Shown piece after piece: positions 1 to 64,000 of a stretch of DNA of 64,000 nucleotides. Under the pieces are notes generated by a model, which was not told the DNA's origin, did not search any database, and saw only the letters and a list, made by a program, of their open reading frames with translations. Source of the stretch: Pseudomonas sp. MYb327 (lineage in GTDB: Bacteria > Pseudomonadota > Gammaproteobacteria > Pseudomonadales > Pseudomonadaceae); the NCBI RefSeq assembly GCF_040438925.1, contig NZ_CP159258.1, forward strand, positions 5,913,001 through 5,977,000, given 5' to 3'. The position numbers and the translations under genes were made by a program. Numbering within the stretch: position 1 is the stretch's first letter; every line of letters begins with the position of its first letter.

Positions 1-631
1 CCGAACCGTGATAACTGCCCGGCAAGCGCTGGCAGGTGAAGGTGTCGCGGTGACCATCGCGGCTGTAGAGGCGATTGTGAATTTCGGTTTCGTCGCCATG
101 GCCGCCGGTGATCAGCAGGTGTTTGACGAAGGGCAGGAGCTTTTCAGCGCACTCGTCCGCGGTGCCTTCGGGCAGTTCGGCGAGGATGCGGGCTTCAGGA
201 AGGTTGGGGGTGGCGATGATCGACAGCGGCAGCAGGCGTTCGCGCATGGCGTAACCCACTTCGTCCTTGCCCAGGCGTCCGCCGCCGCCGGCGCGCAGCA
301 CCGGGTCGCAGACCACTGGCAAATGCGGGTGCGCTGAAAGCAGTTCGACCACGGTGTCGACCATTTCCAGGGAACCGAGCATGCCCAGTTTGACCGCTGC
401 GACTTCGGAATCGTTGAGCACGGCGTTGGCCTGGGCCAACACCCACTCACGGTCGAGGACACGGAAGTCAGTGACATTGACCGTGTCTTGCACGGTCAGG
501 GCGGTGACGGCCGGAGCCGCATGGCAACCCTGCGCGAGCAGGGCTTCGATATCTGCCTGCAAGCCGGCGCCACCACTTGGGTCGTGGCCGGAAAGACAGA
601 GGACAACGGGGCGAGAGCTGTAGATATTCAT
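1..631 (-). CDS. thiD: Hydroxymethylpyrimidine / phosphomethylpyrimidine kinase (3' end outside window)
   Basis: Thiamine-pathway kinase that phosphorylates HMP and then HMP-P in the cytoplasm to give HMP-PP for ThiE. Reading leftward from the ATG at 629-631 gives an open frame of 210 residues to the window edge with no stop. It starts MNIYSSRPVVLCLSGHDPSG and carries the ribokinase-family GHDPSGGAG loop at residues 15-23, then VCDPVLRAGGG and, near the cut end, the LLITGGHGDE motif. The family is about 265 residues, so roughly the last fifth is missing. Downstream neighbours (often thiE, hemL in Pseudomonas) would lie left of the window. No TPP riboswitch was recognised upstream. Confidence 0.93.
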   Translation of the reverse strand, partial: MNIYSSRPVVLCLSGHDPSGGAGLQADIEALLAQGCHAAPAVTALTVQDTVNVTDFRVLDREWVLAQANAVLNDSEVAAVKLGMLGSLEMVDTVVELLSAHPHLPVVCDPVLRAGGGGRLGKDEVGYAMRERLLPLSIIATPNLPEARILAELPEGTADECAEKLLPFVKHLLITGGHGDETEIHNRLYSRDGHRDTFTCQRLPGSYHGS

Positions 632-1074
632 GGTGCGCGAGCTTACCACCAAACATGTTTTTTCGGGTGTAACGACAAGCAGTCCGGGCGATACATTGTG
701 GCGAGGAAGCTTGTCGAATCGTCGCCCCGTCCCGCTCGGCGGCGAAGCAGTCGTAAAGTCAGGCGACGTGGTAATGCTGACAGAGTGTATTGGGGCCGCT
801 TCGCAGTCCAGCGGGAGTACGCTCCCTCGCCACAGGTGCTTCCTGTCCGTGATGCGTTTGAAGAATCTCATCAAGTCAACCGCTCTATCTCAATAATCTC
901 CGCTGTAACGCCCGTTCTAGAGCCTTTGTAGGAAAAATTTCTGTAGTGCTCATTAGCCATCAGCGGCTATGCTAGAGTGGATCCAAACCAATAACAGGTA
1001 CCACCGGTTTTACGTCTACTCAAAAGGAATGGGGGGCTTCCTGACAGGACCGGACAGGCCACGCTGGGGCATAA
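632..1074. other. Intergenic region between thiD and the sensor kinase
   Basis: Region of 443 bp between divergent genes. It holds one degenerate REPIN (listed separately) and the promoters of both genes, which I cannot pinpoint. Open frames across it have no ribosome-binding site or recognisable product, and I see no other gene. Confidence 0.5.
698..833. repeat. Degenerate REPIN, GTGGCGAGG family
   Basis: Inverted pair. The left half begins GTGGCGAGGAAGCTTG and the right half ends ACGCTCCCTCGCCAC. The halves match the well-preserved elements near 16.7, 33.5 and 48.5 kb with several substitutions. Confidence 0.7.
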
Positions 1075-3459
1075 ATGCGCTATTTGCTGATGTTGATGTT
1101 GTGTTTGCCCTATTTGGCCAACGCCGTCGAATTCGATGAGTTCACCCAAAGCCTTCCCCTGGGTCGCTCCCTGCAAGTGTTCGAAGACGTGAGCGGTCAG
1201 GCCTCCGTCGCCGATGTGCGCGCGCAAGCCGCGGCTGGCAATTTCAAATCCCACGATAAAGCCACCCTCAACGCTGGTTATTCGCGCTCGGTGTTCTGGC
1301 TGAAAATCGACCTGCATTACCGCCCGACCAACCCGGCGGCGCAACGGACCTGGTTGCTGGAACTGGCCTATCCGCCCCTCGATCACCTTGATCTTTACCT
1401 GCCCGATGCTTCCGGCAACTATCAATTGGTTCGGCAAACCGGCGATGCCTTGCCGTTTGCCAGCCGCGAGATTCGTCAGAACAATTACCTGTTCAATCTG
1501 GATTTCACCCCTGACCAAACGCAAACCGTTTTCTTGCGCTTGCAAAGCCAGGGGTCGATCCAGGCGCCCGTCACCTTGTGGTCGAGCACCGCGTATCTCG
1601 AAGAGCAACCGGTGCGCCTCTATGTATTGGGACTGATCTACGGTGTGTTGCTGGGGATGCTGGTCTACAACCTGTTCATCTACCTCAGCGTGCGTGATAC
1701 CAGCTACCTCTATTACATCGTCTACATCGCTTCGTTTGGCTTGTATCAGCTGTCGGTGAACGGTGCGGCCGTGCAGTATTTCTGGCCGGACAATCCCTGG
1801 TGGGCCAACGCCGCGACGCCGTTTTTCATCGGTTGCGCAGGGTTGTTCGGCAGTCAGTTCGCCCGCAGTTTCTTGCAGACCGCGACGCACAGTCGACGTT
1901 TGGATTGGGTGCTGCTGGCCTTGGTCGCGTTCAGCGCAGTCGTGGTCGCTTTGTCGTTGATGACCAGTTACGCCCTGGCTTTGCGCCTGGCAACAGCCCT
2001 GGCGTTGACCTTCACGGTGGTGATTTTTGCCGCGGGGATTTTTGCCTGGCTGCGTGGCCTGCGGGTGGCGCGATATTTCATCATTGCCTGGTCGGCGTTC
2101 TTGCTGGGCGGCATAGTCAATACGCTCATGGTCCTGGGTTATCTGCCGAACATTTTCCTCACCATGTATTCCAGCCAGATCGGCTCGGCCATTGAAGTGG
2201 CGCTGTTGTCCCTGGCCTTGGCCGACCGCATCAACGCCATGCGTGAGCAGCAGGCGCAAACCCTGCTCGACGCCGGGCAAAAGCTTGAGGTGCTGAACCA
2301 GCAACTGGCGCGCAGTAACAAGCTCAAGGACGAATTCCTCGCCACCCTGACTCACGAATTGCGCACCCCGATGAATGGCGTGATCGGTTCATTGGAGCTG
2401 ATGCAAACCGTCGATATGGACCCGGAGCTCGAGCAATATCAACAAACAGCCGCTGGGTCGGCACGGGACATGATGCGCATGGTCAACGGCATTCTGACCC
2501 TGACCGAATTGCAGGCCGGCAAGCTCAGGGTCGCTCAATCGAATTTCAGCCTGCGCGGTGTGGTCGAGGCGTTGCGCGTGCAGTTCGACGGCAATGCGGC
2601 GAGCAAGTCGCTGGACTTTAAGGTCGACGTCGCGCCCGGTGTTCCGGACCGCTTGCACGGCGACAGCGCCAAGTTGGCGCAATGCCTGGAGTGCCTGTTG
2701 GACAACGCCATCAAGTTCACCCGGGTGGGTGGACTGGCGCTGCGGGTGAGCGGGAAAACGCTGGATAACGATCGTATGGCGTTGTCCTTTGCGGTGATCG
2801 ATACGGGTATCGGTTTCACCGATCTGGGTGAGGCGACGATGTATCAGCGGTTCTTCCAGCTCGACGGTTCGATGACCCGCGAATACGGTGGACTGGGCGT
2901 CGGCCTGGCGATCTGTCGCCAGTTGGTCGAGTTGCTCGGCGGGCGCCTGACGCACCGCTCGGAGCCTGGGAGTGGCAGCCGCTTTCAGCTGGATGTGGAA
3001 TTCGAAGTGCCCGCGCTGGAGCGCCCGCCTGTGTCCTTCATGGCCGGCGACTTTGCGCGCCTGCGATTGCCACAGGACTGCACCGTGTTGCTGGTGGATG
3101 AAAACAACATCAATCAGTTAGTGATGCGCGGTATGTTGCTCAAACTCGGTTTTCGGGTGCGCACCGCTGACAGTGGTGCCGCCGCACTCGATTGCTTGCA
3201 ACGTGAAACCTTTGACGCGGTGCTGATCGATGGTCAGTTGCCGTCGTCGGATGGTGTATCGGTCTGCTGCCAGATTCGCGCCTTGCCGGGCTGTGCTGAC
3301 TTGCCCTTGTTCATGATTGCCCAAGGTGCTGATCGAGAACGCTGCCCGACCGGCGCGCTGATTGATCATCTGAGCAAACCGGTGAAATTCGAGGATTTGC
3401 AGGCGGCGCTCTATCGCCGTGTGCTCTGCTCGCAACAGGGCGAAAGCGCCGACAGTTAG
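1075..3459 (+). CDS. 7TMR-DISM hybrid sensor histidine kinase/response regulator
   Basis: Inner-membrane hybrid kinase of 794 residues. In order: cleavable-looking signal peptide (1-17, ends LANA), a periplasmic 7TMR-DISMED2-type beta domain (about 25-165), seven predicted membrane segments (about 183-390), a short coiled coil, HisKA with phospho-acceptor His427 in THELRTPMNG, a HATPase domain with N box LLDNAIKFT, G1 DTGIGF and G2 GGLGVGLAI, and a C-terminal receiver with phospho-acceptor Asp719 and Lys in LSKPVKF. All catalytic residues are present, although the receiver's usual Thr/Ser position reads Ala (FMIAQG). DISM periplasmic domains are thought to bind carbohydrate-like ligands; the signal here is unknown. 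No cognate regulator gene is adjacent. No strong Shine-Dalgarno precedes the ATG. Confidence 0.9.
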   Translation: MRYLLMLMLCLPYLANAVEFDEFTQSLPLGRSLQVFEDVSGQASVADVRAQAAAGNFKSHDKATLNAGYSRSVFWLKIDLHYRPTNPAAQRTWLLELAYPPLDHLDLYLPDASGNYQLVRQTGDALPFASREIRQNNYLFNLDFTPDQTQTVFLRLQSQGSIQAPVTLWSSTAYLEEQPVRLYVLGLIYGVLLGMLVYNLFIYLSVRDTSYLYYIVYIASFGLYQLSVNGAAVQYFWPDNPWWANAATPFFIGCAGLFGSQFARSFLQTATHSRRLDWVLLALVAFSAVVVALSLMTSYALALRLATALALTFTVVIFAAGIFAWLRGLRVARYFIIAWSAFLLGGIVNTLMVLGYLPNIFLTMYSSQIGSAIEVALLSLALADRINAMREQQAQTLLDAGQKLEVLNQQLARSNKLKDEFLATLTHELRTPMNGVIGSLELMQTVDMDPELEQYQQTAAGSARDMMRMVNGILTLTELQAGKLRVAQSNFSLRGVVEALRVQFDGNAASKSLDFKVDVAPGVPDRLHGDSAKLAQCLECLLDNAIKFTRVGGLALRVSGKTLDNDRMALSFAVIDTGIGFTDLGEATMYQRFFQLDGSMTREYGGLGVGLAICRQLVELLGGRLTHRSEPGSGSRFQLDVEFEVPALERPPVSFMAGDFARLRLPQDCTVLLVDENNINQLVMRGMLLKLGFRVRTADSGAAALDCLQRETFDAVLIDGQLPSSDGVSVCCQIRALPGCADLPLFMIAQGADRERCPTGALIDHLSKPVKFEDLQAALYRRVLCSQQGESADS

Positions 3460-3534
3460 GCAGATATGACACTTTGATCGCCCCGGGGGCAGTGCTTAAC
3501 TGAAACCCCTTGGCTGACCAAAGGAGCCCCTGTC

Positions 3535-5184
3535 ATGAACCTGCATCAGTTCGCCGAAACCCACGAAGTCACTAACCAGCCACCGTCCCTGGACGGTGCC
3601 AACCTGTATCGCATCGACTTGCCTTTGCAGGAGTGGTCGCGGCGTTTCGGGGCTGGTTGGGCCGAATCGCGGATCGACGCTTACGGCGCGCTGGCTGGCG
3701 GGCCGTTGATGGCAGCGGGATTTCTGGCTAATCAGAACAAACCGGTGTTCAGCAGCCACGATCGTTATGGTCACCGCATCGACCTGGTGGAGTTCCATCC
3801 GGCCTATCACGAGCTGATGCGCACGGCGATCGAGCACGGCTTGACCTCGTTGCCCTGGGCGCATCCGCAGGACGGCGCCCACGTCGCTCGCGCCTCCATG
3901 ACCTACTTGCACAGCCAGGCCGAAGCCGGCAGTGGCTGTCCGTTGACCATGACCTTCGCCAGTGTTCCGGCGCTGCGTCTGCAACCGGACCTTGCGGAAA
4001 AATGGTTGCCTAAAATCCTTGCCACGGAATACGACCCGCGCAACGTCGGCATAGCCCACAAGGCCGGTGTCACCATCGGCATGGCGATGACCGAAAAGCA
4101 GGGCGGCACCGATGTGCGGGCCAACACCACCAAGGCCTATCCGGTGGGTGCCAGCGGTCCGGGCCAGGCTTACGAACTGGTGGGGCACAAGTGGTTCTGT
4201 TCGGCGCCGATGTGCGATGCATTCCTGACCCTGGCCCAGACGGACAAAGGACTGACCTGTTTCCTGCTGCCGCGCCATCGCCCGGACGACACGCGCAATC
4301 AGTTCTACATCCAGCGCTTGAAGAACAAACTCGGCAACTGCTCCAACGCGTCCAGCGAAGTGGAGTTTCGCGGCGCGCTGGCGTGGATGGTCGGCGAGGA
4401 GGGGCGCGGCGTGCCGACCATCATCGAGATGGTGGCGATGACCCGTTTCGATTGCATGGTCGGCTCCAGCTCACTCATGCGCCAGGCGCTGACCCAAGCG
4501 AGTCATCACTGCGCTCATCGCGCGGTGGGCGGTAGATTGCTCAGCGAACAACCCTTGATGCAAAACGTGCTGGCCGACCTCGCGCTGGAAAGCGAAGCCG
4601 CCCTGGCCTTGAGCTTGCGCATGGGCCGGGCGCTAGATCACCTGGATGATTCCCAGGAAGCCAAATTCGCCCGACTGGTGACGGCGGTGGGCAAGTATTG
4701 GATCTGCAAACGTGCGCCGGGGATGATCAACGAAGCGGCGGAATGCATAGGCGGCGCGGGGTACGTCGAAGACAGCATCCTGCCGCGCCTCTACCGCGAA
4801 GCGCCAGTGAACTCGACGTGGGAAGGTTCCGGCAACGTGCAATGCCTCGACGTGCTGCGCGCGCTGTCGAAAGAGCCGGGCGTGCTGGATGCATTGTTTA
4901 GCGAATTGGGCGATGGCCATGGCGACAAGCGTCTGGCCGCACACATCAGTCAATTGCACGCGGCTTTTAAAGACACCAGCGACATTCAATATCGGGCGCG
5001 GCAGTTGACTGAAGACATTGCACTGGGCCTTCAGGCCAAGCTGTTGCTTGAGGCGGGGAATTCGGCGGTCAGTGATGCTTTTATCGCCAGTCGTCTAAGT
5101 GGTGGTGGCCGGGTGTACGGCGCATTGCCGCGGGGGCTGGATGTTGAAGCGATAGTCGCCCGCGCCAATCCACAGAACTACTGA
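3535..5184 (+). CDS. AidB-like acyl-CoA dehydrogenase family flavoprotein
   Basis: FAD enzyme of 549 residues, close in length to E. coli AidB (541). AidB-type features are the middle-domain GMAMTEKQGGTDVR, the RLKNKLGNCSNASSEVEF stretch, TRFDC and the C-terminal APVNSTWEGSGN segment that carries the expected active-site glutamate. E. coli AidB is linked to the adaptive response to alkylation and binds DNA; whether this homologue does the same is inference. A good Shine-Dalgarno (AAAGGAG) precedes the ATG. It stands alone between the sensor kinase and amn. A metabolic isovaleryl-CoA-type dehydrogenase is less likely given the AidB-specific motifs. Confidence 0.85.
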   Translation: MNLHQFAETHEVTNQPPSLDGANLYRIDLPLQEWSRRFGAGWAESRIDAYGALAGGPLMAAGFLANQNKPVFSSHDRYGHRIDLVEFHPAYHELMRTAIEHGLTSLPWAHPQDGAHVARASMTYLHSQAEAGSGCPLTMTFASVPALRLQPDLAEKWLPKILATEYDPRNVGIAHKAGVTIGMAMTEKQGGTDVRANTTKAYPVGASGPGQAYELVGHKWFCSAPMCDAFLTLAQTDKGLTCFLLPRHRPDDTRNQFYIQRLKNKLGNCSNASSEVEFRGALAWMVGEEGRGVPTIIEMVAMTRFDCMVGSSSLMRQALTQASHHCAHRAVGGRLLSEQPLMQNVLADLALESEAALALSLRMGRALDHLDDSQEAKFARLVTAVGKYWICKRAPGMINEAAECIGGAGYVEDSILPRLYREAPVNSTWEGSGNVQCLDVLRALSKEPGVLDALFSELGDGHGDKRLAAHISQLHAAFKDTSDIQYRARQLTEDIALGLQAKLLLEAGNSAVSDAFIASRLSGGGRVYGALPRGLDVEAIVARANPQNY

Positions 5185-5301
5185 CCACAACTAAAACGTG
5201 TGGGAGCGGTGTTCATGGCAATTGTGTTGTGGCCACTGTTCCCGTGAAGCTTTGATGCAGGCAAGATGAAGCTCTGCAAGTCAGAACACAGGATGCTGAT
5301 C

Positions 5302-6765
5302 GTGACCGAAGCTTTTATTGTCGTTCAAACCGCCGAGCAAGCCGTGGATCGGCTTGCGCTCTTGCACAATCGTGCGACCACAGCGCTGAACCAGGCGCTC
5401 AAGCGTTACCTCAAGGATCGTGTCGAGCCGGACGCCGAGCAGCGTGCGCTGTTCCGTTATCCCGAACTGCGCCTGACCTACCATTGCCAGGGCGAAGTCC
5501 CGCAGACCACTCGCGCCTACGCCAAGGTCCAGTTGCCGGGCACCTACAGCGTCACCGTCACCCATCCGTCGGCTTTCCGTAAATACCTGCTGGAACAGCT
5601 GGTGCCCTTGATGCACGACTTCACCGTGACCGTGGAAGTGGGTGTCAGCCAGCAGAACATTCCTTACCCATACGTGGTCGAGCAGGGCGATGAACTGGCC
5701 GGTTCCGGCGTCACCGCAGCCGTGCTGGCGCGAGTGTTCCCGAGCACCGACCTGTCGGCGGCGACCGATGGCATTGCCGATGGTTTGTACGATTGGGAAA
5801 ACACCGATCCGCTCCCTCTGGCGCTGTTCGACGCCGCGCGAGTGGATTTCTCCCTGCGCCGCTTGGTGCATTACACCGGCAGCGACTGGCGGCATGTTCA
5901 GCCGTGGATTTTGCTGACCAACTACCACCGTTACGTCGACCAGTTCATCGTCCATGGCCTGGAACAACTGCGCAGCGATCCGCGTTTCGTGCGCATGGTG
6001 TTGCCGGGCAACGTAATCATTGAAAAGAGCATGGACCACGGCGAAGCCTCGGCGATTGCTGCGGGCGTGGTCTGGCACCGTTACCAGATGCCGGCCTATC
6101 ACCTGATCGCCAGCGATGGCCACGGCGTGACGTTGGTGAACATCGGCGTCGGCCCGTCCAATGCCAAGAACATCACTGACCACCTGGCCGTATTGCGCCC
6201 GCATTGCTGGCTGATGATCGGCCATTGCGGCGGCTTGCGTCAGTCGCAGACCATTGGCGACTACGTGCTGGCTCACGCCTATATGCGCCGCGACGGGATC
6301 CTTGATCGCGTGGTGCCGCCGAACATTCCGATCCCGGCCCTGGCCGAAGTGCAGATGGCCTTGCAGCAAGCAGCGGCGAACATCACCGGTGAGAAGGGCG
6401 ACGAGCTGAAGAAACGCCTGCGCACCGGCACAGTGTTGACCTACGACGACCGCAACTGGGAGCTGCGCTGGGCTCAGGAGCGCCCGCTGATCAACCTGTC
6501 TCGCGCCGTGGCAGTGGACATGGAAAGCGGCACGATTGCGGCCCAGGGTTATCGCTTGCGAGTGCCATACGGCACGTTGCTCTGCGTATCGGACAAACCG
6601 CTGCACAGCGAGATCAAATTGCCGGGTTCGGCCAACGCCTTCTATGAACGTGCGGTCAGCCAGCATCTGAAAATTGGTATCGAGGCAGTGGATCTGTTGC
6701 GCACCGAACTCAACTCGCTGCACTCGCGCAAACTGCGCAGCTTCGACGAGCCGCCGTTCCGCTAA
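5302..6765 (+). CDS. amn: AMP nucleosidase
   Basis: Cytoplasmic enzyme hydrolysing AMP to adenine and ribose 5-phosphate. The N-terminal Amn-specific half (RYPELRLTYHCQGEVPQTTRA) is followed by a purine-nucleoside-phosphorylase-like half with GVGPSNAKN, MIGHCGGLR, VDMESGTIAAQG and CVSDKPLHSE. I chose the GTG at 5302 because AGGA lies 8 nt upstream and the product (MTEAFIVVQTAEQAVDRL) matches family N-termini. In-frame ATGs at 5266 and 5293 would add 12 or 3 residues. From 5302 the product is 487 residues; E. coli Amn has 484. It ends in a strong terminator. Confidence 0.92.
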   Translation: MTEAFIVVQTAEQAVDRLALLHNRATTALNQALKRYLKDRVEPDAEQRALFRYPELRLTYHCQGEVPQTTRAYAKVQLPGTYSVTVTHPSAFRKYLLEQLVPLMHDFTVTVEVGVSQQNIPYPYVVEQGDELAGSGVTAAVLARVFPSTDLSAATDGIADGLYDWENTDPLPLALFDAARVDFSLRRLVHYTGSDWRHVQPWILLTNYHRYVDQFIVHGLEQLRSDPRFVRMVLPGNVIIEKSMDHGEASAIAAGVVWHRYQMPAYHLIASDGHGVTLVNIGVGPSNAKNITDHLAVLRPHCWLMIGHCGGLRQSQTIGDYVLAHAYMRRDGILDRVVPPNIPIPALAEVQMALQQAAANITGEKGDELKKRLRTGTVLTYDDRNWELRWAQERPLINLSRAVAVDMESGTIAAQGYRLRVPYGTLLCVSDKPLHSEIKLPGSANAFYERAVSQHLKIGIEAVDLLRTELNSLHSRKLRSFDEPPFR

Positions 6766-6784
6766 CGGTTGTCATGGTCATTTG

Positions 6785-6832
6785 GCGGTCAGGGCACTAG
6801 CATTAGCAGCCCTGACCGCTAGATGTTTTTTT
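6785..6832 (+). terminator. Rho-independent terminator after amn
   Basis: Perfect 11-bp stem GCGGTCAGGGC/GCCCTGACCGC (6785-6795 and 6809-6819), 13-nt loop, then a run of seven T at 6826-6832. It abuts the rluE start codon. Confidence 0.85.
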
Positions 6833-6836
6833 CGCC

Positions 6837-7472
6837 ATGTCCCGTCCTCCACGTCCCGTTTCCCGCCGCCCTGGCGCGAAGCCAGCCCCTTCAGCCCCGC
6901 GCCGTATCGCCAAGGCACCACCGGCCGAGCCGAGGCTGATCCTGTTCAACAAACCGTTCGATGTGCTGACGCAATTCAGCGACGGCGAAGGGCGCGCGAC
7001 GCTCAAGGATTACATCGAGATTCCCGGAATCTACCCGGCAGGACGACTCGACCGCGACAGCGAAGGCTTGCTGCTGCTGACCAATGACGGCCAGCTTCAG
7101 GCACGCATCGCCGACCCGAAACACAAACTGGCCAAGACGTATTGGGTGCAGGTAGAAGGCGAACCGAGCGCCGAGCAATTGCAGCGTTTGCGTGATGGCG
7201 TGGAGTTGAACGACGGCATGACCTTGCCTGCCGAGGCGCGGCAACTGGAAGAGCCAGAGTTGTGGCCGCGCAACCCACCCGTACGATTTCGCAAAAGCGT
7301 GCCGACCAGTTGGCTGGAATTGGTGATTCGCGAGGGGCGCAATCGGCAGGTGCGGCGCATGACGGCGGCGGTCGGGTTGCCGACATTGCGGCTGGTGCGG
7401 GTCAGGATCGGCGACTGGACCATCGAAGGGCTCGAACAGGGCCAGTGGAAAGAAGTGCCGGCGCGCTTATAA
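6837..7472 (+). CDS. rluE: 23S rRNA pseudouridine synthase, RluE type
   Basis: RsuA-family pseudouridine synthase of 211 residues; RluE modifies U2457 of 23S rRNA. A basic Pro/Arg-rich N-terminal tail (1-32) leads into [14 protein letters not shown]. The catalytic motif is [19 protein letters not shown], with Asp in GRLDRDS the expected nucleophile, and later [18 protein letters not shown]. There is no S4 domain, as expected for RluE. The ATG sits 4 nt behind the U-run of the amn terminator and has no Shine-Dalgarno, so transcript start or start codon may differ from that shown. Its stop overlaps the convergent DUF2788 gene by 6 bp. Confidence 0.88.
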
Positions 7473-7676
7473 AGTGCCGGACTCGATCAGGCCGATCACT
7501 ACGCTCTTGATCACAAACGCCGCCACGCCAAGGCCCAGCACGAAGAACAGAATGAACGAGCCAAAGCGCCCGGCCTTGGACTTCTTCGCCAGATCCCAGA
7601 CGATGAAGCCCATGAAAATGATCAGGATGCTGACCAGTCCGGTCATCATCCACTCTTCGAAAACTGCAGGATCCAT
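7467..7676 (-). CDS. DUF2788 small membrane protein
   Basis: Protein of 69 residues with two hydrophobic helices (about 11-29 and 41-62) separated by a basic KKSKAGRFG linker. This matches the DUF2788 family of small Pseudomonas inner-membrane proteins of unknown function. The start ATG (7674-7676) is preceded on its strand by AGTTCG and GGAGAAG, a usable Shine-Dalgarno. It converges on rluE with overlapping stop codons. Confidence 0.8.
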
Positions 7677-7793
7677 CGAACTTCTCCAGCGCGGGCGAGG
7701 CTAAAAGGGCGCGGGGAGTATACGCCTTGCAGATTGCGCGCAGTATTGACCTGCGGCGGTGTGTCGCAGCTATTCGTCGCCTGTGCCGGCCCC

Positions 7794-7866
7794 CTCGCTG
7801 GCAAGCCAGCTTCCACAGGATTGCGAACGATACAAAATCTGTAGGAGCTGGCTTGCCAGCGATGAG
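7794..7866. repeat. REPIN, TGTAGGAGC family
   Basis: Inverted pair CTCGCTGGCAAGCCAGCTTCC / GGAGCTGGCTTGCCAGCGA around a short spacer, immediately downstream of the Lrp gene. Confidence 0.8.
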
Positions 7867-7870
7867 GGCC

Positions 7871-8350
7871 TCAGCTGCGAAGATGCGTCAAAGGCAATTC
7901 AGTGCTATTCAAAACCTGATTCAACACAAAGCTCGACCGCACGCTGGTCACGCCTTCAATCCGCGTCAAATGGCCCAGCAGCAGTTTCTGGTAGTGATCC
8001 ATGTCCGGCACCACAACCTTGAGCTGGTAGTCAGCATCCATCCCGGTCACCAAACTGCATTCCAGCACCTGCGGCAACGTTCGAATCGCCGCTTCGAAAT
8101 TCTCGAATCGTTCCGGGGTATGTCGATCCATGCCGATCAGCACGTAGGCCGTCAGGCTCAGGCCGAGCATTTTGCGGTCGAGCAGGGCGACCTGGCGGGA
8201 GATGTAGCCGTCGTCTTCCAATTGCTTGACTCGACGTGAGCAGGGCGAAGGGGACAAGCCGATGCGTTCGGCCAGCTCCTGGTTGGAGATGCGCGCATCG
8301 CGCTGCAATTCAGCCAAAATGCTCAGGTCGTAACGGTCGAGTTTGCTCAT
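7871..8350 (-). CDS. Lrp/AsnC family transcriptional regulator
   Basis: Regulator of 159 residues. The N-terminal helix-turn-helix (about 5-60: SILAELQRDARISNQELAERIGLS) includes the family's typical SPSPCSRRVKQLE recognition helix. The C-terminal RAM/ligand domain (about 70-150) follows, with LVTGMDADYQLKVVV. Start is the ATG at 8348-8350. Lrp-type proteins bind amino acids and form octamers or hexadecamers. No amino-acid gene adjoins it, so the target is unknown; autoregulation from the 8351-8500 region is likely but unproven. Confidence 0.88.
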   Translation of the reverse strand: MSKLDRYDLSILAELQRDARISNQELAERIGLSPSPCSRRVKQLEDDGYISRQVALLDRKMLGLSLTAYVLIGMDRHTPERFENFEAAIRTLPQVLECSLVTGMDADYQLKVVVPDMDHYQKLLLGHLTRIEGVTSVRSSFVLNQVLNSTELPLTHLRS

Positions 8351-8786
8351 CAAACGGTCCCTTGTCGTAACTATTGCGACAGATTATCTATCCAGGGTTA
8401 AAAATTGCGCAAGTGATGTTTATTTCAGCAATCTTCGCAATCCTCTGCCAGCGCCGCGAGCCTATTCTTATCACCAGAATCACTGCTCGGACAAACAGTC
8501 CAGTGCGACTCGCCCAATCAGGTCAGTCGCGGCCGCCCTCCCCAACCGGGGATGTGCAGGCCCCCGAGCTACACACTGTCCAGAAGACGGCGTGAGGTGA
8601 GCCGACGTCAAAAGCGTCGAGCACGGACGAAGTTCTCAAGGGGAGGCCGACGGGTCTCCCCTTTTCTTTGCCCGCAATGTGACCCCCGCCCTCAATAAAT
8701 AAGTTTCGCGACTGATAACCTGTTGCAGAACCGGCCTGTGCTTTCCAAGTCTTACGTACAGGCCCTAACCCGCAGTGAGGAAAAGC
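8351..8786. other. Intergenic region with a possible small RNA
   Basis: Region of 436 bp between the Lrp regulator (leftward) and the DUF6515 gene (rightward). Its middle part, about 8490-8669, contains several short self-complementary segments (GGGG...CCCC near 8549-8570, CGACG...CGUCG near 8603-8619) and ends in a clear rightward terminator. No protein-coding frame with a ribosome-binding site explains the terminator, so a small RNA is possible. I could not match it to a known Rfam family by eye. Confidence 0.3.
8638..8669 (+). terminator. Rho-independent terminator with no assigned gene upstream
   Basis: Stem AAGGGGAG/CTCCCCTT (8638-8645 and 8656-8663), 10-nt loop and a T-rich tail TTTTCTTT. 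It lies between divergent genes, so it should end a transcript that starts inside the intergenic region. Confidence 0.65.
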
Positions 8787-9827
8787 ATGAAGTCGCACAT
8801 CTGGCGTTTGGCCGGTGTTGGTTTGCTGTGTGTCAGTGTCACTGCGCAATCGCTCGCCGATGAGCCGCAGAACCGGGGTCCCGATGGCGGTCAGCACGGG
8901 GAGGGCGGTCATCAGGGCAACAATAATCAGGGCCATGGCAACAATCAGCCGCGCCCGCAGAACAACGATGTCATTCGTGGCGACAACAGTCGCCAGTTCG
9001 AGCACAGCGGCCAGAATCAGAACAATGGCCATTACCAGCCTCGTCAACAACCCGACTTCAACAGTCCGGTTCGGTCGCCTCCGCCATCGCCACAACTGCC
9101 GGCCAATGATTTGCCGATCCAGCCTCGGCCCGACGCCGTGCGCCAGACCCAGACGCCGCAGCGTGGTTACTACCAGGACACGCCGCGTCGCAACGACAAC
9201 AATCAGCACTGGAACGGCTACATAGGCGCGCCGTCGAATAACAATCAGTGGCAGGGCCGTCCGAGCGGGCACGGCAATGGCTGGGGCCCCGGCCCGCAGT
9301 ATCGCCCTGGGCACGTGATCGATCGCTTCCCGGACCGTGAGTACCGCGTGCCTTACCGAGGCATGGATTATTTCTATTCCGGCGGTTACTGGTATCGCCC
9401 GCTGGGCCCACGTTATGTGGTGGTCGAACCACCGCGCGGGATTCGGGTGCGCTACTTGCCGGATTACGCCGAGCAAGTCTTGATCGGCGGGTCGGTGTTG
9501 TTCCTGGCGGCGGGCGCGTATTACGCCTATCAGGAGAGCACCCAGGATTACGTCGTGGTCGAGCCGCCGGTGGGCAACTTGCAACCGCAACCGCAACCGC
9601 AACCGCAAGCCGCCAGCAGTGGCTATGACGTGGAGGCGTATCCGGCCAACGGCCAGTCTCAGGAACAGGTCAATCAGGACGGTTTCGAGTGCTATCAATA
9701 CGCGGTGCAGCAGAGTGGCTTCGACCCGCGAACCGCGACCTATCAACCGGACCCTTCAGTGGTACAGAACTATCGTCAGGCCCAAGGTAACTGCCTGAGC
9801 AGTCGCGGCTATCAGGTGAGTTTCTGA
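8787..9827 (+). CDS. Secreted DUF6515 family protein
   Basis: Exported protein of 346 residues. The signal peptide (about 1-25, ending SLA) is followed by a low-complexity Asn/Gln/Gly/His/Pro-rich stretch (about 25-185). The conserved DUF6515 core (about 195-260) has GGYWYRPLGPRYVVV and one hydrophobic segment VLFLAAGAYYAY. A short QP dipeptide repeat (DNA 9582-9609) and a C-terminal Cys-containing domain (FECYQYAVQQSGFDP) follow. The ATG at 8787 was chosen over an upstream GTG because GAGG lies 7 nt before it. Function unknown; location periplasmic or outer envelope. The end overlaps the convergent CDF gene by 16 bp. Confidence 0.82.
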   Translation: MKSHIWRLAGVGLLCVSVTAQSLADEPQNRGPDGGQHGEGGHQGNNNQGHGNNQPRPQNNDVIRGDNSRQFEHSGQNQNNGHYQPRQQPDFNSPVRSPPPSPQLPANDLPIQPRPDAVRQTQTPQRGYYQDTPRRNDNNQHWNGYIGAPSNNNQWQGRPSGHGNGWGPGPQYRPGHVIDRFPDREYRVPYRGMDYFYSGGYWYRPLGPRYVVVEPPRGIRVRYLPDYAEQVLIGGSVLFLAAGAYYAYQESTQDYVVVEPPVGNLQPQPQPQPQAASSGYDVEAYPANGQSQEQVNQDGFECYQYAVQQSGFDPRTATYQPDPSVVQNYRQAQGNCLSSRGYQVSF

Positions 9828-10717
9828 GCCCTGACGGCTTTCACCACTTCCTGCGGGTCGGCGTGCACCAGCACTTCGGCTCGCGGGTAGGCCGCGTGAA
9901 TCGCATCGGCGGCCTGATCGCTGATGCCGTGGGCGACTGACAGCGTCAATTCCCCCGGCAGTTCCAGATGCAACTGCACAAACCACTGATTGCCAGAAAT
10001 CCGCGTGCGCAAGTCATGCGCGCCCAAAACCCCCGGCACGCTGCAGGCCAGTTCCAGCATGTGCTGGCTGACATCCGGCGGCAGCTCTTCATCCATTAAC
10101 ACCGCAAAGCTTTCCCGAGCGATAGTGACCGCGCTCCAGAGGATGTAAGCGGCGATCCCCAAACCAAACCAGGCGTCGACCTGATGCCAGCCAAATCCCG
10201 CCAGCAGCAGCGCGACCAGAATGCTGCCGTTGAGCAGCATATCCGAGCGGTAATGCAGGGAGTCGGCGCGCACCGCGTTGGAGCCGGTGGCCTTGACCAC
10301 CCGATGCTGCAACGCCAGCAGTGCCAGGGTCAGGCACAGGGAAAACACGATCACTGCGATGCTGATCCACGGCGCGCCCACCGGTTCCGGATGCTTGAGC
10401 CGGTCGAACGCCTGTAACGCGACCAGCACCGCACTGCCACCAATGAACAGCGCCTGCGCCATACCGGCCAGTGATTCAGCCTTGCCATGCCCGTAGCGAT
10501 GATCGTCATCGGCGGGGCGCAAGGCGTAGTGCACGGCCAGCAGGTTAAGCAGCGAAGTGACGCCATCGAGTGCCGAGTCGGTCAACCCGGCGAGCATGCT
10601 CACCGAACCGCTCAGCCACCAGGCGATACCTTTGGCGATGATCAGCGTACAAGCCACCGCCACCGAGGCACGGGTCGCCAGCCGCAGCAGGCGGGCGTGT
10701 TCGACGCTTGAGATCAT
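9812..10717 (-). CDS. Cation diffusion facilitator (FieF/YiiP-like metal exporter)
   Basis: Proton-driven divalent-cation efflux protein of 301 residues in the inner membrane. About six transmembrane helices (11-205) precede a cytoplasmic metal-sensing domain (210-295). The transport site has the FieF pattern of two Asp in helix 2 (LTDSALDG) and His/Asp in helix 5 (HYRSDML), which suits Zn(II)/Fe(II)/Cd(II). The inter-helix motif DDDHRYGHGKAE is also conserved. Convergent with, and overlapping, the DUF6515 gene. Confidence 0.9.
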   Translation of the reverse strand: MISSVEHARLLRLATRASVAVACTLIIAKGIAWWLSGSVSMLAGLTDSALDGVTSLLNLLAVHYALRPADDDHRYGHGKAESLAGMAQALFIGGSAVLVALQAFDRLKHPEPVGAPWISIAVIVFSLCLTLALLALQHRVVKATGSNAVRADSLHYRSDMLLNGSILVALLLAGFGWHQVDAWFGLGIAAYILWSAVTIARESFAVLMDEELPPDVSQHMLELACSVPGVLGAHDLRTRISGNQWFVQLHLELPGELTLSVAHGISDQAADAIHAAYPRAEVLVHADPQEVVKAVRAQKLT

Positions 10718-10746
10718 GGGTGCGGAGTTTCCTTGTCGTGCCCCGA

Positions 10747-11166
10747 TTACGCGGCGGGTTGCAGGCCGAACATGGCCAGTTGCTGAGTGCTGCCCTTGTG
10801 CTGGATCAGGCGCGGATCGTCCAGCGGCAGGCTGCGGCCCAGCTCACGTTGCAGAATAGTCTGCAACTTGAGGTTATCGACCTTGCCGTCGGCACCGATG
10901 GCTTCCTTGAGTTTTTCCGGGTCGACCTGGGCCGTCTTGCCCGGTTCAAAGTAAATCGCGCCAGTAGCGAAGTCCACGGCGAACGCGATCAGGCCGGGGA
11001 TGATGTAAAACAACAGGCCCACGGCATCGAGCACGGCGATGGCCGGGTCGATCTTGCCGTCGATCTGGCCGCGACGATCCGGATAGAAAATCGAACCGCA
11101 CGCGGTGACCTGGGTCAGCAGGGTCGCGACCAAAACACCGCCGATCAGGCGAAAGGGAACACGCAT
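10747..11166 (-). CDS. Putative lipoprotein
   Basis: Protein of 139 residues with an N-terminal membrane/signal segment ending LTQVTACGS, a lipobox-like site with Cys at about residue 20. A short conserved region with IFYPDRRGQIDGKIDP is followed by a hydrophobic stretch VLDAVGLLFYIIPGLIAFAVDF and a polar C-terminal tail. Start ATG at 11164-11166 has AGGAG 9 nt upstream; the longer frame that begins upstream lacks this. Homologues in Pseudomonas are often mislabelled as polynucleotide nucleotidyltransferase; nothing here supports that. Function unknown. Confidence 0.75.
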   Translation of the reverse strand: MRVPFRLIGGVLVATLLTQVTACGSIFYPDRRGQIDGKIDPAIAVLDAVGLLFYIIPGLIAFAVDFATGAIYFEPGKTAQVDPEKLKEAIGADGKVDNLKLQTILQRELGRSLPLDDPRLIQHKGSTQQLAMFGLQPAA

Positions 11167-11276
11167 ATGAAATCTCCTGAGTCTTCTGGAAAACGAAACG
11201 TCGTCGGTACGAATTAAGACCCCGACTAACGCCCGGCAGTTCGCCGTTATACTCGCCCCTCTGTTTGGGAGCCAGC

Positions 11277-13793
11277 ATGATTTCTTTGCCGATTGATGAA
11301 GTTTTACCCGCCCTGCGTGAAGCACTCGCCACGCGTCATGAAGCCGTGCTCGAAGCACCGCCCGGCGCCGGTAAAACCACCCGCGTGCCTTTGGCCTTGC
11401 TCAATGAGACGTGGCTGGCCGGGCAGACCATCCTGATGCTCGAACCGCGTCGTTTGGCGGCGCGGGCGGCGGCGGAACGTCTGGCGAGTGAGTTGGGTGA
11501 GAAGGTCGGCGAAACCGTGGGGTATCGCATTCGGCTCGACAGCAAGGTCGGCCCCAAGACGCGTATAGAGGTTGTCACCGAAGGCATTCTGACCCGGCGC
11601 TTGCAGGATGACCCGGCACTGGAAGGCGTGGGGCTGCTGATCTTCGACGAATTTCACGAACGCAGTCTCGACGCCGACCTGGCGTTGGCCCTAAGCCTGA
11701 ATGGCCGGGAACTGTTCCGTGACGATCAACCGCTGAAAATTCTCTTGATGTCGGCCACGCTCGAAGGCGAACGCCTGGCCGGGTTGCTCGACGACGCGCC
11801 GATCCTGCGCAGCGAAGGCCGCATGTACCCGGTGGCGATGCGTTGGGGGCGACCGTTCCAGGCTGGGGAATTCATCGAACCGCGACTGGTGCAGACCATC
11901 CTCGAAGCCTTGAACGACGAAACCGGCAGCGTGCTGGTGTTCCTGCCGGGGCAAGCGGAAATTCGGCGCGTGCATCAACAACTGGCCGATGCACTGGGCG
12001 ATAGCCCTCAAGTTTTGCTTTGCCCGTTGCACGGCGAAATGGACCTGGCCGCGCAACGTGCGGCGATCGATCCAGCGCCACCTGGCAAGCGCAAAGTCGT
12101 GTTGGCCACCAACATCGCCGAGACCAGCCTGACCATCGACGGCGTGCGCGTGGTGATCGATGCCGGGTTGGCGCGGGTGCCGCGTTTCGATCCTGGCAGC
12201 GGCATGACCCGCCTCGATACCCAGCGTATTTCCAGGGCGAGTGCCACCCAGCGCGCGGGCCGGGCCGGGCGACTGGAACCGGGCATGTGTTATCGCTTGT
12301 GGTCGCAGGATCAGCACGAACAACTGGCGGCCTACGGCAGTGCGGAAATTCTTTCGGCGGACCTCGCCGGGTTGGCATTGCAACTCGGTCGCTGGGGTGT
12401 GACGCCGGGCCAGTTGGTTTGGTTGGACGTACCACCGTCAGCTGCTTATGCACAGGCTCAGGATTTGCTCGAGCGCTTGGGCGCGCTCGAAGGCGAAGCG
12501 CTGACCCGCCACGGTCAGGCCATGGCTGAACTGCCGGCGCATCCGCGTATCGCCCATTTGTTGTTGCGCGGGCAAGCGCTGGGCTTGGCGGACATGGCTT
12601 GTGAGGTCGCGGCACTGCTCGGCGAGCGCGATATCTTGCGTGGCGCTGGCGCTGATTTGCACAGCCGATTGGTGCTGTTGTCCGGTGAAGAACGTGCCGC
12701 TCGCGGTGCTCAGGGCGGGGTGCAGCGGGCGCGACAATTGGCGCGGCAATATCGCGGATATTTGCGCGGTAAAGCATCGGAGCCCGTCAGCGATCCCGAT
12801 CATCCGCGCTGGCTCGGCGCGCTGCTGGCGTTGGCCTATCCGGATCGCGTGGCCCAGCAACGCCGTGCCGGTGGTGCCGAGTATCGCCTGGCCAACGGGC
12901 GTGCCGCGTTGTTCGCCGAAGCGGACAGCCTGATGAAACAACCGTGGCTGGTGATCGCCGATCTCGGCAGTCGTCAGGGGCAGCGTGAAGAGCGGATTTA
13001 TTTGGCGGCGGATTTTGATCCGGCGCTGTTCGATTCGGTGCTGGCCGAGCAGGTGCGCTGTGTCGATCAACTGGATTGGGACGAACGCGAAGGCGTGTTG
13101 CGCGCCGAGCGCCAACGCAAGGTCGGCGAGCTGATCCTCAGCCGCGAACCGTTGACCGGCCTCGACGAAACGGCTCGCAGTCAGGCATTGGTGAATCTGG
13201 TGCGACGCAAAGGTCTGGAGTTGTTGCCGTGGACGCCGCAGCTGCGTCAGTGGCAGGCGCGGGTAGCGTTGCTGCGTCAGTTGGACATGAGCGGCAAGGG
13301 TGAAAGTGAATGGCCGGATGTCAGTGATACCGCGCTGCTCAAAAACCTCGAACACTGGCTGATGCCGTATCTGGGCAAAGTCTCGCGGCTCAGTCACTTC
13401 GCCAACCTCGACCTGTCGAGCATCGTCCACAACCTGCTGCCGTGGCGGCTGCCGCAACGGCTCGACGAGTTGGCGCCGCATCATCTGAGCGTGCCGTCGG
13501 GTTCGTCGATTCGCCTGGACTACAGCGAGCAACCGCCGATTCTCGCGGTGCGTTTGCAGGAGTTGTTTGGGCTGGCCGAGACCCCGCGCATCGCCGGTGG
13601 CCGGCAAGTGGTGAAGCTGCATCTGCTGTCCCCCGCGCGACGGCCGGTGCAGGTGACGCAGGATCTGGCGAACTTCTGGCGTAGTACTTACGCCGAAGTG
13701 AAGAAGGATTTGAAGGGGCGGTATCCGAAACATTATTGGCCGGATGATCCCTTGGTGGCCGAGGCGACCGCGCGCATCAAGCCGCGTAAGTAG
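11277..13793 (+). CDS. hrpB: ATP-dependent RNA helicase HrpB
   Basis: DEAH-family helicase of 838 residues. Walker A APPGAGKTT (about 27-35), motif Ia EPRRLAARAAAERLA, DEFH box (LLIFDEFHERSLDADL), SAT motif (LLMSATLEG), motif IV/V region FLPGQAEIRRV and TNIAETSLTIDGV, and motif VI QRAGRAGR. The C-terminal half carries the helicase-associated domains and an HrpB-specific tail ending KGRYPKHYWPDDPLVAEAT. ATG 11277 is preceded by GGGAG; a TTG 12 nt upstream is less likely. The RNA substrate of HrpB is not well defined. Confidence 0.94.
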   Translation: MISLPIDEVLPALREALATRHEAVLEAPPGAGKTTRVPLALLNETWLAGQTILMLEPRRLAARAAAERLASELGEKVGETVGYRIRLDSKVGPKTRIEVVTEGILTRRLQDDPALEGVGLLIFDEFHERSLDADLALALSLNGRELFRDDQPLKILLMSATLEGERLAGLLDDAPILRSEGRMYPVAMRWGRPFQAGEFIEPRLVQTILEALNDETGSVLVFLPGQAEIRRVHQQLADALGDSPQVLLCPLHGEMDLAAQRAAIDPAPPGKRKVVLATNIAETSLTIDGVRVVIDAGLARVPRFDPGSGMTRLDTQRISRASATQRAGRAGRLEPGMCYRLWSQDQHEQLAAYGSAEILSADLAGLALQLGRWGVTPGQLVWLDVPPSAAYAQAQDLLERLGALEGEALTRHGQAMAELPAHPRIAHLLLRGQALGLADMACEVAALLGERDILRGAGADLHSRLVLLSGEERAARGAQGGVQRARQLARQYRGYLRGKASEPVSDPDHPRWLGALLALAYPDRVAQQRRAGGAEYRLANGRAALFAEADSLMKQPWLVIADLGSRQGQREERIYLAADFDPALFDSVLAEQVRCVDQLDWDEREGVLRAERQRKVGELILSREPLTGLDETARSQALVNLVRRKGLELLPWTPQLRQWQARVALLRQLDMSGKGESEWPDVSDTALLKNLEHWLMPYLGKVSRLSHFANLDLSSIVHNLLPWRLPQRLDELAPHHLSVPSGSSIRLDYSEQPPILAVRLQELFGLAETPRIAGGRQVVKLHLLSPARRPVQVTQDLANFWRSTYAEVKKDLKGRYPKHYWPDDPLVAEATARIKPRK

Positions 13794-13812
13794 ACCTCTT
13801 CACCGGCAAACC

Positions 13813-13840
13813 CTGTGGGAGCGAGCCTGCTCGGGCGGTG
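13813..13840. repeat. Single REP half-element, GTGGGAGCGAGCCTGCTCG family
   Basis: CTGTGGGAGCGAGCCTGCTC followed by a decayed partner, just downstream of hrpB. Confidence 0.6.
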
Positions 13841-13879
13841 ATTCCGGACGATTGGCAGGCGAAGTGAAAATGCCTTGGT

Positions 13880-14959
13880 TCAAGGCGCGGCGGGCAGGAG
13901 GAACCGTGCAATCACTGGCAAATGATCGGAGATGCGCAAGGTGTCGTCCTGCCGCACCGTCGCCTCGACCCGTTTGACGTGCGGGCTGTAGAACAGATAG
14001 TCGACGGTGCGGTCCGGGCCGTTGAGACCTGAATCGTTCGGGTAATGGGTCAGCCAGCGTGCGCGGTCGACCCCGCCAGCTTCGTTGTTGGTCGGGATCA
14101 TCGGGTATTTGTCCCACAGGAGATGCAGCGCGCTGTCGGCGGAATAGGGCGTGCGTTGTTCGTCGGGCAGGCGCTGATATTGCCCCAGCGGCAGCAAGTT
14201 GAAATCACCACCGATCAACCACGGCGTGCCACGGCTTTCAAATTTGTCGAGGACTTTGGCCACGGCTGAGATTTGCGTGCTCACGCTATCGTCGGGTTGC
14301 GATACTCGGTCCAGATGGGTGTTGAGAATCGCCATTTGGCCGCCGTCGCTCAACGGCAGGTAAGTGACCAGCAGGGCATTTCTCGGGCTGAATTGGCGGC
14401 TGACCAGGTTGCCCTGGACGATCGGCAATTGCAGGCGCTCGGCGTGTTCGATCTGGTAGCGGCTGAGGGTCGCCAGTTGCCGGCCAACGCTGCCGAAGAT
14501 GTGCAGATTGGGTACGAAGTCCGCTTTCCAGTCGAACGCGTGGGCACTGCATGGATAAAGGTCGGCGACCCGCTCCTGGAGCAATTTGAGCTGATTCTGA
14601 TAAGCGCTGGCCTTGGCGCCGTCGTCGAGTTCCTGCAGCAGCACCACGTCCGGCTGCTCATCACGAATGACCCGCGCCACTTCATCGAGACTGAAGGCCA
14701 TGTCCTCCTGGGTGGGGGATTCATCGGATCCGGCAGCCTGGTCATTCCAGAACACGTAACGCTTGCCCGCCAGGTATTGGACGTTCCAGGTCATGACCTT
14801 CAGCGCCTGACCGGGAGCCAGGGTCGGCGCCTGAGTGCTGCAACTGACCGGCAACACTTCCTTGGCGTCGGGGCGCCAGGTCAGGCTGTAAATCATCACG
14901 ACGATCAGGCCGATGACGATCAACGATGCCAGCAGGGTGTAGCGCAGTAGTCGGGTCAT
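13880..14959 (-). CDS. Membrane-anchored endonuclease/exonuclease/phosphatase family protein
   Basis: EEP-fold hydrolase of 359 residues. One N-terminal transmembrane helix (about 6-25, LLASLIVIGLIVVMIYSL) puts the catalytic domain in the periplasm. Active-site motifs typical of the DNase I/AP endonuclease/sphingomyelinase superfamily are TWNVQYL, LLQELDDG, ILNTHLD, GGDFNLLPLG and a C-terminal ISDHLPVIARF. Substrate (nucleic acid or phospho-lipid/inositol phosphate) cannot be told from sequence. I chose the Met at 14957-14959; a longer frame from 14998 adds 13 residues without a ribosome-binding site. Confidence 0.82.
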   Translation of the reverse strand: MTRLLRYTLLASLIVIGLIVVMIYSLTWRPDAKEVLPVSCSTQAPTLAPGQALKVMTWNVQYLAGKRYVFWNDQAAGSDESPTQEDMAFSLDEVARVIRDEQPDVVLLQELDDGAKASAYQNQLKLLQERVADLYPCSAHAFDWKADFVPNLHIFGSVGRQLATLSRYQIEHAERLQLPIVQGNLVSRQFSPRNALLVTYLPLSDGGQMAILNTHLDRVSQPDDSVSTQISAVAKVLDKFESRGTPWLIGGDFNLLPLGQYQRLPDEQRTPYSADSALHLLWDKYPMIPTNNEAGGVDRARWLTHYPNDSGLNGPDRTVDYLFYSPHVKRVEATVRQDDTLRISDHLPVIARFLLPAAP

Positions 14960-15025
14960 GGCTCGGCTTATAGCGTTACGAAAGTTGACCCCGAGCATAC
15001 CCGACTGACGGGCGGTCGCCCACGG

Positions 15026-15700
15026 TCAACGTGGGCCGTCGATTTTTTCCGGTACTTCGCTGATCAGCATGAACAGCCGGAACAGCACCACACTGGTGAA
15101 CAGTTGCAGGAAGCTGTGGGCACTGTCGATCAACAGCGAGACCACCGGGTTCTGCGGCTCAGGGTAGACCGCCAGCGTCGCGCCCTTGAGCAGCCACAAC
15201 GGCCCCATCACACACAAAATGCACACCAGGATGCGCAGGAAATGCCCACGGGTCAGGCGCAGGCTTTGCTTCATCGCCGCCAGCGGGGCGAGGCCGCGCA
15301 ACACCAACAGGTATTCGCCGAACGCCAGGGTCACCATCAGGTAGATACCCGGCAGGAAGTACAGCGACAGGCCGAGCAGAATCAGCAACGTATTGAGCGC
15401 CGTCAGCAGGGCAAAGCGCGGCCACAGGTATGCGGATCTCGACAGCAGGGCGCGATTGCTCGGCGATTCGCCACGGCTGCGGGCGTCGAGGAACAGAATC
15501 AACGCAGCGGTGTACAGCGGATAAACCAGCAGGCCGACCATTACGCTGATGCCGGGAAAACTGTCCGGCTCGGTGGAACGGTCAACCACTTGCTGCAACA
15601 GCGCCTCGATAATCACCAGCGGCAGGCATAGCTGCACGATCTGGCCCAGATTGCGCTTGAAGAAATACAAGGAGTCACGCAGTACATCTAACGGATTCAT
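15026..15700 (-). CDS. YciC/UPF0259-like inner-membrane protein
   Basis: Hydrophobic protein of 224 residues starting MNPLDVLRDSLYFFKRNLGQ. About five or six membrane helices, with PLYTAALILFLDARSRGE and a central FLPGIYLMVTLAFGEYLLVL, resemble the YciC family of unknown function. The Met at 15698-15700 begins the conserved region; an upstream extension to 15787 is possible but unsupported. Confidence 0.7.
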   Translation of the reverse strand: MNPLDVLRDSLYFFKRNLGQIVQLCLPLVIIEALLQQVVDRSTEPDSFPGISVMVGLLVYPLYTAALILFLDARSRGESPSNRALLSRSAYLWPRFALLTALNTLLILLGLSLYFLPGIYLMVTLAFGEYLLVLRGLAPLAAMKQSLRLTRGHFLRILVCILCVMGPLWLLKGATLAVYPEPQNPVVSLLIDSAHSFLQLFTSVVLFRLFMLISEVPEKIDGPR

Positions 15701-15878
15701 CAGTCGGTATCGCTGGTCATAAGCAGTTACACACTGTAACCGATGATGTACCGCTCGGAGCAAACGTAAACGATCGGTAAAGGGCATTGAAACGACTTGT
15801 TTCAGCCTCCATTAAGGTCGGGCACCTTATCCTCTATGGATAAAGGCAACGATTTCCCCGGCAATCTACGAGGTCGCC

Positions 15879-16640
15879 ATGAACAGCGAAGAACAAACCC
15901 TGATCGATGGACTGTTTTCCCGGCTGCAACAGGCCGAAACGGACTCAGCCCCGCGCGACGCCCAGGCCGAGGCGCGGATCAAGGAACACCTGACACGCCA
16001 ACCGGCGGCAGGCTATTTCATGACCCAGGCGATTCTGGTGCAAGAGGCAGCGATCAAGAGCCTCGACGAACAGAACAAACAACTGACCGCGCAAGTCCGG
16101 CAATTGCAGACCGACCTGCAACAGGCCAAAACGCAAGCGGCTCCGGCAGCGAGCAGCGGTGGTTTCCTGTCGAGCATCTTTGGTGGCGGCAGCCGTGATC
16201 CGCAGCCTGCGCCTGCGCAAAGTGCGCAGGTGTCGAATGGCGGTGGCTGGCGTGAGCCGGCGCGTCCTGCGTTCAACTCGCAACCGCCACAACAAAACTT
16301 CGGCGCGCCGCAACAAAACTACGCACCGCAACAGCAGGCCGCGGCGGGCAGCAGTTTCCTCGGTGGTGCACTGAAAACCGCGGCCGGCGTCGCGGGTGGC
16401 GTGATGCTGGCGCAAGGCATCAGCAGCCTGTTCCATCACAATCAGCAACCGGAAGAAATCGTCGAAGTCATCAAGGAAGAACCGGCCCAGGTCAACGACC
16501 AGAGCAACAACGGCTGGGGCGACGACCAGCGCATGGCTGGTAACGATTCCTACGGCAACGACCAGGGCGGTTTTGCCGACGCCGACTACAGCGATGACAG
16601 TTCATCGTTCTTTGGTGGTGACGACGACTCCTACGTCTGA
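15879..16640 (+). CDS. DUF2076 family protein
   Basis: Protein of 253 residues. The conserved DUF2076 N-terminus (1-80) has EEQTLIDGLFSRLQQAE and a coiled coil with SLDEQNKQLTAQVRQLQ. A Gly/Ser/Pro/Gln-rich linker (about 85-160), a glycine-rich amphipathic stretch GGALKTAAGVAGGVMLAQGI and a strongly acidic Asp/Ser-rich tail (about 195-253, SFFGGDDDSYV) follow. A GAGG Shine-Dalgarno lies 6 nt before the ATG. Function unknown; proteins of this shape are often periplasmic ligand-binding-like or chaperone-like, but I see no signal peptide. Confidence 0.8.
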   Translation: MNSEEQTLIDGLFSRLQQAETDSAPRDAQAEARIKEHLTRQPAAGYFMTQAILVQEAAIKSLDEQNKQLTAQVRQLQTDLQQAKTQAAPAASSGGFLSSIFGGGSRDPQPAPAQSAQVSNGGGWREPARPAFNSQPPQQNFGAPQQNYAPQQQAAAGSSFLGGALKTAAGVAGGVMLAQGISSLFHHNQQPEEIVEVIKEEPAQVNDQSNNGWGDDQRMAGNDSYGNDQGGFADADYSDDSSSFFGGDDDSYV

Positions 16641-16651
16641 CAACCCCGAAC

Positions 16652-16747
16652 CTGTGACGAGCGAGCTTGCTCGCGCTGGGTCGCGAAGCTGCCCCAAAAA
16701 AACGGGTCTGCTGCGCAGGCCAGCGGGAGCAAGCTCCCTCGCCACAG
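16652..16747. repeat. REPIN, GTGGCGAGG family
   Basis: Left half with CGAGCGAGCTTGCTCGCGCTGG and right half CCAGCGGGAGCAAGCTCCCT, closing with CGCCACAG, around a spacer of about 40 bp. Lies in the 247-bp gap before the NYN gene. Confidence 0.8.
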
Positions 16748-16887
16748 GTTGCGATTTCACCGGTGCCATTCGTCTGAGGCCGCCTGCGGCTTCAGGCCGA
16801 TTATTCGCGGAACCTTCCTCCAGGCTGGCATACTGGCGACTTTTCGGGCCTTGTGCCTGATCTTGCCTGCACCCGAGGGGATTTCCG

Positions 16888-17367
16888 GTGAAAAAAATCG
16901 CAGTGTTCGCCGATGTCCAGAACCTCTATTACACCGTGCGCCAGGCTTATGGCTGCCACTTCAACTATGCCGCGCTGTGGGCCGAGATCAGCAAGCAGGG
17001 GCAGATCGTCGAGGCCTATGCCTACGCCATCGACCGTGGCGACAGCAAACAGCAGCAGTTCCAGCAGATCCTGCGCAACCTCGGTTTCACCGTGAAGCTC
17101 AAGCCGTACATCCAGCGCAGCGACGGCTCGGCCAAGGGCGACTGGGACGTAGGCATCACCCTCGATATCATGGACGCCGCCGACCACGTCGACGAAATCG
17201 TGCTGGCCTCCGGCGACGGTGATTTCGACATGCTGCTCGAACGCATCATCAGCAAACACGGGGTGCAAGCGGTGGCCTACGGCGTGCCGGGCCTGACCGC
17301 CAACTCGCTGATCCGCGCCGCCAGCCGCTACGTGCCGATCGAAGGCGCGTTGCTGCTCAAGAATTGA
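16888..17367 (+). CDS. NYN domain (LabA/DUF88) putative ribonuclease
   Basis: Protein of 159 residues consisting of one NYN/PIN-like domain. Acidic metal-site residues appear in VFADVQNLYY (first Asp), KGDWDVGITLDIM (second Asp pair) and VLASGDGDFDMLL (third). NYN domains are Mg-dependent RNases of the PIN superfamily; here the cellular target is unknown. Start is GTG at 16888 with GAGGGG 8 nt upstream. It lies 22 bp before, and is probably co-transcribed with, the DnaQ-like exonuclease, so the two may form a nucleic-acid processing pair. Confidence 0.85.
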   Translation: MKKIAVFADVQNLYYTVRQAYGCHFNYAALWAEISKQGQIVEAYAYAIDRGDSKQQQFQQILRNLGFTVKLKPYIQRSDGSAKGDWDVGITLDIMDAADHVDEIVLASGDGDFDMLLERIISKHGVQAVAYGVPGLTANSLIRAASRYVPIEGALLLKN

Positions 17368-17389
17368 TTTTTACGGAGTTGAACCAGGT

Positions 17390-18001
17390 TTGGAACGCAT
17401 TGCAGTCATCGACTTTGAAACCACCGGGATCTCCCCGAGCAGCAGCTGCCGGGCCACGGAAATCGCCGTGGTCATCCTCGAACAAGGGCGCATTGTCGAG
17501 CGTTACCAGAGCCTGATGAATGCCGGCGTACGCGTCCCGGCCTTCATCGAACAACTCACCGGCATCAGCAACGCCATGCTGCGCACCGCGCCCTCGGCCG
17601 AGCAGGTGATGAACGAAGTGAATGAATTCGTCGGCATCACGCCTTTGCTGGCGCATAACGCCGCATTCGACCAAAAGTTTTGGGACTTCGAACTGGGCCG
17701 GATCAAACGCACCCGCCTGCAAAACTTTGCCTGTTCGCTGCTACTGGCCCGCCGTCTGATGCCCGCCGCGCCGAATCACAAGCTCGGCACCCTTACCACA
17801 TTCGCCAACTTGCCACACACCGGCAAGGCTCACCGGGCGATGGCTGATGCGGAAATGGCGGCTAACCTGACCTCGCATCTGGCCGAAGAGCTGCGCCACA
17901 AGCACGGCTTGCGCGACCTGTCTCATGACTTGCTGTGCAAGTTGCAGAAAGTGCCAGCGGCGAAGATCAATGAGCATTTGAAACGGCATCGCGGATTCTG
18001 A
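17390..18001 (+). CDS. DnaQ-like 3'-5' exonuclease
   Basis: Exonuclease of 203 residues of the DEDD superfamily, like DNA polymerase III epsilon but stand-alone. ExoI VIDFETTGISP (Asp/Glu), ExoII TPLLAHNAAFDQKFW (Asp) and ExoIII with HRAMADAEMAANL (His/Asp) are intact, making it DEDDh type. The TTG at 17390 gives MERIAVIDFETTG with an ACGGAG element about 11 nt upstream; no ATG is available before the ExoI motif. Probably co-transcribed with the NYN gene. Confidence 0.86.
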   Translation: MERIAVIDFETTGISPSSSCRATEIAVVILEQGRIVERYQSLMNAGVRVPAFIEQLTGISNAMLRTAPSAEQVMNEVNEFVGITPLLAHNAAFDQKFWDFELGRIKRTRLQNFACSLLLARRLMPAAPNHKLGTLTTFANLPHTGKAHRAMADAEMAANLTSHLAEELRHKHGLRDLSHDLLCKLQKVPAAKINEHLKRHRGF

Positions 18002-18017
18002 AATCACCGCAGTTCCC

Positions 18018-18109
18018 CTGTAGGAGCCGGCTTGCTGGCGATAGCGGTTCATCATCCAACATTCATGTCGACTGATATGCCGAAATCGCCAGCAAGTCGG
18101 CCCCTACAG
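18018..18109. repeat. REPIN, TGTAGGAGC family
   Basis: CTGTAGGAGCCGGCTTGCTG on the left and CGCCAGCAAGTCGGCCCCTA on the right, convergent intergenic position between the exonuclease and the Lrp gene. Confidence 0.85.
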
Positions 18110-18122
18110 GGTTTGTGTCGAA

Positions 18123-18578
18123 TCAGAGCTTTCCATTCCCTTCCAACGCCCCCAACGGCACGCGTTTTTCGATGGCACTCGACAACACAATCGACGTCTT
18201 GCTGAACCCGAACGTGGCAATCCGGTTGATCAGATCCTCCAGTTCCGGCATCGAACCCACCGCCGCCTGCATGATCACGCACGGATCGCCGGTTACACGG
18301 TGGCATTCGGTCAGCTGTGGGATTTTGATCAGGTCGTCGTAGGCTTTCTGGTTGCCGTGCTGGTTCAGGCGCAGTTCGATCACGCACTGGATCGGAAGGC
18401 CAAGCTTGGCCATGTCGACTTTGGCCTGGTAACCAGTGATCACGCCGCAGGCTTCCAGTTTGGCCACGCGTTCGGCCACGGCCGGGGCAGACAGGTTGAC
18501 CTTGCGCGCGAGGTCGGCGTAGGACGCGCGACCGTTTTCCAGCAGGGCGCTGAGCAGCATGCGGTCGTACTTATCCAT
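18123..18578 (-). CDS. Lrp/AsnC family transcriptional regulator
   Basis: Regulator of 151 residues. The winged helix-turn-helix (about 3-55: LLSALLENGRASYADLARKVNLS, then PAVAERVAKLE) is followed by a RAM domain (about 65-140) with CHRVTGDPCVIMQAAVGSM. It is transcribed divergently from the yedA-like transporter 166 bp away, an arrangement that suggests it regulates that exporter. Effector unknown. Confidence 0.88.
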   Translation of the reverse strand: MDKYDRMLLSALLENGRASYADLARKVNLSAPAVAERVAKLEACGVITGYQAKVDMAKLGLPIQCVIELRLNQHGNQKAYDDLIKIPQLTECHRVTGDPCVIMQAAVGSMPELEDLINRIATFGFSKTSIVLSSAIEKRVPLGALEGNGKL

Positions 18579-18743
18579 CGGGCAGACTCCTGAACATCAC
18601 TGACTTTCGAAAACACGGTTTATAGCGCCGAACTCCGTGTTTTGAAAAGTGTACCGATGCTTTAAACAGGTTTTGTAACTTATTTTTCCGCGCCAGCCTT
18701 TCTAGAATAGCCCTTCACTCGTCTTGCCTGTGAGCTGCCCGCC

Positions 18744-19673
18744 ATGCCTGGTCCACGTCGCTTTCCCTTACCGTTAATCGCTGCCTTTTTCGCGTTGTAC
18801 GTGATTTGGGGCTCGACCTACCTGGTGATTCGTATTGGCGTGGAGTACTGGCCGCCGTTGCTGCTGGCGGGGATCCGTTTCGTGATTGCCGGGACCTTGA
18901 TGTACGCCTTCCTGCGTTGGCGCGGGGCGCCGGCACCGACCTGGGCGCAATGGAAAGCCGCGGGCATCATCGGTGTGTTGCTGCTGGCTTGTGGCAATGG
19001 CGCGGTCAGTGTGGCTGAGCACACCGGGGTTGCTTCCGGGGTAGCGGCGTTGGCGGTGGCGACGGTGCCGCTGTTTACCTTGCTCTTTGGCTATTTCTGG
19101 GGTGCGCGCAATACCCGTCTCGAATGGGCCGGAATTGCTCTCGGGCTCATCGGCATCGGCATGCTCAACCTCGGCTCCAACCTGCAATCGAGCCCGCTGG
19201 GCGCGGCGTTGCTGATCTTTGCGGCGGCGACCTGGGCCTTCGGTTCGGTCTGGAGCAAACACCTGCCATTGCCTCAGGGCGCGATGGCCAGCGCCGTGGA
19301 AATGCTGGTCGGCGGGGTGGTGTTGCTGATCGGCAGCGCAGTCAGCGGTGAGCACCTGGAAAAAATGCCGCCGATCGAAGGTTGGGCCGCGCTGGCGTAC
19401 CTGACCTTCTTCGGCTCGATCATCGCGTTCAACGCCTACATGTACCTGTTGAAACACGTGCGTCCTGCGGCGGCCACCAGTTATGCCTACGTCAACCCGG
19501 CGGTGGCGGTGTTGCTGGGCATCGTGTTTGTTGGCGAGACCATCGGCATCGAGGAAGCGCTGGCCATGTTGGTAATCATCAGCGCCGTGGTGTTGATCGG
19601 CTTGCCGCAGTGGCGTCGTGCTCCGGCGCTGCCGAAGGTGAAGGTGGTGCCGACAGAATCTCGTGTGAATTAG
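18744..19673 (+). CDS. yedA: YedA-like EamA (drug/metabolite) transporter
   Basis: Inner-membrane transporter of 309 residues, ten predicted helices in two EamA repeats. Strong similarity to E. coli YedA is visible in LYVIWGSTYLVIRIGVEYWP, NGAVSVAEHTGVASG, TWAFGSVWSKHLPLP and PAAATSYAYVNPAVAVLLG. DMT-family members commonly export amino acids or small metabolites; a divergent Lrp-type regulator supports an amino-acid-like substrate (inference). Confidence 0.85.
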   Translation: MPGPRRFPLPLIAAFFALYVIWGSTYLVIRIGVEYWPPLLLAGIRFVIAGTLMYAFLRWRGAPAPTWAQWKAAGIIGVLLLACGNGAVSVAEHTGVASGVAALAVATVPLFTLLFGYFWGARNTRLEWAGIALGLIGIGMLNLGSNLQSSPLGAALLIFAAATWAFGSVWSKHLPLPQGAMASAVEMLVGGVVLLIGSAVSGEHLEKMPPIEGWAALAYLTFFGSIIAFNAYMYLLKHVRPAAATSYAYVNPAVAVLLGIVFVGETIGIEEALAMLVIISAVVLIGLPQWRRAPALPKVKVVPTESRVN

Positions 19674-19738
19674 GGTAAACTGCGCGGCATTGCACACTTG
19701 TTCCGCACAACCGCGCTGAATTTTCCTACGGTATTCCC

Positions 19739-21076
19739 ATGACTTTCGCCACCCTTGGCCTGATCGAACCCTTGCTGCGCTCCCTTGAGACGCTCGGCTA
19801 CCAGACTCCGACGCCGGTTCAGGCGCAAGCCATTCCGGCAGTGCTGGCCGGTCGCGACCTGATGGCCGCCGCCCAGACCGGCACCGGCAAGACTGCCGGT
19901 TTCGCGCTGCCGCTCCTGCAATTGCTGGCGATGGGAGGGCCGAAAGTCACCGCCAACTCGGTGCGCGCGCTGATCCTGGTGCCGACCCGTGAACTGGCCG
20001 AGCAGGTCCACGAAGCCGTGCGTCAGTATGCCGAGAACTTGCCGTTGCGCACTTACGCGGTGTACGGCGGCGTCAGTATCAACCCGCAAATGATGAAACT
20101 GCGCAGCGGCGTCGATCTGCTGGTGGCGACCCCGGGCCGTTTGCTCGATCTGTTCCGCCAGAACGCGCTGAAGTTCAACCAGCTGCAAACCCTGGTGCTG
20201 GACGAAGCCGACCGCATGCTCGACCTGGGCTTTTCCGAGGAGCTGGCGAACATTTACCGCGCGCTGCCGAAGAAACGTCAGACGCTGCTGTTCTCCGCGA
20301 CCTTTTCCGACGACATCCGCCTGCTGGCCGGGCAAATGCTCAACGACCCACTGACGGTTGAAGTCAGCCCGCGCAACGTCGCTGCCAACACCGTCAAGCA
20401 GTGGATCGTGACGGTGGACAAGAAGCGTAAACCAGAGCTGTTTGTGCACTTGATGCGCAAGGGCAAGTGGAAGCAGGTGCTGGTGTTCGCCAAGACCCGT
20501 AATGGCGTGGACGCGCTGGTGGAAAAGCTTCAGGGCCTGGGCATCAACGCCGACGGCATCCACGGCGACAAGCCGCAGGCGACCCGTCAGCGTGCGCTGG
20601 ATCGTTTCAAGGCGAGTGAAGTGCAGATCCTGGTCGCCACTGACGTCGCGGCCCGTGGCCTGGATATCGAAGACTTGCCGCTGGTGGTCAATTTCGACTT
20701 GCCGATCGTGGCCGAGGACTACATCCACCGCATTGGTCGTACCGGCCGCGCGGGCTCGACTGGCGAGGCCATTTCGCTGGTTTGCGCGGATGAAGTGAAT
20801 CTTCTGTCGGCCATCGAGATGTTGACCCGTCAGACGTTGAAGCGTCAGAACGAACCGGATTTCGAGCCTGAGCATCGGGTGCCGGATACCGATGCCAGCG
20901 GGCAGGTCGTCAAGAAGCCGAAAAAACCGAAGAAGCCCAAGGCTTCGGGTGGCGGCGGCAAGCGCAACCTGGGTAAGTGGGTTGATAGCGGTGAAGTTGC
21001 GCCGGCTGAACCTTCGGTCAAGCCTGTGCGCAAAGTACCGGTGTTTAACACTGGGCCGCGTAAGCGCAAGCCTTAA
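19739..21076 (+). CDS. rhlE: DEAD-box ATP-dependent RNA helicase RhlE
   Basis: RNA helicase of 445 residues. Q motif GYQTPTPVQAQAIP, Walker A AQTGTGKTAGF, PTRELAEQV, DEAD box VLDEADRML, SAT motif FSATFSDD, ATDVAARGLDI and HRIGRTGRAG are all present in order. The C-terminal tail (about 375-445) is Lys/Pro-rich and basic (KKPKKPKKPKAS), typical of RNA-binding extensions in RhlE. RhlE acts in ribosome assembly and mRNA turnover. No strong Shine-Dalgarno is visible before the ATG. Confidence 0.93.
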   Translation: MTFATLGLIEPLLRSLETLGYQTPTPVQAQAIPAVLAGRDLMAAAQTGTGKTAGFALPLLQLLAMGGPKVTANSVRALILVPTRELAEQVHEAVRQYAENLPLRTYAVYGGVSINPQMMKLRSGVDLLVATPGRLLDLFRQNALKFNQLQTLVLDEADRMLDLGFSEELANIYRALPKKRQTLLFSATFSDDIRLLAGQMLNDPLTVEVSPRNVAANTVKQWIVTVDKKRKPELFVHLMRKGKWKQVLVFAKTRNGVDALVEKLQGLGINADGIHGDKPQATRQRALDRFKASEVQILVATDVAARGLDIEDLPLVVNFDLPIVAEDYIHRIGRTGRAGSTGEAISLVCADEVNLLSAIEMLTRQTLKRQNEPDFEPEHRVPDTDASGQVVKKPKKPKKPKASGGGGKRNLGKWVDSGEVAPAEPSVKPVRKVPVFNTGPRKRKP

Positions 21077-21090
21077 GGCGCGTCAAGATT

Positions 21091-21160
21091 TGAGCTGCAA
21101 GCGGCAAGTTCACAGCGGTTAACTTGTAGCTTGCTGCTTATAGCTTGCCGCTGTTCCTAA
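21091..21160. repeat. Intergenic inverted repeat between rhlE and the flavoprotein gene
   Basis: GCTGCAAGCGGCAAG on the left is partly complementary to CTTGTAGCTTGCTGC and TAGCTTGCCGCT on the right. The sequence resembles another common Pseudomonas intergenic palindrome and may serve as a shared terminator; there is no T run. Confidence 0.4.
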
Positions 21161-22385
21161 GCCACTCCACCATCCCCATCCCCGCCGCCCGTCCACTGGC
21201 AAAACACGCGGTTAGCAGATAGCCGCCCGTCGGCGCTTCCCAATCCAGCATTTCCCCTGCGCAGAAAACCCCAGGCAATGGCTTGAGCATCAAGCGCTCA
21301 TCCATTGCTTCGAACCTAACACCGCCTGCGCTGCTGATGGCTTCGTCCAGTGGACGGGTTTTCACCAGCGTCATCGGCAGCGCCTTGATCGCCTTGGCTA
21401 GCAATGACATGTCGCTGAAGGTCTCGGCAGGTGTCAGCTCTCGCAGCAGTGCCGCTTTTACCCCGTCGATCCCCAACTGACTGTGCAGATGCTTGGCCAT
21501 CGAGCGTGAGCCGCGTGGTTTGCTCAATGCGGCCTGGATTTTATCCACAGGCCGACCGGGCAGGAGATCCAGGTGAATGGTCGCCGAACCATGCTGGTTG
21601 ATCGCCTCGCGGATCGGCGCCGACAGGGCGTAGATCAGACTGCCTTCAATCCCCGTGCCGGTGATCACGCATTCACCGAGCCTCGGAACGTCGTCGTTGA
21701 GGCCGATGGCGATGTTTTTCAGCGGTGCTCCGGCGAATTTGCTGACCATCAATTCGCTCCAGGCCTGCACCTCGAAGCCGCAATTACTTGGCTGCAAGGG
21801 CGCAAGTCCTACACCGCGTTGCTCCAGTGGCAGCATCCACGCACCGTCCGAACCCAGGCGTGACCAGCTGCCGCCACCGAGGGCGAGCAAGGTGGCGTCG
21901 GCGTGTACGGTTTTTTCGCCTTCGGGGCTGGCAATGCGCAAATCACCTTGATCATTCCAGCCAAGCCAGCGATGCCGGGTGTGGATAACTACGCCGCTGT
22001 CGCGCAAGCGCTTGAGCCAGGCACGCAATAGCGGCGCGGCTTTCATGTCGGTGGGAAACACCCGACCGGAGCTGCCAACAAAGGTTTCGATACCCAGGTC
22101 ATGTATCCACTGGCACAACGCGTCGGCGCCGAAGCTGCGCAACAGCGGCGCAATCTGCGGTGCCCGTTCGGCATAGCGGGCGAGGAACGCCGGGTAGGCT
22201 TCGGAATGGGTAATGTTCATGCCGCCGACGCCAGCCAGAAGGAATTTTCTTCCTACGGAAGGCATGCCGTCGTACAGATCGACCTTGATCCCGGCCTGGC
22301 TCAACACTTCAGCGGCCATCAGCCCGGCGGGGCCACCACCGATGATGGCGACTTGAGGGGGAAGGGCTGGCGAGGATTGGGTCAT
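21138..22385 (-). CDS. TIGR03862-type (BaiN-like) FAD flavoprotein
   Basis: Flavoprotein of 415 residues. N-terminal dinucleotide fold IIGGGPAGLMAAEVLSQ (about 12-28) binds FAD, followed by the HI0933/BaiN signature GRKFLLAGVGGMNITHSE. LLALGGGSWSRLGSDG and the C-terminal GVFCAGEMLDWEAPTGGYLL also fit. The family (TIGR03862, related to BaiN/RdsA oxidoreductases) has no settled reaction. Start is the Met at 22383-22385; the frame is open further upstream but lacks a good start. Confidence 0.85.
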   Translation of the reverse strand: MTQSSPALPPQVAIIGGGPAGLMAAEVLSQAGIKVDLYDGMPSVGRKFLLAGVGGMNITHSEAYPAFLARYAERAPQIAPLLRSFGADALCQWIHDLGIETFVGSSGRVFPTDMKAAPLLRAWLKRLRDSGVVIHTRHRWLGWNDQGDLRIASPEGEKTVHADATLLALGGGSWSRLGSDGAWMLPLEQRGVGLAPLQPSNCGFEVQAWSELMVSKFAGAPLKNIAIGLNDDVPRLGECVITGTGIEGSLIYALSAPIREAINQHGSATIHLDLLPGRPVDKIQAALSKPRGSRSMAKHLHSQLGIDGVKAALLRELTPAETFSDMSLLAKAIKALPMTLVKTRPLDEAISSAGGVRFEAMDERLMLKPLPGVFCAGEMLDWEAPTGGYLLTACFASGRAAGMGMVEWLRNSGKL

Positions 22386-22441
22386 GGAATGAACTGCGGT
22401 CTGGCGGAATTGAGGCGGGCATTCTATCAGCCAAAATCTCT

Positions 22442-22530
22442 CTGGGAGCGGGCTTGCCCGCGATAGCGGACTGGCAGTCAGCAAAATGTTGAATGTGCTG
22501 GCGTCATCGCGGGCAAGCCCGCTCCTACAG
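22442..22530. repeat. REPIN, TGTAGGAGC family
   Basis: CTGGGAGCGGGCTTGCCCGC and, inverted, GCGGGCAAGCCCGCTCCTAC around a 45-bp spacer. It occupies much of the 281-bp gap between two leftward genes. The rest of that gap has one DnaA-box-like TTATCCACA at 22620-22628. Confidence 0.85.
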
Positions 22531-22666
22531 GGAATGTGGTGGATTTGAACGCGTGATTAAAAAATGATCACAGTTCTGTAGCCCATGCCCCGTATGGCCT
22601 GTAGTCCGTTTCACTCAGGTTATCCACAGGCAGTTCCACAGGCATTGTGGGTAAAGCATCCACAAC

Positions 22667-23587
22667 TCAGTGACAGCCTGATGACTGCCAGACCCGCTGC
22701 GCGCTGTGATGCAGGATGCCGTGGCGGCGGGCGAGGGCCTTGCGGTCCTTGCTGTAGCCGCCGCCGATCACGCCGACTACCGGAATGTCACGACCCAGGC
22801 AATGGCGCATGACGCTTTCATCGCGGGCGGCGACGCCTTCGTCTGTCAGCTTCAGATAACCGAGTGCGTCGTCCTTGTGCACATCGACACCGGCGTCGTA
22901 CAGCACCAGGTCCGGCTGATAGAGCGGCAGCAAGTAGTTGAGCGCATCATCGACCACTTTCAAGTAATCGGCATCGCCCATGCCGTTGGGGAGTGGAATG
23001 TCCCAGTCGCTTTCAGCTTTGCGCGCGGGAAAATTCTTTTCGCAATGCAGGGAAACGGTGATGGCTTCCGACGTGTTTTGCAGGATGCGTGCAGTCCCGT
23101 CGCCCTGATGCACATCGCAGTCGAAGATCAGCACCCGGTTGACGCGACCGCTTTCCAGCAGGAAATGGCTGATCACCGCCAGGTCGTTGAAGATGCAGAA
23201 CCCGGCCGGGTGGTCGTAGTGCGCGTGGTGAGTGCCGCCGGCCAAGTGACAGGCCAGACCATGTTCCAGCGCCTGCTCGGCCGCCAGCAACGAGCCGCCG
23301 ACTGCCCGCACCGTACGCCGGGCCAGCGCTTCGCTCCAGGGCAGGCCGAGGCGCCGTTGGTCCTCGCGGGACAATTCGCCGCCCATGTAGCGTTCGATAT
23401 ACGCAGGGTCATGTGCCAGGGCGAGAATCTCTGGCGGGCAGAGCTCCGGGCGCAGCAAGTCGGCGTCGCGGGTCAGGCCGCTGTCCACCAGGTGATCGCG
23501 CAGCAGGCGAAATTTGTCCATGGGGAAGCGGTGATCCGCCGGGAACTCGGGGCTGTAGTCTTCGTGATAAATCAGCGGCAGCGGCAT
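22667..23587 (-). CDS. Histone deacetylase-like (arginase/deacetylase fold) hydrolase
   Basis: Zinc amidohydrolase of 306 residues. HDAC signatures are GGTHHAHYDHPAGFCIFND, the metal ligands in IFDCDVHQGDG (Asp, His) and YDAGVDVHKDD (Asp), and the GGGYSKD tyrosine region. Bacterial members deacetylate acetoin-utilisation-type or polyamine-like substrates or lysines; the substrate is unknown here. I chose Met 23585-23587 (MPLPLIYHEDYSPEFP), the usual family N-terminus; a longer frame from 23644 would add 19 residues. Confidence 0.87.
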   Translation of the reverse strand: MPLPLIYHEDYSPEFPADHRFPMDKFRLLRDHLVDSGLTRDADLLRPELCPPEILALAHDPAYIERYMGGELSREDQRRLGLPWSEALARRTVRAVGGSLLAAEQALEHGLACHLAGGTHHAHYDHPAGFCIFNDLAVISHFLLESGRVNRVLIFDCDVHQGDGTARILQNTSEAITVSLHCEKNFPARKAESDWDIPLPNGMGDADYLKVVDDALNYLLPLYQPDLVLYDAGVDVHKDDALGYLKLTDEGVAARDESVMRHCLGRDIPVVGVIGGGYSKDRKALARRHGILHHSAQRVWQSSGCH

Positions 23588-23661
23588 GATGATTTCGTAC
23601 GGGAATGAGTGAAGGATCCTACCAGCGATGTAGACTTGCGGCACGGAAACGGGGGAATACG

Positions 23662-24231
23662 ATGGAGCCGATATTGGAGCTTGCGAGCGCTCGACTGCTG
23701 TTGCGTCAGTGGCGCGATGAGGATTTGCCGGAGTTTGCGGCGATGTGTGCCGACCCTCAGGTCATGCGATATTTTCCGGCAGCCTTGAGTCGACTGGAAA
23801 GCGCTTCGCTGATCGGCCGGGTTCGCGGTCATTTTGCCGAGCACGGTTTTGGCCTGTGGGCGCTGGAGCGCAAGGACACCGGGCAGTTCATCGGCTTTAC
23901 CGGGCTCGGCGTGGTCGGTTTCGACGGGCATTTCACTCCAGCCATCGAAATCGGCTGGCGCCTGGCGCGCAAACATTGGGGCCTGGGTTACGCCAGCGAA
24001 GCGGCATGGACCGCTCTGCGCTGCGGGTTTGATCGTTTGGCCCTGAATGAAGTCGTGTCCTTCACCGCTGACAGCAATTTGCCGTCGCAGAAAGTCATGC
24101 AAGCCATCGGCATGCACCATGACCCGGCCGATGACTTCGAACACCCGAATCTTGCCGTCGACCATCCCCTGCGGCATCACGTGCTGTATCGCATCAGCCG
24201 TGAACAATGGCTGCAAACCTTGCATGGATAA
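23662..24231 (+). CDS. GNAT family N-acetyltransferase (RimJ/RimL type)
   Basis: Acetyltransferase of 189 residues. The N-terminus TARL-like LASARLLLRQWRDEDLPEF, the acetyl-CoA loop region IGWRLARKHWGLGYASEA and the C-terminal NLPSQKVMQAIGM are typical of ribosomal-protein-type GNATs. ATG 23662 has GGGGGAA 6 nt upstream. It is divergent from the deacetylase-like gene, whose start is 74 bp away, so the two may share a regulatory region. Substrate unknown. Confidence 0.86.
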   Translation: MEPILELASARLLLRQWRDEDLPEFAAMCADPQVMRYFPAALSRLESASLIGRVRGHFAEHGFGLWALERKDTGQFIGFTGLGVVGFDGHFTPAIEIGWRLARKHWGLGYASEAAWTALRCGFDRLALNEVVSFTADSNLPSQKVMQAIGMHHDPADDFEHPNLAVDHPLRHHVLYRISREQWLQTLHG

Positions 24232-24337
24232 CCTGGGCCGGACGTTTACAATAGCCCTCATGTTGGCCCGGGCCAGAAACTGAATCGACCGACGCAGCCA
24301 AGACTGCGCGGCATTGCGTTGTTTGAGGAGAGTCTGA

Positions 24338-25207
24338 ATGAGCCAAGTGTTGGAAGATCTGGTCGACCTGCTGACCCTGGAGCCGATCGAAGAGAACCTC
24401 TTCCGTGGTCGCAGTCAGGACCTGGGTTTTCGGCAGCTGTTCGGTGGTCAGGTGCTCGGCCAGTCGCTGTCGGCGGCCAGTCAGACGGTCGAAGAGACGC
24501 GCCATGTGCATTCGATGCACGGCTATTTCCTGCGTCCGGGCGATGCCGGGTTGCCGGTGGTGTATCAGGTTGACCGGGTGCGTGACGGCGGCAGTTTCAG
24601 CACGCGCCGCGTAACGGCGATCCAGAAGGGCCACCCGATTTTCACGTGCAGCGCTTCGTTTCAGTACGACGAAGAAGGTTTCCAGCACCAGAGTGAAATG
24701 CCGCAGGTTGTCGGCCCGGAAAACCTGCCGTCGGAGCTGGAGATCACCCAGCAACGCGCACACCTGATTCCCGAGAAAATGCGCGAAAAGCTGCTGTGCC
24801 CGAAGCCGATCGAGTTCCGGCCGATCACCGAAAAAGATCCCTACAACCCACAACCGTCTGACCCGATCAAGTACGTGTGGTTTCGCGCCGACGGTGCCTT
24901 GGCCGACTCCCCGGCGCTGCATAAGTATTTGCTGGCCTACGCCTCGGATTTCGGTCTGCTGACCACCTCGATGCAGCCTCACGGCAAGTCGGTCTGGCAT
25001 AAGGACATGCAGGTCGCCAGCCTTGATCACTCGTTGTGGTTCCACGCCGATCTGCGTGCCGATGACTGGTTACTGTACGCGATGGACAGTCCGTGGGCGG
25101 GTAACTCTCGCGGCTTTTCCCGTGGCAGCGTGTTCAACCGCGCCGGGCAACTGGTGGCGTCGGTGACGCAGGAAGGCTTGATTCGTCATCGCAAGGATTG
25201 GGCATGA
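24338..25207 (+). CDS. tesB: Acyl-CoA thioesterase II
   Basis: Double-hotdog thioesterase of 289 residues (E. coli TesB is 286) that hydrolyses medium/long acyl-CoA. Recognisable segments are LFGGQVLGQSLSAASQTV, SMHGYFLRPGD, DRVRDGGSFSTRRV and the C-terminal SLDHSLWFHADLRADDWLLY with the catalytic-region Asp, then SRGFSRGSVFNRAGQLVASV. A GAGGAGAG ribosome-binding site precedes the ATG. Its stop overlaps the start of the HAD gene (ATGA), so the two are translationally coupled. Confidence 0.94.
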   Translation: MSQVLEDLVDLLTLEPIEENLFRGRSQDLGFRQLFGGQVLGQSLSAASQTVEETRHVHSMHGYFLRPGDAGLPVVYQVDRVRDGGSFSTRRVTAIQKGHPIFTCSASFQYDEEGFQHQSEMPQVVGPENLPSELEITQQRAHLIPEKMREKLLCPKPIEFRPITEKDPYNPQPSDPIKYVWFRADGALADSPALHKYLLAYASDFGLLTTSMQPHGKSVWHKDMQVASLDHSLWFHADLRADDWLLYAMDSPWAGNSRGFSRGSVFNRAGQLVASVTQEGLIRHRKDWA

Positions 25208-25797
25208 GCCTGGCCGACGTGCGTCACTGGGTGTTCGACATGGACGGCACCCTGACGGTGGCCGTGCATGATTTCGCCGCGATTCGCGTGGCGTTGGCGA
25301 TTCCCGCCGAAGACGACATCCTGACTCACCTCGCCGCGCTGCCGCCCGACGAAGCGGCGGCCAAACATGCCTGGTTGCTGGAGCATGAACGGGACCTGGC
25401 GCTCGGTTCGAAACCGGCACCGGGTGCCGTGGAATTGGTGCGTGACCTGGCCGCTCGCGGTTATCGCCTGGGCATCCTCACGCGCAATGCCCGCGAGTTG
25501 GCGCATGTCACGCTGGAGGCGATTGGCCTGGCCGATTGCTTCGCGGTTGACGATGTATTGGGGCGCGACGAAGCACCGCCAAAACCCCATCCCGGTGGTT
25601 TGCTGAAATTGGCGCAAGCCTGGGACGTGCCAGCGAGTGAGTTGGTGATGGTCGGTGATTACCGTTTTGATCTGGATTGCGGGCGAGCGGCGGGCGCGCG
25701 GACGGTGTTGGTGAATTTGCCGGATAATCCGTGGCCGGAATTGACCGATTGGCATGCGGCGGATTGTGTTGAGTTGCGGCAGATGCTGTCGGCTTGA
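25204..25797 (+). CDS. HAD family phosphatase
   Basis: HAD hydrolase of 197 residues. Motif I VFDMDGTLT (nucleophile Asp), helical cap (about 20-75), motif II LTRNAR (Thr), motif III Lys in PPKPHPGG, and motif IV MVGDYRFDLDCGRAAG. This resembles small-substrate phosphatases of the phosphoglycolate/GMP type. The ATG overlaps the tesB stop. Physiological substrate unknown. Confidence 0.87.
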   Translation: MSLADVRHWVFDMDGTLTVAVHDFAAIRVALAIPAEDDILTHLAALPPDEAAAKHAWLLEHERDLALGSKPAPGAVELVRDLAARGYRLGILTRNARELAHVTLEAIGLADCFAVDDVLGRDEAPPKPHPGGLLKLAQAWDVPASELVMVGDYRFDLDCGRAAGARTVLVNLPDNPWPELTDWHAADCVELRQMLSA

Positions 25798-25803
25798 GGC
25801 CCT

Positions 25804-25862
25804 TTCGCGAGCAGGCTCGCTCCCACAGTTGATCGCATTCATTGTGGGAGCCTGCTCGCGAA
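25804..25862. repeat. REPIN, GTGGGAGCGAGCCTGCTCGCGAA family
   Basis: TTCGCGAGCAGGCTCGCTCC and its inverted partner GGGAGCCTGCTCGCGAA separated by about 20 bp, between convergent genes where it may act as a bidirectional terminator. Confidence 0.85.
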
Positions 25863-25885
25863 GGCATCGGACCTGACAACGCAGG

Positions 25886-26845
25886 TTATTGAGCAAACAA
25901 CGCCTTCTGCCCCTCCGGCGACGTAAACATCCCATTCCCGTCATGCCCCACACCGGGCACCTCGATCAGCCGCTGATTCAACCCCTGCGGTTGCAGCCGC
26001 TTTAGATAATCAAAGTAAAAACGCCCACGGGCCAATCGATTCGCGCCCTGGGCCTTGGCTTCGCAACTTTTATCCAGTGCCGGATGATTCGGGTCGTTGT
26101 CCTGCTGCCCCAGCAGATAAACGATGTCGCGCTTGAGGTATTTTTCCTGCAATTGCGCGGGCGTTTGTCCTTCGGCGTAGGCAGGCAAGTCTGTCAGCCC
26201 GTACTTCCAGCGATTGAATTGCGGACATCCGGCGTGGTTGAAGGCCACCGGCCGGCGCTCATCGAAGTAGGCGTATGACGACGGATTGGCGATCACGTAG
26301 CGCACCTTCACACCCGCGGCTTCGAGTGCCGACAGATCGTGGCCGAGCAAGGCGTAGCGTTGCACCACCTGAGCGCCGCCGGAGTGCCCGGCGATGATGA
26401 TTTGCTTCACATCCGAAAACTGCTGGCGATCACTCAGTCGAGCGATGATTTCGTCCAGCGCCTCGTAGGAACTCAAACGAAACGGCGCGGTGGATTCGCC
26501 CCCGGCCATCCATTCATTGCCCTGCCAGCGCAAAACCGTGTCAGACACCGGATGCAGCGCAACGTCGGTTTCATTGAGAAATTGCGGAGCGATCACCAGG
26601 GTCGTCGCACTTTGTCCGGCCAGTTCGACCGCGTGTTCGCCGGTTTGCAGATAGGTTTGTGCATTGCGCGGGCGGCCGTGGATGATGATCAGCACGCGTT
26701 CGATTTTCGCCGGGGCGGGACTGATGCCCACCGCCATTTCACCTGATTTCAACAACAGGCGCCCGGGGCTGATGTCCTTGACCCCCGGCTCGGCAGCCTG
26801 GGTACTTGCGCAAGTGATCAGCAACGCCAACAGCCATTTTTTCAT
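25886..26845 (-). CDS. Secreted alpha/beta hydrolase
   Basis: Protein of 319 residues with a Sec signal peptide (1-17, ending TQA). An alpha/beta-hydrolase fold is suggested by the oxyanion-region LIIIHGRPRNAQTY, the nucleophile elbow IIAGHSGGAQ (Ser about 170) and a late His in VPGVGHDGNGMF. Substrate unknown; location periplasmic or extracellular. Its ATG directly follows the TAA of ypfJ on the same strand, so the two form an operon. Confidence 0.78.
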   Translation of the reverse strand: MKKWLLALLITCASTQAAEPGVKDISPGRLLLKSGEMAVGISPAPAKIERVLIIIHGRPRNAQTYLQTGEHAVELAGQSATTLVIAPQFLNETDVALHPVSDTVLRWQGNEWMAGGESTAPFRLSSYEALDEIIARLSDRQQFSDVKQIIIAGHSGGAQVVQRYALLGHDLSALEAAGVKVRYVIANPSSYAYFDERRPVAFNHAGCPQFNRWKYGLTDLPAYAEGQTPAQLQEKYLKRDIVYLLGQQDNDPNHPALDKSCEAKAQGANRLARGRFYFDYLKRLQPQGLNQRLIEVPGVGHDGNGMFTSPEGQKALFAQ

Positions 26846-27739
26846 TTACAGATTTTTCGCCGAAAAGGTATCGCACTGGCCAACCTGGCCTTGGGCGAAT
26901 CCGGTTTTGAACCAGCGCACCCGTTGCGCCGACGTACCATGGGTAAACGAGTCAGGCACCACGCGACCCTGACCCTGTTGCTGCAAACGATCGTCGCCAA
27001 TGGCATTGGCGGCGTTCAGCGCTTCTTCGATGTCGCCCGGTTCGAGCCAGTTCAGCCGTTGCTGCGCATTATTGGCCCAGACCCCAGCCAGGCAATCAGC
27101 CTGCAACTCCTGACGCACCAGCAAACCACCGTCGCCTTCCATTTGCCGGCCTTGTTGGCGGGCTGTCTGAATTTTCGCGGAAACGCCGAGCAACGTCTGA
27201 ACGTGGTGTCCGACTTCGTGAGCGATCACGTAGGCCTGGGCGAAGTCACCGGCGGCGGCAAAGCGCTGTGACATCTCCTGGAAGAAACTCGTATCCAGGT
27301 AGACCTTCTGGTCCGCCGGGCAATAGAACGGGCCGGTGGCCGACGTCGCCAAGCCGCAAGCCGAATTCACGCGGTTGCTGAACAACACCAGGGTCGGGTC
27401 TTTGTATTGTTTGCCGGCCTGCTGGAAAATCTGCCGCCAGGTGTCTTCGGTATCGCCGAGGATCGAACGCACGAATTCGGCCCCTTCATCATTGGCCGGT
27501 GGTGCCTTGCGGGTCTGGTTGGTGGCGGGCGCCGACTGCTCGCTCATCTGGCCCGTCAACTGACCGAGGATCTGCAGCGGGTCCTGGCCGGTGATCCAGC
27601 CGATCCCGACAATCAGGATGATCGCGGTCAGGCTCAGGCCTTTGCCGCCACCAAAACGCATCCCGCCGCCACCGCCGCCAACATCATCGCCACGGGCGTC
27701 GACCACGTTGTCGCTGCGTCGGCCTTTTTTCCATAGCAT
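26846..27739 (-). CDS. ypfJ: Neutral zinc metallopeptidase YpfJ
   Basis: Membrane-anchored peptidase-like protein of 297 residues. A Gly-rich N-terminus (RFGGGKG) and one transmembrane helix (about 35-50) are followed by a linker and the zincin domain with VIAHEVGHHVQTLLG (HExxH) and a later Glu in ELQADCLAG. The C-terminus has the family's FTHGTSAQRVRWFKTGF. Start ATG 27737-27739 has GAGGA 7 nt upstream; a longer frame is a chance extension. Proteolytic activity is inferred from the motif. Confidence 0.9.
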   Translation of the reverse strand: MLWKKGRRSDNVVDARGDDVGGGGGGMRFGGGKGLSLTAIILIVGIGWITGQDPLQILGQLTGQMSEQSAPATNQTRKAPPANDEGAEFVRSILGDTEDTWRQIFQQAGKQYKDPTLVLFSNRVNSACGLATSATGPFYCPADQKVYLDTSFFQEMSQRFAAAGDFAQAYVIAHEVGHHVQTLLGVSAKIQTARQQGRQMEGDGGLLVRQELQADCLAGVWANNAQQRLNWLEPGDIEEALNAANAIGDDRLQQQGQGRVVPDSFTHGTSAQRVRWFKTGFAQGQVGQCDTFSAKNL

Positions 27740-27933
27740 GTGGGAATCCTCAGGTTGTCCGTGCGATGAGTGTTGCTGCCAAGTGGGAGCGGCGCCAGTC
27801 CGGTCGTCCGGCTTTTCCTGCGCATGCTGTTGTTCCCGACAACCCCTGACGGAGTGCCGAGAACGATTCAGGCTTGTATTGAACACGGATTCCCCATCGA
27901 ATTCCGTCGCACGATGGGTTTTTATACGGGGCC

Positions 27934-28767
27934 TTACTTGTCGAACGCGTCCCACACAGGCGCAAAGTCCGGGCTGACCTGACGCTCGCGCTTGGACAGG
28001 TTGGCAATCATTGCACGATCATCGTCATCCAGTTGCACTTGCAGCGCCGCCAGGTTGGCCAACTGATTGGCCTCGCTGCTGGCCTTGGGAATGGCAGCCA
28101 CGTTTGGCTGATCCAGCAGCCATTTGAGTGCGACCTGGGTCGGCAGCACGCCGTGTTTGGCGGCGATCTGCAGGATTTCCGGGACATCCGAAACCTTGTT
28201 GCGTGCCAGCGGCGTGTAGGCCGTCAGCGCCAGATCGTGTTGACGGGCGTAATCGAGCAAGGCGTTTTGTCCGAGCAGTACGTGGTATTCGACCTGAATG
28301 GCTGACAGCGGCGCGCCCAGTTCTTCGACGACTTTGCGCAACAGTGGCAGTGGAAAATTCGCCACGCCAATGTTGCGCGCCAGGCCTTGCTCCTTGAATG
28401 ACACCAGGGTTTCGATGGTCTTCGGCAGGTCCCAGTCGGTGGTCGGCCAATGGATCATGAATAAATCGACGTAATCGCTGCGCAAGGCCTTGAGGCTGCG
28501 GTCCATGGAATGGCGCATGGCGTCAGGGTGCAACTGGTCCCACCAAACCTTGCTGGTGACGTGAATTTGCTCGCGCGGCGTAGGACTGTTCACTAGCGCC
28601 TGACCGACCGCGTCTTCGTTGTTGTAGGCCGCCGCCGTATCGATGTGTCGATAGCCGAGTGCGAGGGCCTGTTCCACGGCGCGTGTGCATTCCTCACCGA
28701 GCATTGGCCAAGTGCCGAGGCCCAGCTTGGGCATGTTCAAACCCTGTGCATTAACGATGTGCTGCAT
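27934..28767 (-). CDS. Aldo/keto reductase (DkgB-like)
   Basis: NADPH-dependent reductase of 277 residues. AKR signatures are LGLGTWPM, GYRHIDTAAAYNNEDAVG with the catalytic Asp/Tyr, VTSKVWWDQLHP with Lys, LFMIHWP with His, and a C-terminal AIPKASSEANQLANL cofactor site. Met 28765-28767 has a perfect AAGGAG 7 nt upstream, preferred over a Met six codons earlier. The start overlaps the end of the flavoprotein gene by 17 bp, so both belong to the IclR-adjacent operon and may act on the same sugar or keto-acid pathway. Confidence 0.9.
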   Translation of the reverse strand: MQHIVNAQGLNMPKLGLGTWPMLGEECTRAVEQALALGYRHIDTAAAYNNEDAVGQALVNSPTPREQIHVTSKVWWDQLHPDAMRHSMDRSLKALRSDYVDLFMIHWPTTDWDLPKTIETLVSFKEQGLARNIGVANFPLPLLRKVVEELGAPLSAIQVEYHVLLGQNALLDYARQHDLALTAYTPLARNKVSDVPEILQIAAKHGVLPTQVALKWLLDQPNVAAIPKASSEANQLANLAALQVQLDDDDRAMIANLSKRERQVSPDFAPVWDAFDK

Positions 28768-30499
28768 GGTCGATCTCCTTTTCATAAGCGCTGATACCGG
28801 CGATATGGCGCGCGGCGATGAAGCCGAAGGTCAGCGCCGGGCCGATGTTGATGCCGCCGGCGGGGTAGTGCCCGCCCATGATGCTGGCCATATCGCCGCC
28901 CGCCGCGTACAGCCCGGCGATGGCCTGGCCGGTTTCGTCGAGGGCTTGGGCGTGCGCGTTGACCTTGAGACCGGCGAAGGTGCCGAAGCAGCCGGGCTGG
29001 ACCTTCACGGCATAGAACGGACCGTGTTCGATGGGCGCGACGCAGGGGTTGGGGTGCTGTAACGCGTCACCTTGTTTGCGGTTGTAAGGCGTCGAGCCGC
29101 GACCGAACTGTGGATCTTCGCCGTGGCTGGCGTGGCGGTTGTAGTCCGCCACGGTGGTGCGCAAGCCGATGGGGTTGATGCCGCAGACCGACGCCAGTTC
29201 CTCGAGGGTATTGCCGGTTTTCAGATACCCGCTGCGGATAAAGGACGACACCGGGAGCGGAAACGGCCGAGAGATGCCCAGGCCATAACGACGCTGAAAC
29301 CCATGGCTGCAAATCAGCCACGAGGCGACTTCTTCCCCCGGCGGGGCGGCGGCGACCATGGCCGTGACGTAGTCGTAGTAGCCGTTGGCTTCGTTGACGA
29401 AACGCTGGCCGTTGCTCAATACGCCGATGATCCCTGGCTTGCCGCGTTCGATAATGTGCGGGAAATGGCCCGTGCTGCCGTCGCTGTGTGGTACCTGCGA
29501 AACCGGCGCCCAAGCGACTGGGGACGCCAGGTCGGTATTCACTTGGGCGCCTGCGCTTTCTCCCAACCGCAGCCCGTCGCCGGACACCGCCAGCGGCGGC
29601 AAGGCGAGATGTTCGTTGCCGGTGGGCGTGCGCGGGAACAAGGCTTTGCGCCGCTCGATGTCATTGGCGAAACCGCCAGCCGCGAGCACCACGGCTTTAC
29701 GCGACTTAATGCTCACCGGCCCTTTGGCGGTGTTGACCACCGCGCCGCACACCTGATTGTTCTCGCGCAGTAGTTCGGTGACCGGCGCCGATTCCCAGAG
29801 CAATACACCAAGGTCTTCGGCGGATTTCGCCAACCGTGCCACCAGCGCAACACCGTTGACCAAGTGCATCGCCCGACCATGGATGGCAAGGTCGAGCAGG
29901 TGGCGAGTGAAACGCCGGGTGACGTGCCAGGCCGCCGACAGTGAACGTGTCAGGTTGAGAAATGCGGTGAGGTCCGCGCCCGCCATGATCGGCATGCCCA
30001 TGAAAGACGTTTCCCGCATGGTTTTGCGAAGACGCTTAAGCAATTTGCCGACTTTTCGCCCGTCGTAGGGCGCGGCGATCACCGAGCGTCCACCGGTGCC
30101 AGCGCCGGGCGTGTCGCCATGTATATCGGCAATGGCGTTGCCGTCGGCGAATTGCAGCGACGTGTATTCCTCGAAGAACGCAACCATTTGCGGGCCGGCT
30201 TCGAGGAAGGCGTCGATCATCGCCGGGTCATAGTGCTCGCCCAATTCGTGTTTCAGATAAGTGCGCGGCAGTTCCACGTCCTCGACGATGCCGGCGCGAC
30301 GAGCCAACGGGTTGCAGGGCACCCAGGCCCAACCACCGGACCAGGCGGTTGCACCGCCAAACACCGGGTCCTTTTCTACAACGATGACTTTCAAGCCATG
30401 CCACGCCGCGGTAACCGCTGCGGACAGCCCGGCCGCACCGGAGCCGACGATCAGCACATCGCAATCGACGTCGGGGAGAAGGTGCGGTTCGGCAGACAT
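28751..30499 (-). CDS. FAD-dependent oxidoreductase (fumarate reductase/3-ketosteroid dehydrogenase-like)
   Basis: Flavoprotein of 582 residues. The N-terminal FAD site VLIVGSGAAGLSAAV (about 14-28) is followed by GGATAWSGGWAWVP, the NTAKGPVSIKSRKAVVLAAGGF strand and a C-terminal FAD motif GLYAAGGDMASIMGGHYPAG. This architecture is shared by fumarate reductase flavoproteins and delta-1-ketosteroid dehydrogenases. The substrate is not evident. Genes around it (aldo/keto reductase, Gfo/Idh dehydrogenase, TIM-barrel isomerase) point to oxidation of a carbohydrate-like or cyclitol-like compound rather than a steroid (inference). Divergent from the IclR gene with an operator between. Confidence 0.82.
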   Translation of the reverse strand: MSAEPHLLPDVDCDVLIVGSGAAGLSAAVTAAWHGLKVIVVEKDPVFGGATAWSGGWAWVPCNPLARRAGIVEDVELPRTYLKHELGEHYDPAMIDAFLEAGPQMVAFFEEYTSLQFADGNAIADIHGDTPGAGTGGRSVIAAPYDGRKVGKLLKRLRKTMRETSFMGMPIMAGADLTAFLNLTRSLSAAWHVTRRFTRHLLDLAIHGRAMHLVNGVALVARLAKSAEDLGVLLWESAPVTELLRENNQVCGAVVNTAKGPVSIKSRKAVVLAAGGFANDIERRKALFPRTPTGNEHLALPPLAVSGDGLRLGESAGAQVNTDLASPVAWAPVSQVPHSDGSTGHFPHIIERGKPGIIGVLSNGQRFVNEANGYYDYVTAMVAAAPPGEEVASWLICSHGFQRRYGLGISRPFPLPVSSFIRSGYLKTGNTLEELASVCGINPIGLRTTVADYNRHASHGEDPQFGRGSTPYNRKQGDALQHPNPCVAPIEHGPFYAVKVQPGCFGTFAGLKVNAHAQALDETGQAIAGLYAAGGDMASIMGGHYPAGGINIGPALTFGFIAARHIAGISAYEKEIDHAAHR

Positions 30500-30523
30500 G
30501 GTATGAGCTCCAGCGGATTATTG

Positions 30524-30544
30524 TTTTGGAATCGGGTTCCAAAA
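30524..30544. promoter_or_regulatory. Probable IclR operator upstream of the flavoprotein operon
   Basis: Perfect inverted repeat TTTTGGAA-N5-TTCCAAAA, 25 bp before the flavoprotein start and 131 bp before iclR. A related sequence lies upstream of the Gfo/Idh gene at 31544-31564 (15 of 21 positions identical). Confidence 0.65.
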
Positions 30545-30674
30545 AATATAAGAGTCTGTCTTTGCCGGGCAAGCTTGAGCCGAATAAAACGGGCGGTTAT
30601 CGGACATTCAGTTCCAGATTTCGCATTCGTGCGGTTGTCTTCTAGAATCGACAAAATTTTGCGGAAACCTCCCC

Positions 30675-31451
30675 ATGGCCGGCAGTCAGATCGAACGTGT
30701 TTTCAGTGTGCTTGAAAGCCTCACCAGCGACCCGCGTGGCCTGCCGATGCAGGCCTTGGCGGAGCAACTGGACATCCCTAAAAGCGCAACCCACCGGCTG
30801 CTCGCCGAGCTGATCCGGCTGGGTTATGTGCGGCAGAATCCGGAGAACCTGCGTTACCACTTGTCGACCAAACTGGTGGCGATGGGGTTCCGTTATCTGT
30901 CGAGTAGCGGCGCCGATATCGTGCAGCCGGTGCTCGATCGCCTGGCTCAGGAGACCGGCGAATTGGTGCGTCTCGGAGTGATCGAAGGCGAGAGGCAGAC
31001 GTGGATCGCCAAGTCCCAGGGTGCCCGATCCGGCCTGCGTTACGACCCGGACATGGGCCGCGATGCGCCATTGTTCTATACCGCTTCGGGCCATGCGTGG
31101 CTGGCGTGCATGAGCGATGCCGAGGCCTTGTCGCTGGTCGAGCGCCAAGCGGCGGACCGGCCGCTGGAGCTGGGACCGAATGCGCCGCGTTCCAATATTG
31201 AGCTGCTTGAACGCCTGCGCCTGGCACGGGAGCAGGGTTACGCCTGTGTTGAGGAAAGCTCGGCGGTGGGTACTTCGGCCATTGCCGCAGTGGTGCGCCA
31301 TCCAGGGGATGGGCGGGTGATCGGCGTGCTCAGCATCGCCGGGCCGAGTGCGCGGATGCCGGGGGCGAGGCTGCATGAATTGGCGCCGTTGTTGTTGGCG
31401 TTTACGGATGAATTGTCGGCGGCGAGTCTGGCTTCAGAGCTATTCAGCTGA
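30675..31451 (+). CDS. IclR family transcriptional regulator
   Basis: Regulator of 258 residues. The N-terminal winged helix (about 5-65: RVFSVLESLTSDPRGLPMQALAEQL, PKSATHRLLAELIRLGYV) is followed by the IclR effector domain (about 80-250) with ATASGHAWLA-like TASGHAWLACM and SSAVGTSAIAAVV. It sits between two catabolic arms and is the likely local regulator of both through the shared inverted repeat. The effector is unknown. Confidence 0.9.
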   Translation: MAGSQIERVFSVLESLTSDPRGLPMQALAEQLDIPKSATHRLLAELIRLGYVRQNPENLRYHLSTKLVAMGFRYLSSSGADIVQPVLDRLAQETGELVRLGVIEGERQTWIAKSQGARSGLRYDPDMGRDAPLFYTASGHAWLACMSDAEALSLVERQAADRPLELGPNAPRSNIELLERLRLAREQGYACVEESSAVGTSAIAAVVRHPGDGRVIGVLSIAGPSARMPGARLHELAPLLLAFTDELSAASLASELFS

Positions 31452-31543
31452 GGCCTGCATAAAAGCCCGCTCCTAGAGTAGATTTTCATTTGCCTACGAA
31501 GCTGTGCGCTGTTCGAACAGTTTCAGTCCATGCTTGTGTAAGA

Positions 31544-31585
31544 ATCTGGAACCAGGTTCTAAATTATTGGAATTCACCCTTCCAA
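31544..31585. promoter_or_regulatory. Probable IclR operator(s) upstream of the Gfo/Idh operon
   Basis: TCTGGAACCAGGTTCTAAA (31545-31563) is an imperfect copy of the inverted repeat found before the flavoprotein gene. A second dyad, TTGGAA-N7-TTCCAA (31567-31585), follows directly. Both end 25 bp or more before the ATG. Confidence 0.55.
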
Positions 31586-31609
31586 CAATAACCACAAGAG
31601 GACCGCGAC

Positions 31610-32665
31610 ATGAATTCGCCCCTTCACATCGCCCTGATCGGTGCCGGCAACATGGGTCAGCAGCATTACCAGCATTTGAAAACCCTGACCGAAGCAGCCC
31701 TGTGCGCAGTGGCCGATCCCGGGCCGCAAGCGGCTGCTCTTGCGGCCGAATGGGGTGTGGCGTATTTCGCCGATCACCGTCAGATGTTGCAGCAGGCGAG
31801 GCCGGATGCGGTCATCGTTGCCAATCCGAACACGCTGCACGTCAGCACCGCCCTCGATTGCCTCGCGGCGGGCGTGCCGGTGCTGCTGGAAAAACCGGTG
31901 GGCGTGCACATAGATGAAGTCCGCGAGTTGGTGGCGGCTTCGAAGGCCACGGGTGTGCCCGTGCTGGTGGGCCATCACCGTCGGCACAATCCCTTGATCG
32001 TCCGCGCCCATGAACTTGTCCACAGCGGCGCCCTGGGCCGATTGACCACGGTCACGGCGCTCTGGCAGTTGCGCAAGCCCGACAGCTATTTCGAGATTCC
32101 CTGGCGTCGCGAGGCCGGTGCGGGAATGTTGCTGACCAATCTCATCCACGACCTCGATCTGCTGCGGCATTTGTGCGGCGAAGTGCGTCAGGTCCAGGCC
32201 ATCACCAGCAATGCGATTCGCGGGTTCGCCAATGAAGATTGCGCCGCGGTGTTGCTGCAATTCGACAACGGCGCGCTGGGCAGTCTGACCGGTTCCGATG
32301 CGGTGGCGGCACCCTGGAGTTGGGAGTTGGACTCAGGGGAAAACCCGGTGTATCCGCGTCAGGCTGATCAGCCTTGCTACTTGCTGGCCGGGACGGGCGG
32401 GGCACTGAGCATTCCGCAACTCAAGCGCTGGCAGTACACGGAAGCCGACGGTGGCTGGCATGAGTCGTTGGTGCAGACGGAAGAAACGTTCAGTGCCGAT
32501 GAAGCCTTGCGTTTGCAATTGCAGCACTTCGTGCGCGTCGCGCGCCGGCAAGTCGAACCCTTGGTGAGCGTCGCCGATGCCGCCCGCACACTGGCGTTGA
32601 TCGAAGCCATCCGCGAGGCCGCCGAAACCGGCCGCGCTTGCGCACCATCCTTGATCGAGGGCTAA
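31610..32665 (+). CDS. Gfo/Idh/MocA family oxidoreductase
   Basis: NAD(P)-dependent dehydrogenase of 351 residues. Rossmann motif ALIGAGNMGQQHY (about 8-20), the EKPVGVH motif with catalytic Lys (VPVLLEKPVG), and the substrate-side GHHRRHNP and LTNLIHDLDLLRHL (Asp/His) are present. Family members oxidise sugars and cyclitols such as myo-inositol. AGAGGA precedes the ATG. It ends 2 bp before the TIM-barrel gene starts. Confidence 0.88.
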   Translation: MNSPLHIALIGAGNMGQQHYQHLKTLTEAALCAVADPGPQAAALAAEWGVAYFADHRQMLQQARPDAVIVANPNTLHVSTALDCLAAGVPVLLEKPVGVHIDEVRELVAASKATGVPVLVGHHRRHNPLIVRAHELVHSGALGRLTTVTALWQLRKPDSYFEIPWRREAGAGMLLTNLIHDLDLLRHLCGEVRQVQAITSNAIRGFANEDCAAVLLQFDNGALGSLTGSDAVAAPWSWELDSGENPVYPRQADQPCYLLAGTGGALSIPQLKRWQYTEADGGWHESLVQTEETFSADEALRLQLQHFVRVARRQVEPLVSVADAARTLALIEAIREAAETGRACAPSLIEG

Positions 32666-32667
32666 CC

Positions 32668-33483
32668 ATGAGCGAACGAATCTTTTCCCTGGCCAGCCTG
32701 ACCGTGCTGGAGCTTTCACCCCCCAACATGGTCGAAGTCGCGGCGCGGGCCGGTTACAGCCATGTCGGTTTGCGCCTGGTGCCGGCGACACCGGAGGAAC
32801 ACCATTTTGCGTTGGTGGCCGATGGCGAATTGCGCCGTCAGACTTTGGCGCGACTGCGTGATACCGGCGTTCGCGTGCTGGATGTTGAAATCCTGCGGCT
32901 GAAACCGGAAACCGTTGTCGCCGACTTCGAGAACATTCTGGCTGTCGGCGCGGAATTCGGTGCCACTGAATTGCTGGTGGCCGGTAACGATTCTGACGAA
33001 CAGCGCATGACGGAAAATTTTGCCGCGCTCTGTGATCTGGCGGCGCCTTACGGGTTGCATCCGCATCTAGAGTTCATGCCCTGGACTGATGCGCGCAATC
33101 TTGTGCAAGCCGAGCGCATCGTCGAAAACGCCGGGCGCGAAAATGGTGCGGTGCTGGTGGACGCGTTCCACTTTGATCGCTCGGGTTCACGGCTGGAAGA
33201 TCTGGTCAGGGTTGCCCCTTCACGGTTACGGTATGCGCAGTTGTGTGATGTCGCCGGGCCGAAGCCTGCGGACATGGCCGAGATCTTGCGTCAGGCCCGT
33301 AACGAGCGACGTTTTCCGGGTGACGGTGATTGTGATCTGGCAGGACTGTTGCGCGGTTTGCCGGCTAACATTCCATTGAGCCTGGAGATTCCCACCATAC
33401 GACTGCTGGAGCAGGGCGTGAGCGGGTTGGATCGGGCGCAGATGGCGTTGGATAAAACCCGGGAATTGTTGGCGCGGCTTTGA
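32668..33483 (+). CDS. TIM-barrel sugar phosphate isomerase/epimerase
   Basis: Xylose-isomerase-like TIM barrel of 271 residues. Metal-site style motifs are HLEFMPWTDA (Glu), VLVDAFHFDRSG (Asp/His), LCDVAGPKP and SLEIPTIRL (Glu). Met 32668 has GAGG 8 nt upstream, preferred over a Met ten codons earlier inside the Gfo/Idh gene. IolE/IolH-type or keto-sugar isomerase/dehydratase activity would fit its Gfo/Idh partner, but the substrate is unknown. Confidence 0.86.
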   Translation: MSERIFSLASLTVLELSPPNMVEVAARAGYSHVGLRLVPATPEEHHFALVADGELRRQTLARLRDTGVRVLDVEILRLKPETVVADFENILAVGAEFGATELLVAGNDSDEQRMTENFAALCDLAAPYGLHPHLEFMPWTDARNLVQAERIVENAGRENGAVLVDAFHFDRSGSRLEDLVRVAPSRLRYAQLCDVAGPKPADMAEILRQARNERRFPGDGDCDLAGLLRGLPANIPLSLEIPTIRLLEQGVSGLDRAQMALDKTRELLARL

Positions 33484-33492
33484 CCTGATCTT

Positions 33493-33591
33493 GTGGCGAG
33501 GGAGCTTGCTCCCGTTCGACCGCGAAGTGGTCGCCAATTACGTTGCTTTGGGACTGCTGCGCGGTCCAGCGGGAGCAAGCTCCCTCGCCAC
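33493..33591. repeat. REPIN, GTGGCGAGG family
   Basis: Well-conserved pair GTGGCGAGGGAGCTTGCTCC and GGAGCAAGCTCCCTCGCCAC with a 60-bp spacer, inside the presumed operon between the isomerase and transporter genes. Confidence 0.9.
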
Positions 33592-33616
33592 ATATTGATT
33601 TCACTCAGAGGCTTTC

Positions 33617-34495
33617 ATGACCGTCAGCACCCCGCTTTCCGGCGTCAACAAACCCTTCAAGGGGATCCTGCTGATCGTTGTTGCCACTTTCCTGTTTTCC
33701 AGTCATGACGCGATATCGAAATACCTTTCCGGGTTTTATCCGATCGTCATGGTGGTGTGGGCGCGTTATGTGGTTCACACCTTGTTGATGGCGGGGATTT
33801 TCCTGCCGCAATCCGGGCTGCGGGTGTTGCGGACCAAGCGGCCATTGCTGCAACTGATCCGGGCGTTATGCCTGTTGGGCACCAGCCTTTTTTTCACCAC
33901 CGGATTGATGTACATCCCGCTGGCGGAGGCGACGTCGGTCAACTTCCTGGCACCGGTGCTGGTCACGGCACTGTCAGTGCCGCTGCTTAAAGAACGAGTG
34001 ACGCGAGGGCAATGGCTGGCGGTGATTTTCGGTTTTATCGGCGTGCTGATCATCGTCCATCCCGGTGGAGATTTGTTCACGCCAGCAGTGTTGCTGCCAT
34101 TCTGCTCGGCGCTGTTTTTCTGCTTTTACCAACTGTTGACCCGCAAGCTCAGCGAGATCGACAGCCCGACCACCAGCAATTTCTTCGCCGGGCTGTGCAA
34201 TACCTTGGTGATGAGTGCGTTGGTGCCGTTCTTCTGGCAGGTGCCTACCTTGGCGCATGGCGCGTTGATGTTGGCGCTGGGGGCCTGCGGGATGACGGCA
34301 CACCTGTTTCTGACCCAGGCATTTCGCCTGGCGGCGCCGGCCTTGCTGGCGCCTTTCAGTTATTGCCAGATCGTGTTTGCCGGTTTGTTGGGGTGGCTGT
34401 TGTTTTCCCATACGCCGACCCTGACCACCGTCATCGGGATCGCCGTGATTTGCTGCAGTGGCCTGGCGGCGGCGTGGCAACAAAGCCGCCGCTGA
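33617..34495 (+). CDS. EamA (DMT) family transporter
   Basis: Inner-membrane protein of 292 residues with ten hydrophobic helices in two EamA repeats (IVVATFLFSSHDAISKYLSG, YIPLAEATSVNFLAPVLVTA; second half FCFYQLLTRKLSEID, YCQIVFAGLLGWLLF). Same direction as the Gfo/Idh and isomerase genes, so it may move the pathway's substrate or a by-product, though a REPIN separates it from them. Substrate unknown. Confidence 0.84.
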   Translation: MTVSTPLSGVNKPFKGILLIVVATFLFSSHDAISKYLSGFYPIVMVVWARYVVHTLLMAGIFLPQSGLRVLRTKRPLLQLIRALCLLGTSLFFTTGLMYIPLAEATSVNFLAPVLVTALSVPLLKERVTRGQWLAVIFGFIGVLIIVHPGGDLFTPAVLLPFCSALFFCFYQLLTRKLSEIDSPTTSNFFAGLCNTLVMSALVPFFWQVPTLAHGALMLALGACGMTAHLFLTQAFRLAAPALLAPFSYCQIVFAGLLGWLLFSHTPTLTTVIGIAVICCSGLAAAWQQSRR

Positions 34496-34501
34496 GGTCA
34501 C

Positions 34502-36124
34502 TCAGAACCTGAAACGCAGCACCAGGTTTTGCAGGCCTGCGGCCAATTGCGTTAGCTCCTGGCTGGTGGCACTGGTGCGGGTGGAAGCATCGGCGCTTTG
34601 CAGCGACAGGTCACGGATGTTCAGCAGATTCCTGTCCACCTCACGGGCCACGGCGGCTTGCTCTTCCGAAGCGCTGGCGATCACCAGGTTGCGCTCGTGG
34701 ATCTGCTCCATGGCCCGGGTAATTTCCGCCAATGCGAGGCCGGCCTGTTCGGCAATCGACAGGGTTTCGGCGACGCGCTGACTGTTGCCGTGCATCGACA
34801 GCACCACACTCTCGGTATCGCCCTGCACCCGGCCGATCATCTGTTCAATTTCCCGGGTCGATTGCTGGGTGCGATGGGCCAGTGCGCGGACTTCATCGGC
34901 GACCACCGCAAAACCACGCCCGGCTTCCCCGGCCCGGGCAGCTTCGATGGCGGCATTGAGCGCCAGCAGGTTGGTCTGCTCGGCGATGGCGCGAATCACG
35001 TCCAGCACCTTGCCGATTTCCCGGGATTGTTCGGCCAGGGTTTGCACTTGTTGCAGGGCCGTGCCGGCGTCGGCGCTCATGGCCTGGATCGAGTCGAGTG
35101 TTTCGATGACTCGCGCCTGACCCTGACTCGCCTGCTGTGTCGACTGGCGCGTGCTGTCAGACGTCGAGACCGCATTGCGTGCGACTTCTTCCACGGCAAC
35201 CGTCATCTCATTCACCGCAGTGGCGGCTTGTTCGATTTCATTGTGTTGCTGTTGCAGGCGCCCCGAATCCTGATGGGTGCTGTGGTTCATTTGCTCGGCG
35301 GCTGCAGCCAGTTGAGTGGAAGCGTCGCTGATCCGTTGCAGGGTTTCACGCAGGCTGGTCTGCATGATCGACAGGGCGGTGAGCAGGCGCGCGGTTTCGT
35401 CGGCACCATGGCTTTGAATCGGTGTTCCGAGATCGCCAGCGGCGACTTGCTCGGCCACCGCCACGGCCTGGCGGATCGGCAGCACGATGCTGCGAATCAA
35501 CAGCCAGGCGAGGAAAACGGTCAGCAACGACACAGCGATCAAGGCACCGATTACTGTGACCTTTACCTGGTTGTAGAGCGTGTCGGCCTGCTGTGCAGAC
35601 TGGCCGACTTGGTTGGCGGTGAGCGCCACCAGTTCGGCGAACTGGTCACCGGTCTGGGTCGAATAATCCTGGATCTGGCCGTTGAGCAGCACGGTCATTT
35701 CTTCCAGGCGATTGGCCTGCGACAGCGTCTCGTATTGCGCCAGCGCCTGACGGTAACTTCTGACCGTCGCGACGAATTTTTCGTACGGCGCGCGATTGTA
35801 GTCGCCTACGAGCGGGGTGAATTTTTCCAGGGATTGTTCGAGCCAACCCTGAACCTGATGCAGGCGCGTGACGGTGGCGTCGAGCACTGTTGGTTCGCGG
35901 TTCAGCGCCATGCGCAGGCTGAGTACGCGAATGCTCAGCACGTAGTCACGGATTTCACCCAGATAGCGAGTGCTGGGCAGGGAGACGTTCTCGGTGTGCT
36001 GGCCGGTGGCGCGTACTTCGGCGACTTGCTTGAGGGCGAACAAGCCTTGCAGCAGGACCAGCAGGGCGATGAGGCCGAAGCTGATCACGGCGCGTTTGGC
36101 GATGCTCAGGTGACCGGGTGACAT
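34502..36124 (-). CDS. Methyl-accepting chemotaxis protein, possibly PcaY-like
   Basis: Chemoreceptor of 540 residues. Transmembrane helix 1 (about 10-30), an all-helical periplasmic four-helix-bundle sensor (about 35-185), helix 2 (about 188-210), HAMP (about 211-265) and a signalling domain whose hairpin tip reads [20 protein letters not shown]. Position beside quinate/shikimate genes suggests it senses hydroaromatic or aromatic acids, as P. putida PcaY does with a helical-bundle domain; orthology is not proven. Its stop lies 6 bp from the convergent EamA gene. There is no CheR-docking pentapeptide at the C-terminus (ends LRFRF). Confidence 0.85.
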
Positions 36125-36177
36125 GGTTGAGTTCCTTGGCGTTGAGCGAAAAGGGTGAGTTCATAAAACGCAGGCAC

Positions 36178-36210
36178 AAAAAAAGCGCAGGCCCGAAACC
36201 GGGCCTGCGC
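36178..36210 (-). terminator. Rho-independent terminator after the MFS gene
   Basis: Stem GCGCAGGCCCG/CGGGCCTGCGC with an AAAC loop (36185-36210). On the minus strand it is followed by seven T (36178-36184 as A on the plus strand). Confidence 0.88.
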
Positions 36211-36220
36211 CGAGGGAACA

Positions 36221-37561
36221 TCAGACGTCTACTTTCGGAATCTTGCGCGGTGCCATGAAGTACATCCAGATCAGCGCGATGAAGTACATCGCCGGAATCA
36301 TGGTGAACAGCACGGTGTAGTTGTTGTTGGTGATGGTCAGGATGTGGCCGACCAGTTGGGTCATGAACATCCCGCCAATCGCCGCACACATGCCGCCGAA
36401 ACCGAACACCGTACTCATCATGTGTTTGGGCGTGTAGTCCATCACCAGGCTCCAGATGTTCGCAGTCCAGGCCTGGTGCGCACCGATGGCCAGGGAGATG
36501 GCGGCCACCGCGACCCACAGGTTGCTGGAACCGGCCGCCATGATCACGCCGATGATGCAGCAGGCAAACAGGAACATGGACATCAGCCGCGCCTTGATCG
36601 GGTTCACGCCGCGACCGATCAGGAACGAGGACAGAATCCCGCCACCGACACTGCCGAAGTCGGCGGTGAGGTAAATGATGATCAGCGGGATACCCATTTG
36701 GGTCACGTTGATGCCCAGGTTGTATTGCTGATTGAGGAACGGTGGCAGCCAGTACAGGTAGAACCAGAACACCGGCGCGGTGATCGAGTAGGCGAGGGCG
36801 AAGGCCCAGGTGCCGCGCATGCGCAGGATTTTCGAGAACGGAACGCGGGTTTGTTCCGGTTCGACTTCGTTCTGGATGTAGTCCAGTTCCGACTGTTTAA
36901 CGCTCGGGTGATCTTCCGGGTTGAAGTATTTCAGGCCCCAGAACAGCAACCAGATCCCGCCCAGTGCCGACATGCACAGGAACGCAGCCTGCCAGCCCCA
37001 CACGTGGAGGATCAACGGCAACAGCATCGGGGTGAACATCGCGCCGACGTTGGTCCCGGCGTTGAAAATACCGGTGGCCACCGCTCGTTCACCGGCCGGG
37101 AACCACAGGCGCGTGGTTTTCACGCAGGCCGGGTAGTTGGCGGCTTCGGTCAGGCCGAGGATGAAACGGCAAACCATGAAGCCGACCGCCGAAGTGGCCA
37201 GGCCATGGGCACCGGTCGCCAGGCTCCAGAGCAGCACCGCGCAGAAGAACACGCGCTTGACGCCGACACGGTCGATCAAGCGGCCTTGCAGCACGAAACC
37301 GATGGCGTAGCCGACCTGGAACCAGAAGTTGATGTTGGCGTAGTCCATCGCCGTCCAGCTCATCTCCTTGGCCAGGATAGGCTGCATGACGCCGAGGGCG
37401 GCGCGATCGATGTAGTTCAGGGTGGTGGCGAAGAACACCAGCGCCAGCATGCCCCAACGGGTCTTGCCGACCGCCATGGCGCCGCGGATTTTGTCACCGA
37501 TGCCGCCAGTAGCAGTAGTCATGGAGGCGCGCTCCACGGGAGAACTTTGAGAAGGAGTCAT
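36221..37561 (-). CDS. MFS transporter, anion:cation symporter type (quinate/shikimate uptake candidate)
   Basis: Twelve-helix major facilitator of about 446 residues of the ExuT/phthalate-permease (ACS) group: FFATTLNYIDRAALGVMQP, loop 2-3 GRLIDRVGVKRVFF, GLTEAANYPACVKTTRLWFP. Members import organic acid anions such as hexuronates, 4-hydroxyphenylacetate or phthalate. Placement next to quiC makes quinate, shikimate or protocatechuate likely substrates (inference). The Met at 37559-37561 follows GGTGG; a second Met at 37522 and a GTG at 37570 are alternatives. A PcaR-type operator lies about 130-145 bp upstream. Confidence 0.85.
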   Translation of the reverse strand: MTPSQSSPVERASMTTATGGIGDKIRGAMAVGKTRWGMLALVFFATTLNYIDRAALGVMQPILAKEMSWTAMDYANINFWFQVGYAIGFVLQGRLIDRVGVKRVFFCAVLLWSLATGAHGLATSAVGFMVCRFILGLTEAANYPACVKTTRLWFPAGERAVATGIFNAGTNVGAMFTPMLLPLILHVWGWQAAFLCMSALGGIWLLFWGLKYFNPEDHPSVKQSELDYIQNEVEPEQTRVPFSKILRMRGTWAFALAYSITAPVFWFYLYWLPPFLNQQYNLGINVTQMGIPLIIIYLTADFGSVGGGILSSFLIGRGVNPIKARLMSMFLFACCIIGVIMAAGSSNLWVAVAAISLAIGAHQAWTANIWSLVMDYTPKHMMSTVFGFGGMCAAIGGMFMTQLVGHILTITNNNYTVLFTMIPAMYFIALIWMYFMAPRKIPKVDV

Positions 37562-37692
37562 GTAGTCCACCGATTATTTTTATGTGGTGTTCTGGGTCTT
37601 GTTAACTGGAACCGGTGATTCACGACCGGACCCAATGTGGTGTTGATGTTGCGCAGTGGACGAAAAATCGTCAATTCGCCAAAGGCCATTCT

Positions 37693-37707
37693 GTTCGATA
37701 ATCGCAC
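37693..37707. promoter_or_regulatory. PcaR-type operator
   Basis: The 15-mer GTTCGATAATCGCAC is, as I recall it, identical to the PcaR-binding sequence described at P. putida pca promoters. It sits in the 351-bp intergenic region between the leftward MFS gene and rightward quiC. PcaR is an IclR-type activator responding to beta-ketoadipate, so the site would tie this module to protocatechuate catabolism. Confidence 0.65.
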
Positions 37708-37789
37708 GCAAAACTAACCGGGTAGTACACTTTGAATTGCCGTAAGGGATCGTCGGGCCAATAATTCAATCAAAGCTAAACACAATTCT

Positions 37790-37854
37790 TGTAGGAGCCG
37801 GCTTGATGGCGATGGCGCCCGCGAAATCGCCATCGCCAGCAAGCCGGCTCCTCC
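37790..37854. repeat. REPIN, TGTAGGAGC family
   Basis: TGTAGGAGCCGGCTTGATGG and inverted CCAGCAAGCCGGCTCCTCC with a 20-bp spacer, 58 bp before quiC. Confidence 0.85.
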
Positions 37855-37912
37855 AAAGAGCCAAGCGTGCGATATCCCTAACAAGATTGCCTCCACCACC
37901 GGGAGTCGAAAT

Positions 37913-39814
37913 ATGCAGCGTTCCATTGCCACCGTGTCCTTGAGCGGTACCCTGCCGGAAAAACTCGAAGCCATTGCTGCCGCAGGTTTCGACGGCGTCG
38001 AGATCTTCGAGAACGACCTTCTCTACTACGACGGCAGCCCGCGGGAAATTAAACAGATGTGCGCCGATCTCGGGATCGCCATCACCCTGTTTCAACCGTT
38101 CCGGGATTTCGAAGGCTGCCGCCGTGACCGTTTGTCGCGAAATCTCGAACGGGCCGAGCGCAAATTCGACCTGATGCAGGAACTGGGCACCGACCTGGTG
38201 CTGGTGTGCAGCAACGCCTCGGCCGATTCCATCGGTGATGAACAGATTCTAGTTGATGACTTGCGCCTGCTGGCTGAACGCGCCGGCGCGCGAGGCCTGC
38301 GGATCGGTTACGAAGCGTTGGCCTGGGGTCGTCACGTAAACACGTATCAACAGGTGTGGAACATCGTCCGTCAGGCGGATCACCCGAACCTCGGCGTGTT
38401 GCTCGACAGCTTTCACACCTTGTCGCTCAAGGGCGACCCAAGTGCCATTGCCGATATTCCTGGCGACAAGATCTTCTTCGTGCAAATGGCCGATGCGCCG
38501 ATCCTGGCCATGGATGTGCTGGAGTGGAGCCGGCATTTCCGTTGCTTCCCGGGCCAGGGCGAATTCGATTTGCCGGGTTTCCTCGCGCCGATCATCAAGA
38601 GTGGCTACACCGGGCCGCTGTCGCTGGAAATCTTCAATGATGGCTTCCGCGCCGCACCGCCACGGGCCAATGCCGCCGACGGTTTGCGTTCGTTGCTGTA
38701 CCTCGAAGAGAAAACCCGCGAGCGTCTGGCGCAGGAAGCCAAACCTGCCGGCCATCCCGAAATTTTGTTTGAGACGCCAACAGCCAGCGAATACAACGGC
38801 ATCGAATTTCTCGAATTTGCCGTGGACGAAAGCCTCGGCGCCAAGCTTTCCCATTGGCTGGAACGCCTGGGCTTCGTCAAGGCCGGCCAGCATCGCTCCA
38901 AGAGCGTCAGCCTGTTGCGCCAGGGTGATATCAACCTGATTCTCAACTCCGAGCCTTACTCGTTCGGCCACAGTTTTTTCGAGGCGCACGGTCCATCGCT
39001 ATGCGCCACCGCCGTGCGGGTCAAGGACAGCGCCAGTGCTCTGGCACGCGCCGTGGCTTATAAAGGTCAGCCTTATCGCGGTCTGGTCGGCCCCAATGAA
39101 CTGGAACTCGCCGCCGTGCGTGCGCCGGATGGCAGCCTGATTTACCTGGTGGATCAGAACGCCGACGTCTACGGCACCGACTTCAATCTGCAGCCGGACG
39201 CGGTGAGCACTGGCGGCCTCAAGCGCATCGACCACATGGCCATGGCGTTGCCGGCCGACAGCCTCGACAGTTGGGTGCTTTTCTATAAGAGCCTGTTGGA
39301 TTTCGAGGCCGACGACGAAGTGGTTCTGCCCGACCCCTACGGCTTGGTGAAGAGCCGCGCATTGCGCAGTCGAGACAGCTCGATCCGCCTGCCACTGAAC
39401 ATTTCCGAGAACCGCAACACCGCGATCTCACACGCGCTGTCGAGTTATCGCGGTTCGGGTGTGCATCACATCGCATTCGATTGTGACGACATCTTTGCTG
39501 AAGTCAGTCGCGCGAAAGAGGCGGGGGTACCGCTGCTGGATATCCCGCTCAATTACTACGACGACCTGGCCGCACGCTTCGATTTCGATGACGAGTTCCT
39601 GAGTGAACTGGCCTATTACAACGTGTTGTACGACCGTGATGCCCAAGGCGGCGAACTGTTCCACGTTTACACCGAGCCGTTCGAGGGACGTTTCTTTTTC
39701 GAGATCATCCAGCGCAAAAACGGTTATGCCGGATACGGTGCGGCCAACGTAGCGGTAAGACTGGCGGCCATGGCCAAATCCCGCAGTGGTGCCGTCCGTC
39801 AGACAAAGTTGTAG
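37913..39814 (+). CDS. quiC: 3-dehydroshikimate dehydratase fused to an HPPD-like domain (QuiC1 type)
   Basis: Two-domain protein of 633 residues. The N-terminal TIM barrel (about 1-285) is the 3-dehydroshikimate dehydratase that makes protocatechuate: FDGVEIFENDLLYYDGSP, IGYEALAWGRHVN, GVLLDSFHT, LSLEIFND. The C-terminal part (about 295-620) is a vicinal-oxygen-chelate domain like 4-hydroxyphenylpyruvate dioxygenase. It keeps the 2-His-1-carboxylate iron triad: His441 (IDHMAM), His519 (GVHHIAF) and Glu597 (FFFEII). Such fusions are known as QuiC1 in pseudomonads and are often misannotated as HPPD. GGGAG precedes the ATG. Confidence 0.9.
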   Translation: MQRSIATVSLSGTLPEKLEAIAAAGFDGVEIFENDLLYYDGSPREIKQMCADLGIAITLFQPFRDFEGCRRDRLSRNLERAERKFDLMQELGTDLVLVCSNASADSIGDEQILVDDLRLLAERAGARGLRIGYEALAWGRHVNTYQQVWNIVRQADHPNLGVLLDSFHTLSLKGDPSAIADIPGDKIFFVQMADAPILAMDVLEWSRHFRCFPGQGEFDLPGFLAPIIKSGYTGPLSLEIFNDGFRAAPPRANAADGLRSLLYLEEKTRERLAQEAKPAGHPEILFETPTASEYNGIEFLEFAVDESLGAKLSHWLERLGFVKAGQHRSKSVSLLRQGDINLILNSEPYSFGHSFFEAHGPSLCATAVRVKDSASALARAVAYKGQPYRGLVGPNELELAAVRAPDGSLIYLVDQNADVYGTDFNLQPDAVSTGGLKRIDHMAMALPADSLDSWVLFYKSLLDFEADDEVVLPDPYGLVKSRALRSRDSSIRLPLNISENRNTAISHALSSYRGSGVHHIAFDCDDIFAEVSRAKEAGVPLLDIPLNYYDDLAARFDFDDEFLSELAYYNVLYDRDAQGGELFHVYTEPFEGRFFFEIIQRKNGYAGYGAANVAVRLAAMAKSRSGAVRQTKL

Positions 39815-39916
39815 GAAATTCGTAATCGCGGGGGTAATCCGATGCCGCACGGCTTCCTTCAGTGTGCGGCGCAGCCCATAATCGCCAGCCTGTGCAGTGA
39901 TGGCCGTGAGCCCGCA

Positions 39917-40594
39917 ATGACAACAACTTCAGAACTCTCGATAACGTCCGACGAACCGGTTGCCGAGCCGCGCAAGAGTCGCAAGAACAACCCGGAAAAG
40001 ACCCGCGAAAATATCCTGCAGGAAGCGATCGTGGAATTTGTGCAGCAGGGGCTTTCCGGTGCTCGCGTCGATGCGATCGCTGAGCGCATCCACACGTCCA
40101 AACGCATGATCTATTACTATTTCGGCAGTAAGGAACAGCTTTACGTCGAGGTGCTCGAGAAGCTCTACGGCGACATTCGCACCACTGAAAACCGACTGCA
40201 CCTGGCCGAACTGGCGCCGCTGGAAGCAATTCGGCGACTGGTGGAATTCACCTTCGATCACCATGACCGCAACGTCGATTTCGTGCGCATCGTCAGCATC
40301 GAGAACATTCACAACGCCGAGTATGTGAAGCGCTCCGATGCGATCAAGGCGATGAACAACACCGTACTTGATTCACTGGGCGTGATTCTGCGTCGCGGTG
40401 CAGAAGAAGGGCTGTTCCGCACCGGGCTTGATCCGCTGGACGTGCATTTGTTGATCAGCTCGTTCTGCTTCTATCGCGTCTCGAACCGCCATACCTTTGG
40501 TGAGATTTTTCAGATCGACTTGCCGGACGAAAGCATCAAGCAGCGTCATCGGGAGATGATTTGCGAGTCCGTTCTGCGGTATCTTCAGGCGTAA
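39917..40594 (+). CDS. TetR family regulator of the quinate/shikimate module
   Basis: Regulator of 225 residues. The N-terminal HTH (about 20-70: TRENILQEAIVEFVQQGLSGARVDAIAERIHTSKRMIYYYFGSKEQLY) is textbook TetR; the C-terminal ligand domain (about 80-220) resembles TetR_C_6-type. I chose Met 39917 (MTTTSELSITSDEP) over one at 39842 because GTGAG lies before it and the upstream 25 residues look non-coding. It follows quiC by 102 bp in the same direction, so it may be co-transcribed and autoregulatory; a QuiR-like role is inference. Confidence 0.83.
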   Translation: MTTTSELSITSDEPVAEPRKSRKNNPEKTRENILQEAIVEFVQQGLSGARVDAIAERIHTSKRMIYYYFGSKEQLYVEVLEKLYGDIRTTENRLHLAELAPLEAIRRLVEFTFDHHDRNVDFVRIVSIENIHNAEYVKRSDAIKAMNNTVLDSLGVILRRGAEEGLFRTGLDPLDVHLLISSFCFYRVSNRHTFGEIFQIDLPDESIKQRHREMICESVLRYLQA

Positions 40595-40615
40595 TTCAGC
40601 TGTGTGAACCGCCTT

Positions 40616-40681
40616 TGTAGGAGCCGGCTTGCTGGCGATTGCGTTTGTACTATCGTCATCGCCAGGAAGCCGGCTCCTACA
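40616..40681. repeat. REPIN, TGTAGGAGC family
   Basis: TGTAGGAGCCGGCTTGCTGG and inverted CCAGGAAGCCGGCTCCTACA between the convergent tetR and aroE-like genes. Confidence 0.88.
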
Positions 40682-40688
40682 CGTTGCG

Positions 40689-41543
40689 TCAGCCATTCAT
40701 GCTCTGAAAATGCGCCAGCATTCGCTGCGCATCCGGCACCACGCCGCTGAACAATTCAAACGCCTTCACCGCCTGAAAAACCGCCATGTTGCCGCCATCC
40801 AGCGTGCGGCAACCCAGGGCTCGGGCGTTGCGCAGCAGTTCGGTTTCCAGCGGGAAGTAGACAATCTCTGCTACCCACAACTCAGATCGAAGCAACTCCA
40901 CCGGCACAGGCATGCCCGGCAGTTTTTTCATGCCCATAGGCGTGGTGTTCACCAGGCCGTCAGCCTCGGCCAGCGTGAGCGCCAAATCATGAGCGGCCAC
41001 CGCGCGGCCGCTGCCGAAATGCTGATTGAGGTTGTCCGCCAGGCTTTGGGCGCGGCTGATCTCCACGTCGAAAATGCTCAGCTGTTGTACGCCTTCGCTC
41101 AATAACGCGTGGGCCACCGCTGCACCAGCGCCACCGGCGCCCATCTGTACGACACGCTCAACGGCGACGCCCTGCAAGCCCCGGCGAAAACCCTCGGCAA
41201 AGCCCAGGCAATCGGTGTTGTGGCCGATGCGTTTGCCGTCCTTCAACACCACGGTGTTCACTGCACCGATACCCCGTGCTTCCGGCGACAACTCGTCGAG
41301 CAACGGAATAATCGCCTGCTTGCACGGAAACGTGATGTTCAAGCCGGTGAAGTTCATGCGCTCGGCGGCCGTCAGCAGGTCGGGCAGGGCGTTGCTGTCG
41401 AGTTTCAATTGATCGAGATCGATCAGGCGATACAAGTAACGCAAACCCTGGGCATCGCCTTCGTGCTCGTGCAGCGCAGGAGTGCGGGAAGCCTGGATGC
41501 CGGCACCGATCAGTCCGGCCAATACCGTTTGGTTCTGGTTCAT
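40689..41543 (-). CDS. Quinate/shikimate dehydrogenase (AroE-like, catabolic type)
   Basis: Shikimate-dehydrogenase-family enzyme of 284 residues. Substrate/catalytic segments are NITFPCKQAI (catalytic Lys) and GHNTDCLGF (Asp). The Rossmann loop is MGAGGAGAAVAHALL. The strand after it ends FDVEISRA: an Asp where biosynthetic AroE has the NADP-binding basic NRT-type loop, suggesting NAD preference and a degradative role. AroQ lies immediately upstream in the same operon. ATG 41543 follows AAGGGGTG; a GTG at 41552 overlapping the aroQ stop (GTGA) is an alternative. RifI/QuiA-type naming is uncertain. Confidence 0.86.
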   Translation of the reverse strand: MNQNQTVLAGLIGAGIQASRTPALHEHEGDAQGLRYLYRLIDLDQLKLDSNALPDLLTAAERMNFTGLNITFPCKQAIIPLLDELSPEARGIGAVNTVVLKDGKRIGHNTDCLGFAEGFRRGLQGVAVERVVQMGAGGAGAAVAHALLSEGVQQLSIFDVEISRAQSLADNLNQHFGSGRAVAAHDLALTLAEADGLVNTTPMGMKKLPGMPVPVELLRSELWVAEIVYFPLETELLRNARALGCRTLDGGNMAVFQAVKAFELFSGVVPDAQRMLAHFQSMNG

Positions 41544-41548
41544 GGCAC

Positions 41549-41989
41549 TCACCCCTTCAGGCGTTGGCTGAAATGCTCCAGTGCCAGGCGATAGCCATGG
41601 CTGCCGAAACCGGCCATTACCGCGGTGGCAATGCCCGAGACGAAGGAGTGATGACGGAACGGTTCACGGGCGTGGACGTTGGACAGGTGCACTTCGATCA
41701 CTGGCAATTCACTGGCAACCAGCGCATCACGGATTGCCACCGAAGTGTGGGTCCAGGCTGCCGGGTTGATCACGATCCCGGCGCAGCGCTTGCGGGCGGC
41801 GTGAATCCAGTCGAGCAATTCGCCTTCGTGGTTGGTCTGGCGAAACTCCACCGCCAGGCCAAACTCTTCGGCGGCGCGGCCGCACATGGCGGAAATGTCA
41901 GCCAGGGTTTCGTGGCCGTACGTCGCCGGTTCACGGGTGCCGAGCAGGTTCAGATTCGGGCCGTTGAGCACCAGAATGATGGGGGACAT
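41549..41989 (-). CDS. aroQ: Type II 3-dehydroquinate dehydratase
   Basis: Dodecameric dehydroquinase of 146 residues interconverting 3-dehydroquinate and 3-dehydroshikimate. [20 protein letters not shown] includes the active-site Tyr, [31 protein letters not shown] and [19 protein letters not shown] (catalytic His) are all conserved. A GGAG ribosome-binding site precedes the ATG. Being coupled to the AroE-like dehydrogenase and near quiC, this copy probably serves quinate breakdown rather than aromatic amino-acid synthesis. Confidence 0.92.
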
Positions 41990-42127
41990 CGAATTTTCTC
42001 CACTTATTATTTTTGGCATCGGCCAAGATTTCAGCCTGTGGAGATAAATTGTACTAGCTGGTTAATTAGGTCAATTGTAGAGCCGGTTCGTGGGCGTATT
42101 GTGTGCGGTGATCGGACGCTTTCAACG

Positions 42128-43039
42128 TCAGCGCGGCAAATGCTCGACCAAAAAATCGATGAACGCGCGCAGCCGCAACGGCATATGCCGGCTCTGCGGA
42201 TAGAGCAATGTAAACGGTCGCGAACGTCCGCCGTACGGCTTGAGCACTTCCACCAGCGATCCAACGGCCAATTCCTTCTCGACGATGAAGCGATAGGTCT
42301 GAAACAGCCCCGCCCCGTGTTTCGCCAGGGTCACGCCACCCAATACATCGTCAGAACAACTGAAATTGCCCTCGGCCAGAATTTCCCTCTCAACGCCGTT
42401 GTCATGGAACAACCAGGCAATGCGCCGGCCACTGCTGGGCAGTTCGTATTGAATGCATTCGTGTTGTTGCAGGTCATCGAGGGTTTGCGGCGTGCCGGCG
42501 CGCTTTAGGTAGTCGGGGCTGGCAATCATCACCAGCGCGGCGTCTTCGAGTTGCCGCGCGATCAGGCCGGAATCCGGGATGGCCCGCACACGAATCGCCA
42601 TGTCATAGCCTTCACCAACGAAATCGATATTGCGGTTGCTGATGTGCGATTCGACCTTCACCGCCGGAAACCGCGCTCGAAACTCCGGCAGCAACGGCAG
42701 GATTCGATGGTGCGCATAGGTGGTCGGAATGCTGATGCGCAGGGTCCCGGACGGCACTTGCTGCTGACCCATGACTTCGCGCTGGGCTTCGACCAATTGC
42801 GCCAGCGCCTGGCGGCATTCCTCGTAATAACGGCGACCGCTGTCAGTCAGTTTGACGCTGCGGGTGGTACGGGCGAACAATCGAACGCCCAGGCGTTCCT
42901 CCATGCGCGACACCGAACGGCTAACCGCAGCCGGAGTCACACCCGCTACCAGCGCCGCCGCGGTGAAGCTGCCAGCCTCAGCGGCCAGGCAAAAGAGCTC
43001 GATGCTGCCCAGTTGAAGATCGTCGAATTGTCGCTGCAT
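42128..43039 (-). CDS. LysR family transcriptional regulator
   Basis: Regulator of 303 residues: N-terminal winged HTH (about 12-70: ELFCLAAEAGSFTAAALVAGVTPAAVSRSVSRMEERLG) and a periplasmic-binding-like effector domain (about 95-295). It resembles the DsdC/CrgA-like subgroup with ISNRNIDFVGEGYDMAIR. It is divergent from the tautomerase gene (119 bp gap) and lies 138 bp upstream of aroQ on the same strand, so the tautomerase, not aroQ, is the more typical LysR target. Confidence 0.87.
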   Translation of the reverse strand: MQRQFDDLQLGSIELFCLAAEAGSFTAAALVAGVTPAAVSRSVSRMEERLGVRLFARTTRSVKLTDSGRRYYEECRQALAQLVEAQREVMGQQQVPSGTLRISIPTTYAHHRILPLLPEFRARFPAVKVESHISNRNIDFVGEGYDMAIRVRAIPDSGLIARQLEDAALVMIASPDYLKRAGTPQTLDDLQQHECIQYELPSSGRRIAWLFHDNGVEREILAEGNFSCSDDVLGGVTLAKHGAGLFQTYRFIVEKELAVGSLVEVLKPYGGRSRPFTLLYPQSRHMPLRLRAFIDFLVEHLPR

Positions 43040-43158
43040 GATTGATTACACCGGGGATCAAATGAAGTGTCTGATTCAGTATTTATCAGATGCCGGCACA
43101 CAGATACAGTGGGTTCGTGTGGTAAGCCTTTCTTAATCAGCCGAGCAGGAGAAGCAGC

Positions 43159-43365
43159 ATGCCTTTCGTCAGCGTACGTATCACCCGTGACGGCGTTACC
43201 CGGGAGCAGAAAGCCCAGGTCATCGCCGAAATTACCGAAACCTTGCAACGCGTCCTCGGCAAGCCGCCGGAGCTGACCCACATCGTGATCGAAGAAGTCG
43301 ACACCGATAACTGGGGATATAAGGGCATTACCACGACCGAATATCGAAAAAATCAGCCGGGGTGA
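43159..43365 (+). CDS. 4-oxalocrotonate tautomerase family protein
   Basis: Small enzyme of 68 residues. After Met removal it begins with the catalytic Pro (PFVSVRITRDGVTREQKAQV), and has a buried ELTHIVIEEVDTDNWGYKG strand typical of 4-OT-like hexamers. Substrate unknown; 4-OT enzymes handle dienols from aromatic ring cleavage. A GCAGGAG-like site precedes the ATG. Followed by a strong terminator shared with trmA. Confidence 0.86.
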   Translation: MPFVSVRITRDGVTREQKAQVIAEITETLQRVLGKPPELTHIVIEEVDTDNWGYKGITTTEYRKNQPG

Positions 43366-43401
43366 TCCGGTAGTGTTTTGTCATTCGGGATTGCACCCAC
43401 A

Positions 43402-43430
43402 AAAAAAGCCGTCGTGATGACGGCTTTTTT
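43402..43430. terminator. Bidirectional terminator between the tautomerase gene and trmA
   Basis: Perfect 12-bp stem AAAAAAGCCGTC/GACGGCTTTTTT with a 5-nt loop, giving a U-run in both directions. Confidence 0.9.
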
Positions 43431-43447
43431 GCGCCTGACGTCGGAAA

Positions 43448-44527
43448 TCAACGCCGGGTCAACAACACCCCGGATTCCATGTGATGGGTCCACGGGAACT
43501 GGTCGAACATCGCGCACTGGGTGATGCGGTGGGTGTCGTGCAGTTGGGCGATGTTGGCCGCCAGGGTCTCCGGATTGCAGGAAATGTACAGGATATTGTC
43601 GAAGCGCCGGGTCAGCTCGCAGGTGTCCGGGTCCATGCCGGCGCGGGGCGGGTCGACGAAGACGCTGCCAAATTCGTAGCTCTTGAGGTCGATGCCGTGC
43701 AGGCGGCGGAACGGACGCACTTCGTTCAGGGCTTCGGTCAGTTCTTCGGCGGACAGGCGCACCAGCGTGACGTTGTCCACAGCGTTTTCACTGAGATTGC
43801 TCAAAGCTGCGTTGACCGAGGTCTTGCTGATTTCGGTGGCCAGCACCTTGCGCACGCGGGTGGCGAGCGGCAGGGTGAAGTTGCCGTTACCGCAATACAA
43901 CTCCAGCAAATCGTCGGAGCGATCACCGAGCGCGTCGAACGCCCAATTGAGCATCTTCTGGTTCACCATGCCGTTGGGCTGGGTGAACGCGCCTTCGGGC
44001 TGCCGGTAGCTGAAGGTGCGGCCGCCGACTTCCAGTTTCTCGACCACATAATCATGACCAATAACTTCGCGCTTGCCCTTGGAGCGGCCGATAACGCTGA
44101 CGTTCAGATCCGTCGCGAGTTTCGTGGCGGCTGCATGCCAGTGCTCGTCCAGCGGACGGTGGTAGCACAAGGTGATCATCGCATCGCCGGCCAGGGTGGT
44201 CAGGAACTCCACCTGAAACAGCTTGTGGCTCAGGGCCGAACTGGCCTGCCATGCCGCCTTGAGCTGCGGCATCAACTGATTGATGCGCAGGCTCGCGATC
44301 GGGAATTCTTCGATCAGGATCGGCGTGCGTTTGTCTTCCTGGGAAAACATTGCGTAGTGACGTTCGCCGGCTTCGCGCCACAGGCGGAACTCGGCGCGCA
44401 GGCGGAAGTTTTTCAGCGGCGAATCGAAAACGGCTGGCTCGGGAGCATCAAACGGGGCCAGCAGGTCACGCAGATGCGTAACCTTTTCTTCGAGCTGAAC
44501 GGCGTAGGCCTGGGAATCAAAAGTCAT
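43448..44527 (-). CDS. trmA: tRNA (uracil-5-)-methyltransferase
   Basis: SAM-dependent methyltransferase of 359 residues making m5U54 in tRNA. TrmA-type N-terminus ([19 protein letters not shown]) without the RumA Fe-S cysteines, substrate region [16 protein letters not shown] motif [27 protein letters not shown], nucleophile Cys in [14 protein letters not shown] and C-terminal [13 protein letters not shown]. The ATG overlaps the stop of the purine permease gene (ATGA), so they are co-transcribed. Confidence 0.94.
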
Positions 44528-45819
44528 GCGTTGAACCAACCCAGTTTGATCACGAACAGAATCGACAGGATCACCAGCGCCGGGTTCAGCTCTCGGCCGC
44601 GACCGGACATCAACTTGATGGCGGTCCAGGAAATGAAACCGAAGGCGATACCGTTAGCGATGGAGTAAGTGAACGGCATGGCCAGCGCGGTAATCACTAC
44701 CGGTGCGGCAACGGTGATGTCGTCCCAGTCTATTTCGGCCAGGCCGGATGTCATCAGTACGGCGACGAATAGCAGTGCTGGCGCAGTGGCGAACGCCGGG
44801 ACGCTGGAGGCCAGTGGCGAGAAAAACAGCGCCAGCAGGAACAGGATCGCCACCACGACGGCGGTCAGGCCAGTGCGGCCACCGGCACTCACGCCGGCGG
44901 CGGATTCGATGTAGCTGGTGGTGGTTGAGGTGCCCAGCAGGGAACCGGCCATGGCCGCGGTACTGTCGGCGATCAGGGCGCGGCCCATTTTCGGCATGTG
45001 GCCGTCCTTGCCCATCAGCCCGGCGCGCTTGGCGACGCCGATCAGGGTGCCGGAGTTGTCGAACAGGTCAACGAACAGGAAAGCGAAGATCACGCTGACC
45101 AGACCGATGTCCAGTGCGCCCTTGATGTCCAGTTGCAGGAAGGTCGGGGCCAGCGAAGGTGGCATCGACATCACGCCACCGAACGGTGTGAAGCCCAAGG
45201 CGATCGAGGCGATAGTCACCACCAGAATGCCGATCAGCACCGCACCGCGCACGGCAAGGGCTTCAAGGGCAACAATCAGGGCAAAGCCGAGGGTGGCGAG
45301 GATCGGAGCAGGTTGCTTCAAGTCACCGAGGCCAACCATGGTTGCCGGGTTACTGACGACGATGCCGGCGTTATGCAGGGCGATCAGCGCCAGAAACAGG
45401 CCGATGCCGGCTGCGATCGCCGAGCGCAGCGGCAGCGGGATGCTGTTGATGATCCATTCACGGATGCGGAAGATCGACAGCAGAAAGAAACACACTGCCG
45501 AGATGAATACCGCGCCCAGCGCCACTTGCCAGGTATGGCCCATGTGCAGGACCACGGTGTAGGTAAAGAAGGCGTTCAGGCCCATGCCCGGTGCGAGGGC
45601 GATCGGGTAGTTGGCGATCAGGCCCATGACCGTCGAGCCGATGGCTGCGGCCAGGCAGGTGGCGACAAACACCGCGCCCTTGTCCATGCCGGTCTCGCCG
45701 AGGATGCTCGGGTTGACGAACAGAATGTAGGCCATGGCCAAAAAGGTCGTGACGCCCGCCAGGATCTCGGTGCGTACATTGGTGTTGTGTGCCTTGAGTT
45801 GAAACAGCCTTTCCAGCAT
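44524..45819 (-). CDS. NCS2 family purine permease (adenine/guanine/hypoxanthine type)
   Basis: Inner-membrane symporter of 431 residues, about 12-14 helices, of the AzgA/GhxP-like branch. Signatures are [56 protein letters not shown] and [22 protein letters not shown]. It probably imports adenine, guanine or hypoxanthine with protons; precise specificity is not visible. No purine riboswitch was recognised in the 220 bp upstream. Confidence 0.9.
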
Positions 45820-46039
45820 GTCTGCTCCCCGTGGCGCGCCCGGCGCCGTGAATGTATCGACCTCAACAGCAAAGCACAGACCACTGCAGGCGCCCGGGAA
45901 TTTTCTGTGGGTCGGAAAAAGCCGCGCATCATACCAGCAGCACAGGGTTATGGCTGCTTATGGCGGTGATCGTCGTCGAAGTTTTGCGTTTGGTCCAAAC
46001 CGGCCATACTGCGCGCTGGTTTTTTGGGGTGGGTATTGC

Positions 46040-46480
46040 ATGAAAAAGCGTCTGTTGATCGGCTTGGGTATTTTGATGGCTTCGCTGGCCCATTCCGCTT
46101 TGGCGGCATCCGCTGCGCCGTTGACCCAGGTGAAAGTGCTCAAGGTCGAGTCGCCGGCCTGTGGTTTTGAAAGCATTGCCGAAGGGCAGGAGCAGACGAG
46201 CTGCAATCACACCGGCCCGAACATTCGGGTTTTCGTGCTGGAAGTCGGCTATGGGCGCAATGCGCATGTCGCCCTGGATGGTTTTGACGTAAACGGAACC
46301 CGTACGCCGGTGTGTGCTTTTGATAACGGCAACCTGACCGAATGCACCGTGGGTAAAAAAACCGTCGGTTATCTCTATATCATCGATCTGGCGGGCAAAC
46401 AGGAAGGCACCTTCACCTTCAGCAACACGTCGATCAACGCGCCGGGCAACACAATGTCGACGCAGCTTTACATCAAGTAA
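46040..46480 (+). CDS. Small secreted protein of unknown function
   Basis: Protein of 146 residues with a clear Sec signal peptide (1-22, ending ALA). The mature part is predicted beta-rich with four Cys (SPACGFES, TSCNHTG, PVCAFDNG, TECTVG), probably two disulfides in the periplasm. GGGGTGGG lies 8-10 nt before the ATG. I do not recognise a family with confidence. It stands alone between the divergent permease gene and the DJ-1-like gene. Confidence 0.72.
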   Translation: MKKRLLIGLGILMASLAHSALAASAAPLTQVKVLKVESPACGFESIAEGQEQTSCNHTGPNIRVFVLEVGYGRNAHVALDGFDVNGTRTPVCAFDNGNLTECTVGKKTVGYLYIIDLAGKQEGTFTFSNTSINAPGNTMSTQLYIK

Positions 46481-46547
46481 CGGCTGGGCTCGAACAAGGG
46501 TCAGCAAAGCTGACTACGCTCTAAAGATCATTCCGTGGATTGCACTC

Positions 46548-47099
46548 ATGACCTTTAGAGCTTTGATTACCCTCGCCGAGGGCATCGATGACCTGCAAGC
46601 AGTCACCCTGGTCGATGTGCTACGCCGCGCCAAAGTGGAAGTGGTGGTCGCCAGCATCGAAGGTCGGCGCATGCTCACCTGCGCCCGTGGCACTCGCGTC
46701 ACGACCGATGCGATGCTGGTGGATTTGCTGGCCCAGCCATTCGACCTGATCGTTCTACCCGGCGGTGCCGTCGGGGCACAGCATTTGGCAGCCCATCAAC
46801 CCTTGCAACAACTGATCAAGGACCAGGCCGCAGCCGGTCGCCTGTTCGCCGGCATCGCCGAAGCCCCGGCACTGGCACTGCAAGCCTTTGGCGTATTGCG
46901 CCAGCGGCGCATGACGTGCCTGCCTTCGGCCAGCCATCAACTGTCTGGCTGCAACTTTGTCGATCAACCGGTGGTGGTCGATGGCAACTGCATCACCGCC
47001 CAAGGTTCGGGCGCCGCGTTGGCGTTCGCCTTGGCGCTGGTGGAACAGCTCTGCGGCAAAGCCATGCGAACGGCGGTGGCGGGGGAGTTGGTGGTTTAG
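46548..47099 (+). CDS. DJ-1/PfpI family protein lacking the catalytic cysteine
   Basis: Protein of 183 residues aligning along its length with human DJ-1 and E. coli YajL: ALITLAEGIDDLQAVTLVDVLRRA, LIVLPGGAVGAQHL and a C-terminal FALALVEQLCGK. At the nucleophile elbow the expected A-I-C-A-A/G-P reads G-I-A-E-A-P (LFAGIAEAPALAL), so the reactive Cys is Ala. The Glu that normally activates it appears as Asp. The protein is therefore unlikely to act as a cysteine-dependent glyoxalase or deglycase. Its stop overlaps the convergent MFS gene by 4 bp. Confidence 0.85.
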   Translation: MTFRALITLAEGIDDLQAVTLVDVLRRAKVEVVVASIEGRRMLTCARGTRVTTDAMLVDLLAQPFDLIVLPGGAVGAQHLAAHQPLQQLIKDQAAAGRLFAGIAEAPALALQAFGVLRQRRMTCLPSASHQLSGCNFVDQPVVVDGNCITAQGSGAALAFALALVEQLCGKAMRTAVAGELVV

Positions 47100-48343
47100 A
47101 CGGCGTCTGCCTTCACCTCTTCCTTGGGCACATGCATTCGGTCGCGATTGGCCAGGGTCGGGAAGAGTTTGATCCAGGTCCCGGTCACCACCAGCGTGCC
47201 GATGCCGCCCATGACCACTGCTGGCACGGTGCCGAACCAGTGGGCGGTCAGGCCGGATTCGAACTCGCCCAACTGGTTCGAGGCGCCGATGAACAGACCG
47301 TTCACGGCACTGACCCGGCCGCGCATTTCGTCCGGGGTTTCCAGTTGTACGAAGGACGCGCGTATCACCATGCTGATCATGTCTGCCGCGCCCAGCACCA
47401 CTAGCACGGCGAGGGAAAACCAGAACGAGGTCGAAAGACCGAAGGCGATGGTCGCCACGCCGAACACGCCTACAGCGGTGAACATCACCCGCCCGACATT
47501 GCGTTCCACGGCAAATCGCGCCAGGAACAGTGACATCAATAGCGCCCCCACCGCTGGTGCCGAACGCAGCAGACCCAATCCCCACGGACCGGTCAGCAGA
47601 ATGTCCTTGGCGAATACCGGCAGCAATGCCGTGGCGCCACCGAGCAGAACGGCGAACAGATCAAGGGAAATCGCCCCGAGGATGTCCGGGCGGCTACGAA
47701 TGAAGCGGATACCCGCCAGCAACGAATCCAGGGTGGCTTTGCCCTTGTTCAGCGGCGTTTGCCGGGCGGGCAGATTGAGCATCAGCGAACAGGCAATGAT
47801 GTACAGGATCACTGTCGGGCCGTAGACCCAGACGCTGCCAAACGCGTAGAGCAAACCGCCAAGGGCCGGAGCGACGATGGTCGCCGATTGCTGGGCCGAT
47901 TGCGCGGCGGCAACGGCGCGGGGAAACAGCGCGCTGGGAACGATGCTCGGCAGCAAGGCCTGAGTGGTCGGCATTTCGAAAGAGCGCGCGGCGCCCAGCA
48001 GGAATGCGAGGATGAAGATCATTTCCCGGGTGACATGGTCGGTCGCGCTGCCGATTGCCAACGAAAGGGCAATTAGCGCCTGAACAGACTGGCAGATCGC
48101 CGCAACCTTGCGCCGGTCATAGCGGTCCGCCACGTGCCCGGTGTGCAGCATGAACAGCACCCGAGGTGCGAACTCCACCAACCCGACCAGGCCCAGGTCC
48201 AGCACGTTGCCGGTCAGTTGATAGAGGTTCCAGCCAATGGCCACCGTGAGCATCTGAAAACCGCTGGCGGTAAAGACCCGTGCCAGCCAAAACGCGATGA
48301 AAGGGCGGTGATGACGTAACAGCAAGGGCTCTTGGCTGGGCAT
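47096..48343 (-). CDS. EntS-like MFS exporter
   Basis: Major facilitator of 415 residues, about 12 helices, MFS_3/EntS type: FIAFWLARVFTASGFQMLTVAIGW, LVEFAPRVLFMLHTGHVADRYDRR, FEMPTTQALLPSIVP, and a cytoplasmic FVQLETPDEMRGRVSAVNGLF typical of the group. EntS exports enterobactin, but relatives export various compounds and no siderophore gene lies nearby, so the substrate is open. The stop overlaps the DJ-1-like gene. Confidence 0.84.
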   Translation of the reverse strand: MPSQEPLLLRHHRPFIAFWLARVFTASGFQMLTVAIGWNLYQLTGNVLDLGLVGLVEFAPRVLFMLHTGHVADRYDRRKVAAICQSVQALIALSLAIGSATDHVTREMIFILAFLLGAARSFEMPTTQALLPSIVPSALFPRAVAAAQSAQQSATIVAPALGGLLYAFGSVWVYGPTVILYIIACSLMLNLPARQTPLNKGKATLDSLLAGIRFIRSRPDILGAISLDLFAVLLGGATALLPVFAKDILLTGPWGLGLLRSAPAVGALLMSLFLARFAVERNVGRVMFTAVGVFGVATIAFGLSTSFWFSLAVLVVLGAADMISMVIRASFVQLETPDEMRGRVSAVNGLFIGASNQLGEFESGLTAHWFGTVPAVVMGGIGTLVVTGTWIKLFPTLANRDRMHVPKEEVKADAV

Positions 48344-48458
48344 TTGAGGGCAAATCTGCGGGAGGGGAAGGGCGAGATTATCACCAACCTGTAACAGGAA
48401 GTTGCCATGAGAGAAAATTTAGTTAGCTAGATATCGACCATCAGCCGGCCAGATTCCT

Positions 48459-48588
48459 GTGGCGAGAGAGCTTGCTCCCATCAGGCTGCGAAGCGGCCTC
48501 AAACCTGGCATTTCGGCGCTTAAGGTAAACCGCATTTATCGCTATGACGACCGCTGCTCAGTCGAGCGCGAGCAAGCTCGCTCGCCAC
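48459..48588. repeat. REPIN, GTGGCGAGG family
   Basis: GTGGCGAGAGAGCTTGCTCC on the left and GAGCAAGCTCGCTCGCCAC on the right with a spacer of about 90 bp. Confidence 0.8.
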
Positions 48589-48679
48589 GGTGAATACCAC
48601 AGCCCTATGAGGCAACTTGTCACGCGGCAAAAGACCACGCGGTTTACCCCGAGAAATGGGACTACTCTTTCAACGTTAC

Positions 48680-48693
48680 TTGATCCAGATCAA
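48680..48693. promoter_or_regulatory. ANR/FNR box upstream of cioA
   Basis: TTGATCCAGATCAA is a perfect match to the ANR/FNR consensus TTGAT-N4-ATCAA, 161 bp before the cioA ATG. In P. aeruginosa ANR represses cioAB at low oxygen, so a repressor site is expected here. Confidence 0.82.
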
Positions 48694-48853
48694 AACCTTC
48701 AGCAGCAATCGATCTGGCGGCCGCAAGGCCAGACTCCCTGCGTTGTGATGCGTAGAAAAAAAGAACAATAGAGATTCGCCGCACTCCATATCCGTGGGGA
48801 CCGAGGATGCAGGCCTCCAGCCAGCAGCCGTACTACCTGACAGAGGAAGACTT

Positions 48854-50290
48854 ATGTTCGGTTTAGAGGCACTTGATCTCGCCCGAATTCAGTTCGCGTT
48901 CACCATCTCATTCCACATCCTGTTCCCTGCCATCACCATTGGCCTGGCGAGTTACCTGGCGGTACTCGAAGGCTTGTGGCTGAAAACCCACAACGATACG
49001 TACCGTGACCTCTACCACTTCTGGTCGAAGATCTTTGCCGTCAACTTCGGCATGGGGGTGGTCTCTGGGCTGGTCATGGCCTATCAGTTCGGCACCAACT
49101 GGAGCCGTTTTTCCGACTTCGCCGGGTCCGTAACCGGGCCGCTGCTGACGTACGAAGTGCTGACCGCATTCTTTCTGGAGGCCGGGTTCCTCGGCGTCAT
49201 GCTGTTTGGCTGGAACAAGGTCGGGCGTGGCCTGCACTTCTTCGCAACGGTCATGGTCGCCATCGGTACGCTGATTTCGACCTTCTGGATTCTCGCGTCC
49301 AACAGCTGGATGCAGACTCCCCAGGGCTTCGAAATCATCAACGGCCAGGTCATTCCCACCGACTGGCTGGCCGTGATCTTCAACCCGTCGTTCCCTTATC
49401 GCCTGATGCACATGGCCACGGCGGCGTTCGTTGCGACGGCATTCTTCGTCGGCTCCTCGGCGGCCTGGCACTTGCTGCGCGGCAAGGACAATCCGGCGAT
49501 TCGCACCATGCTTTCGATGGCCATGTGGATGGCGCTGATTGTGGCGCCGATTCAGGCAGTCATTGGTGACTTCCACGGTCTCAACACGCTCGAACACCAA
49601 CCGGCAAAAATTGCCGCGATCGAGGGCCACTGGGAAAACAAAGGCAACGAGGCGACTCCGCTGATCCTGTTCGGCTGGCCGGACATGAAAGAAGAGAAAA
49701 CCAAGTTCGCCGTCGAAATCCCGTACCTGGGCAGCCTGATCCTGACCCACTCGCTGGATAAACAGGTGCCGGCGCTCAAGGAATTCCCGCCCGAAGACCG
49801 GCCGAATTCAACCATCGTGTTCTGGTCGTTCCGGATCATGGTCGGCCTCGGATTCCTGATGATCTTCACCGGTTTGTGGAGCCTGTGGCTGCGCAAGCGC
49901 GACAAGCTGTATACCTCGCGCCCGTTCCTGTACCTCGCGCTGTGGATGGGACCGTCGGGACTGGTTGCGATTCTCGCGGGTTGGTTCACCACTGAAATCG
50001 GTCGTCAACCGTGGGTGGTCTACGGGCTGATGCGCACGGCGGATGCGTCCTCCAACCACAGCTTCATGCAGATGAGCATCACGTTGATCCTGTTCGTGGT
50101 GGTGTATTTCGCGCTGTTCGGCGCCGGTCTGGGCTACATGATGCGCCTGGTGCGCAAAGGGCCGAAGATCGACGAAGGCAAGGAAACCAACGACGGTGGC
50201 CCTGGCAAGAAACGCACGCCGGCGCGTCCGCTTTCCGCAGCCGATGACGATCACGCCGATAACGACCACGTCGTGACCAAGGAGATTTGA
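48854..50290 (+). CDS. cioA: Cyanide-insensitive quinol oxidase subunit I
   Basis: Haem-bearing subunit of a bd-type terminal oxidase, 478 residues, inner membrane, about nine helices. It reads ARIQFAFTISFHILFPAITIG (haem b595/d-site His), then GMGVVSGLVMAYQFGTNWSRF, FLEAGFLGVMLFG, FPYRLMHMATAAF, IGDFHGLNTLEHQP and the quinol-site TEIGRQPWVVYG. The Q-loop is short, as in CIO-type rather than E. coli CydA. The start ATG 48854 has GAGGAAGA upstream, preferred over an earlier in-frame codon at 48794. The C-terminal tail is hydrophilic and acidic. cioB follows 3 bp after the stop. Confidence 0.93.
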   Translation: MFGLEALDLARIQFAFTISFHILFPAITIGLASYLAVLEGLWLKTHNDTYRDLYHFWSKIFAVNFGMGVVSGLVMAYQFGTNWSRFSDFAGSVTGPLLTYEVLTAFFLEAGFLGVMLFGWNKVGRGLHFFATVMVAIGTLISTFWILASNSWMQTPQGFEIINGQVIPTDWLAVIFNPSFPYRLMHMATAAFVATAFFVGSSAAWHLLRGKDNPAIRTMLSMAMWMALIVAPIQAVIGDFHGLNTLEHQPAKIAAIEGHWENKGNEATPLILFGWPDMKEEKTKFAVEIPYLGSLILTHSLDKQVPALKEFPPEDRPNSTIVFWSFRIMVGLGFLMIFTGLWSLWLRKRDKLYTSRPFLYLALWMGPSGLVAILAGWFTTEIGRQPWVVYGLMRTADASSNHSFMQMSITLILFVVVYFALFGAGLGYMMRLVRKGPKIDEGKETNDGGPGKKRTPARPLSAADDDHADNDHVVTKEI

Positions 50291-50293
50291 ATC

Positions 50294-51301
50294 ATGGGTA
50301 TTGATCTTCCGCTGATCTGGGCCGTGATCATCATCTTCGGCATCATGATGTACGTGGTCATGGACGGCTTCGACCTGGGGATCGGGATTCTTTTCCCGTT
50401 CATTCCGGGCAAGACCGATCGCGACGTAATGATGAACACCGTGGCCCCGGTCTGGGACGGCAACGAAACTTGGCTGGTATTGGGCGGCGCGGCGTTATTC
50501 GGCGCTTTCCCGCTGGCCTATTCGGTGGTGCTCTCGGCGTTATACCTGCCGCTGATCTTCATGCTGATCGGGCTGATCTTCCGTGGCGTGGCGTTCGAGT
50601 TCCGCTTCAAGGCCAAGGACGACAAGCGCCATCTCTGGGACAAGGCGTTCATCGGTGGCTCGGTCGCGGCAACCTTCTTCCAGGGCGTCGCGCTGGGCGC
50701 TTTCATTGATGGCTTGCCGGTAGTCAACCGTCAGTTCGCCGGTGGTTCTCTCGATTGGCTAACACCGTTCACCATGTTCTGCGGAGCCGCGCTGGTGGTG
50801 GCCTATGCGCTGCTTGGCTGCACCTGGCTGATCATGAAGACCGAAGGCAAATTGCAGGAGCAGATGCATGACTTGGCGCGGCCACTGGCGTTTGTTCTGC
50901 TGGCGGTGATTGGCATTGTCAGCATCTGGACCCCGCTGGCCCACGCCGAGATCGCGGCACGCTGGTTCACCTTGCCGAACCTGTTCTGGTTCCTGCCGGT
51001 GCCGATTCTGGTGTTGGTGACGTTGTATGGCCTGATCCGCGCGGTGGCGCGCAACGCGCACTACACGCCGTTCCTGCTGACGCTGGTGCTGATCTTCCTC
51101 GGCTACAGCGGTTTGGGCATCAGCCTGTGGCCGAATATCGTGCCACCGTCGATTTCGATCTGGGACGCTGCCGCGCCGCCACAGAGCCAGGGCTTCATGC
51201 TTGTGGGGACGCTGTTCATCATCCCGTTCATCCTGGGCTACACCTTCTGGAGCTACTACGTGTTTCGCGGCAAGGTGACCCATGAAGATGGTTATCACTA
51301 G
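50294..51301 (+). CDS. cioB: Cyanide-insensitive quinol oxidase subunit II
   Basis: CydB-family subunit of 335 residues with about eight helices. YVVMDGFDLGIGILFPFI (the conserved DGFDLG), VWDGNETWLVLGGAALFGAFP and FSYYVFRGKV-like WSYYVFRGKVTHEDGYH at the C-terminus are diagnostic. With CioA it forms the oxidase that uses ubiquinol and keeps working in cyanide or sulfide. GGAG of the cioA 3' end serves as its ribosome-binding site. Confidence 0.93.
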   Translation: MGIDLPLIWAVIIIFGIMMYVVMDGFDLGIGILFPFIPGKTDRDVMMNTVAPVWDGNETWLVLGGAALFGAFPLAYSVVLSALYLPLIFMLIGLIFRGVAFEFRFKAKDDKRHLWDKAFIGGSVAATFFQGVALGAFIDGLPVVNRQFAGGSLDWLTPFTMFCGAALVVAYALLGCTWLIMKTEGKLQEQMHDLARPLAFVLLAVIGIVSIWTPLAHAEIAARWFTLPNLFWFLPVPILVLVTLYGLIRAVARNAHYTPFLLTLVLIFLGYSGLGISLWPNIVPPSISIWDAAAPPQSQGFMLVGTLFIIPFILGYTFWSYYVFRGKVTHEDGYH

Positions 51302-51318
51302 AGCCCTGCACCGCGAAC

Positions 51319-51362
51319 GTGGGAGCGAGGCTGCTTGCGATGGTGTCATCACAGACACCATC
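51319..51362. repeat. REP half-element plus perfect hairpin between cioB and the DUF2474 gene
   Basis: GTGGGAGCGAGGCTGCTTGC (decayed third-family REP) leads into a 9-bp stem GATGGTGTC/GACACCATC with a 6-nt loop (51339-51362), 24 bp before the next gene. Confidence 0.6.
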
Positions 51363-51386
51363 GACCTTAACGAGAGGGTTGAAGCA

Positions 51387-51554
51387 ATGATCAACAAACC
51401 ATCCCTGAACGACATTCAACAAGCCGAAAAAAAACCGCTGTGGCAGCGGCTTGGCTGGCTGGCCATGATCTGGGCTGGCAGCGTCGGTGCATTGTTCATT
51501 GTTGCCAGCCTGATGCGGATGTTCATGAACGCCGCTGGCCTGACGACTCACTGA
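51387..51554 (+). CDS. DUF2474 small subunit of the cyanide-insensitive oxidase
   Basis: Protein of 55 residues with one transmembrane helix: a polar N-terminus (NDIQQAEKKPLWQRLGW) and then LAMIWAGSVGALFIVASLM. DUF2474 proteins are encoded after cioAB and are thought to be small accessory subunits, analogous to CydX. ATG 51387 has GAGAGGG 9 nt upstream; a longer frame from 51282 overlaps cioB and is not supported. A terminator follows. Confidence 0.85.
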   Translation: MINKPSLNDIQQAEKKPLWQRLGWLAMIWAGSVGALFIVASLMRMFMNAAGLTTH

Positions 51555-51596
51555 AAACCTGAGATCCCGTCCCGTTGTCTCGCGGCACGGATTGCA

Positions 51597-51622
51597 AACC
51601 CTCCTGACGGAGGGTTTTTTTT
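51597..51622 (+). terminator. Rho-independent terminator of the cio operon
   Basis: Stem AACCCTCC/GGAGGGTT with a TGAC loop, then eight T in total (51597-51622). Confidence 0.9.
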
Positions 51623-51627
51623 GGCCG

Positions 51628-52752
51628 TTATTTACGGGCCTTGAGGATCACGAATTTCGGCGTGGCCGCCACTTGCTCGACACCGCGAAACAAGCGCGCA
51701 AGCTTGCTGTGATAACCCAGGTGACGGTTGCCGACGATATACAGCGCACCGCCCACCACCAACGCCTCCCGGGCTTGCTGGAACATCCGCCAGGCCAGGA
51801 AGTCACCGACCACTTGTTGCTGGTGAAAGGGCGGATTGCACAGCACTACGTCCAGTGACTGCGGCTCCTGTCCGGCCAGGCCATCGCCGGCACGCACGAT
51901 CACATCCCGGTCACCCAGGGCCGCGCGCCAGTTTTCGGCGGCCGATTGCACCGCCATGAACGATTCGTCCACCAGTGTGTAATGGGCATCGAGGTTTTGC
52001 AGCGCGCTGGCGATGGCGAGTACGCCGTTCCCGCAACCAAGGTCGGCGACCCGTGCTGTGCCCAGATTTTTCGGCAAGTGCGGTAAAAACGCCCGCGTAC
52101 CGATGTCCAGGCCTTCACGGCAGAACACGTTGGCGTGGTTAAGCAATTCGACTGCTGGCGTGTCCAGTCGATAGCGGGTCGGGTAGGGGGACGCAACCGG
52201 CGTTTTGTTTTCGGCGGTGGCGATCAGCAGCCGGGCCTTCTTCACCGCCAGTGAGGCTTGGACCGTGCCGATGTAGCGTTCCAGCAAATCACCGGCGGCA
52301 CGTGGCAAGTGCTTGATCATCGCACCGGCAATTACCTGGGCGCCGGGCGCCAGTTGGCCTTGCAGACTGATCAGTTGCTCTTCGAGCAAGGCCAGTGTCT
52401 TTGGCACCCGGACCAGCACCCGGTCAAACGGTCCCGTCACGGATTCACTGGACGGTAGATGCGGCACCGCATCGAACGCCAGGCCATTGCGCGTCAGGTT
52501 CTTTTCCAGCCCCTGAAGGGCCAGATACGAATCGCCGCTGCTGGTTACGTTGACCTTGCCCGCCAGGCTGGCGGCCAAAGCACCGAAACTGTCATTCAGT
52601 ACCAGCACTCGCAGGTCGGCCGCAGGCTGCTGTTCGGCCAGATGATTGAGAAGGTACTCGTCTGCCGCATCAAAGGCTTGCAGCGGTTCATTCTGCTGTT
52701 CGGGCTGGCGGATCAGGTCGAGGCTGGCGAAAGGGCTTTCGAGCAAAGGCAT
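51628..52752 (-). CDS. rlmG: 23S rRNA (guanine-N2) methyltransferase RlmG
   Basis: SAM methyltransferase of 374 residues that in E. coli makes m2G1835 in 23S rRNA. Two Rossmann-like halves: the N-terminal degenerate one (about 40-160, LRVLVLNDSFGALAASL) and the catalytic C-terminal one (about 195-370) with VADLGCGNGVLAIASAL and the N-P-P-F/Y motif VVLCNPPFHQQ. Convergent with the cio operon across a strong terminator. Confidence 0.92.
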   Translation of the reverse strand: MPLLESPFASLDLIRQPEQQNEPLQAFDAADEYLLNHLAEQQPAADLRVLVLNDSFGALAASLAGKVNVTSSGDSYLALQGLEKNLTRNGLAFDAVPHLPSSESVTGPFDRVLVRVPKTLALLEEQLISLQGQLAPGAQVIAGAMIKHLPRAAGDLLERYIGTVQASLAVKKARLLIATAENKTPVASPYPTRYRLDTPAVELLNHANVFCREGLDIGTRAFLPHLPKNLGTARVADLGCGNGVLAIASALQNLDAHYTLVDESFMAVQSAAENWRAALGDRDVIVRAGDGLAGQEPQSLDVVLCNPPFHQQQVVGDFLAWRMFQQAREALVVGGALYIVGNRHLGYHSKLARLFRGVEQVAATPKFVILKARK

Positions 52753-52916
52753 GGGGCGGGGCTCAGAGTAATCAACGGGTGTCCCGCGGCTCAGGAGCGT
52801 CTTGGCGGGCGGGGCCGTCCGAGTGGACTACGTCGCGGGAGTTCACACGACATCACTCAGGATGGGACCGCGAATGGTACGTTTTTTTGAGTCGGATTAC
52901 CCGCAGGTTTTTCTGC

Positions 52917-53648
52917 TCAGCGCAGCGCACCACTGTTGAGATACCCGGCCTTGACGGCGGCGATGACCGCTGAAACCTTGTTATTGACCCCCAGTTTGCG
53001 AATGGCTTCCTGGACATGAAAATTGATGGTGCGAGCGCTGAGATTAAGAATTCTCGCGCTCTCATAGGCTGTTTTGCCATCCGCTGCCAGTTTCAATACG
53101 TCGACTTCCCGTGGCGACAAATGCGGAGCAGCAGGTTTGGCAGGCGCCTTGGGCAGCGTCTGCGCGATCAATTTATGCAGGTGTTGACCAATGAACACGG
53201 AGAAACCGAGATTTTCATACAGCTCCCATGCGCTAACCGGGCAATGGCTTCTGGCCAGGCTCAGAATGCTGCACAGGCCGCTTTCCTTGTCGTGAACGGA
53301 TTGTGACCAGCCGTGCTGCAATCCTTGGGCTTCCATGTCATCCCATAGCCAAGGTGCACCGTTATAGAGCTCTTCTGTCCAAAGGATTGGGAGTACGGAA
53401 TGGTTGCAATGCGCCACTACCGGATCAATGGCTGCATGCTTGTTTTTTTCGTACTCAGCGTTCCAGTCGGTTGGATAATTGTTGAACCGAACAGTATGGA
53501 ACTGTTCGTTTTTTGTAGGGTAACTTGTTGAAAAAGCAAAAAATTTAAAACCAATATTTTTCGCGAAACTCAATGAGATCCGATAGGCACTCTCCATTTC
53601 CGTTGTATTGGATAATTGTATGAGTTGCAGCTCCTTCCACCGTTCCAT
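52917..53648 (-). CDS. ppoR: LuxR-type quorum-sensing receptor, PpoR-like solo
   Basis: Regulator of 243 residues: N-terminal autoinducer-binding domain (about 18-165) and C-terminal LuxR HTH (about 175-240, HLSPREVDVLKLAADGKTAYESARIL). All TraR-type ligand-pocket residues keep exact spacing: Trp, Tyr (+4), Asp (+13) and Trp (+28), in DWNAEYEKNKHAAIDPV and ILWTEE. A canonical acyl-homoserine-lactone receptor is thus likely. No luxI-type synthase lies in the window, so it is a solo. Neighbours rlmG and fpr match the P. putida ppoR locus as I recall it. The region is visibly more AT-rich than its flanks. Confidence 0.85.
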   Translation of the reverse strand: MERWKELQLIQLSNTTEMESAYRISLSFAKNIGFKFFAFSTSYPTKNEQFHTVRFNNYPTDWNAEYEKNKHAAIDPVVAHCNHSVLPILWTEELYNGAPWLWDDMEAQGLQHGWSQSVHDKESGLCSILSLARSHCPVSAWELYENLGFSVFIGQHLHKLIAQTLPKAPAKPAAPHLSPREVDVLKLAADGKTAYESARILNLSARTINFHVQEAIRKLGVNNKVSAVIAAVKAGYLNSGALR

Positions 53649-54002
53649 CGTTAACTCCAGCTCTAATTTTTTTCTTTAGGGGCGCAGTTGGATCCAACGT
53701 GTCTGCGCGAGCTGGAGTGTAGGACTTTTCCTATGTTCACGTTGAGAATCTTTTGCTGTATTTAAATTTTACAATGGAGTATCTGGTTCTAATGGCGAGC
53801 CAATAGGGAGTAGTTAATTGTATGGCGATGTTAATGTAAGTAGCCTCCTGCCGGCGTTAACTATTTAGTGATGTGGTACTTGTTGTTTACTTGCCGAGCT
53901 AAATGAGAATAAGAGTTTTTGGCTAAAAGGCACTACAAAACATCGGTGTTTATGGCCTCCACTTTGCGAGACACTGCGGATATCCGTTGAATGGAGCCAC
54001 CC
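53649..54002. other. Intergenic region between ppoR and fpr
   Basis: AT-rich gap of 354 bp holding both divergent promoters, which I cannot place exactly. The ppoR leader hairpin lies at its left end. Apart from the 12-bp palindrome in that hairpin I see no lux-box-like dyad, and I see no gene. Confidence 0.5.
53654..53718 (-). promoter_or_regulatory. Inverted repeats that can sequester the ppoR ribosome-binding site
   Basis: On the ppoR mRNA strand ACTCCAGCTC (53718-53709) pairs perfectly with GAGCTGGAGT (53663-53654), whose GGAG is the ppoR Shine-Dalgarno, 6 nt before ATG. Inside, GCGCAG/CTGCGC pairs around the 12-bp palindrome GTTGGATCCAAC (53687-53698). An 18-nt A-rich bulge separates the stems on the 3' side. 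Confidence 0.6.
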
Positions 54003-54779
54003 ATGACCGCCAGTGAAGAGAAATTTACTCGCCAGACCTTGCTGGACGTCCAGCCCCTGACGCCGAACCTGTTTACCCTGCGGGCCACCAGGGATAAGGG
54101 CTTTCGATTTCGCTCAGGGCAATTTGCCCGGCTGGGTGTGACCAAGTCTGACGGCACCACGGTTTGGCGTGCCTACTCCATGGTGTCATCACCCTTTGAC
54201 GAGTTTCTCGAGTTCTTTTCCATTGTCGTTCCGGGTGGCGAATTCACCAGTGAACTGAGTCGGCTGGGTGTCGGCGATACGCTATTGGTCGACCGCCAGG
54301 CTTATGGTTACCTGACGCTTGATCGCTTCGTTAACGGGCGTGATCTGTGGTTGTTATCCACAGGAACGGGGATCGCGCCATTTTTGTCGATCCTGCAGGA
54401 CTTCGAGGTATGGGAAAAATTCGAGCGAATCATCCTGGTCTACAGCGTGCGCGAATCCCGCGAACTGGCGTATCAGGAGTTGATCGCCGGGCTGGCACAG
54501 CGCGACTATCTGGCGGAATACGCGCACAAGTTGCAGCTCATCAACACAGTGACCCGTGAACAACATCCCGGCGCCCTGAGTGGACGGATCACCACACTGA
54601 TCGAAAATGGCGAGCTGGAGCGTGCTGCCGGGGTAGCGCTGACGCCCGAATACTCACGAGTCATGCTCTGCGGCAACCCACAGATGATCGATGACACACG
54701 CAAGTTGCTCAAACAGCGCGACATGCATTTGAGTCTCAGCCGACGGCCCGGTCAGGTGGCTGTGGAAAACTTTTGGTAG
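54003..54779 (+). CDS. fpr: Ferredoxin/flavodoxin-NADP+ reductase
   Basis: FAD enzyme of 258 residues exchanging electrons between NADPH and ferredoxin or flavodoxin. FAD motif RAYSMVSSP (about 56-64), NADP site LSTGTGIAPFLSIL, and MLCGNPQMIDD near the end. The C-terminus ends in VENFW, giving an aromatic terminal residue as in bacterial subclass I enzymes that stack on FAD. ATG 54003 has ATGGAG 8 nt upstream; an in-frame ATG at 53991 is less likely. The locus resembles that of P. putida FprB. Confidence 0.9.
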   Translation: MTASEEKFTRQTLLDVQPLTPNLFTLRATRDKGFRFRSGQFARLGVTKSDGTTVWRAYSMVSSPFDEFLEFFSIVVPGGEFTSELSRLGVGDTLLVDRQAYGYLTLDRFVNGRDLWLLSTGTGIAPFLSILQDFEVWEKFERIILVYSVRESRELAYQELIAGLAQRDYLAEYAHKLQLINTVTREQHPGALSGRITTLIENGELERAAGVALTPEYSRVMLCGNPQMIDDTRKLLKQRDMHLSLSRRPGQVAVENFW

Positions 54780-54780
54780 A

Positions 54781-54809
54781 AAAAACGGCGCCAATGGGCG
54801 CCGTTTTTT
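54781..54809. terminator. Bidirectional terminator between fpr and mscL
   Basis: Perfect 12-bp stem AAAAACGGCGCC/GGCGCCGTTTTT with an AATG loop, placed between convergent genes. Confidence 0.92.
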
Positions 54810-54815
54810 ATTCCG

Positions 54816-55238
54816 TTAAAGCGGTCCAGGCCGATTGTTCTGGGCCTTGAGCAGGTCGCGAATTTCTCCCAGCAATTCCTCTTCTTTGGTTGGAACCGGC
54901 GGCAGGGAAGGAGCGACGGCCTCTTCACGCTTCAGTTGGTTGATGGCTTTGATGCCCATGAAGATCGCGAAAGCGACGATGACAAAGTCGATCAGGCTCT
55001 GGATGAATTTACCGTACGCCAACACCACCGCCGGCGCGTCGCCGCTGGCAGCCTTGAGCGTTATGGCCAGGTCACTGAAGTCCACCCCACCGATCAACAG
55101 CCCGATTGGCGGCATGATCACGTCACCGACAAACGAGGTAACGATCTTGCCGAAGGCGGCGCCAATGATGATGCCGACGGCCATGTCGATCACGTTGCCT
55201 TTGACCGCGAAGGCCTTGAACTCACTTATCACGCCCAT
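54816..55238 (-). CDS. mscL: Large-conductance mechanosensitive channel
   Basis: Homopentameric osmotic safety valve in the inner membrane, 140 residues. N-terminal amphipathic helix, pore helix [23 protein letters not shown] (about 15-37), periplasmic loop, second helix [18 protein letters not shown] and a C-terminal helix [16 protein letters not shown] are all present. Confidence 0.95.
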
Positions 55239-55364
55239 AGGTTATTTCCTTGTTACAGATGAGGTTGGTGAACGCAGTGTAAATCAGCAAAACAGATCTT
55301 GCTCGACACGCCTGCTTACAGAGCAGCCCTCTATCGACCTGAGCATTTGCGAAAAGTTTACAAA

Positions 55365-55493
55365 ATGCCATTACTGCAGAATTGGCAAGATTGGGGCTGC
55401 ATTGCCGTTTCCTTAATAATGCACGTCGTCATCATTGGTTTTTTCTTACCGGCAGTTCATTGGTTTATGACGAGCAGAAGTCCGGGTCATTGA
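55365..55493 (+). CDS. Possible small membrane protein
   Basis: Frame of 42 residues (MPLLQNWQDWGCIAVSLIMH...) with one good transmembrane helix and a short polar tail. The helix and the high isoleucine/valine content favour a real peptide, but there is no clear Shine-Dalgarno and no family that I recognise. Confidence 0.3.
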   Translation: MPLLQNWQDWGCIAVSLIMHVVIIGFFLPAVHWFMTSRSPGH

Positions 55494-55578
55494 AAGCCAA
55501 AGGAATAAAGCGCGACTTGAAAGTTGCGGGCTAAGAATTTTCTGCGGGTGATCGAAGCAGGGGGGATTTATAGTTTTG

Positions 55579-55612
55579 TTGGTTGGTTGGTTGGTTGGTT
55601 GGTTGGTTGGTT
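55579..55612. repeat. TTGG tetranucleotide tandem repeat
   Basis: Eight and a half uninterrupted copies of TTGG, 228 bp before the radA start. Flanked by T-rich sequence on both sides. Confidence 0.95.
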
Positions 55613-55839
55613 GTTGTTTTGCAAGTTGTACGCGCAAGTTTGAAATGTCACGGGGTTGTACAGGTAGTGGGCCGTAGTAACGAGCTATCGAGCGAAACTT
55701 TGTACAAGTTTTTATCAAGAGATCATTGAATGAAGAGTTCAGTCAGCGAGAAAAGATGATGTTCAGGATCCGCTGGGCAACTCCACCGCGCTCACCCAGT
55801 CCACCTGCGCTATCATCGCGGTTTTTGCCGGGAGTTCAG

Positions 55840-57207
55840 ATGGCCAAGGCCAAGCGCATGTACGGCTGCACGGAGTGCGGCTCAACCTTCCCGAAGTGGG
55901 CCGGCCAGTGCGGTGAATGCGGCGCCTGGAACACATTGACCGAGACCATGGTGGAGAGCGGCGGGGCCGCGGCACCCAGCGGTCGCACCGGTTGGACCGG
56001 CCAGCAGGCACAGATCAAGACCCTGGCCGAAGTCAGCGTCGAGGAAATTCCGCGCTTTTCCACCGCATCCAGCGAGCTGGATCGAGTGCTGGGTGGTGGC
56101 TTGGTCGACGGTTCGGTTGTGCTGATCGGCGGTGACCCCGGTATCGGCAAGTCGACCATTCTGTTGCAGACCTTGTGCAACCTCGCGAAGGTTATGCCGG
56201 CGCTGTATGTCACCGGCGAAGAATCCCAGCAGCAAGTGGCCATGCGCGCCAGGCGCCTGGGGTTGCCTCAGGATCAGCTTCGCGTCATGACCGAAACCTG
56301 TATCGAAACCATCATCGCCACCGCCCGGCTGGAAAAGCCCAAGGTCATGGTGATCGACTCGATCCAGACGATTTTCACCGAGCAACTGCAATCGGCGCCG
56401 GGCGGCGTGTCCCAGGTTCGCGAAAGCGCGGCGTTGCTGGTGCGCTATGCCAAGCAGAGCGGCACGGCGATTTTCCTGGTGGGCCACGTGACGAAAGAAG
56501 GTGCGCTGGCCGGTCCGCGCGTTCTGGAGCATATGGTCGACACGGTCCTGTATTTCGAAGGCGAATCCGATGGGCGTTTGCGCCTCCTGCGGGCGGTGAA
56601 GAACCGTTTCGGCGCGGTTAACGAATTGGGCGTCTTTGGCATGACCGATAAAGGCTTGAAAGAAGTTTCAAACCCTTCGGCGATCTTTCTGACACGTGCT
56701 CAGGAGGAGGTCCCGGGTAGTGTGGTCATGGCAACCTGGGAAGGGACGCGACCGATGCTGGTGGAAGTCCAGGCGTTGGTGGATGACAGTCATCTGGCCA
56801 ATCCGCGTCGGGTAACGCTGGGCCTGGACCAGAACCGACTGGCGATGTTGCTGGCGGTCCTGCATCGTCACGGCGGCATTCCTACCCATGATCAGGACGT
56901 ATTCCTCAACGTAGTCGGCGGCGTCAAAGTGCTGGAAACGGCCTCCGACCTGGCGTTGATGGCCGCGGTGATGTCGAGTTTGCGCAACCGTCCGTTGCCC
57001 CATGATTTGCTGGTGTTCGGTGAGGTAGGCCTGTCCGGCGAGGTGCGTCCGGTGCCGAGTGGCCAAGAGCGCCTGAAAGAAGCGGCCAAACACGGCTTCA
57101 AGCGTGCCATCGTACCGAAGGGCAATGCACCGAAAGAAGCTCCGCCGGGATTGCAGATCATTGCAGTAACCCGTCTGGAACAGGCACTCGACGCGTTGTT
57201 TGAATAA
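55840..57207 (+). CDS. radA: DNA repair protein RadA
   Basis: RecA-like helicase of 455 residues promoting branch migration in recombination. Four-cysteine zinc finger (CTECGSTFPKWAGQCGEC, about 9-26), Walker A GGDPGIGKST, Walker B VMVIDSIQT, the RadA-specific VKNRFGAVNELGVF and a Lon-like C-terminal domain (about 330-455, LLVFGEVGLSGEVRPV). ATG 55840 follows GGGAG and starts the family's MAKAK N-terminus; longer upstream frames are not supported. Confidence 0.95.
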   Translation: MAKAKRMYGCTECGSTFPKWAGQCGECGAWNTLTETMVESGGAAAPSGRTGWTGQQAQIKTLAEVSVEEIPRFSTASSELDRVLGGGLVDGSVVLIGGDPGIGKSTILLQTLCNLAKVMPALYVTGEESQQQVAMRARRLGLPQDQLRVMTETCIETIIATARLEKPKVMVIDSIQTIFTEQLQSAPGGVSQVRESAALLVRYAKQSGTAIFLVGHVTKEGALAGPRVLEHMVDTVLYFEGESDGRLRLLRAVKNRFGAVNELGVFGMTDKGLKEVSNPSAIFLTRAQEEVPGSVVMATWEGTRPMLVEVQALVDDSHLANPRRVTLGLDQNRLAMLLAVLHRHGGIPTHDQDVFLNVVGGVKVLETASDLALMAAVMSSLRNRPLPHDLLVFGEVGLSGEVRPVPSGQERLKEAAKHGFKRAIVPKGNAPKEAPPGLQIIAVTRLEQALDALFE

Positions 57208-57226
57208 CGCCGCCCCCTGTAGGCGC

Positions 57227-57595
57227 TCAGGCTTCGATCAGGGCGCCCAACTCTCGCTCCAGCTCCAGCGGATCAGCCAGGTTAAGCTCAATCAACCGCC
57301 GCAGCCGCTCGATAGACTCCAGGCTGATGTGACGGCAGACAAAGCCCAATTGGCCATGATCTTCGTGGGTCAGATGCACATCCATCCTGATTTCATTGTC
57401 ATCATTCAGATGAATATCGACTGAAAAGTCCTTTGCCCGATCCCCCAGCCACGGTTCCGGGCGTTCGATCAGCAAACCTTTGAGTGACAGGTCAATCAAC
57501 TTCACCGGCCAGATAAATTCGCCCTGAATCAGCTCGGTTCGGGCATCGAACGCAATACGTTTGAAGCGGCGACGTTCGGCAGGGTGTTCGCTCAT
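57227..57595 (-). CDS. mapZ: Single-domain PilZ c-di-GMP-binding protein (PA4608/MapZ-like)
   Basis: PilZ protein of 122 residues. The c-di-GMP motifs RRRFKR (RxxxR, about 8-13) and DLSLKG (D/NxSxxG, about 35-40) are intact. Position between radA and cstA matches P. aeruginosa PA4608, known as MapZ, which binds the chemotaxis methyltransferase CheR1 in a c-di-GMP-dependent way. Orthology by length and neighbourhood is likely but unverified. Convergent with radA (19 bp gap). Confidence 0.84.
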   Translation of the reverse strand: MSEHPAERRRFKRIAFDARTELIQGEFIWPVKLIDLSLKGLLIERPEPWLGDRAKDFSVDIHLNDDNEIRMDVHLTHEDHGQLGFVCRHISLESIERLRRLIELNLADPLELERELGALIEA

Positions 57596-57754
57596 GGCGC
57601 GATCCTCGGAAATGTACGCTGACTATAGACCGGCATTGTTAAAGGCTGCCAGGACGCAGGGGCGTCTAGACCAATGTTGGGTATGGTCTTTGCCGTCAGG
57701 AGAGCTAAACTCGGAGTGGCTGTCTTTCTTGTCCACTCTGGCTGGAATCATAAA

Positions 57755-59821
57755 ATGAAAAATAATAATAGCCCGCTACGCCACATACCCTGGCTGGTGC
57801 TGGCAATCGTAGGAGCGTGCGCCCTTGGCGTAGTGGCATTACGCCGCGGCGAGGCGATCAACGCCTTGTGGATTGTGGTCGCTGCAGTGGCCATCTATCT
57901 GGTTGCGTATCGCTACTACAGTCTGTTCATCGCTAACAATGTGATGCAACTCGACCCGCGACGCGCCACCCCCGCCGTACTCAACAATGACGGTCTGGAC
58001 TACGTACCGACCAACAAACATATCCTCTTCGGTCACCACTTCGCGGCTATCGCTGGCGCGGGGCCTCTGGTCGGTCCGGTGCTGGCGGCGCAAATGGGCT
58101 ACCTGCCCGGTACGCTGTGGCTGATCGCCGGTGTGGTGCTGGCCGGTGCGGTGCAGGATTTCATGGTCCTGTTCATGTCGACTCGCCGCAACGGTCGCTC
58201 TCTGGGTGACATGGTCCGCGAAGAAATGGGCCGCATCCCCGGCACTATCGCGCTGTTCGGCTGCTTCCTGATCATGATTATCATCCTCGCGGTGCTGGCG
58301 CTGATCGTGGTCAAGGCCCTGGCCGAAAGCCCTTGGGGCATTTTCACGGTGATGGCGACCATCCCGATCGCGATGTTCATGGGCATCTACATGCGCTACA
58401 TCCGCCCGGGCCGTATCGGTGAAATCTCCGTGATCGGTGTATTGCTGCTGCTGGGTTCGATCTGGCTGGGCGGGCAGATTGCCGCCGATCCGGTCTGGGC
58501 CAAAGCGTTTACCTTCACCGGAATCCAGATCACCTGGATGCTGATTGGCTACGGTTTTGTCGCTGCCGTTTTGCCGGTATGGCTGATTCTGGCGCCGCGT
58601 GACTACCTGTCGACCTTCCTGAAAATCGGCACCATCGTCGCCTTGGCCATCGGCATTCTGGTGACCATGCCCGAGCTGAAAATGCCGGCACTGACCCAGT
58701 TCATCGACGGCACCGGTCCGGTATGGAAGGGCGGGCTGTTCCCGTTCCTGTTCATCACCATTGCCTGTGGCGCGGTGTCCGGTTTCCATGCGCTGATCTC
58801 TTCCGGCACCACGCCGAAACTGCTGGATAACGAGGTTAACGCCCGTTACATCGGCTACGGCGGCATGCTGATGGAATCGTTCGTCGCCATCATGGCCATG
58901 GTCGCTGCCTCGGTGATTGAACCAGGTGTGTACTTCGCCATGAACAGCCCGGCCGCCGTGGTCGGCGGTGATGTGGTGGCCGTTGCGCAAGTGGTCAGCA
59001 GTTGGGGTTTCGCGATTACTCCGGAAGCGCTGCAAGCGGTGGCCCACGACATCGGTGAAACCACCATCCTGGCCCGTGCGGGCGGTGCGCCGACCCTGGC
59101 GGTCGGTATCGCGCAAATCCTGCACAGTGTATTGCCGGGTGAGAACACCATGGCGTTCTGGTATCACTTCGCGATCCTGTTCGAAGCGCTGTTCATCCTG
59201 ACGGCGGTGGACGCCGGTACCCGTGCCGGTCGATTCATGCTGCAAGATTTGCTCGGTTCCTTCGTGCCATCGCTGAAACGTACCGAATCCTGGACCGCCA
59301 ACCTGATCGCGACCGCCGGTTGCGTGGCGATGTGGGGCTGGTTGTTGTACCAGGGCGTGATCGATCCGTTGGGTGGTATCAACACCTTGTGGCCGCTGTT
59401 CGGTATCTCCAACCAGATGCTGGCCGGTATCGCGCTGATGCTCGGCACTGTCGTGCTGATCAAAATGAAACGCCAGCGCTACATCTGGGTGACCTTGCTG
59501 CCAGCGGCATGGCTGCTGATTTGCACCACCACGGCGGGCTTCATCAAGCTGTTCGACGCCAACCCGGCGATCGGTTTCCTGGCCCTGGCCAAGAAGTACA
59601 GCGATGCCCTGGCCAATGGTCAGATCCTTGCCCCGGCCAAGGACATCACACAGATGCAGCACGTGATCTTCAACGCCTACACCAACGCAACACTGACCGC
59701 GCTGTTCCTGTTCGTGGTGTTCAGTATCCTGTTCTATGCACTCAAGGTTGGCATTGCCTCCTGGGGTAAAAAAGAACGTACGGATAAAGAGTCGCCATTC
59801 CAGGCCCTGCCGGATGCTTGA
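57755..59821 (+). CDS. cstA: Carbon starvation protein CstA / pyruvate transporter
   Basis: Inner-membrane transporter of 688 residues with about 16-18 helices. Conserved segments are [29 protein letters not shown]-like [30 protein letters not shown] and [14 protein letters not shown]. coli relatives (CstA, BtsT) take up pyruvate or peptides during carbon starvation, and the cstA-yjiX-yjiA order equals E. coli btsT-yjiX-yjiA. The start at 57755 gives [14 protein letters not shown]; no strong Shine-Dalgarno precedes it, and an A-rich Crc/Hfq-type motif covers the first codons. Confidence 0.92.
57758..57770 (+). promoter_or_regulatory. Crc/Hfq catabolite-activity motif at the cstA start
   Basis: AAAAATAATAATA directly after the cstA ATG contains AATAATAA (57761-57768), matching the AANAANAA pattern bound by Hfq-Crc in Pseudomonas to block translation when preferred carbon sources are present. 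Confidence 0.65.
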
Positions 59822-59835
59822 GCGAGGAGTGCAGC

Positions 59836-60033
59836 ATGTTCAATGACCTGAGTCGCCTCGGTAAATACCTCGGTCAGGCCGCGCGCCTGATGGTCGGCAT
59901 GCCCGACTACGACAATTACGTCGAGCACATGCAAACCAAACACCCGGACAAACCGGTAATGAGTTACGAGATGTTCTTTCGCGAACGTCAGGAGGCCCGT
60001 TACGGTGGCAAGGGTGGGCCGAAGTGCTGTTGA
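59836..60033 (+). CDS. yjiX: YbdD/YjiX family small protein (DUF466)
   Basis: Protein of 65 residues: [42 protein letters not shown], and a C-terminal GGKGGPKCC with two terminal cysteines. It accompanies CstA/BtsT transporters in many proteobacteria and is probably an accessory factor. Starts 14 bp after cstA with AGCGAGGAG as ribosome-binding site. Confidence 0.88.
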
Positions 60034-60058
60034 GGCACGAGGTCTAGGCAACACACGA

Positions 60059-60128
60059 CTGTAGGAGCCCGGCTTGCCGGCGATAGCGATCTTCAGGTCG
60101 CTATGGCCGGCAAGCCGGGCTCCTACAG
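60059..60128. repeat. REPIN, TGTAGGAGC family, inside the cstA operon
   Basis: CTGTAGGAGCCCGGCTTGCC and inverted GGCAAGCCGGGCTCCTACAG, with inner TAGCGA/TCGCTA also pairing; a near-perfect long hairpin 27 bp before yjiA. Confidence 0.92.
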
Positions 60129-60155
60129 TTTTTTCAGCGCATGGGAGATCTTCTT

Positions 60156-61127
60156 TTGTCAGCTCCAATCCCCGTCACGATCCTCAGCGGCTTTCTCGGC
60201 GCCGGCAAAACTACCTTGCTGCGCCACCTGCTCAAAGCCGAGCACGGCCTGAAAATCGCCGTGATCGAAAACGAATTCAGCGACGCCGGCATCGACACCC
60301 AACTGTTGGGCGACGAGCCGGTACAAGTGATGACGCTGTCCAACGGTTGCGTCTGCTGCACCATCCACACCGACCTGACCAAGGCCTTGTATCTGCTGCT
60401 CGAACGCCTGGACTGCGGCGATATCGCGTTCGACCGTCTGGTAATCGAATGCACCGGTTTGGCCGATCCGGCACCGGTGACGCAGACCTTTTTCATCGAT
60501 GAGGAATTGCGCGAGCGCTACATCCTCGACGGCATCATCACGCTGGTGGATGCGGCGCACGCCGACACACACCTGAGCCAGACCATCGCCCAGGCGCAGA
60601 TCGGTTTTGCCGACCGCTTGCTGGTGAGTAAACGCGACCTGGTAGACGAGCCGAGCTTCAACGCATTGAGCGAACGACTGACCCGTATCAATCGTCGCGC
60701 ACCGATCCGTGTGGTCGACCACGGCAATATCGACTTGGCCGAACTGCTCGATGTGCGCGGCTTCAATCTCAATGCTGACCTCGGTGGGGGCATGAGTCTG
60801 CGCCCGGTGAGCCAAGCCCCGTCCATCGACCGCATTTCCAGCCTGGTGCTGCGTACCGACAAACCGCTCGATATCGACAAGCTCAGTGAGTTCATGAACG
60901 AGCTGCTGGAAGATCATGGCAAGCAATTGCTGCGCTACAAAGGCGTTTTGAACATCCTTGGCGAACCGCGCCGCATGGTGTTTCAGGGCGTGCTGAAGTT
61001 GTACGGTTTCGACTGGGACACCGAATGGGCCGAGGACGAAGTGCGCGAGAGCGTGATTGTGTTCATCGCCGATGATTTGCCGGAAGAGAAAATTCGCGAG
61101 GGATTTGCGCGAGTCGCGGTGGTGTGA
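60156..61127 (+). CDS. yjiA: CobW/YjiA family GTPase (metal chaperone-like)
   Basis: P-loop GTPase of 323 residues. Walker A GFLGAGKTTLL (about 12-22), the metal-binding SNGCVCCTIHTDL (GCxCC motif), switch ECTGLADPAP, base-recognition VSKRDLVD and a C-terminal CobW_C domain (about 225-320). COG0523 proteins act in Zn/Co/Ni handling. I chose TTG 60156 (MSAPIPVTILSGF) because GGGAGA lies 8 nt upstream and the product fits the family; ATG 60141 would place five extra residues across that ribosome-binding site. Confidence 0.88.
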   Translation: MSAPIPVTILSGFLGAGKTTLLRHLLKAEHGLKIAVIENEFSDAGIDTQLLGDEPVQVMTLSNGCVCCTIHTDLTKALYLLLERLDCGDIAFDRLVIECTGLADPAPVTQTFFIDEELRERYILDGIITLVDAAHADTHLSQTIAQAQIGFADRLLVSKRDLVDEPSFNALSERLTRINRRAPIRVVDHGNIDLAELLDVRGFNLNADLGGGMSLRPVSQAPSIDRISSLVLRTDKPLDIDKLSEFMNELLEDHGKQLLRYKGVLNILGEPRRMVFQGVLKLYGFDWDTEWAEDEVRESVIVFIADDLPEEKIREGFARVAVV

Positions 61128-61137
61128 AGCTGTGAGT

Positions 61138-61162
61138 GCCCATCGTGTGATGGGCATTTTTT
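61138..61162 (+). terminator. Rho-independent terminator after yjiA
   Basis: Stem TGCCCATC/GATGGGCA with a GTGT loop, followed by a run of T. It separates the core cstA block from the accessory lanthipeptide segment. Confidence 0.88.
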
Positions 61163-61467
61163 TGAGAATCAAAAAAGTTTATGCGAGAAAGTAAACGCTG
61201 ATTAGTTTGAATTAGTGTGCGGTAATATTTGGTCAAGTTTACAAAAGCATCTGTCGATCGATTTTGTTGAGCTGTCAGCGTGATTGATGGCTTTGGTTGT
61301 AACTGTCTGTGTGACTTGTAAGTGCATTGTTGGAAGTTGTTTCTGGTTGTAGTGCTTAAGAATATGTGGGTTTACATTTGGTTTGAATTGATAAGCGGTG
61401 GCATAGAGTTCTGAGTGATAAATTAAATGGGCGCCAACAAGGCGACTAATATTATCAGGAGAAACTT
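61163..61467. other. AT-rich region upstream of the lanthipeptide precursor
   Basis: Stretch of 305 bp, markedly richer in A/T than the genes to its left. It should carry the precursor promoter, but no convincing -35/-10 pair was found. A small hairpin CGCC-AACAA-GGCG (61432-61444) lies in the likely leader before the AGGAG site. I see no other gene here except a doubtful 21-codon frame at 61287-61352. Confidence 0.5.
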
Positions 61468-61620
61468 ATGCAAGAGCAAATCATGGATCTGTCCGGTGAA
61501 CTGGATGCCGAGTTCGAAGCTTACGTAAGTGCTGGCGATGCCAATGTCGGCGGGGAAGGTATGTGCACCAATATGTCGTGCGGCACCTTGCAGTGCACCG
61601 CTCTGGGCTGCGGCTGCTAA
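61468..61620 (+). CDS. Class II lanthipeptide precursor peptide
   Basis: Precursor of 50 residues. Acidic leader (1-31: MQEQIMDLSGELDAEFEAYV, then SAGDANVGGEG) with a Gly-Gly at 28-29 that could be the processing site. The core is MCTNMSCGTLQCTALGCGC (32-50), with five Cys (33, 38, 43, 48, 50) and four Ser/Thr (34, 37, 40, 44). An excellent AGGAG lies 7 nt before the ATG. The LanM synthetase gene follows 61 bp downstream. The C-terminal C-T-x3-C-x-C resembles the mersacidin group's C-T-x4-C-x-C, but the Glu of that group's lipid II motif is absent. Activity and ring pattern are unknown. Confidence 0.85.
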   Translation: MQEQIMDLSGELDAEFEAYVSAGDANVGGEGMCTNMSCGTLQCTALGCGC

Positions 61621-61629
61621 TTTCCCACT

Positions 61630-61661
61630 AAAGCAAGGTGGGTCGTGAGCCACCTTGCTTT
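61630..61661 (+). promoter_or_regulatory. Intercistronic hairpin between the precursor and lanM
   Basis: Perfect 12-bp stem AAAGCAAGGTGG/CCACCTTGCTTT with an 8-nt loop, 9 nt after the precursor stop. No T run follows, so it is a partial terminator or an mRNA-stabilising hairpin rather than a full stop. Confidence 0.8.
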
Positions 61662-61681
61662 ACCACGAGTGGTGAGCAATT

Positions 61682-64000
61682 TTGACTGATGTTTTGAATT
61701 TCACTGAACGCAATACATGGGGCGCACAATCAGCGCTGGATCAAGAGATGCTGCGCAAGACTCTCGATCTTTTACACAAGAATGATAAAGCCACGCTGCG
61801 TCATTTCGGTGTCGATCGGGAAACATTACTTAATGATTCCCGTCTTCTTGCGTCCAGCGATAATAATGTGTGTTCGCCGGCAGTTAAAAGTCGTGAAGAA
61901 AAAATCAGAACCCTATCTTTTTTGCCGGTTGAGTGCGAGGTGGGTGTTGAAGAAAGTTTCGGCTGGTTTTGCGCTTCCTGGTATGATTATTTAAAATATT
62001 CTTTCGAAAAAGACGCTAAATACACTTCTGTTTGTGAGTTGATTGATGTAATAACATTTTTGCCAAGTGCTCGCGCGTATATAACGGCCAGAGTGAAGTA
62101 TCTATCGGAAAAGTCGCTGGTTCATCAATTGAACAGTCGGATATCCGAAGGTGCCGAGGTGGATCTGGAAACGTTTGACCAGGCGCTGGCAGGCGAGGCG
62201 CTGGTTGAATTCCTGGGGGCATACCCGGTGCTGGCGTGTTTGCTGGTGGAGATGATTGAAGACACGGTGGCTTACCTGTACAGGGTCATCGAGCATTTCG
62301 ACGAAGACTTCAATCGACTCGAGTCGGCTTTTGCATTGGTTGCAAAGCGCATCGACTCGATAGTCCTCGGCCAGGGAGACGCCCATGCCAATGGTGAGAC
62401 GGTCTGCTTCATTCAGGTCAGTGGTCAGTCGCTGGTGTACAAGCCAAGGAGTAACCGCGAAGCGATTTTCTACAGTGCATTGCTGCAGCACTTGCATGAC
62501 AGAACCGGAGATCCCGGTTTTGCCATTTACGCGCCTGTCATGGTGTCTCGGGAAAACCGTTGCTGGATTGAGAAAATAGAAAATCTGGCCTGTGAGTCGG
62601 AAGCGGACCTGGCTCTTTTTTTCCAGCGCTTGGGCGCCCAGGTCGCGGTAATTCATGCCTTGAACGGCATCGACTTTCACTACGAAAACCTGATCGCCTG
62701 CGGCAGTAGCCCGGTGATGATCGATCTGGAGTGCCTGTTCACTTCGGCCATGATCGATTTGCGTACCAATCTGCCTCACAGTCGCGCGCTGTTCAAAACC
62801 ATCAAGCTCAATGGGCAGTCAGTATTTTCCAGCGGCTTCGTGCCGTATTCACCGGACTCAGAGAATGACTACAGTGGTCTGAGCCGACAGCAACAATTCG
62901 CGGGTAAAAGAAAACAGCTGGTCCGCGAGCAGGGCTATTACCGCTTGAAAAATGTCGACTTCGACAGTCGTCCGGTCATTCGGCATCTGCCCGTTTTCAA
63001 TGGCGAAACGCACTCGGTCACTGACTACAAAGACGCCTTTCTCCGCGGTTTCGAGCGCGGTTACGATGAATTAATCAATCACCGGGGCGCCGTACTCGAC
63101 TTGCTCGCGCAGCATGCCGGGACATTGAAGACCCGCGTTCTGATCAAAAATACCCAGCGTTACGCGGACTTCATCGCGATGATGCTCCATCCTCGCTTTA
63201 CCCGGTGCGCTGTTCAGCATGAATTGCTGTTGGCGACCCTGTGGTCGGATCTGAGCGAAACACTCAACGATTACAACATTCCCGGGCATGAAATCGTTGA
63301 TCTGAAGAAGGCCAACATTCCTTGCTTCACCATGCCTTTGCTTTCCAGCCAATTGATTAACGCCCATGGTCAGGCGGTTGCTCCTTTGGCCATCGAGCGT
63401 CCGTTAGACAGTTGCCGCCGGAAGTTGGAAAACCTGTCTCCCGCAGACAAAGCGTCGCAAATGCATATATTGCAAATGTGCCTGTTCCCCGTCGCCAATG
63501 AAGCGTTGCCACTCAACCGTGCGCATCATTTGAGAGCGGTGCAGGAGCTCAGCCGGGCGCAGTACCTCGAAGGCGCTATCAGCATTTCCGTGGTCATAGA
63601 GCGGCTGCGCATCGACGGCGAGGAAGGTGATGTCGCCTGGACATTCATGGACACGCACCCACGAACCCAGCGTCATTTCATTACGCCCATGGGCAGCGGT
63701 TTGTATAACGGGATGGGCGGCCTGGCGATTTTTTACCTGAGCCTGTTCCGAACCAGCCGTACACCCCGTTATTTGAACGAGGCCGAGCGTATCTTGTGCG
63801 CGATGACCAAGTCCCAAGGCCATTTTCCAAGCGAATCGAGCGTCAGTGCCTATTTCGGCCTGACCTCCTATCTCTACGTTCTGGTCAATTACCAGCTAAT
63901 CTCTGGGCGCCTGACTTACCAGGCGATCATTGAGGAACAGTTGCTCAAACTGGAGGATTTTCCACGGGACGGCGACGAGTTCGATTTCATTCACGGTTGG
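61682..64000 (+). CDS. lanM: Class II lanthipeptide synthetase LanM (3' end outside window)
   Basis: First 773 residues of a bifunctional LanM, which phosphorylates and dehydrates Ser/Thr of the precursor and then forms thioether rings. The DUF4135 dehydratase domain is recognised by GDAHANGETVCF (232-243), SLVYKPRSNR and DFHYEN (331-336) followed by VMIDLECLF. The LanC-like cyclase begins near residue 671 with GSGLYNGMGGLAIFYL; its zinc ligands lie beyond the window. The frame is open from an in-frame TGA at 61673; the first start is TTG 61682 with GGTGAG 7 nt upstream. Roughly the first 130 codons are AT-rich, the rest closer to host composition. Full-length LanM proteins are about 900-1100 residues. 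Confidence 0.9.
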   Translation, partial: MTDVLNFTERNTWGAQSALDQEMLRKTLDLLHKNDKATLRHFGVDRETLLNDSRLLASSDNNVCSPAVKSREEKIRTLSFLPVECEVGVEESFGWFCASWYDYLKYSFEKDAKYTSVCELIDVITFLPSARAYITARVKYLSEKSLVHQLNSRISEGAEVDLETFDQALAGEALVEFLGAYPVLACLLVEMIEDTVAYLYRVIEHFDEDFNRLESAFALVAKRIDSIVLGQGDAHANGETVCFIQVSGQSLVYKPRSNREAIFYSALLQHLHDRTGDPGFAIYAPVMVSRENRCWIEKIENLACESEADLALFFQRLGAQVAVIHALNGIDFHYENLIACGSSPVMIDLECLFTSAMIDLRTNLPHSRALFKTIKLNGQSVFSSGFVPYSPDSENDYSGLSRQQQFAGKRKQLVREQGYYRLKNVDFDSRPVIRHLPVFNGETHSVTDYKDAFLRGFERGYDELINHRGAVLDLLAQHAGTLKTRVLIKNTQRYADFIAMMLHPRFTRCAVQHELLLATLWSDLSETLNDYNIPGHEIVDLKKANIPCFTMPLLSSQLINAHGQAVAPLAIERPLDSCRRKLENLSPADKASQMHILQMCLFPVANEALPLNRAHHLRAVQELSRAQYLEGAISISVVIERLRIDGEEGDVAWTFMDTHPRTQRHFITPMGSGLYNGMGGLAIFYLSLFRTSRTPRYLNEAERILCAMTKSQGHFPSESSVSAYFGLTSYLYVLVNYQLISGRLTYQAIIEEQLLKLEDFPRDGDEFDFIHGW

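Follow-up and report, generated by a model that had tools for sequence, protein, structure and literature searches.

Pseudomonas sp. MYb327 carries a short cysteine-rich peptide gene followed by lanM at the right-hand end of the DNA analysed here (the window, 64,000 nucleotides). The locus raises the question of where the product of such a two-gene lanthipeptide system would act. Class II lanthipeptides are known above all as antibiotics secreted by Gram-positive bacteria. Their clusters usually place LanT, protease and LanFEG immunity genes with lanM, and removal of the leader usually needs a C39 transporter. The class II lanthipeptide precursor and LanM genes of the window are confirmed as real and intact, and the pair is part of a conserved, unstudied family. 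As read from its sequence, the pair very probably constitutes a minimal, functional class II lanthipeptide operon. The features of the locus are listed below.

60141..61127, + strand: gene for a GTPase, presumably yjiA-like; left border, outside the operon, conserved in 14 of the 14 lanM-free relatives fetched
61134..61163, + strand: intrinsic terminator of the cstA-yjiX-yjiA block, a hairpin followed by seven T (z -3.95)
61371..61383, + strand: conserved upstream element TTTACATTTGGTT, with CATT and GTT unchanged across 10 type A loci of the upstream alignment
61416..61424, + strand: extended -10-like box TGATAAATT (TGnTAnnnT), a pattern conserved across 10 type A rows of the upstream alignment
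61457..61462, + strand: AGGAGA, ribosome-binding site of the precursor, as read from the sequence
61468..61620, + strand: precursor peptide of 50 aa; LSGE..EFEAY is conserved in the leader, and rings T34-C38, T40-C43 and T44-C48 are predicted in the core
61630..61661, + strand: hairpin between precursor and lanM, with no T run, covarying in relatives (z -4.24)
61682..64000, + strand: lanM, encoding a class II lanthipeptide synthetase; the window holds the first 773 codons of 1025, and the gene continues to L002:4759 (genome position 5977759)

The earlier note, made from the sequence of the window, had claimed a 50-residue, Cys-rich precursor with a strong ribosome-binding site, and both were found. 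The precursor is not a chance reading frame, given the 75 proteins listed with it by a family-alignment search (weakest E = 6.7e-14) and a dN/dS of 0.06-0.17 across six pairs of type A precursors from four loci. For lanM the ratio is 0.12-0.19 (five pairs). These are simple pairwise Nei-Gojobori counts with L057 set aside; purifying selection acts on both genes. No Pfam or NCBIfam family was matched by the window precursor. An alignment of 23 precursors (A1, made without L042, L047-beta, L049-beta, L050, L053-L056 and L060) gave scattered Pfam matches only, all with E of at least 0.048. The precursor, with its leader and a core of Ser/Thr and Cys, lies next to a single bifunctional LanM, as expected of class II biosynthesis. 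It is the one precursor in the MYb327 genome, where a two-peptide lantibiotic would have two distinct ones.

The pattern [T/S]x2-3-C-x-[T/S]x2-3-C-[T/S]xxx-C occurs in 85 of 88 distinct precursors, and three thioether rings are predicted from it. The window core would pair T34 with C38, T40 with C43 and T44 with C48. Lipid II binders of the mersacidin and actagardine type have the ring motif C-T-x-T-x-E-C. This motif is absent from the window core (CTNMSCGTLQC), and none of the 88 precursor sequences, read by eye, contains it.

The synthetase is read from TTG 61682 through the end of the window, and the complete gene, in a single-contig genome, encodes an uninterrupted LanM of 1025 aa. Its domains score well (DUF4135 dehydratase 255 bits, LANC_like cyclase 170 bits, TIGR03897 552 bits against a cut-off of 304). 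The dehydratase motifs that had been described as intact are all present (GDAH at 62375, YKPR at 62438, DFHYEN at 62672 and DLE at 62723), and the dehydratase domain lies inside the window. The note had also named a frameshifted lanM and a missing cyclase zinc site as grounds for rejecting the cluster. Neither applies: the frame is unbroken, and the zinc ligands C886, C938 and H939 are present past the window end. Together with H829 of the cyclase, these ligands are conserved in 22 of 22 intact clade members. The same holds for D233, H235, K254, D331, H333, N336, D348 and R485 in an alignment with the CylM active site, from work on which we take their catalytic roles to carry over; 11 of these 22 members have T at position 491, and the other 11 have S. 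Among the relatives with solved structures, LicM2 is the closest (255.8 bits), and CylM scores 144 bits. Outside the Pseudomonas clade, the LanM matches among those listed share 25-28% identity. At the start position, relatives have ATG and MYb327 has ATT, which makes TTG 61682 the first usual start. This change could lower expression of lanM.

The cluster was said to begin right after the cstA-yjiX-yjiA block and its terminator, and this placement is correct. A consensus scan of 61100-61800 listed no terminator, missing the hairpin at 61134-61163, and no sigma-70 promoter. The -10-like box TGATAAATT may nevertheless have a promoter-like role, and its type B counterpart, TGCTACTGT, is invariant in 12 rows of the upstream alignment. 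The element TTTACATTTGGTT is a possible activator site. In type A loci, 96% of cells in the hairpin between the two genes are paired, 6 of 10 pairs have changed on both sides, and the covariation score was reached by 0 of 500 shuffles (L057 set aside). The minimum-energy fold of L054 favours other pairs, and the same stem can still be drawn. The one Rfam match at the hairpin was to a minus-strand microRNA family; at 26.8 bits (gathering threshold 76, E = 0.0007) it was taken as chance.

From these elements the following scheme can be proposed. One transcript would carry the 50-aa precursor and LanM, and the hairpin between them would probably hold the precursor in excess. LanM would bind the conserved leader and dehydrate T34, T40 and T44 of the core, and perhaps S37 as well. 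Addition of C38, C43 and C48 to the dehydrated threonines would then give three small methyllanthionine rings; C33 and C50 are not part of the conserved ring pattern. The calculated monoisotopic mass of the unmodified full precursor is 5109.06 Da, which the loss of three or four water molecules would bring to 5055.03 or 5037.02. If the leader were removed behind GG, [M+H]+ would be 2028.72 or 2010.71. Since the operon is not accompanied by an exporter of its own, a protease for the leader or an immunity gene, either housekeeping proteins would have to trim and release the product, or it would have to be retained and act inside the cell.

The precursor family and the lanM clade were found in the same 19 of 398 sampled Pseudomonas genomes, one of them with a broken lanM; the precursor search was limited to 17 first-look candidates in each genome and may have missed some. 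The suggestion that the cluster is accessory agrees with this distribution. The operon is lacking at the site in 14 lanM-free relatives, which were chosen, not at random, from the 36 genus genomes with the nearest GGDEF protein. In 22 of 22 loci of types A and B, nothing but the precursor or precursors and lanM separates the flanking genes (ORFs of at least 60 aa), a hairpin stands between precursor and lanM, and this two-gene form recurs across two well supported clades. The precursor-lanM arrangement is therefore the usual one among relatives. In these comparisons genes were called mechanically as the longest ORFs of at least 60 aa, flanking genes were named by eye, mostly on what we take their sequences to indicate, and the Pfam scan of neighbours covered L002 and L057-L059. 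L051 is identical to L038 and L052 to L037, and each was counted once. Type B loci have two different precursors before one lanM, mostly an alpha of 47 aa and a beta of 52 aa; the beta precursor of L049 is present although the precursor pattern missed it. One of the 19 genomes (G389) combines the broken lanM with an alpha precursor in which a ring cysteine is missing, a sign that genomes can lose the trait.

Transporter, protease and immunity genes had been forecast beyond 64 kb. This forecast failed: no such gene was found after lanM when the genome was read onward and the neighbours were scanned. A cluster of the usual class II layout, with LanT, protease and LanFEG just past the window, is refuted by the complete genome, in which lanM is followed by a 193-aa hypothetical on the opposite strand and then glyA. 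There is no linked LanT, and C39 peptidase matched only two proteins genome-wide, FapD and an LssB-type permease of type I secretion, which leaves no obvious maturation agent. Among ORFs of at least 60 aa beside lanM, no ABC relative that could stand for LanFEG or LanI immunity was seen. When ABC and C39 proteins were compared by tblastn with 23 clade loci, the only matches were ettA and hits overlapping its ends (L033, L035, L038 and L043); the sensitivity of this search is limited, as LssB and ettA detect the ABC gene of L059 and the ABC genes of L058 were found only by themselves. The 193-aa hypothetical was considered as an immunity or processing protein and rejected, because its cluster (c28) and c7 adjoin glyA in both lanM arrangements and c7-type matches occur in lanM-free relatives (L062, L064, L065 and L070); c7 occupies the same place 3' of glyA. 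GntR- and dctA-like genes flank some type A loci and were dismissed as operon partners, since both also occur in lanM-free genomes.

The minimal gene set, the changed lanM start in MYb327 and the broken copy in G389 might suggest a once complete lantibiotic cluster in decay, now without transporter and immunity genes. This reading is disfavoured and highly improbable, as the same minimal form is kept across two well supported clades (22 loci), both genes have low dN/dS, and the covarying hairpin is retained. A secreted antimicrobial lantibiotic is a tentative alternative that we consider somewhat doubtful. Such a peptide would use a general exporter and a protease in trans, with immunity arising from the outer membrane or from target differences. 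The small, Cys/Thr-rich core, the closeness to LicM2 and the two precursors with one lanM in type B loci are in keeping with secretion, and two of the 19 genomes (G058 and G210) have a stronger C39 transporter-like match elsewhere in the genome. The leader junction gives a mixed signal. Among the 85 sequences with the ring pattern, a G[GAS] step is found in 14 of 17 type A precursors, but only in 5 of 34 alpha, 11 of 30 beta and 0 of 4 untyped ones. A further point against secretion is the lack of any ABC or C39 relative next to the operon in type A and B loci, whereas ABC genes do follow lanM in two LanM-like loci of Pseudomonas that fall outside the clade.

The same observations bear on a lanthipeptide that would stay in the cell, perhaps with its leader attached, and serve for example as a regulator, a metal or thiol ligand or a phage inhibitor; we regard this as rather unlikely. 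It would fit the lack of an exporter in the 22 type A and B loci and of any C39 match near lanM in the 19 operon-bearing genomes, the unconserved leader cleavage step of the alpha and beta types, and the strong purifying selection on the precursor. It sits less well with the G[GAS] step of type A and with the PADLOC defence models, which gave 0 matches for six proteins tried at a site of metabolic-looking contents. In its broadest and distinctly unlikely form, this idea would make the whole family lineage-specific lanthipeptides with three thioether rings that work inside their Gram-negative producer as an internal regulator, ligand or phage inhibitor and that selection has maintained in part of Pseudomonas. 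With no dedicated machine to export them and no need of immunity, such peptides would not be antibiotics.

The minimal operon can be set beside known systems. Cytolysin is a two-peptide lantibiotic with a single LanM, and LicM2 modifies the beta peptide of lichenicidin. Both share with the window a leader-bearing precursor with a Cys/Thr core, a bifunctional LanM and the same dehydratase and zinc-cyclase residues; in contrast to them, the window operon has no LanT/C39 or other ABC gene, and no protease or immunity gene was recognised. Type B loci resemble two-peptide lantibiotics in having two precursors and one lanM, whereas the window, of type A, has one precursor, and no export or immunity genes were found in the window family. 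The earlier note had called LanM clusters uncommon in Pseudomonas. The clusters are indeed accessory, but less isolated than that implied, since antiSMASH-type surveys already record class II lanthipeptides in the genus (PMC8704066, PMC8719888, PMC4528175). The type described in the accessible text of PMC8719888, a putative precursor encoded with LanM (TIGR03897), is probably the window family or its kin. The available parts of these three surveys give no precursor family, ring pattern, distribution, absence of transport genes or product, and our literature search found no characterised product of Pseudomonas class II lanthipeptides. Lanthiphages, as cited in the accessible part of PMC12715929, are class I LanBC lanthipeptides with an anti-phage function, confined to Actinomycetota and located in defence islands. 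They are alike in being a lanthipeptide system with a role other than classical antibiosis, but the window enzyme belongs to another class, and nothing points to defence genes. The large co-localisation survey in that paper sorted clusters, as far as its available text tells, by core peptide, transport machinery and LanM presence, and its filter would probably drop a family that lacks transporters. A LanM system conserved in Pseudomonas with no linked transport or immunity genes raises the choice between an exit route and an intracellular role. It is also a handy two-gene LanM family of Gram-negative origin, whose 88 distinct natural precursors could serve to derive rules for leaders and rings.

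A mobile element was considered and rejected: no tRNA was found in the 19.5 kb examined, and no integrase or transposase was recognised by eye. A match occurred in 120 plasmid records, all below 60% identity, with the ten top-ranked at 25-27%, and in 1 phage record at 23% identity. A TIM barrel-AzlC-AzlD-aminotransferase island (L002:13445-16752), which has no relatives in the other loci compared, was set aside as a separate accessory insert. By eye, the other contents of the site look metabolic, unlike a defence island.

By its sequence, the precursor-lanM system of Pseudomonas sp. MYb327 is real and intact. The window breaks off within a two-gene operon whose precursor gene lies 5' of lanM:

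61468-61620, + strand: precursor of 50 amino acids, MQEQIMDLSGELDAEFEAYVSAGDANVGGEGMCTNMSCGTLQCTALGCGC, with a good ribosome-binding site upstream

A precursor search of the genome found this one copy. The genome is a single contig of 6,148,998 bases, so the part of lanM past the window end can be read. In this complete genome, lanM has 1025 codons and no internal stop; the frameshift named in the earlier note as a refuting condition is absent. Profile searches placed DUF4135 and LANC_like domains in the product and matched it to TIGR03897 with 552 bits. The solved LanMs listed as sequence relatives are LicM2 (255.8 bits) and CylM (144 bits). The catalytic residues of CylM, which we take to be D252, H254, K274, D347, H349, N352, D364, R506 and T512, correspond in a pairwise alignment to D233, H235, K254, D331, H333, N336, D348, R485 and T491, respectively. 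The cyclase zinc ligands, expected downstream, are present as C886, C938 and H939. Catalytic residues and zinc ligands are identical in all 22 intact LanMs of the clade (the Pseudomonas group to which this lanM belongs), except that position 491 is threonine in 11 and serine in 11. In five close pairs, lanM dN/dS is 0.12-0.19, compared with 0.05-0.08 for the flanking GGDEF gene; lanM is therefore less constrained than the GGDEF gene, yet far from neutral. The lanM start reads ATT-TTG in this genome, whereas it is ATG-TTG in relatives such as locus L033. Here the first usual start codon is the TTG at 61682, and lanM may be expressed less strongly than in those relatives.

The family appears in Pseudomonas. 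A LanM protein search gave 585 matches at E <= 1e-30. Among the best 120 of these, matches 1-90 have at least 37% identity and the organism-named ones are Pseudomonas, with one labelled compost metagenome; from match 91, identity is 25-28% and names such as Bacillus, Paenibacillus and Archangium appear. TIGR03897 has some match in 27 of 398 sampled Pseudomonas genomes and exceeds the cut-off in 20. The 19 of these 398 genomes with a clade lanM are exactly those with a precursor match, no precursor occurring without its lanM, in a search that scored at most 17 candidates per genome; one of the 19 lanM genes, that of G389, is broken. PMC8719888 describes a lanthipeptide type with a putative precursor beside LanM among P. 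fluorescens strains. PMC8704066 reports class II lantipeptide clusters as well: five of them in reference genomes of P. fluorescens and, among 37 Pseudomonas species, two genomes that carry such clusters. According to PMC4528175, just one of the two species compared, P. mediterranea, has predicted lantipeptides. PMC12715929, which also cites lanthiphages, surveys 1,412 class II clusters and sorts them on their core peptide, transport machinery and LanM. For the Pseudomonas clade, neither a product nor a structure nor a named family turned up in the passages covered of the literature searched, which largely lacks subscription journals and bioRxiv preprints.

Two main locus types are found at opposite ends of one gene block. 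Type A (10 loci, including this one) has one precursor and lies between yjiA and glyA, a gap that in some loci also holds GntR- and dctA-like genes. Type B (12 loci) lies between ettA and a GreA/B-like gene and has two precursor kinds, alpha and beta, of 47 and 52 amino acids in most; L046 has two beta, and the beta of L049 was read from a comparison of the 3' precursor/hairpin region rather than from the pattern search. Another exception, L045, has a further precursor-like frame after lanM (11040-11177), unlike alpha and beta; its genome, G314, carries a second LanM-like gene elsewhere with one in-frame stop (L030). A third, divergent member, L057, is sited elsewhere. The LanM tree recovers type A (10 rows, 100/100) and type B (11 rows, 100/99) as clades, and the GGDEF protein tree splits likewise (10 and 12 rows, 100/100 each). 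Within type A the two trees conflict (for example at L042), so local exchange there is likely. The order yjiA-glyA-GGDEF-ettA-DUF4105 is kept in 14 of 14 lanM-free relatives, which supports the earlier view of the operon as accessory; four of the 14 lack gdhA in this stretch, one lacks the GreA/B-like gene, and yjiA-glyA spacing is only some 113-204 bases in five. No tRNA, integrase (by eye) or plasmid link to the operon was found. Between ettA and gdhA of this genome lies a low-GC accessory stretch (L002:13445-16752, genome about 5986445-5989752; L002 is the cut locus containing the lanM end) encoding a TIM-barrel isomerase-like protein, AzlC, AzlD and an Rv3722c-type aspartate aminotransferase, with no relatives in the other loci compared. 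At window 60061-60128, between yjiX and yjiA, a long inverted repeat (TGTAGGAGCCCGGCTTGCCGGC...) resembles a Pseudomonas REP-type element, judged by eye.

The LanM would act on the precursor through leader recognition, dehydration and cyclisation, and the simplest reading of the core predicts three neighboring, non-overlapping (methyl)lanthionine rings. S9, G10, C38, C43, T44 and C48 are invariant in an alignment of 23 precursors, with T34 and T40 nearly so. The pattern [TS]x2-3-C-x-[TS]x2-3-C-[TS]xxx-C is kept in 85 of 88 distinct precursors; one of the others has a departing C-terminus and two have lost a ring cysteine. Positions S37, C33 and C50 vary across the family. The four water losses foreseen as a maximum are possible in this peptide (T34, S37, T40 and T44), but the family rule is three. 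The matches listed for the precursor alignment number 75 proteins, most annotated hypothetical, and the organism-named ones are Pseudomonas. Precursor dN/dS is 0.06-0.17 in type A, from six pairs drawn from four loci. For alpha, the mean dN is 0.110 and the mean dS 0.81 (19 of 21 pairs finite); the corresponding beta means are 0.100 and 1.08 (27 of 28). In genome G389 (L060:8422-11499), the type B lanM is broken into three open frames and the alpha precursor has lost its second ring cysteine, next to a beta precursor that is intact; here the system is decaying in one lineage.

The predicted chemistry is class II, but the Pseudomonas operon lacks the genes for transport and immunity by which a lantibiotic cluster is usually recognised. 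The earlier note had forecast transporter, protease and immunity genes past 64 kb. Instead, lanM is followed by another gene and then by glyA (named by eye):

L002:4947-5528, strand opposite to lanM: hypothetical protein of 193 amino acids, next gene after lanM, no Pfam, NCBIfam or PADLOC match

Hypotheticals of about 170-210 amino acids (clusters c28 and c7) also sit 3' of glyA, whether or not lanM is nearby. The C39 peptidase model has two matches in the whole genome: FapD, which exceeds its NCBIfam cut-off and belongs to an amyloid operon (FapC and FapE likewise exceed theirs, FapF is partial), and an LssB-type type I secretion permease adjoining a TolC-family protein, both over cut-off. 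No C39 match lies near lanM in the 19 clade genomes, the search covering other contigs and 12-20 kb around lanM in fragmented assemblies; two of them (G058 and G210) have a stronger C39 transporter-like match away from lanM. With tblastn, five ABC or C39 proteins and ettA gave nothing in 23 clade loci except ettA and matches overlapping its ends. Housekeeping proteins might finish and export the modified peptide, a proposal we hold tentatively; that the modified peptide stays inside the cell is somewhat less likely. Among precursors with the ring pattern, most of type A (14 of 17) have a G[GAS] step near the core, a step rarely seen in alpha (5 of 34), beta (11 of 30) and untyped ones (0 of 4), so C39 cleavage across the whole family is not supported. 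The missing half merits a bench test more than the enzyme does. ABC transporter genes (Pfam) directly follow lanM in L058 and L059, Pseudomonas LanM-like loci outside the clade. In the alignment, the zinc positions read SWSHG and ICHG in L058 (G006) and SWAHG and VATG in L059 (G386); either their cyclase zinc sites differ or the alignment is wrong there.

The 61-base gap between precursor and lanM holds a hairpin (fold z = -4.24). A hairpin can be traced 3' of the final precursor in each of the 22 type A and B loci; the minimum-energy fold includes it in 21, whereas that of L054 favors other pairs. In an alignment of ten type A sequences, paired cells make up 96%, both sides have changed in 6 of 10 pairs, 0 of 500 shuffles reached this pairing and the highest value for slid registers is 56%, a result favored by deriving the structure from the same ten sequences. 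Because the hairpin has no T run, a role in stability or in partial read-through is likelier for it than full termination. A consensus scan listed no sigma-70 promoter upstream of the precursor. Type A precursors share an upstream element with invariant CATT and GTT (TTTACATTTGGTT in the window) plus TGnTAnnnT, and type B precursors a longer common block with invariant TGCTACTGT; we read these as a putative extended -10 box and a candidate upstream activator site.
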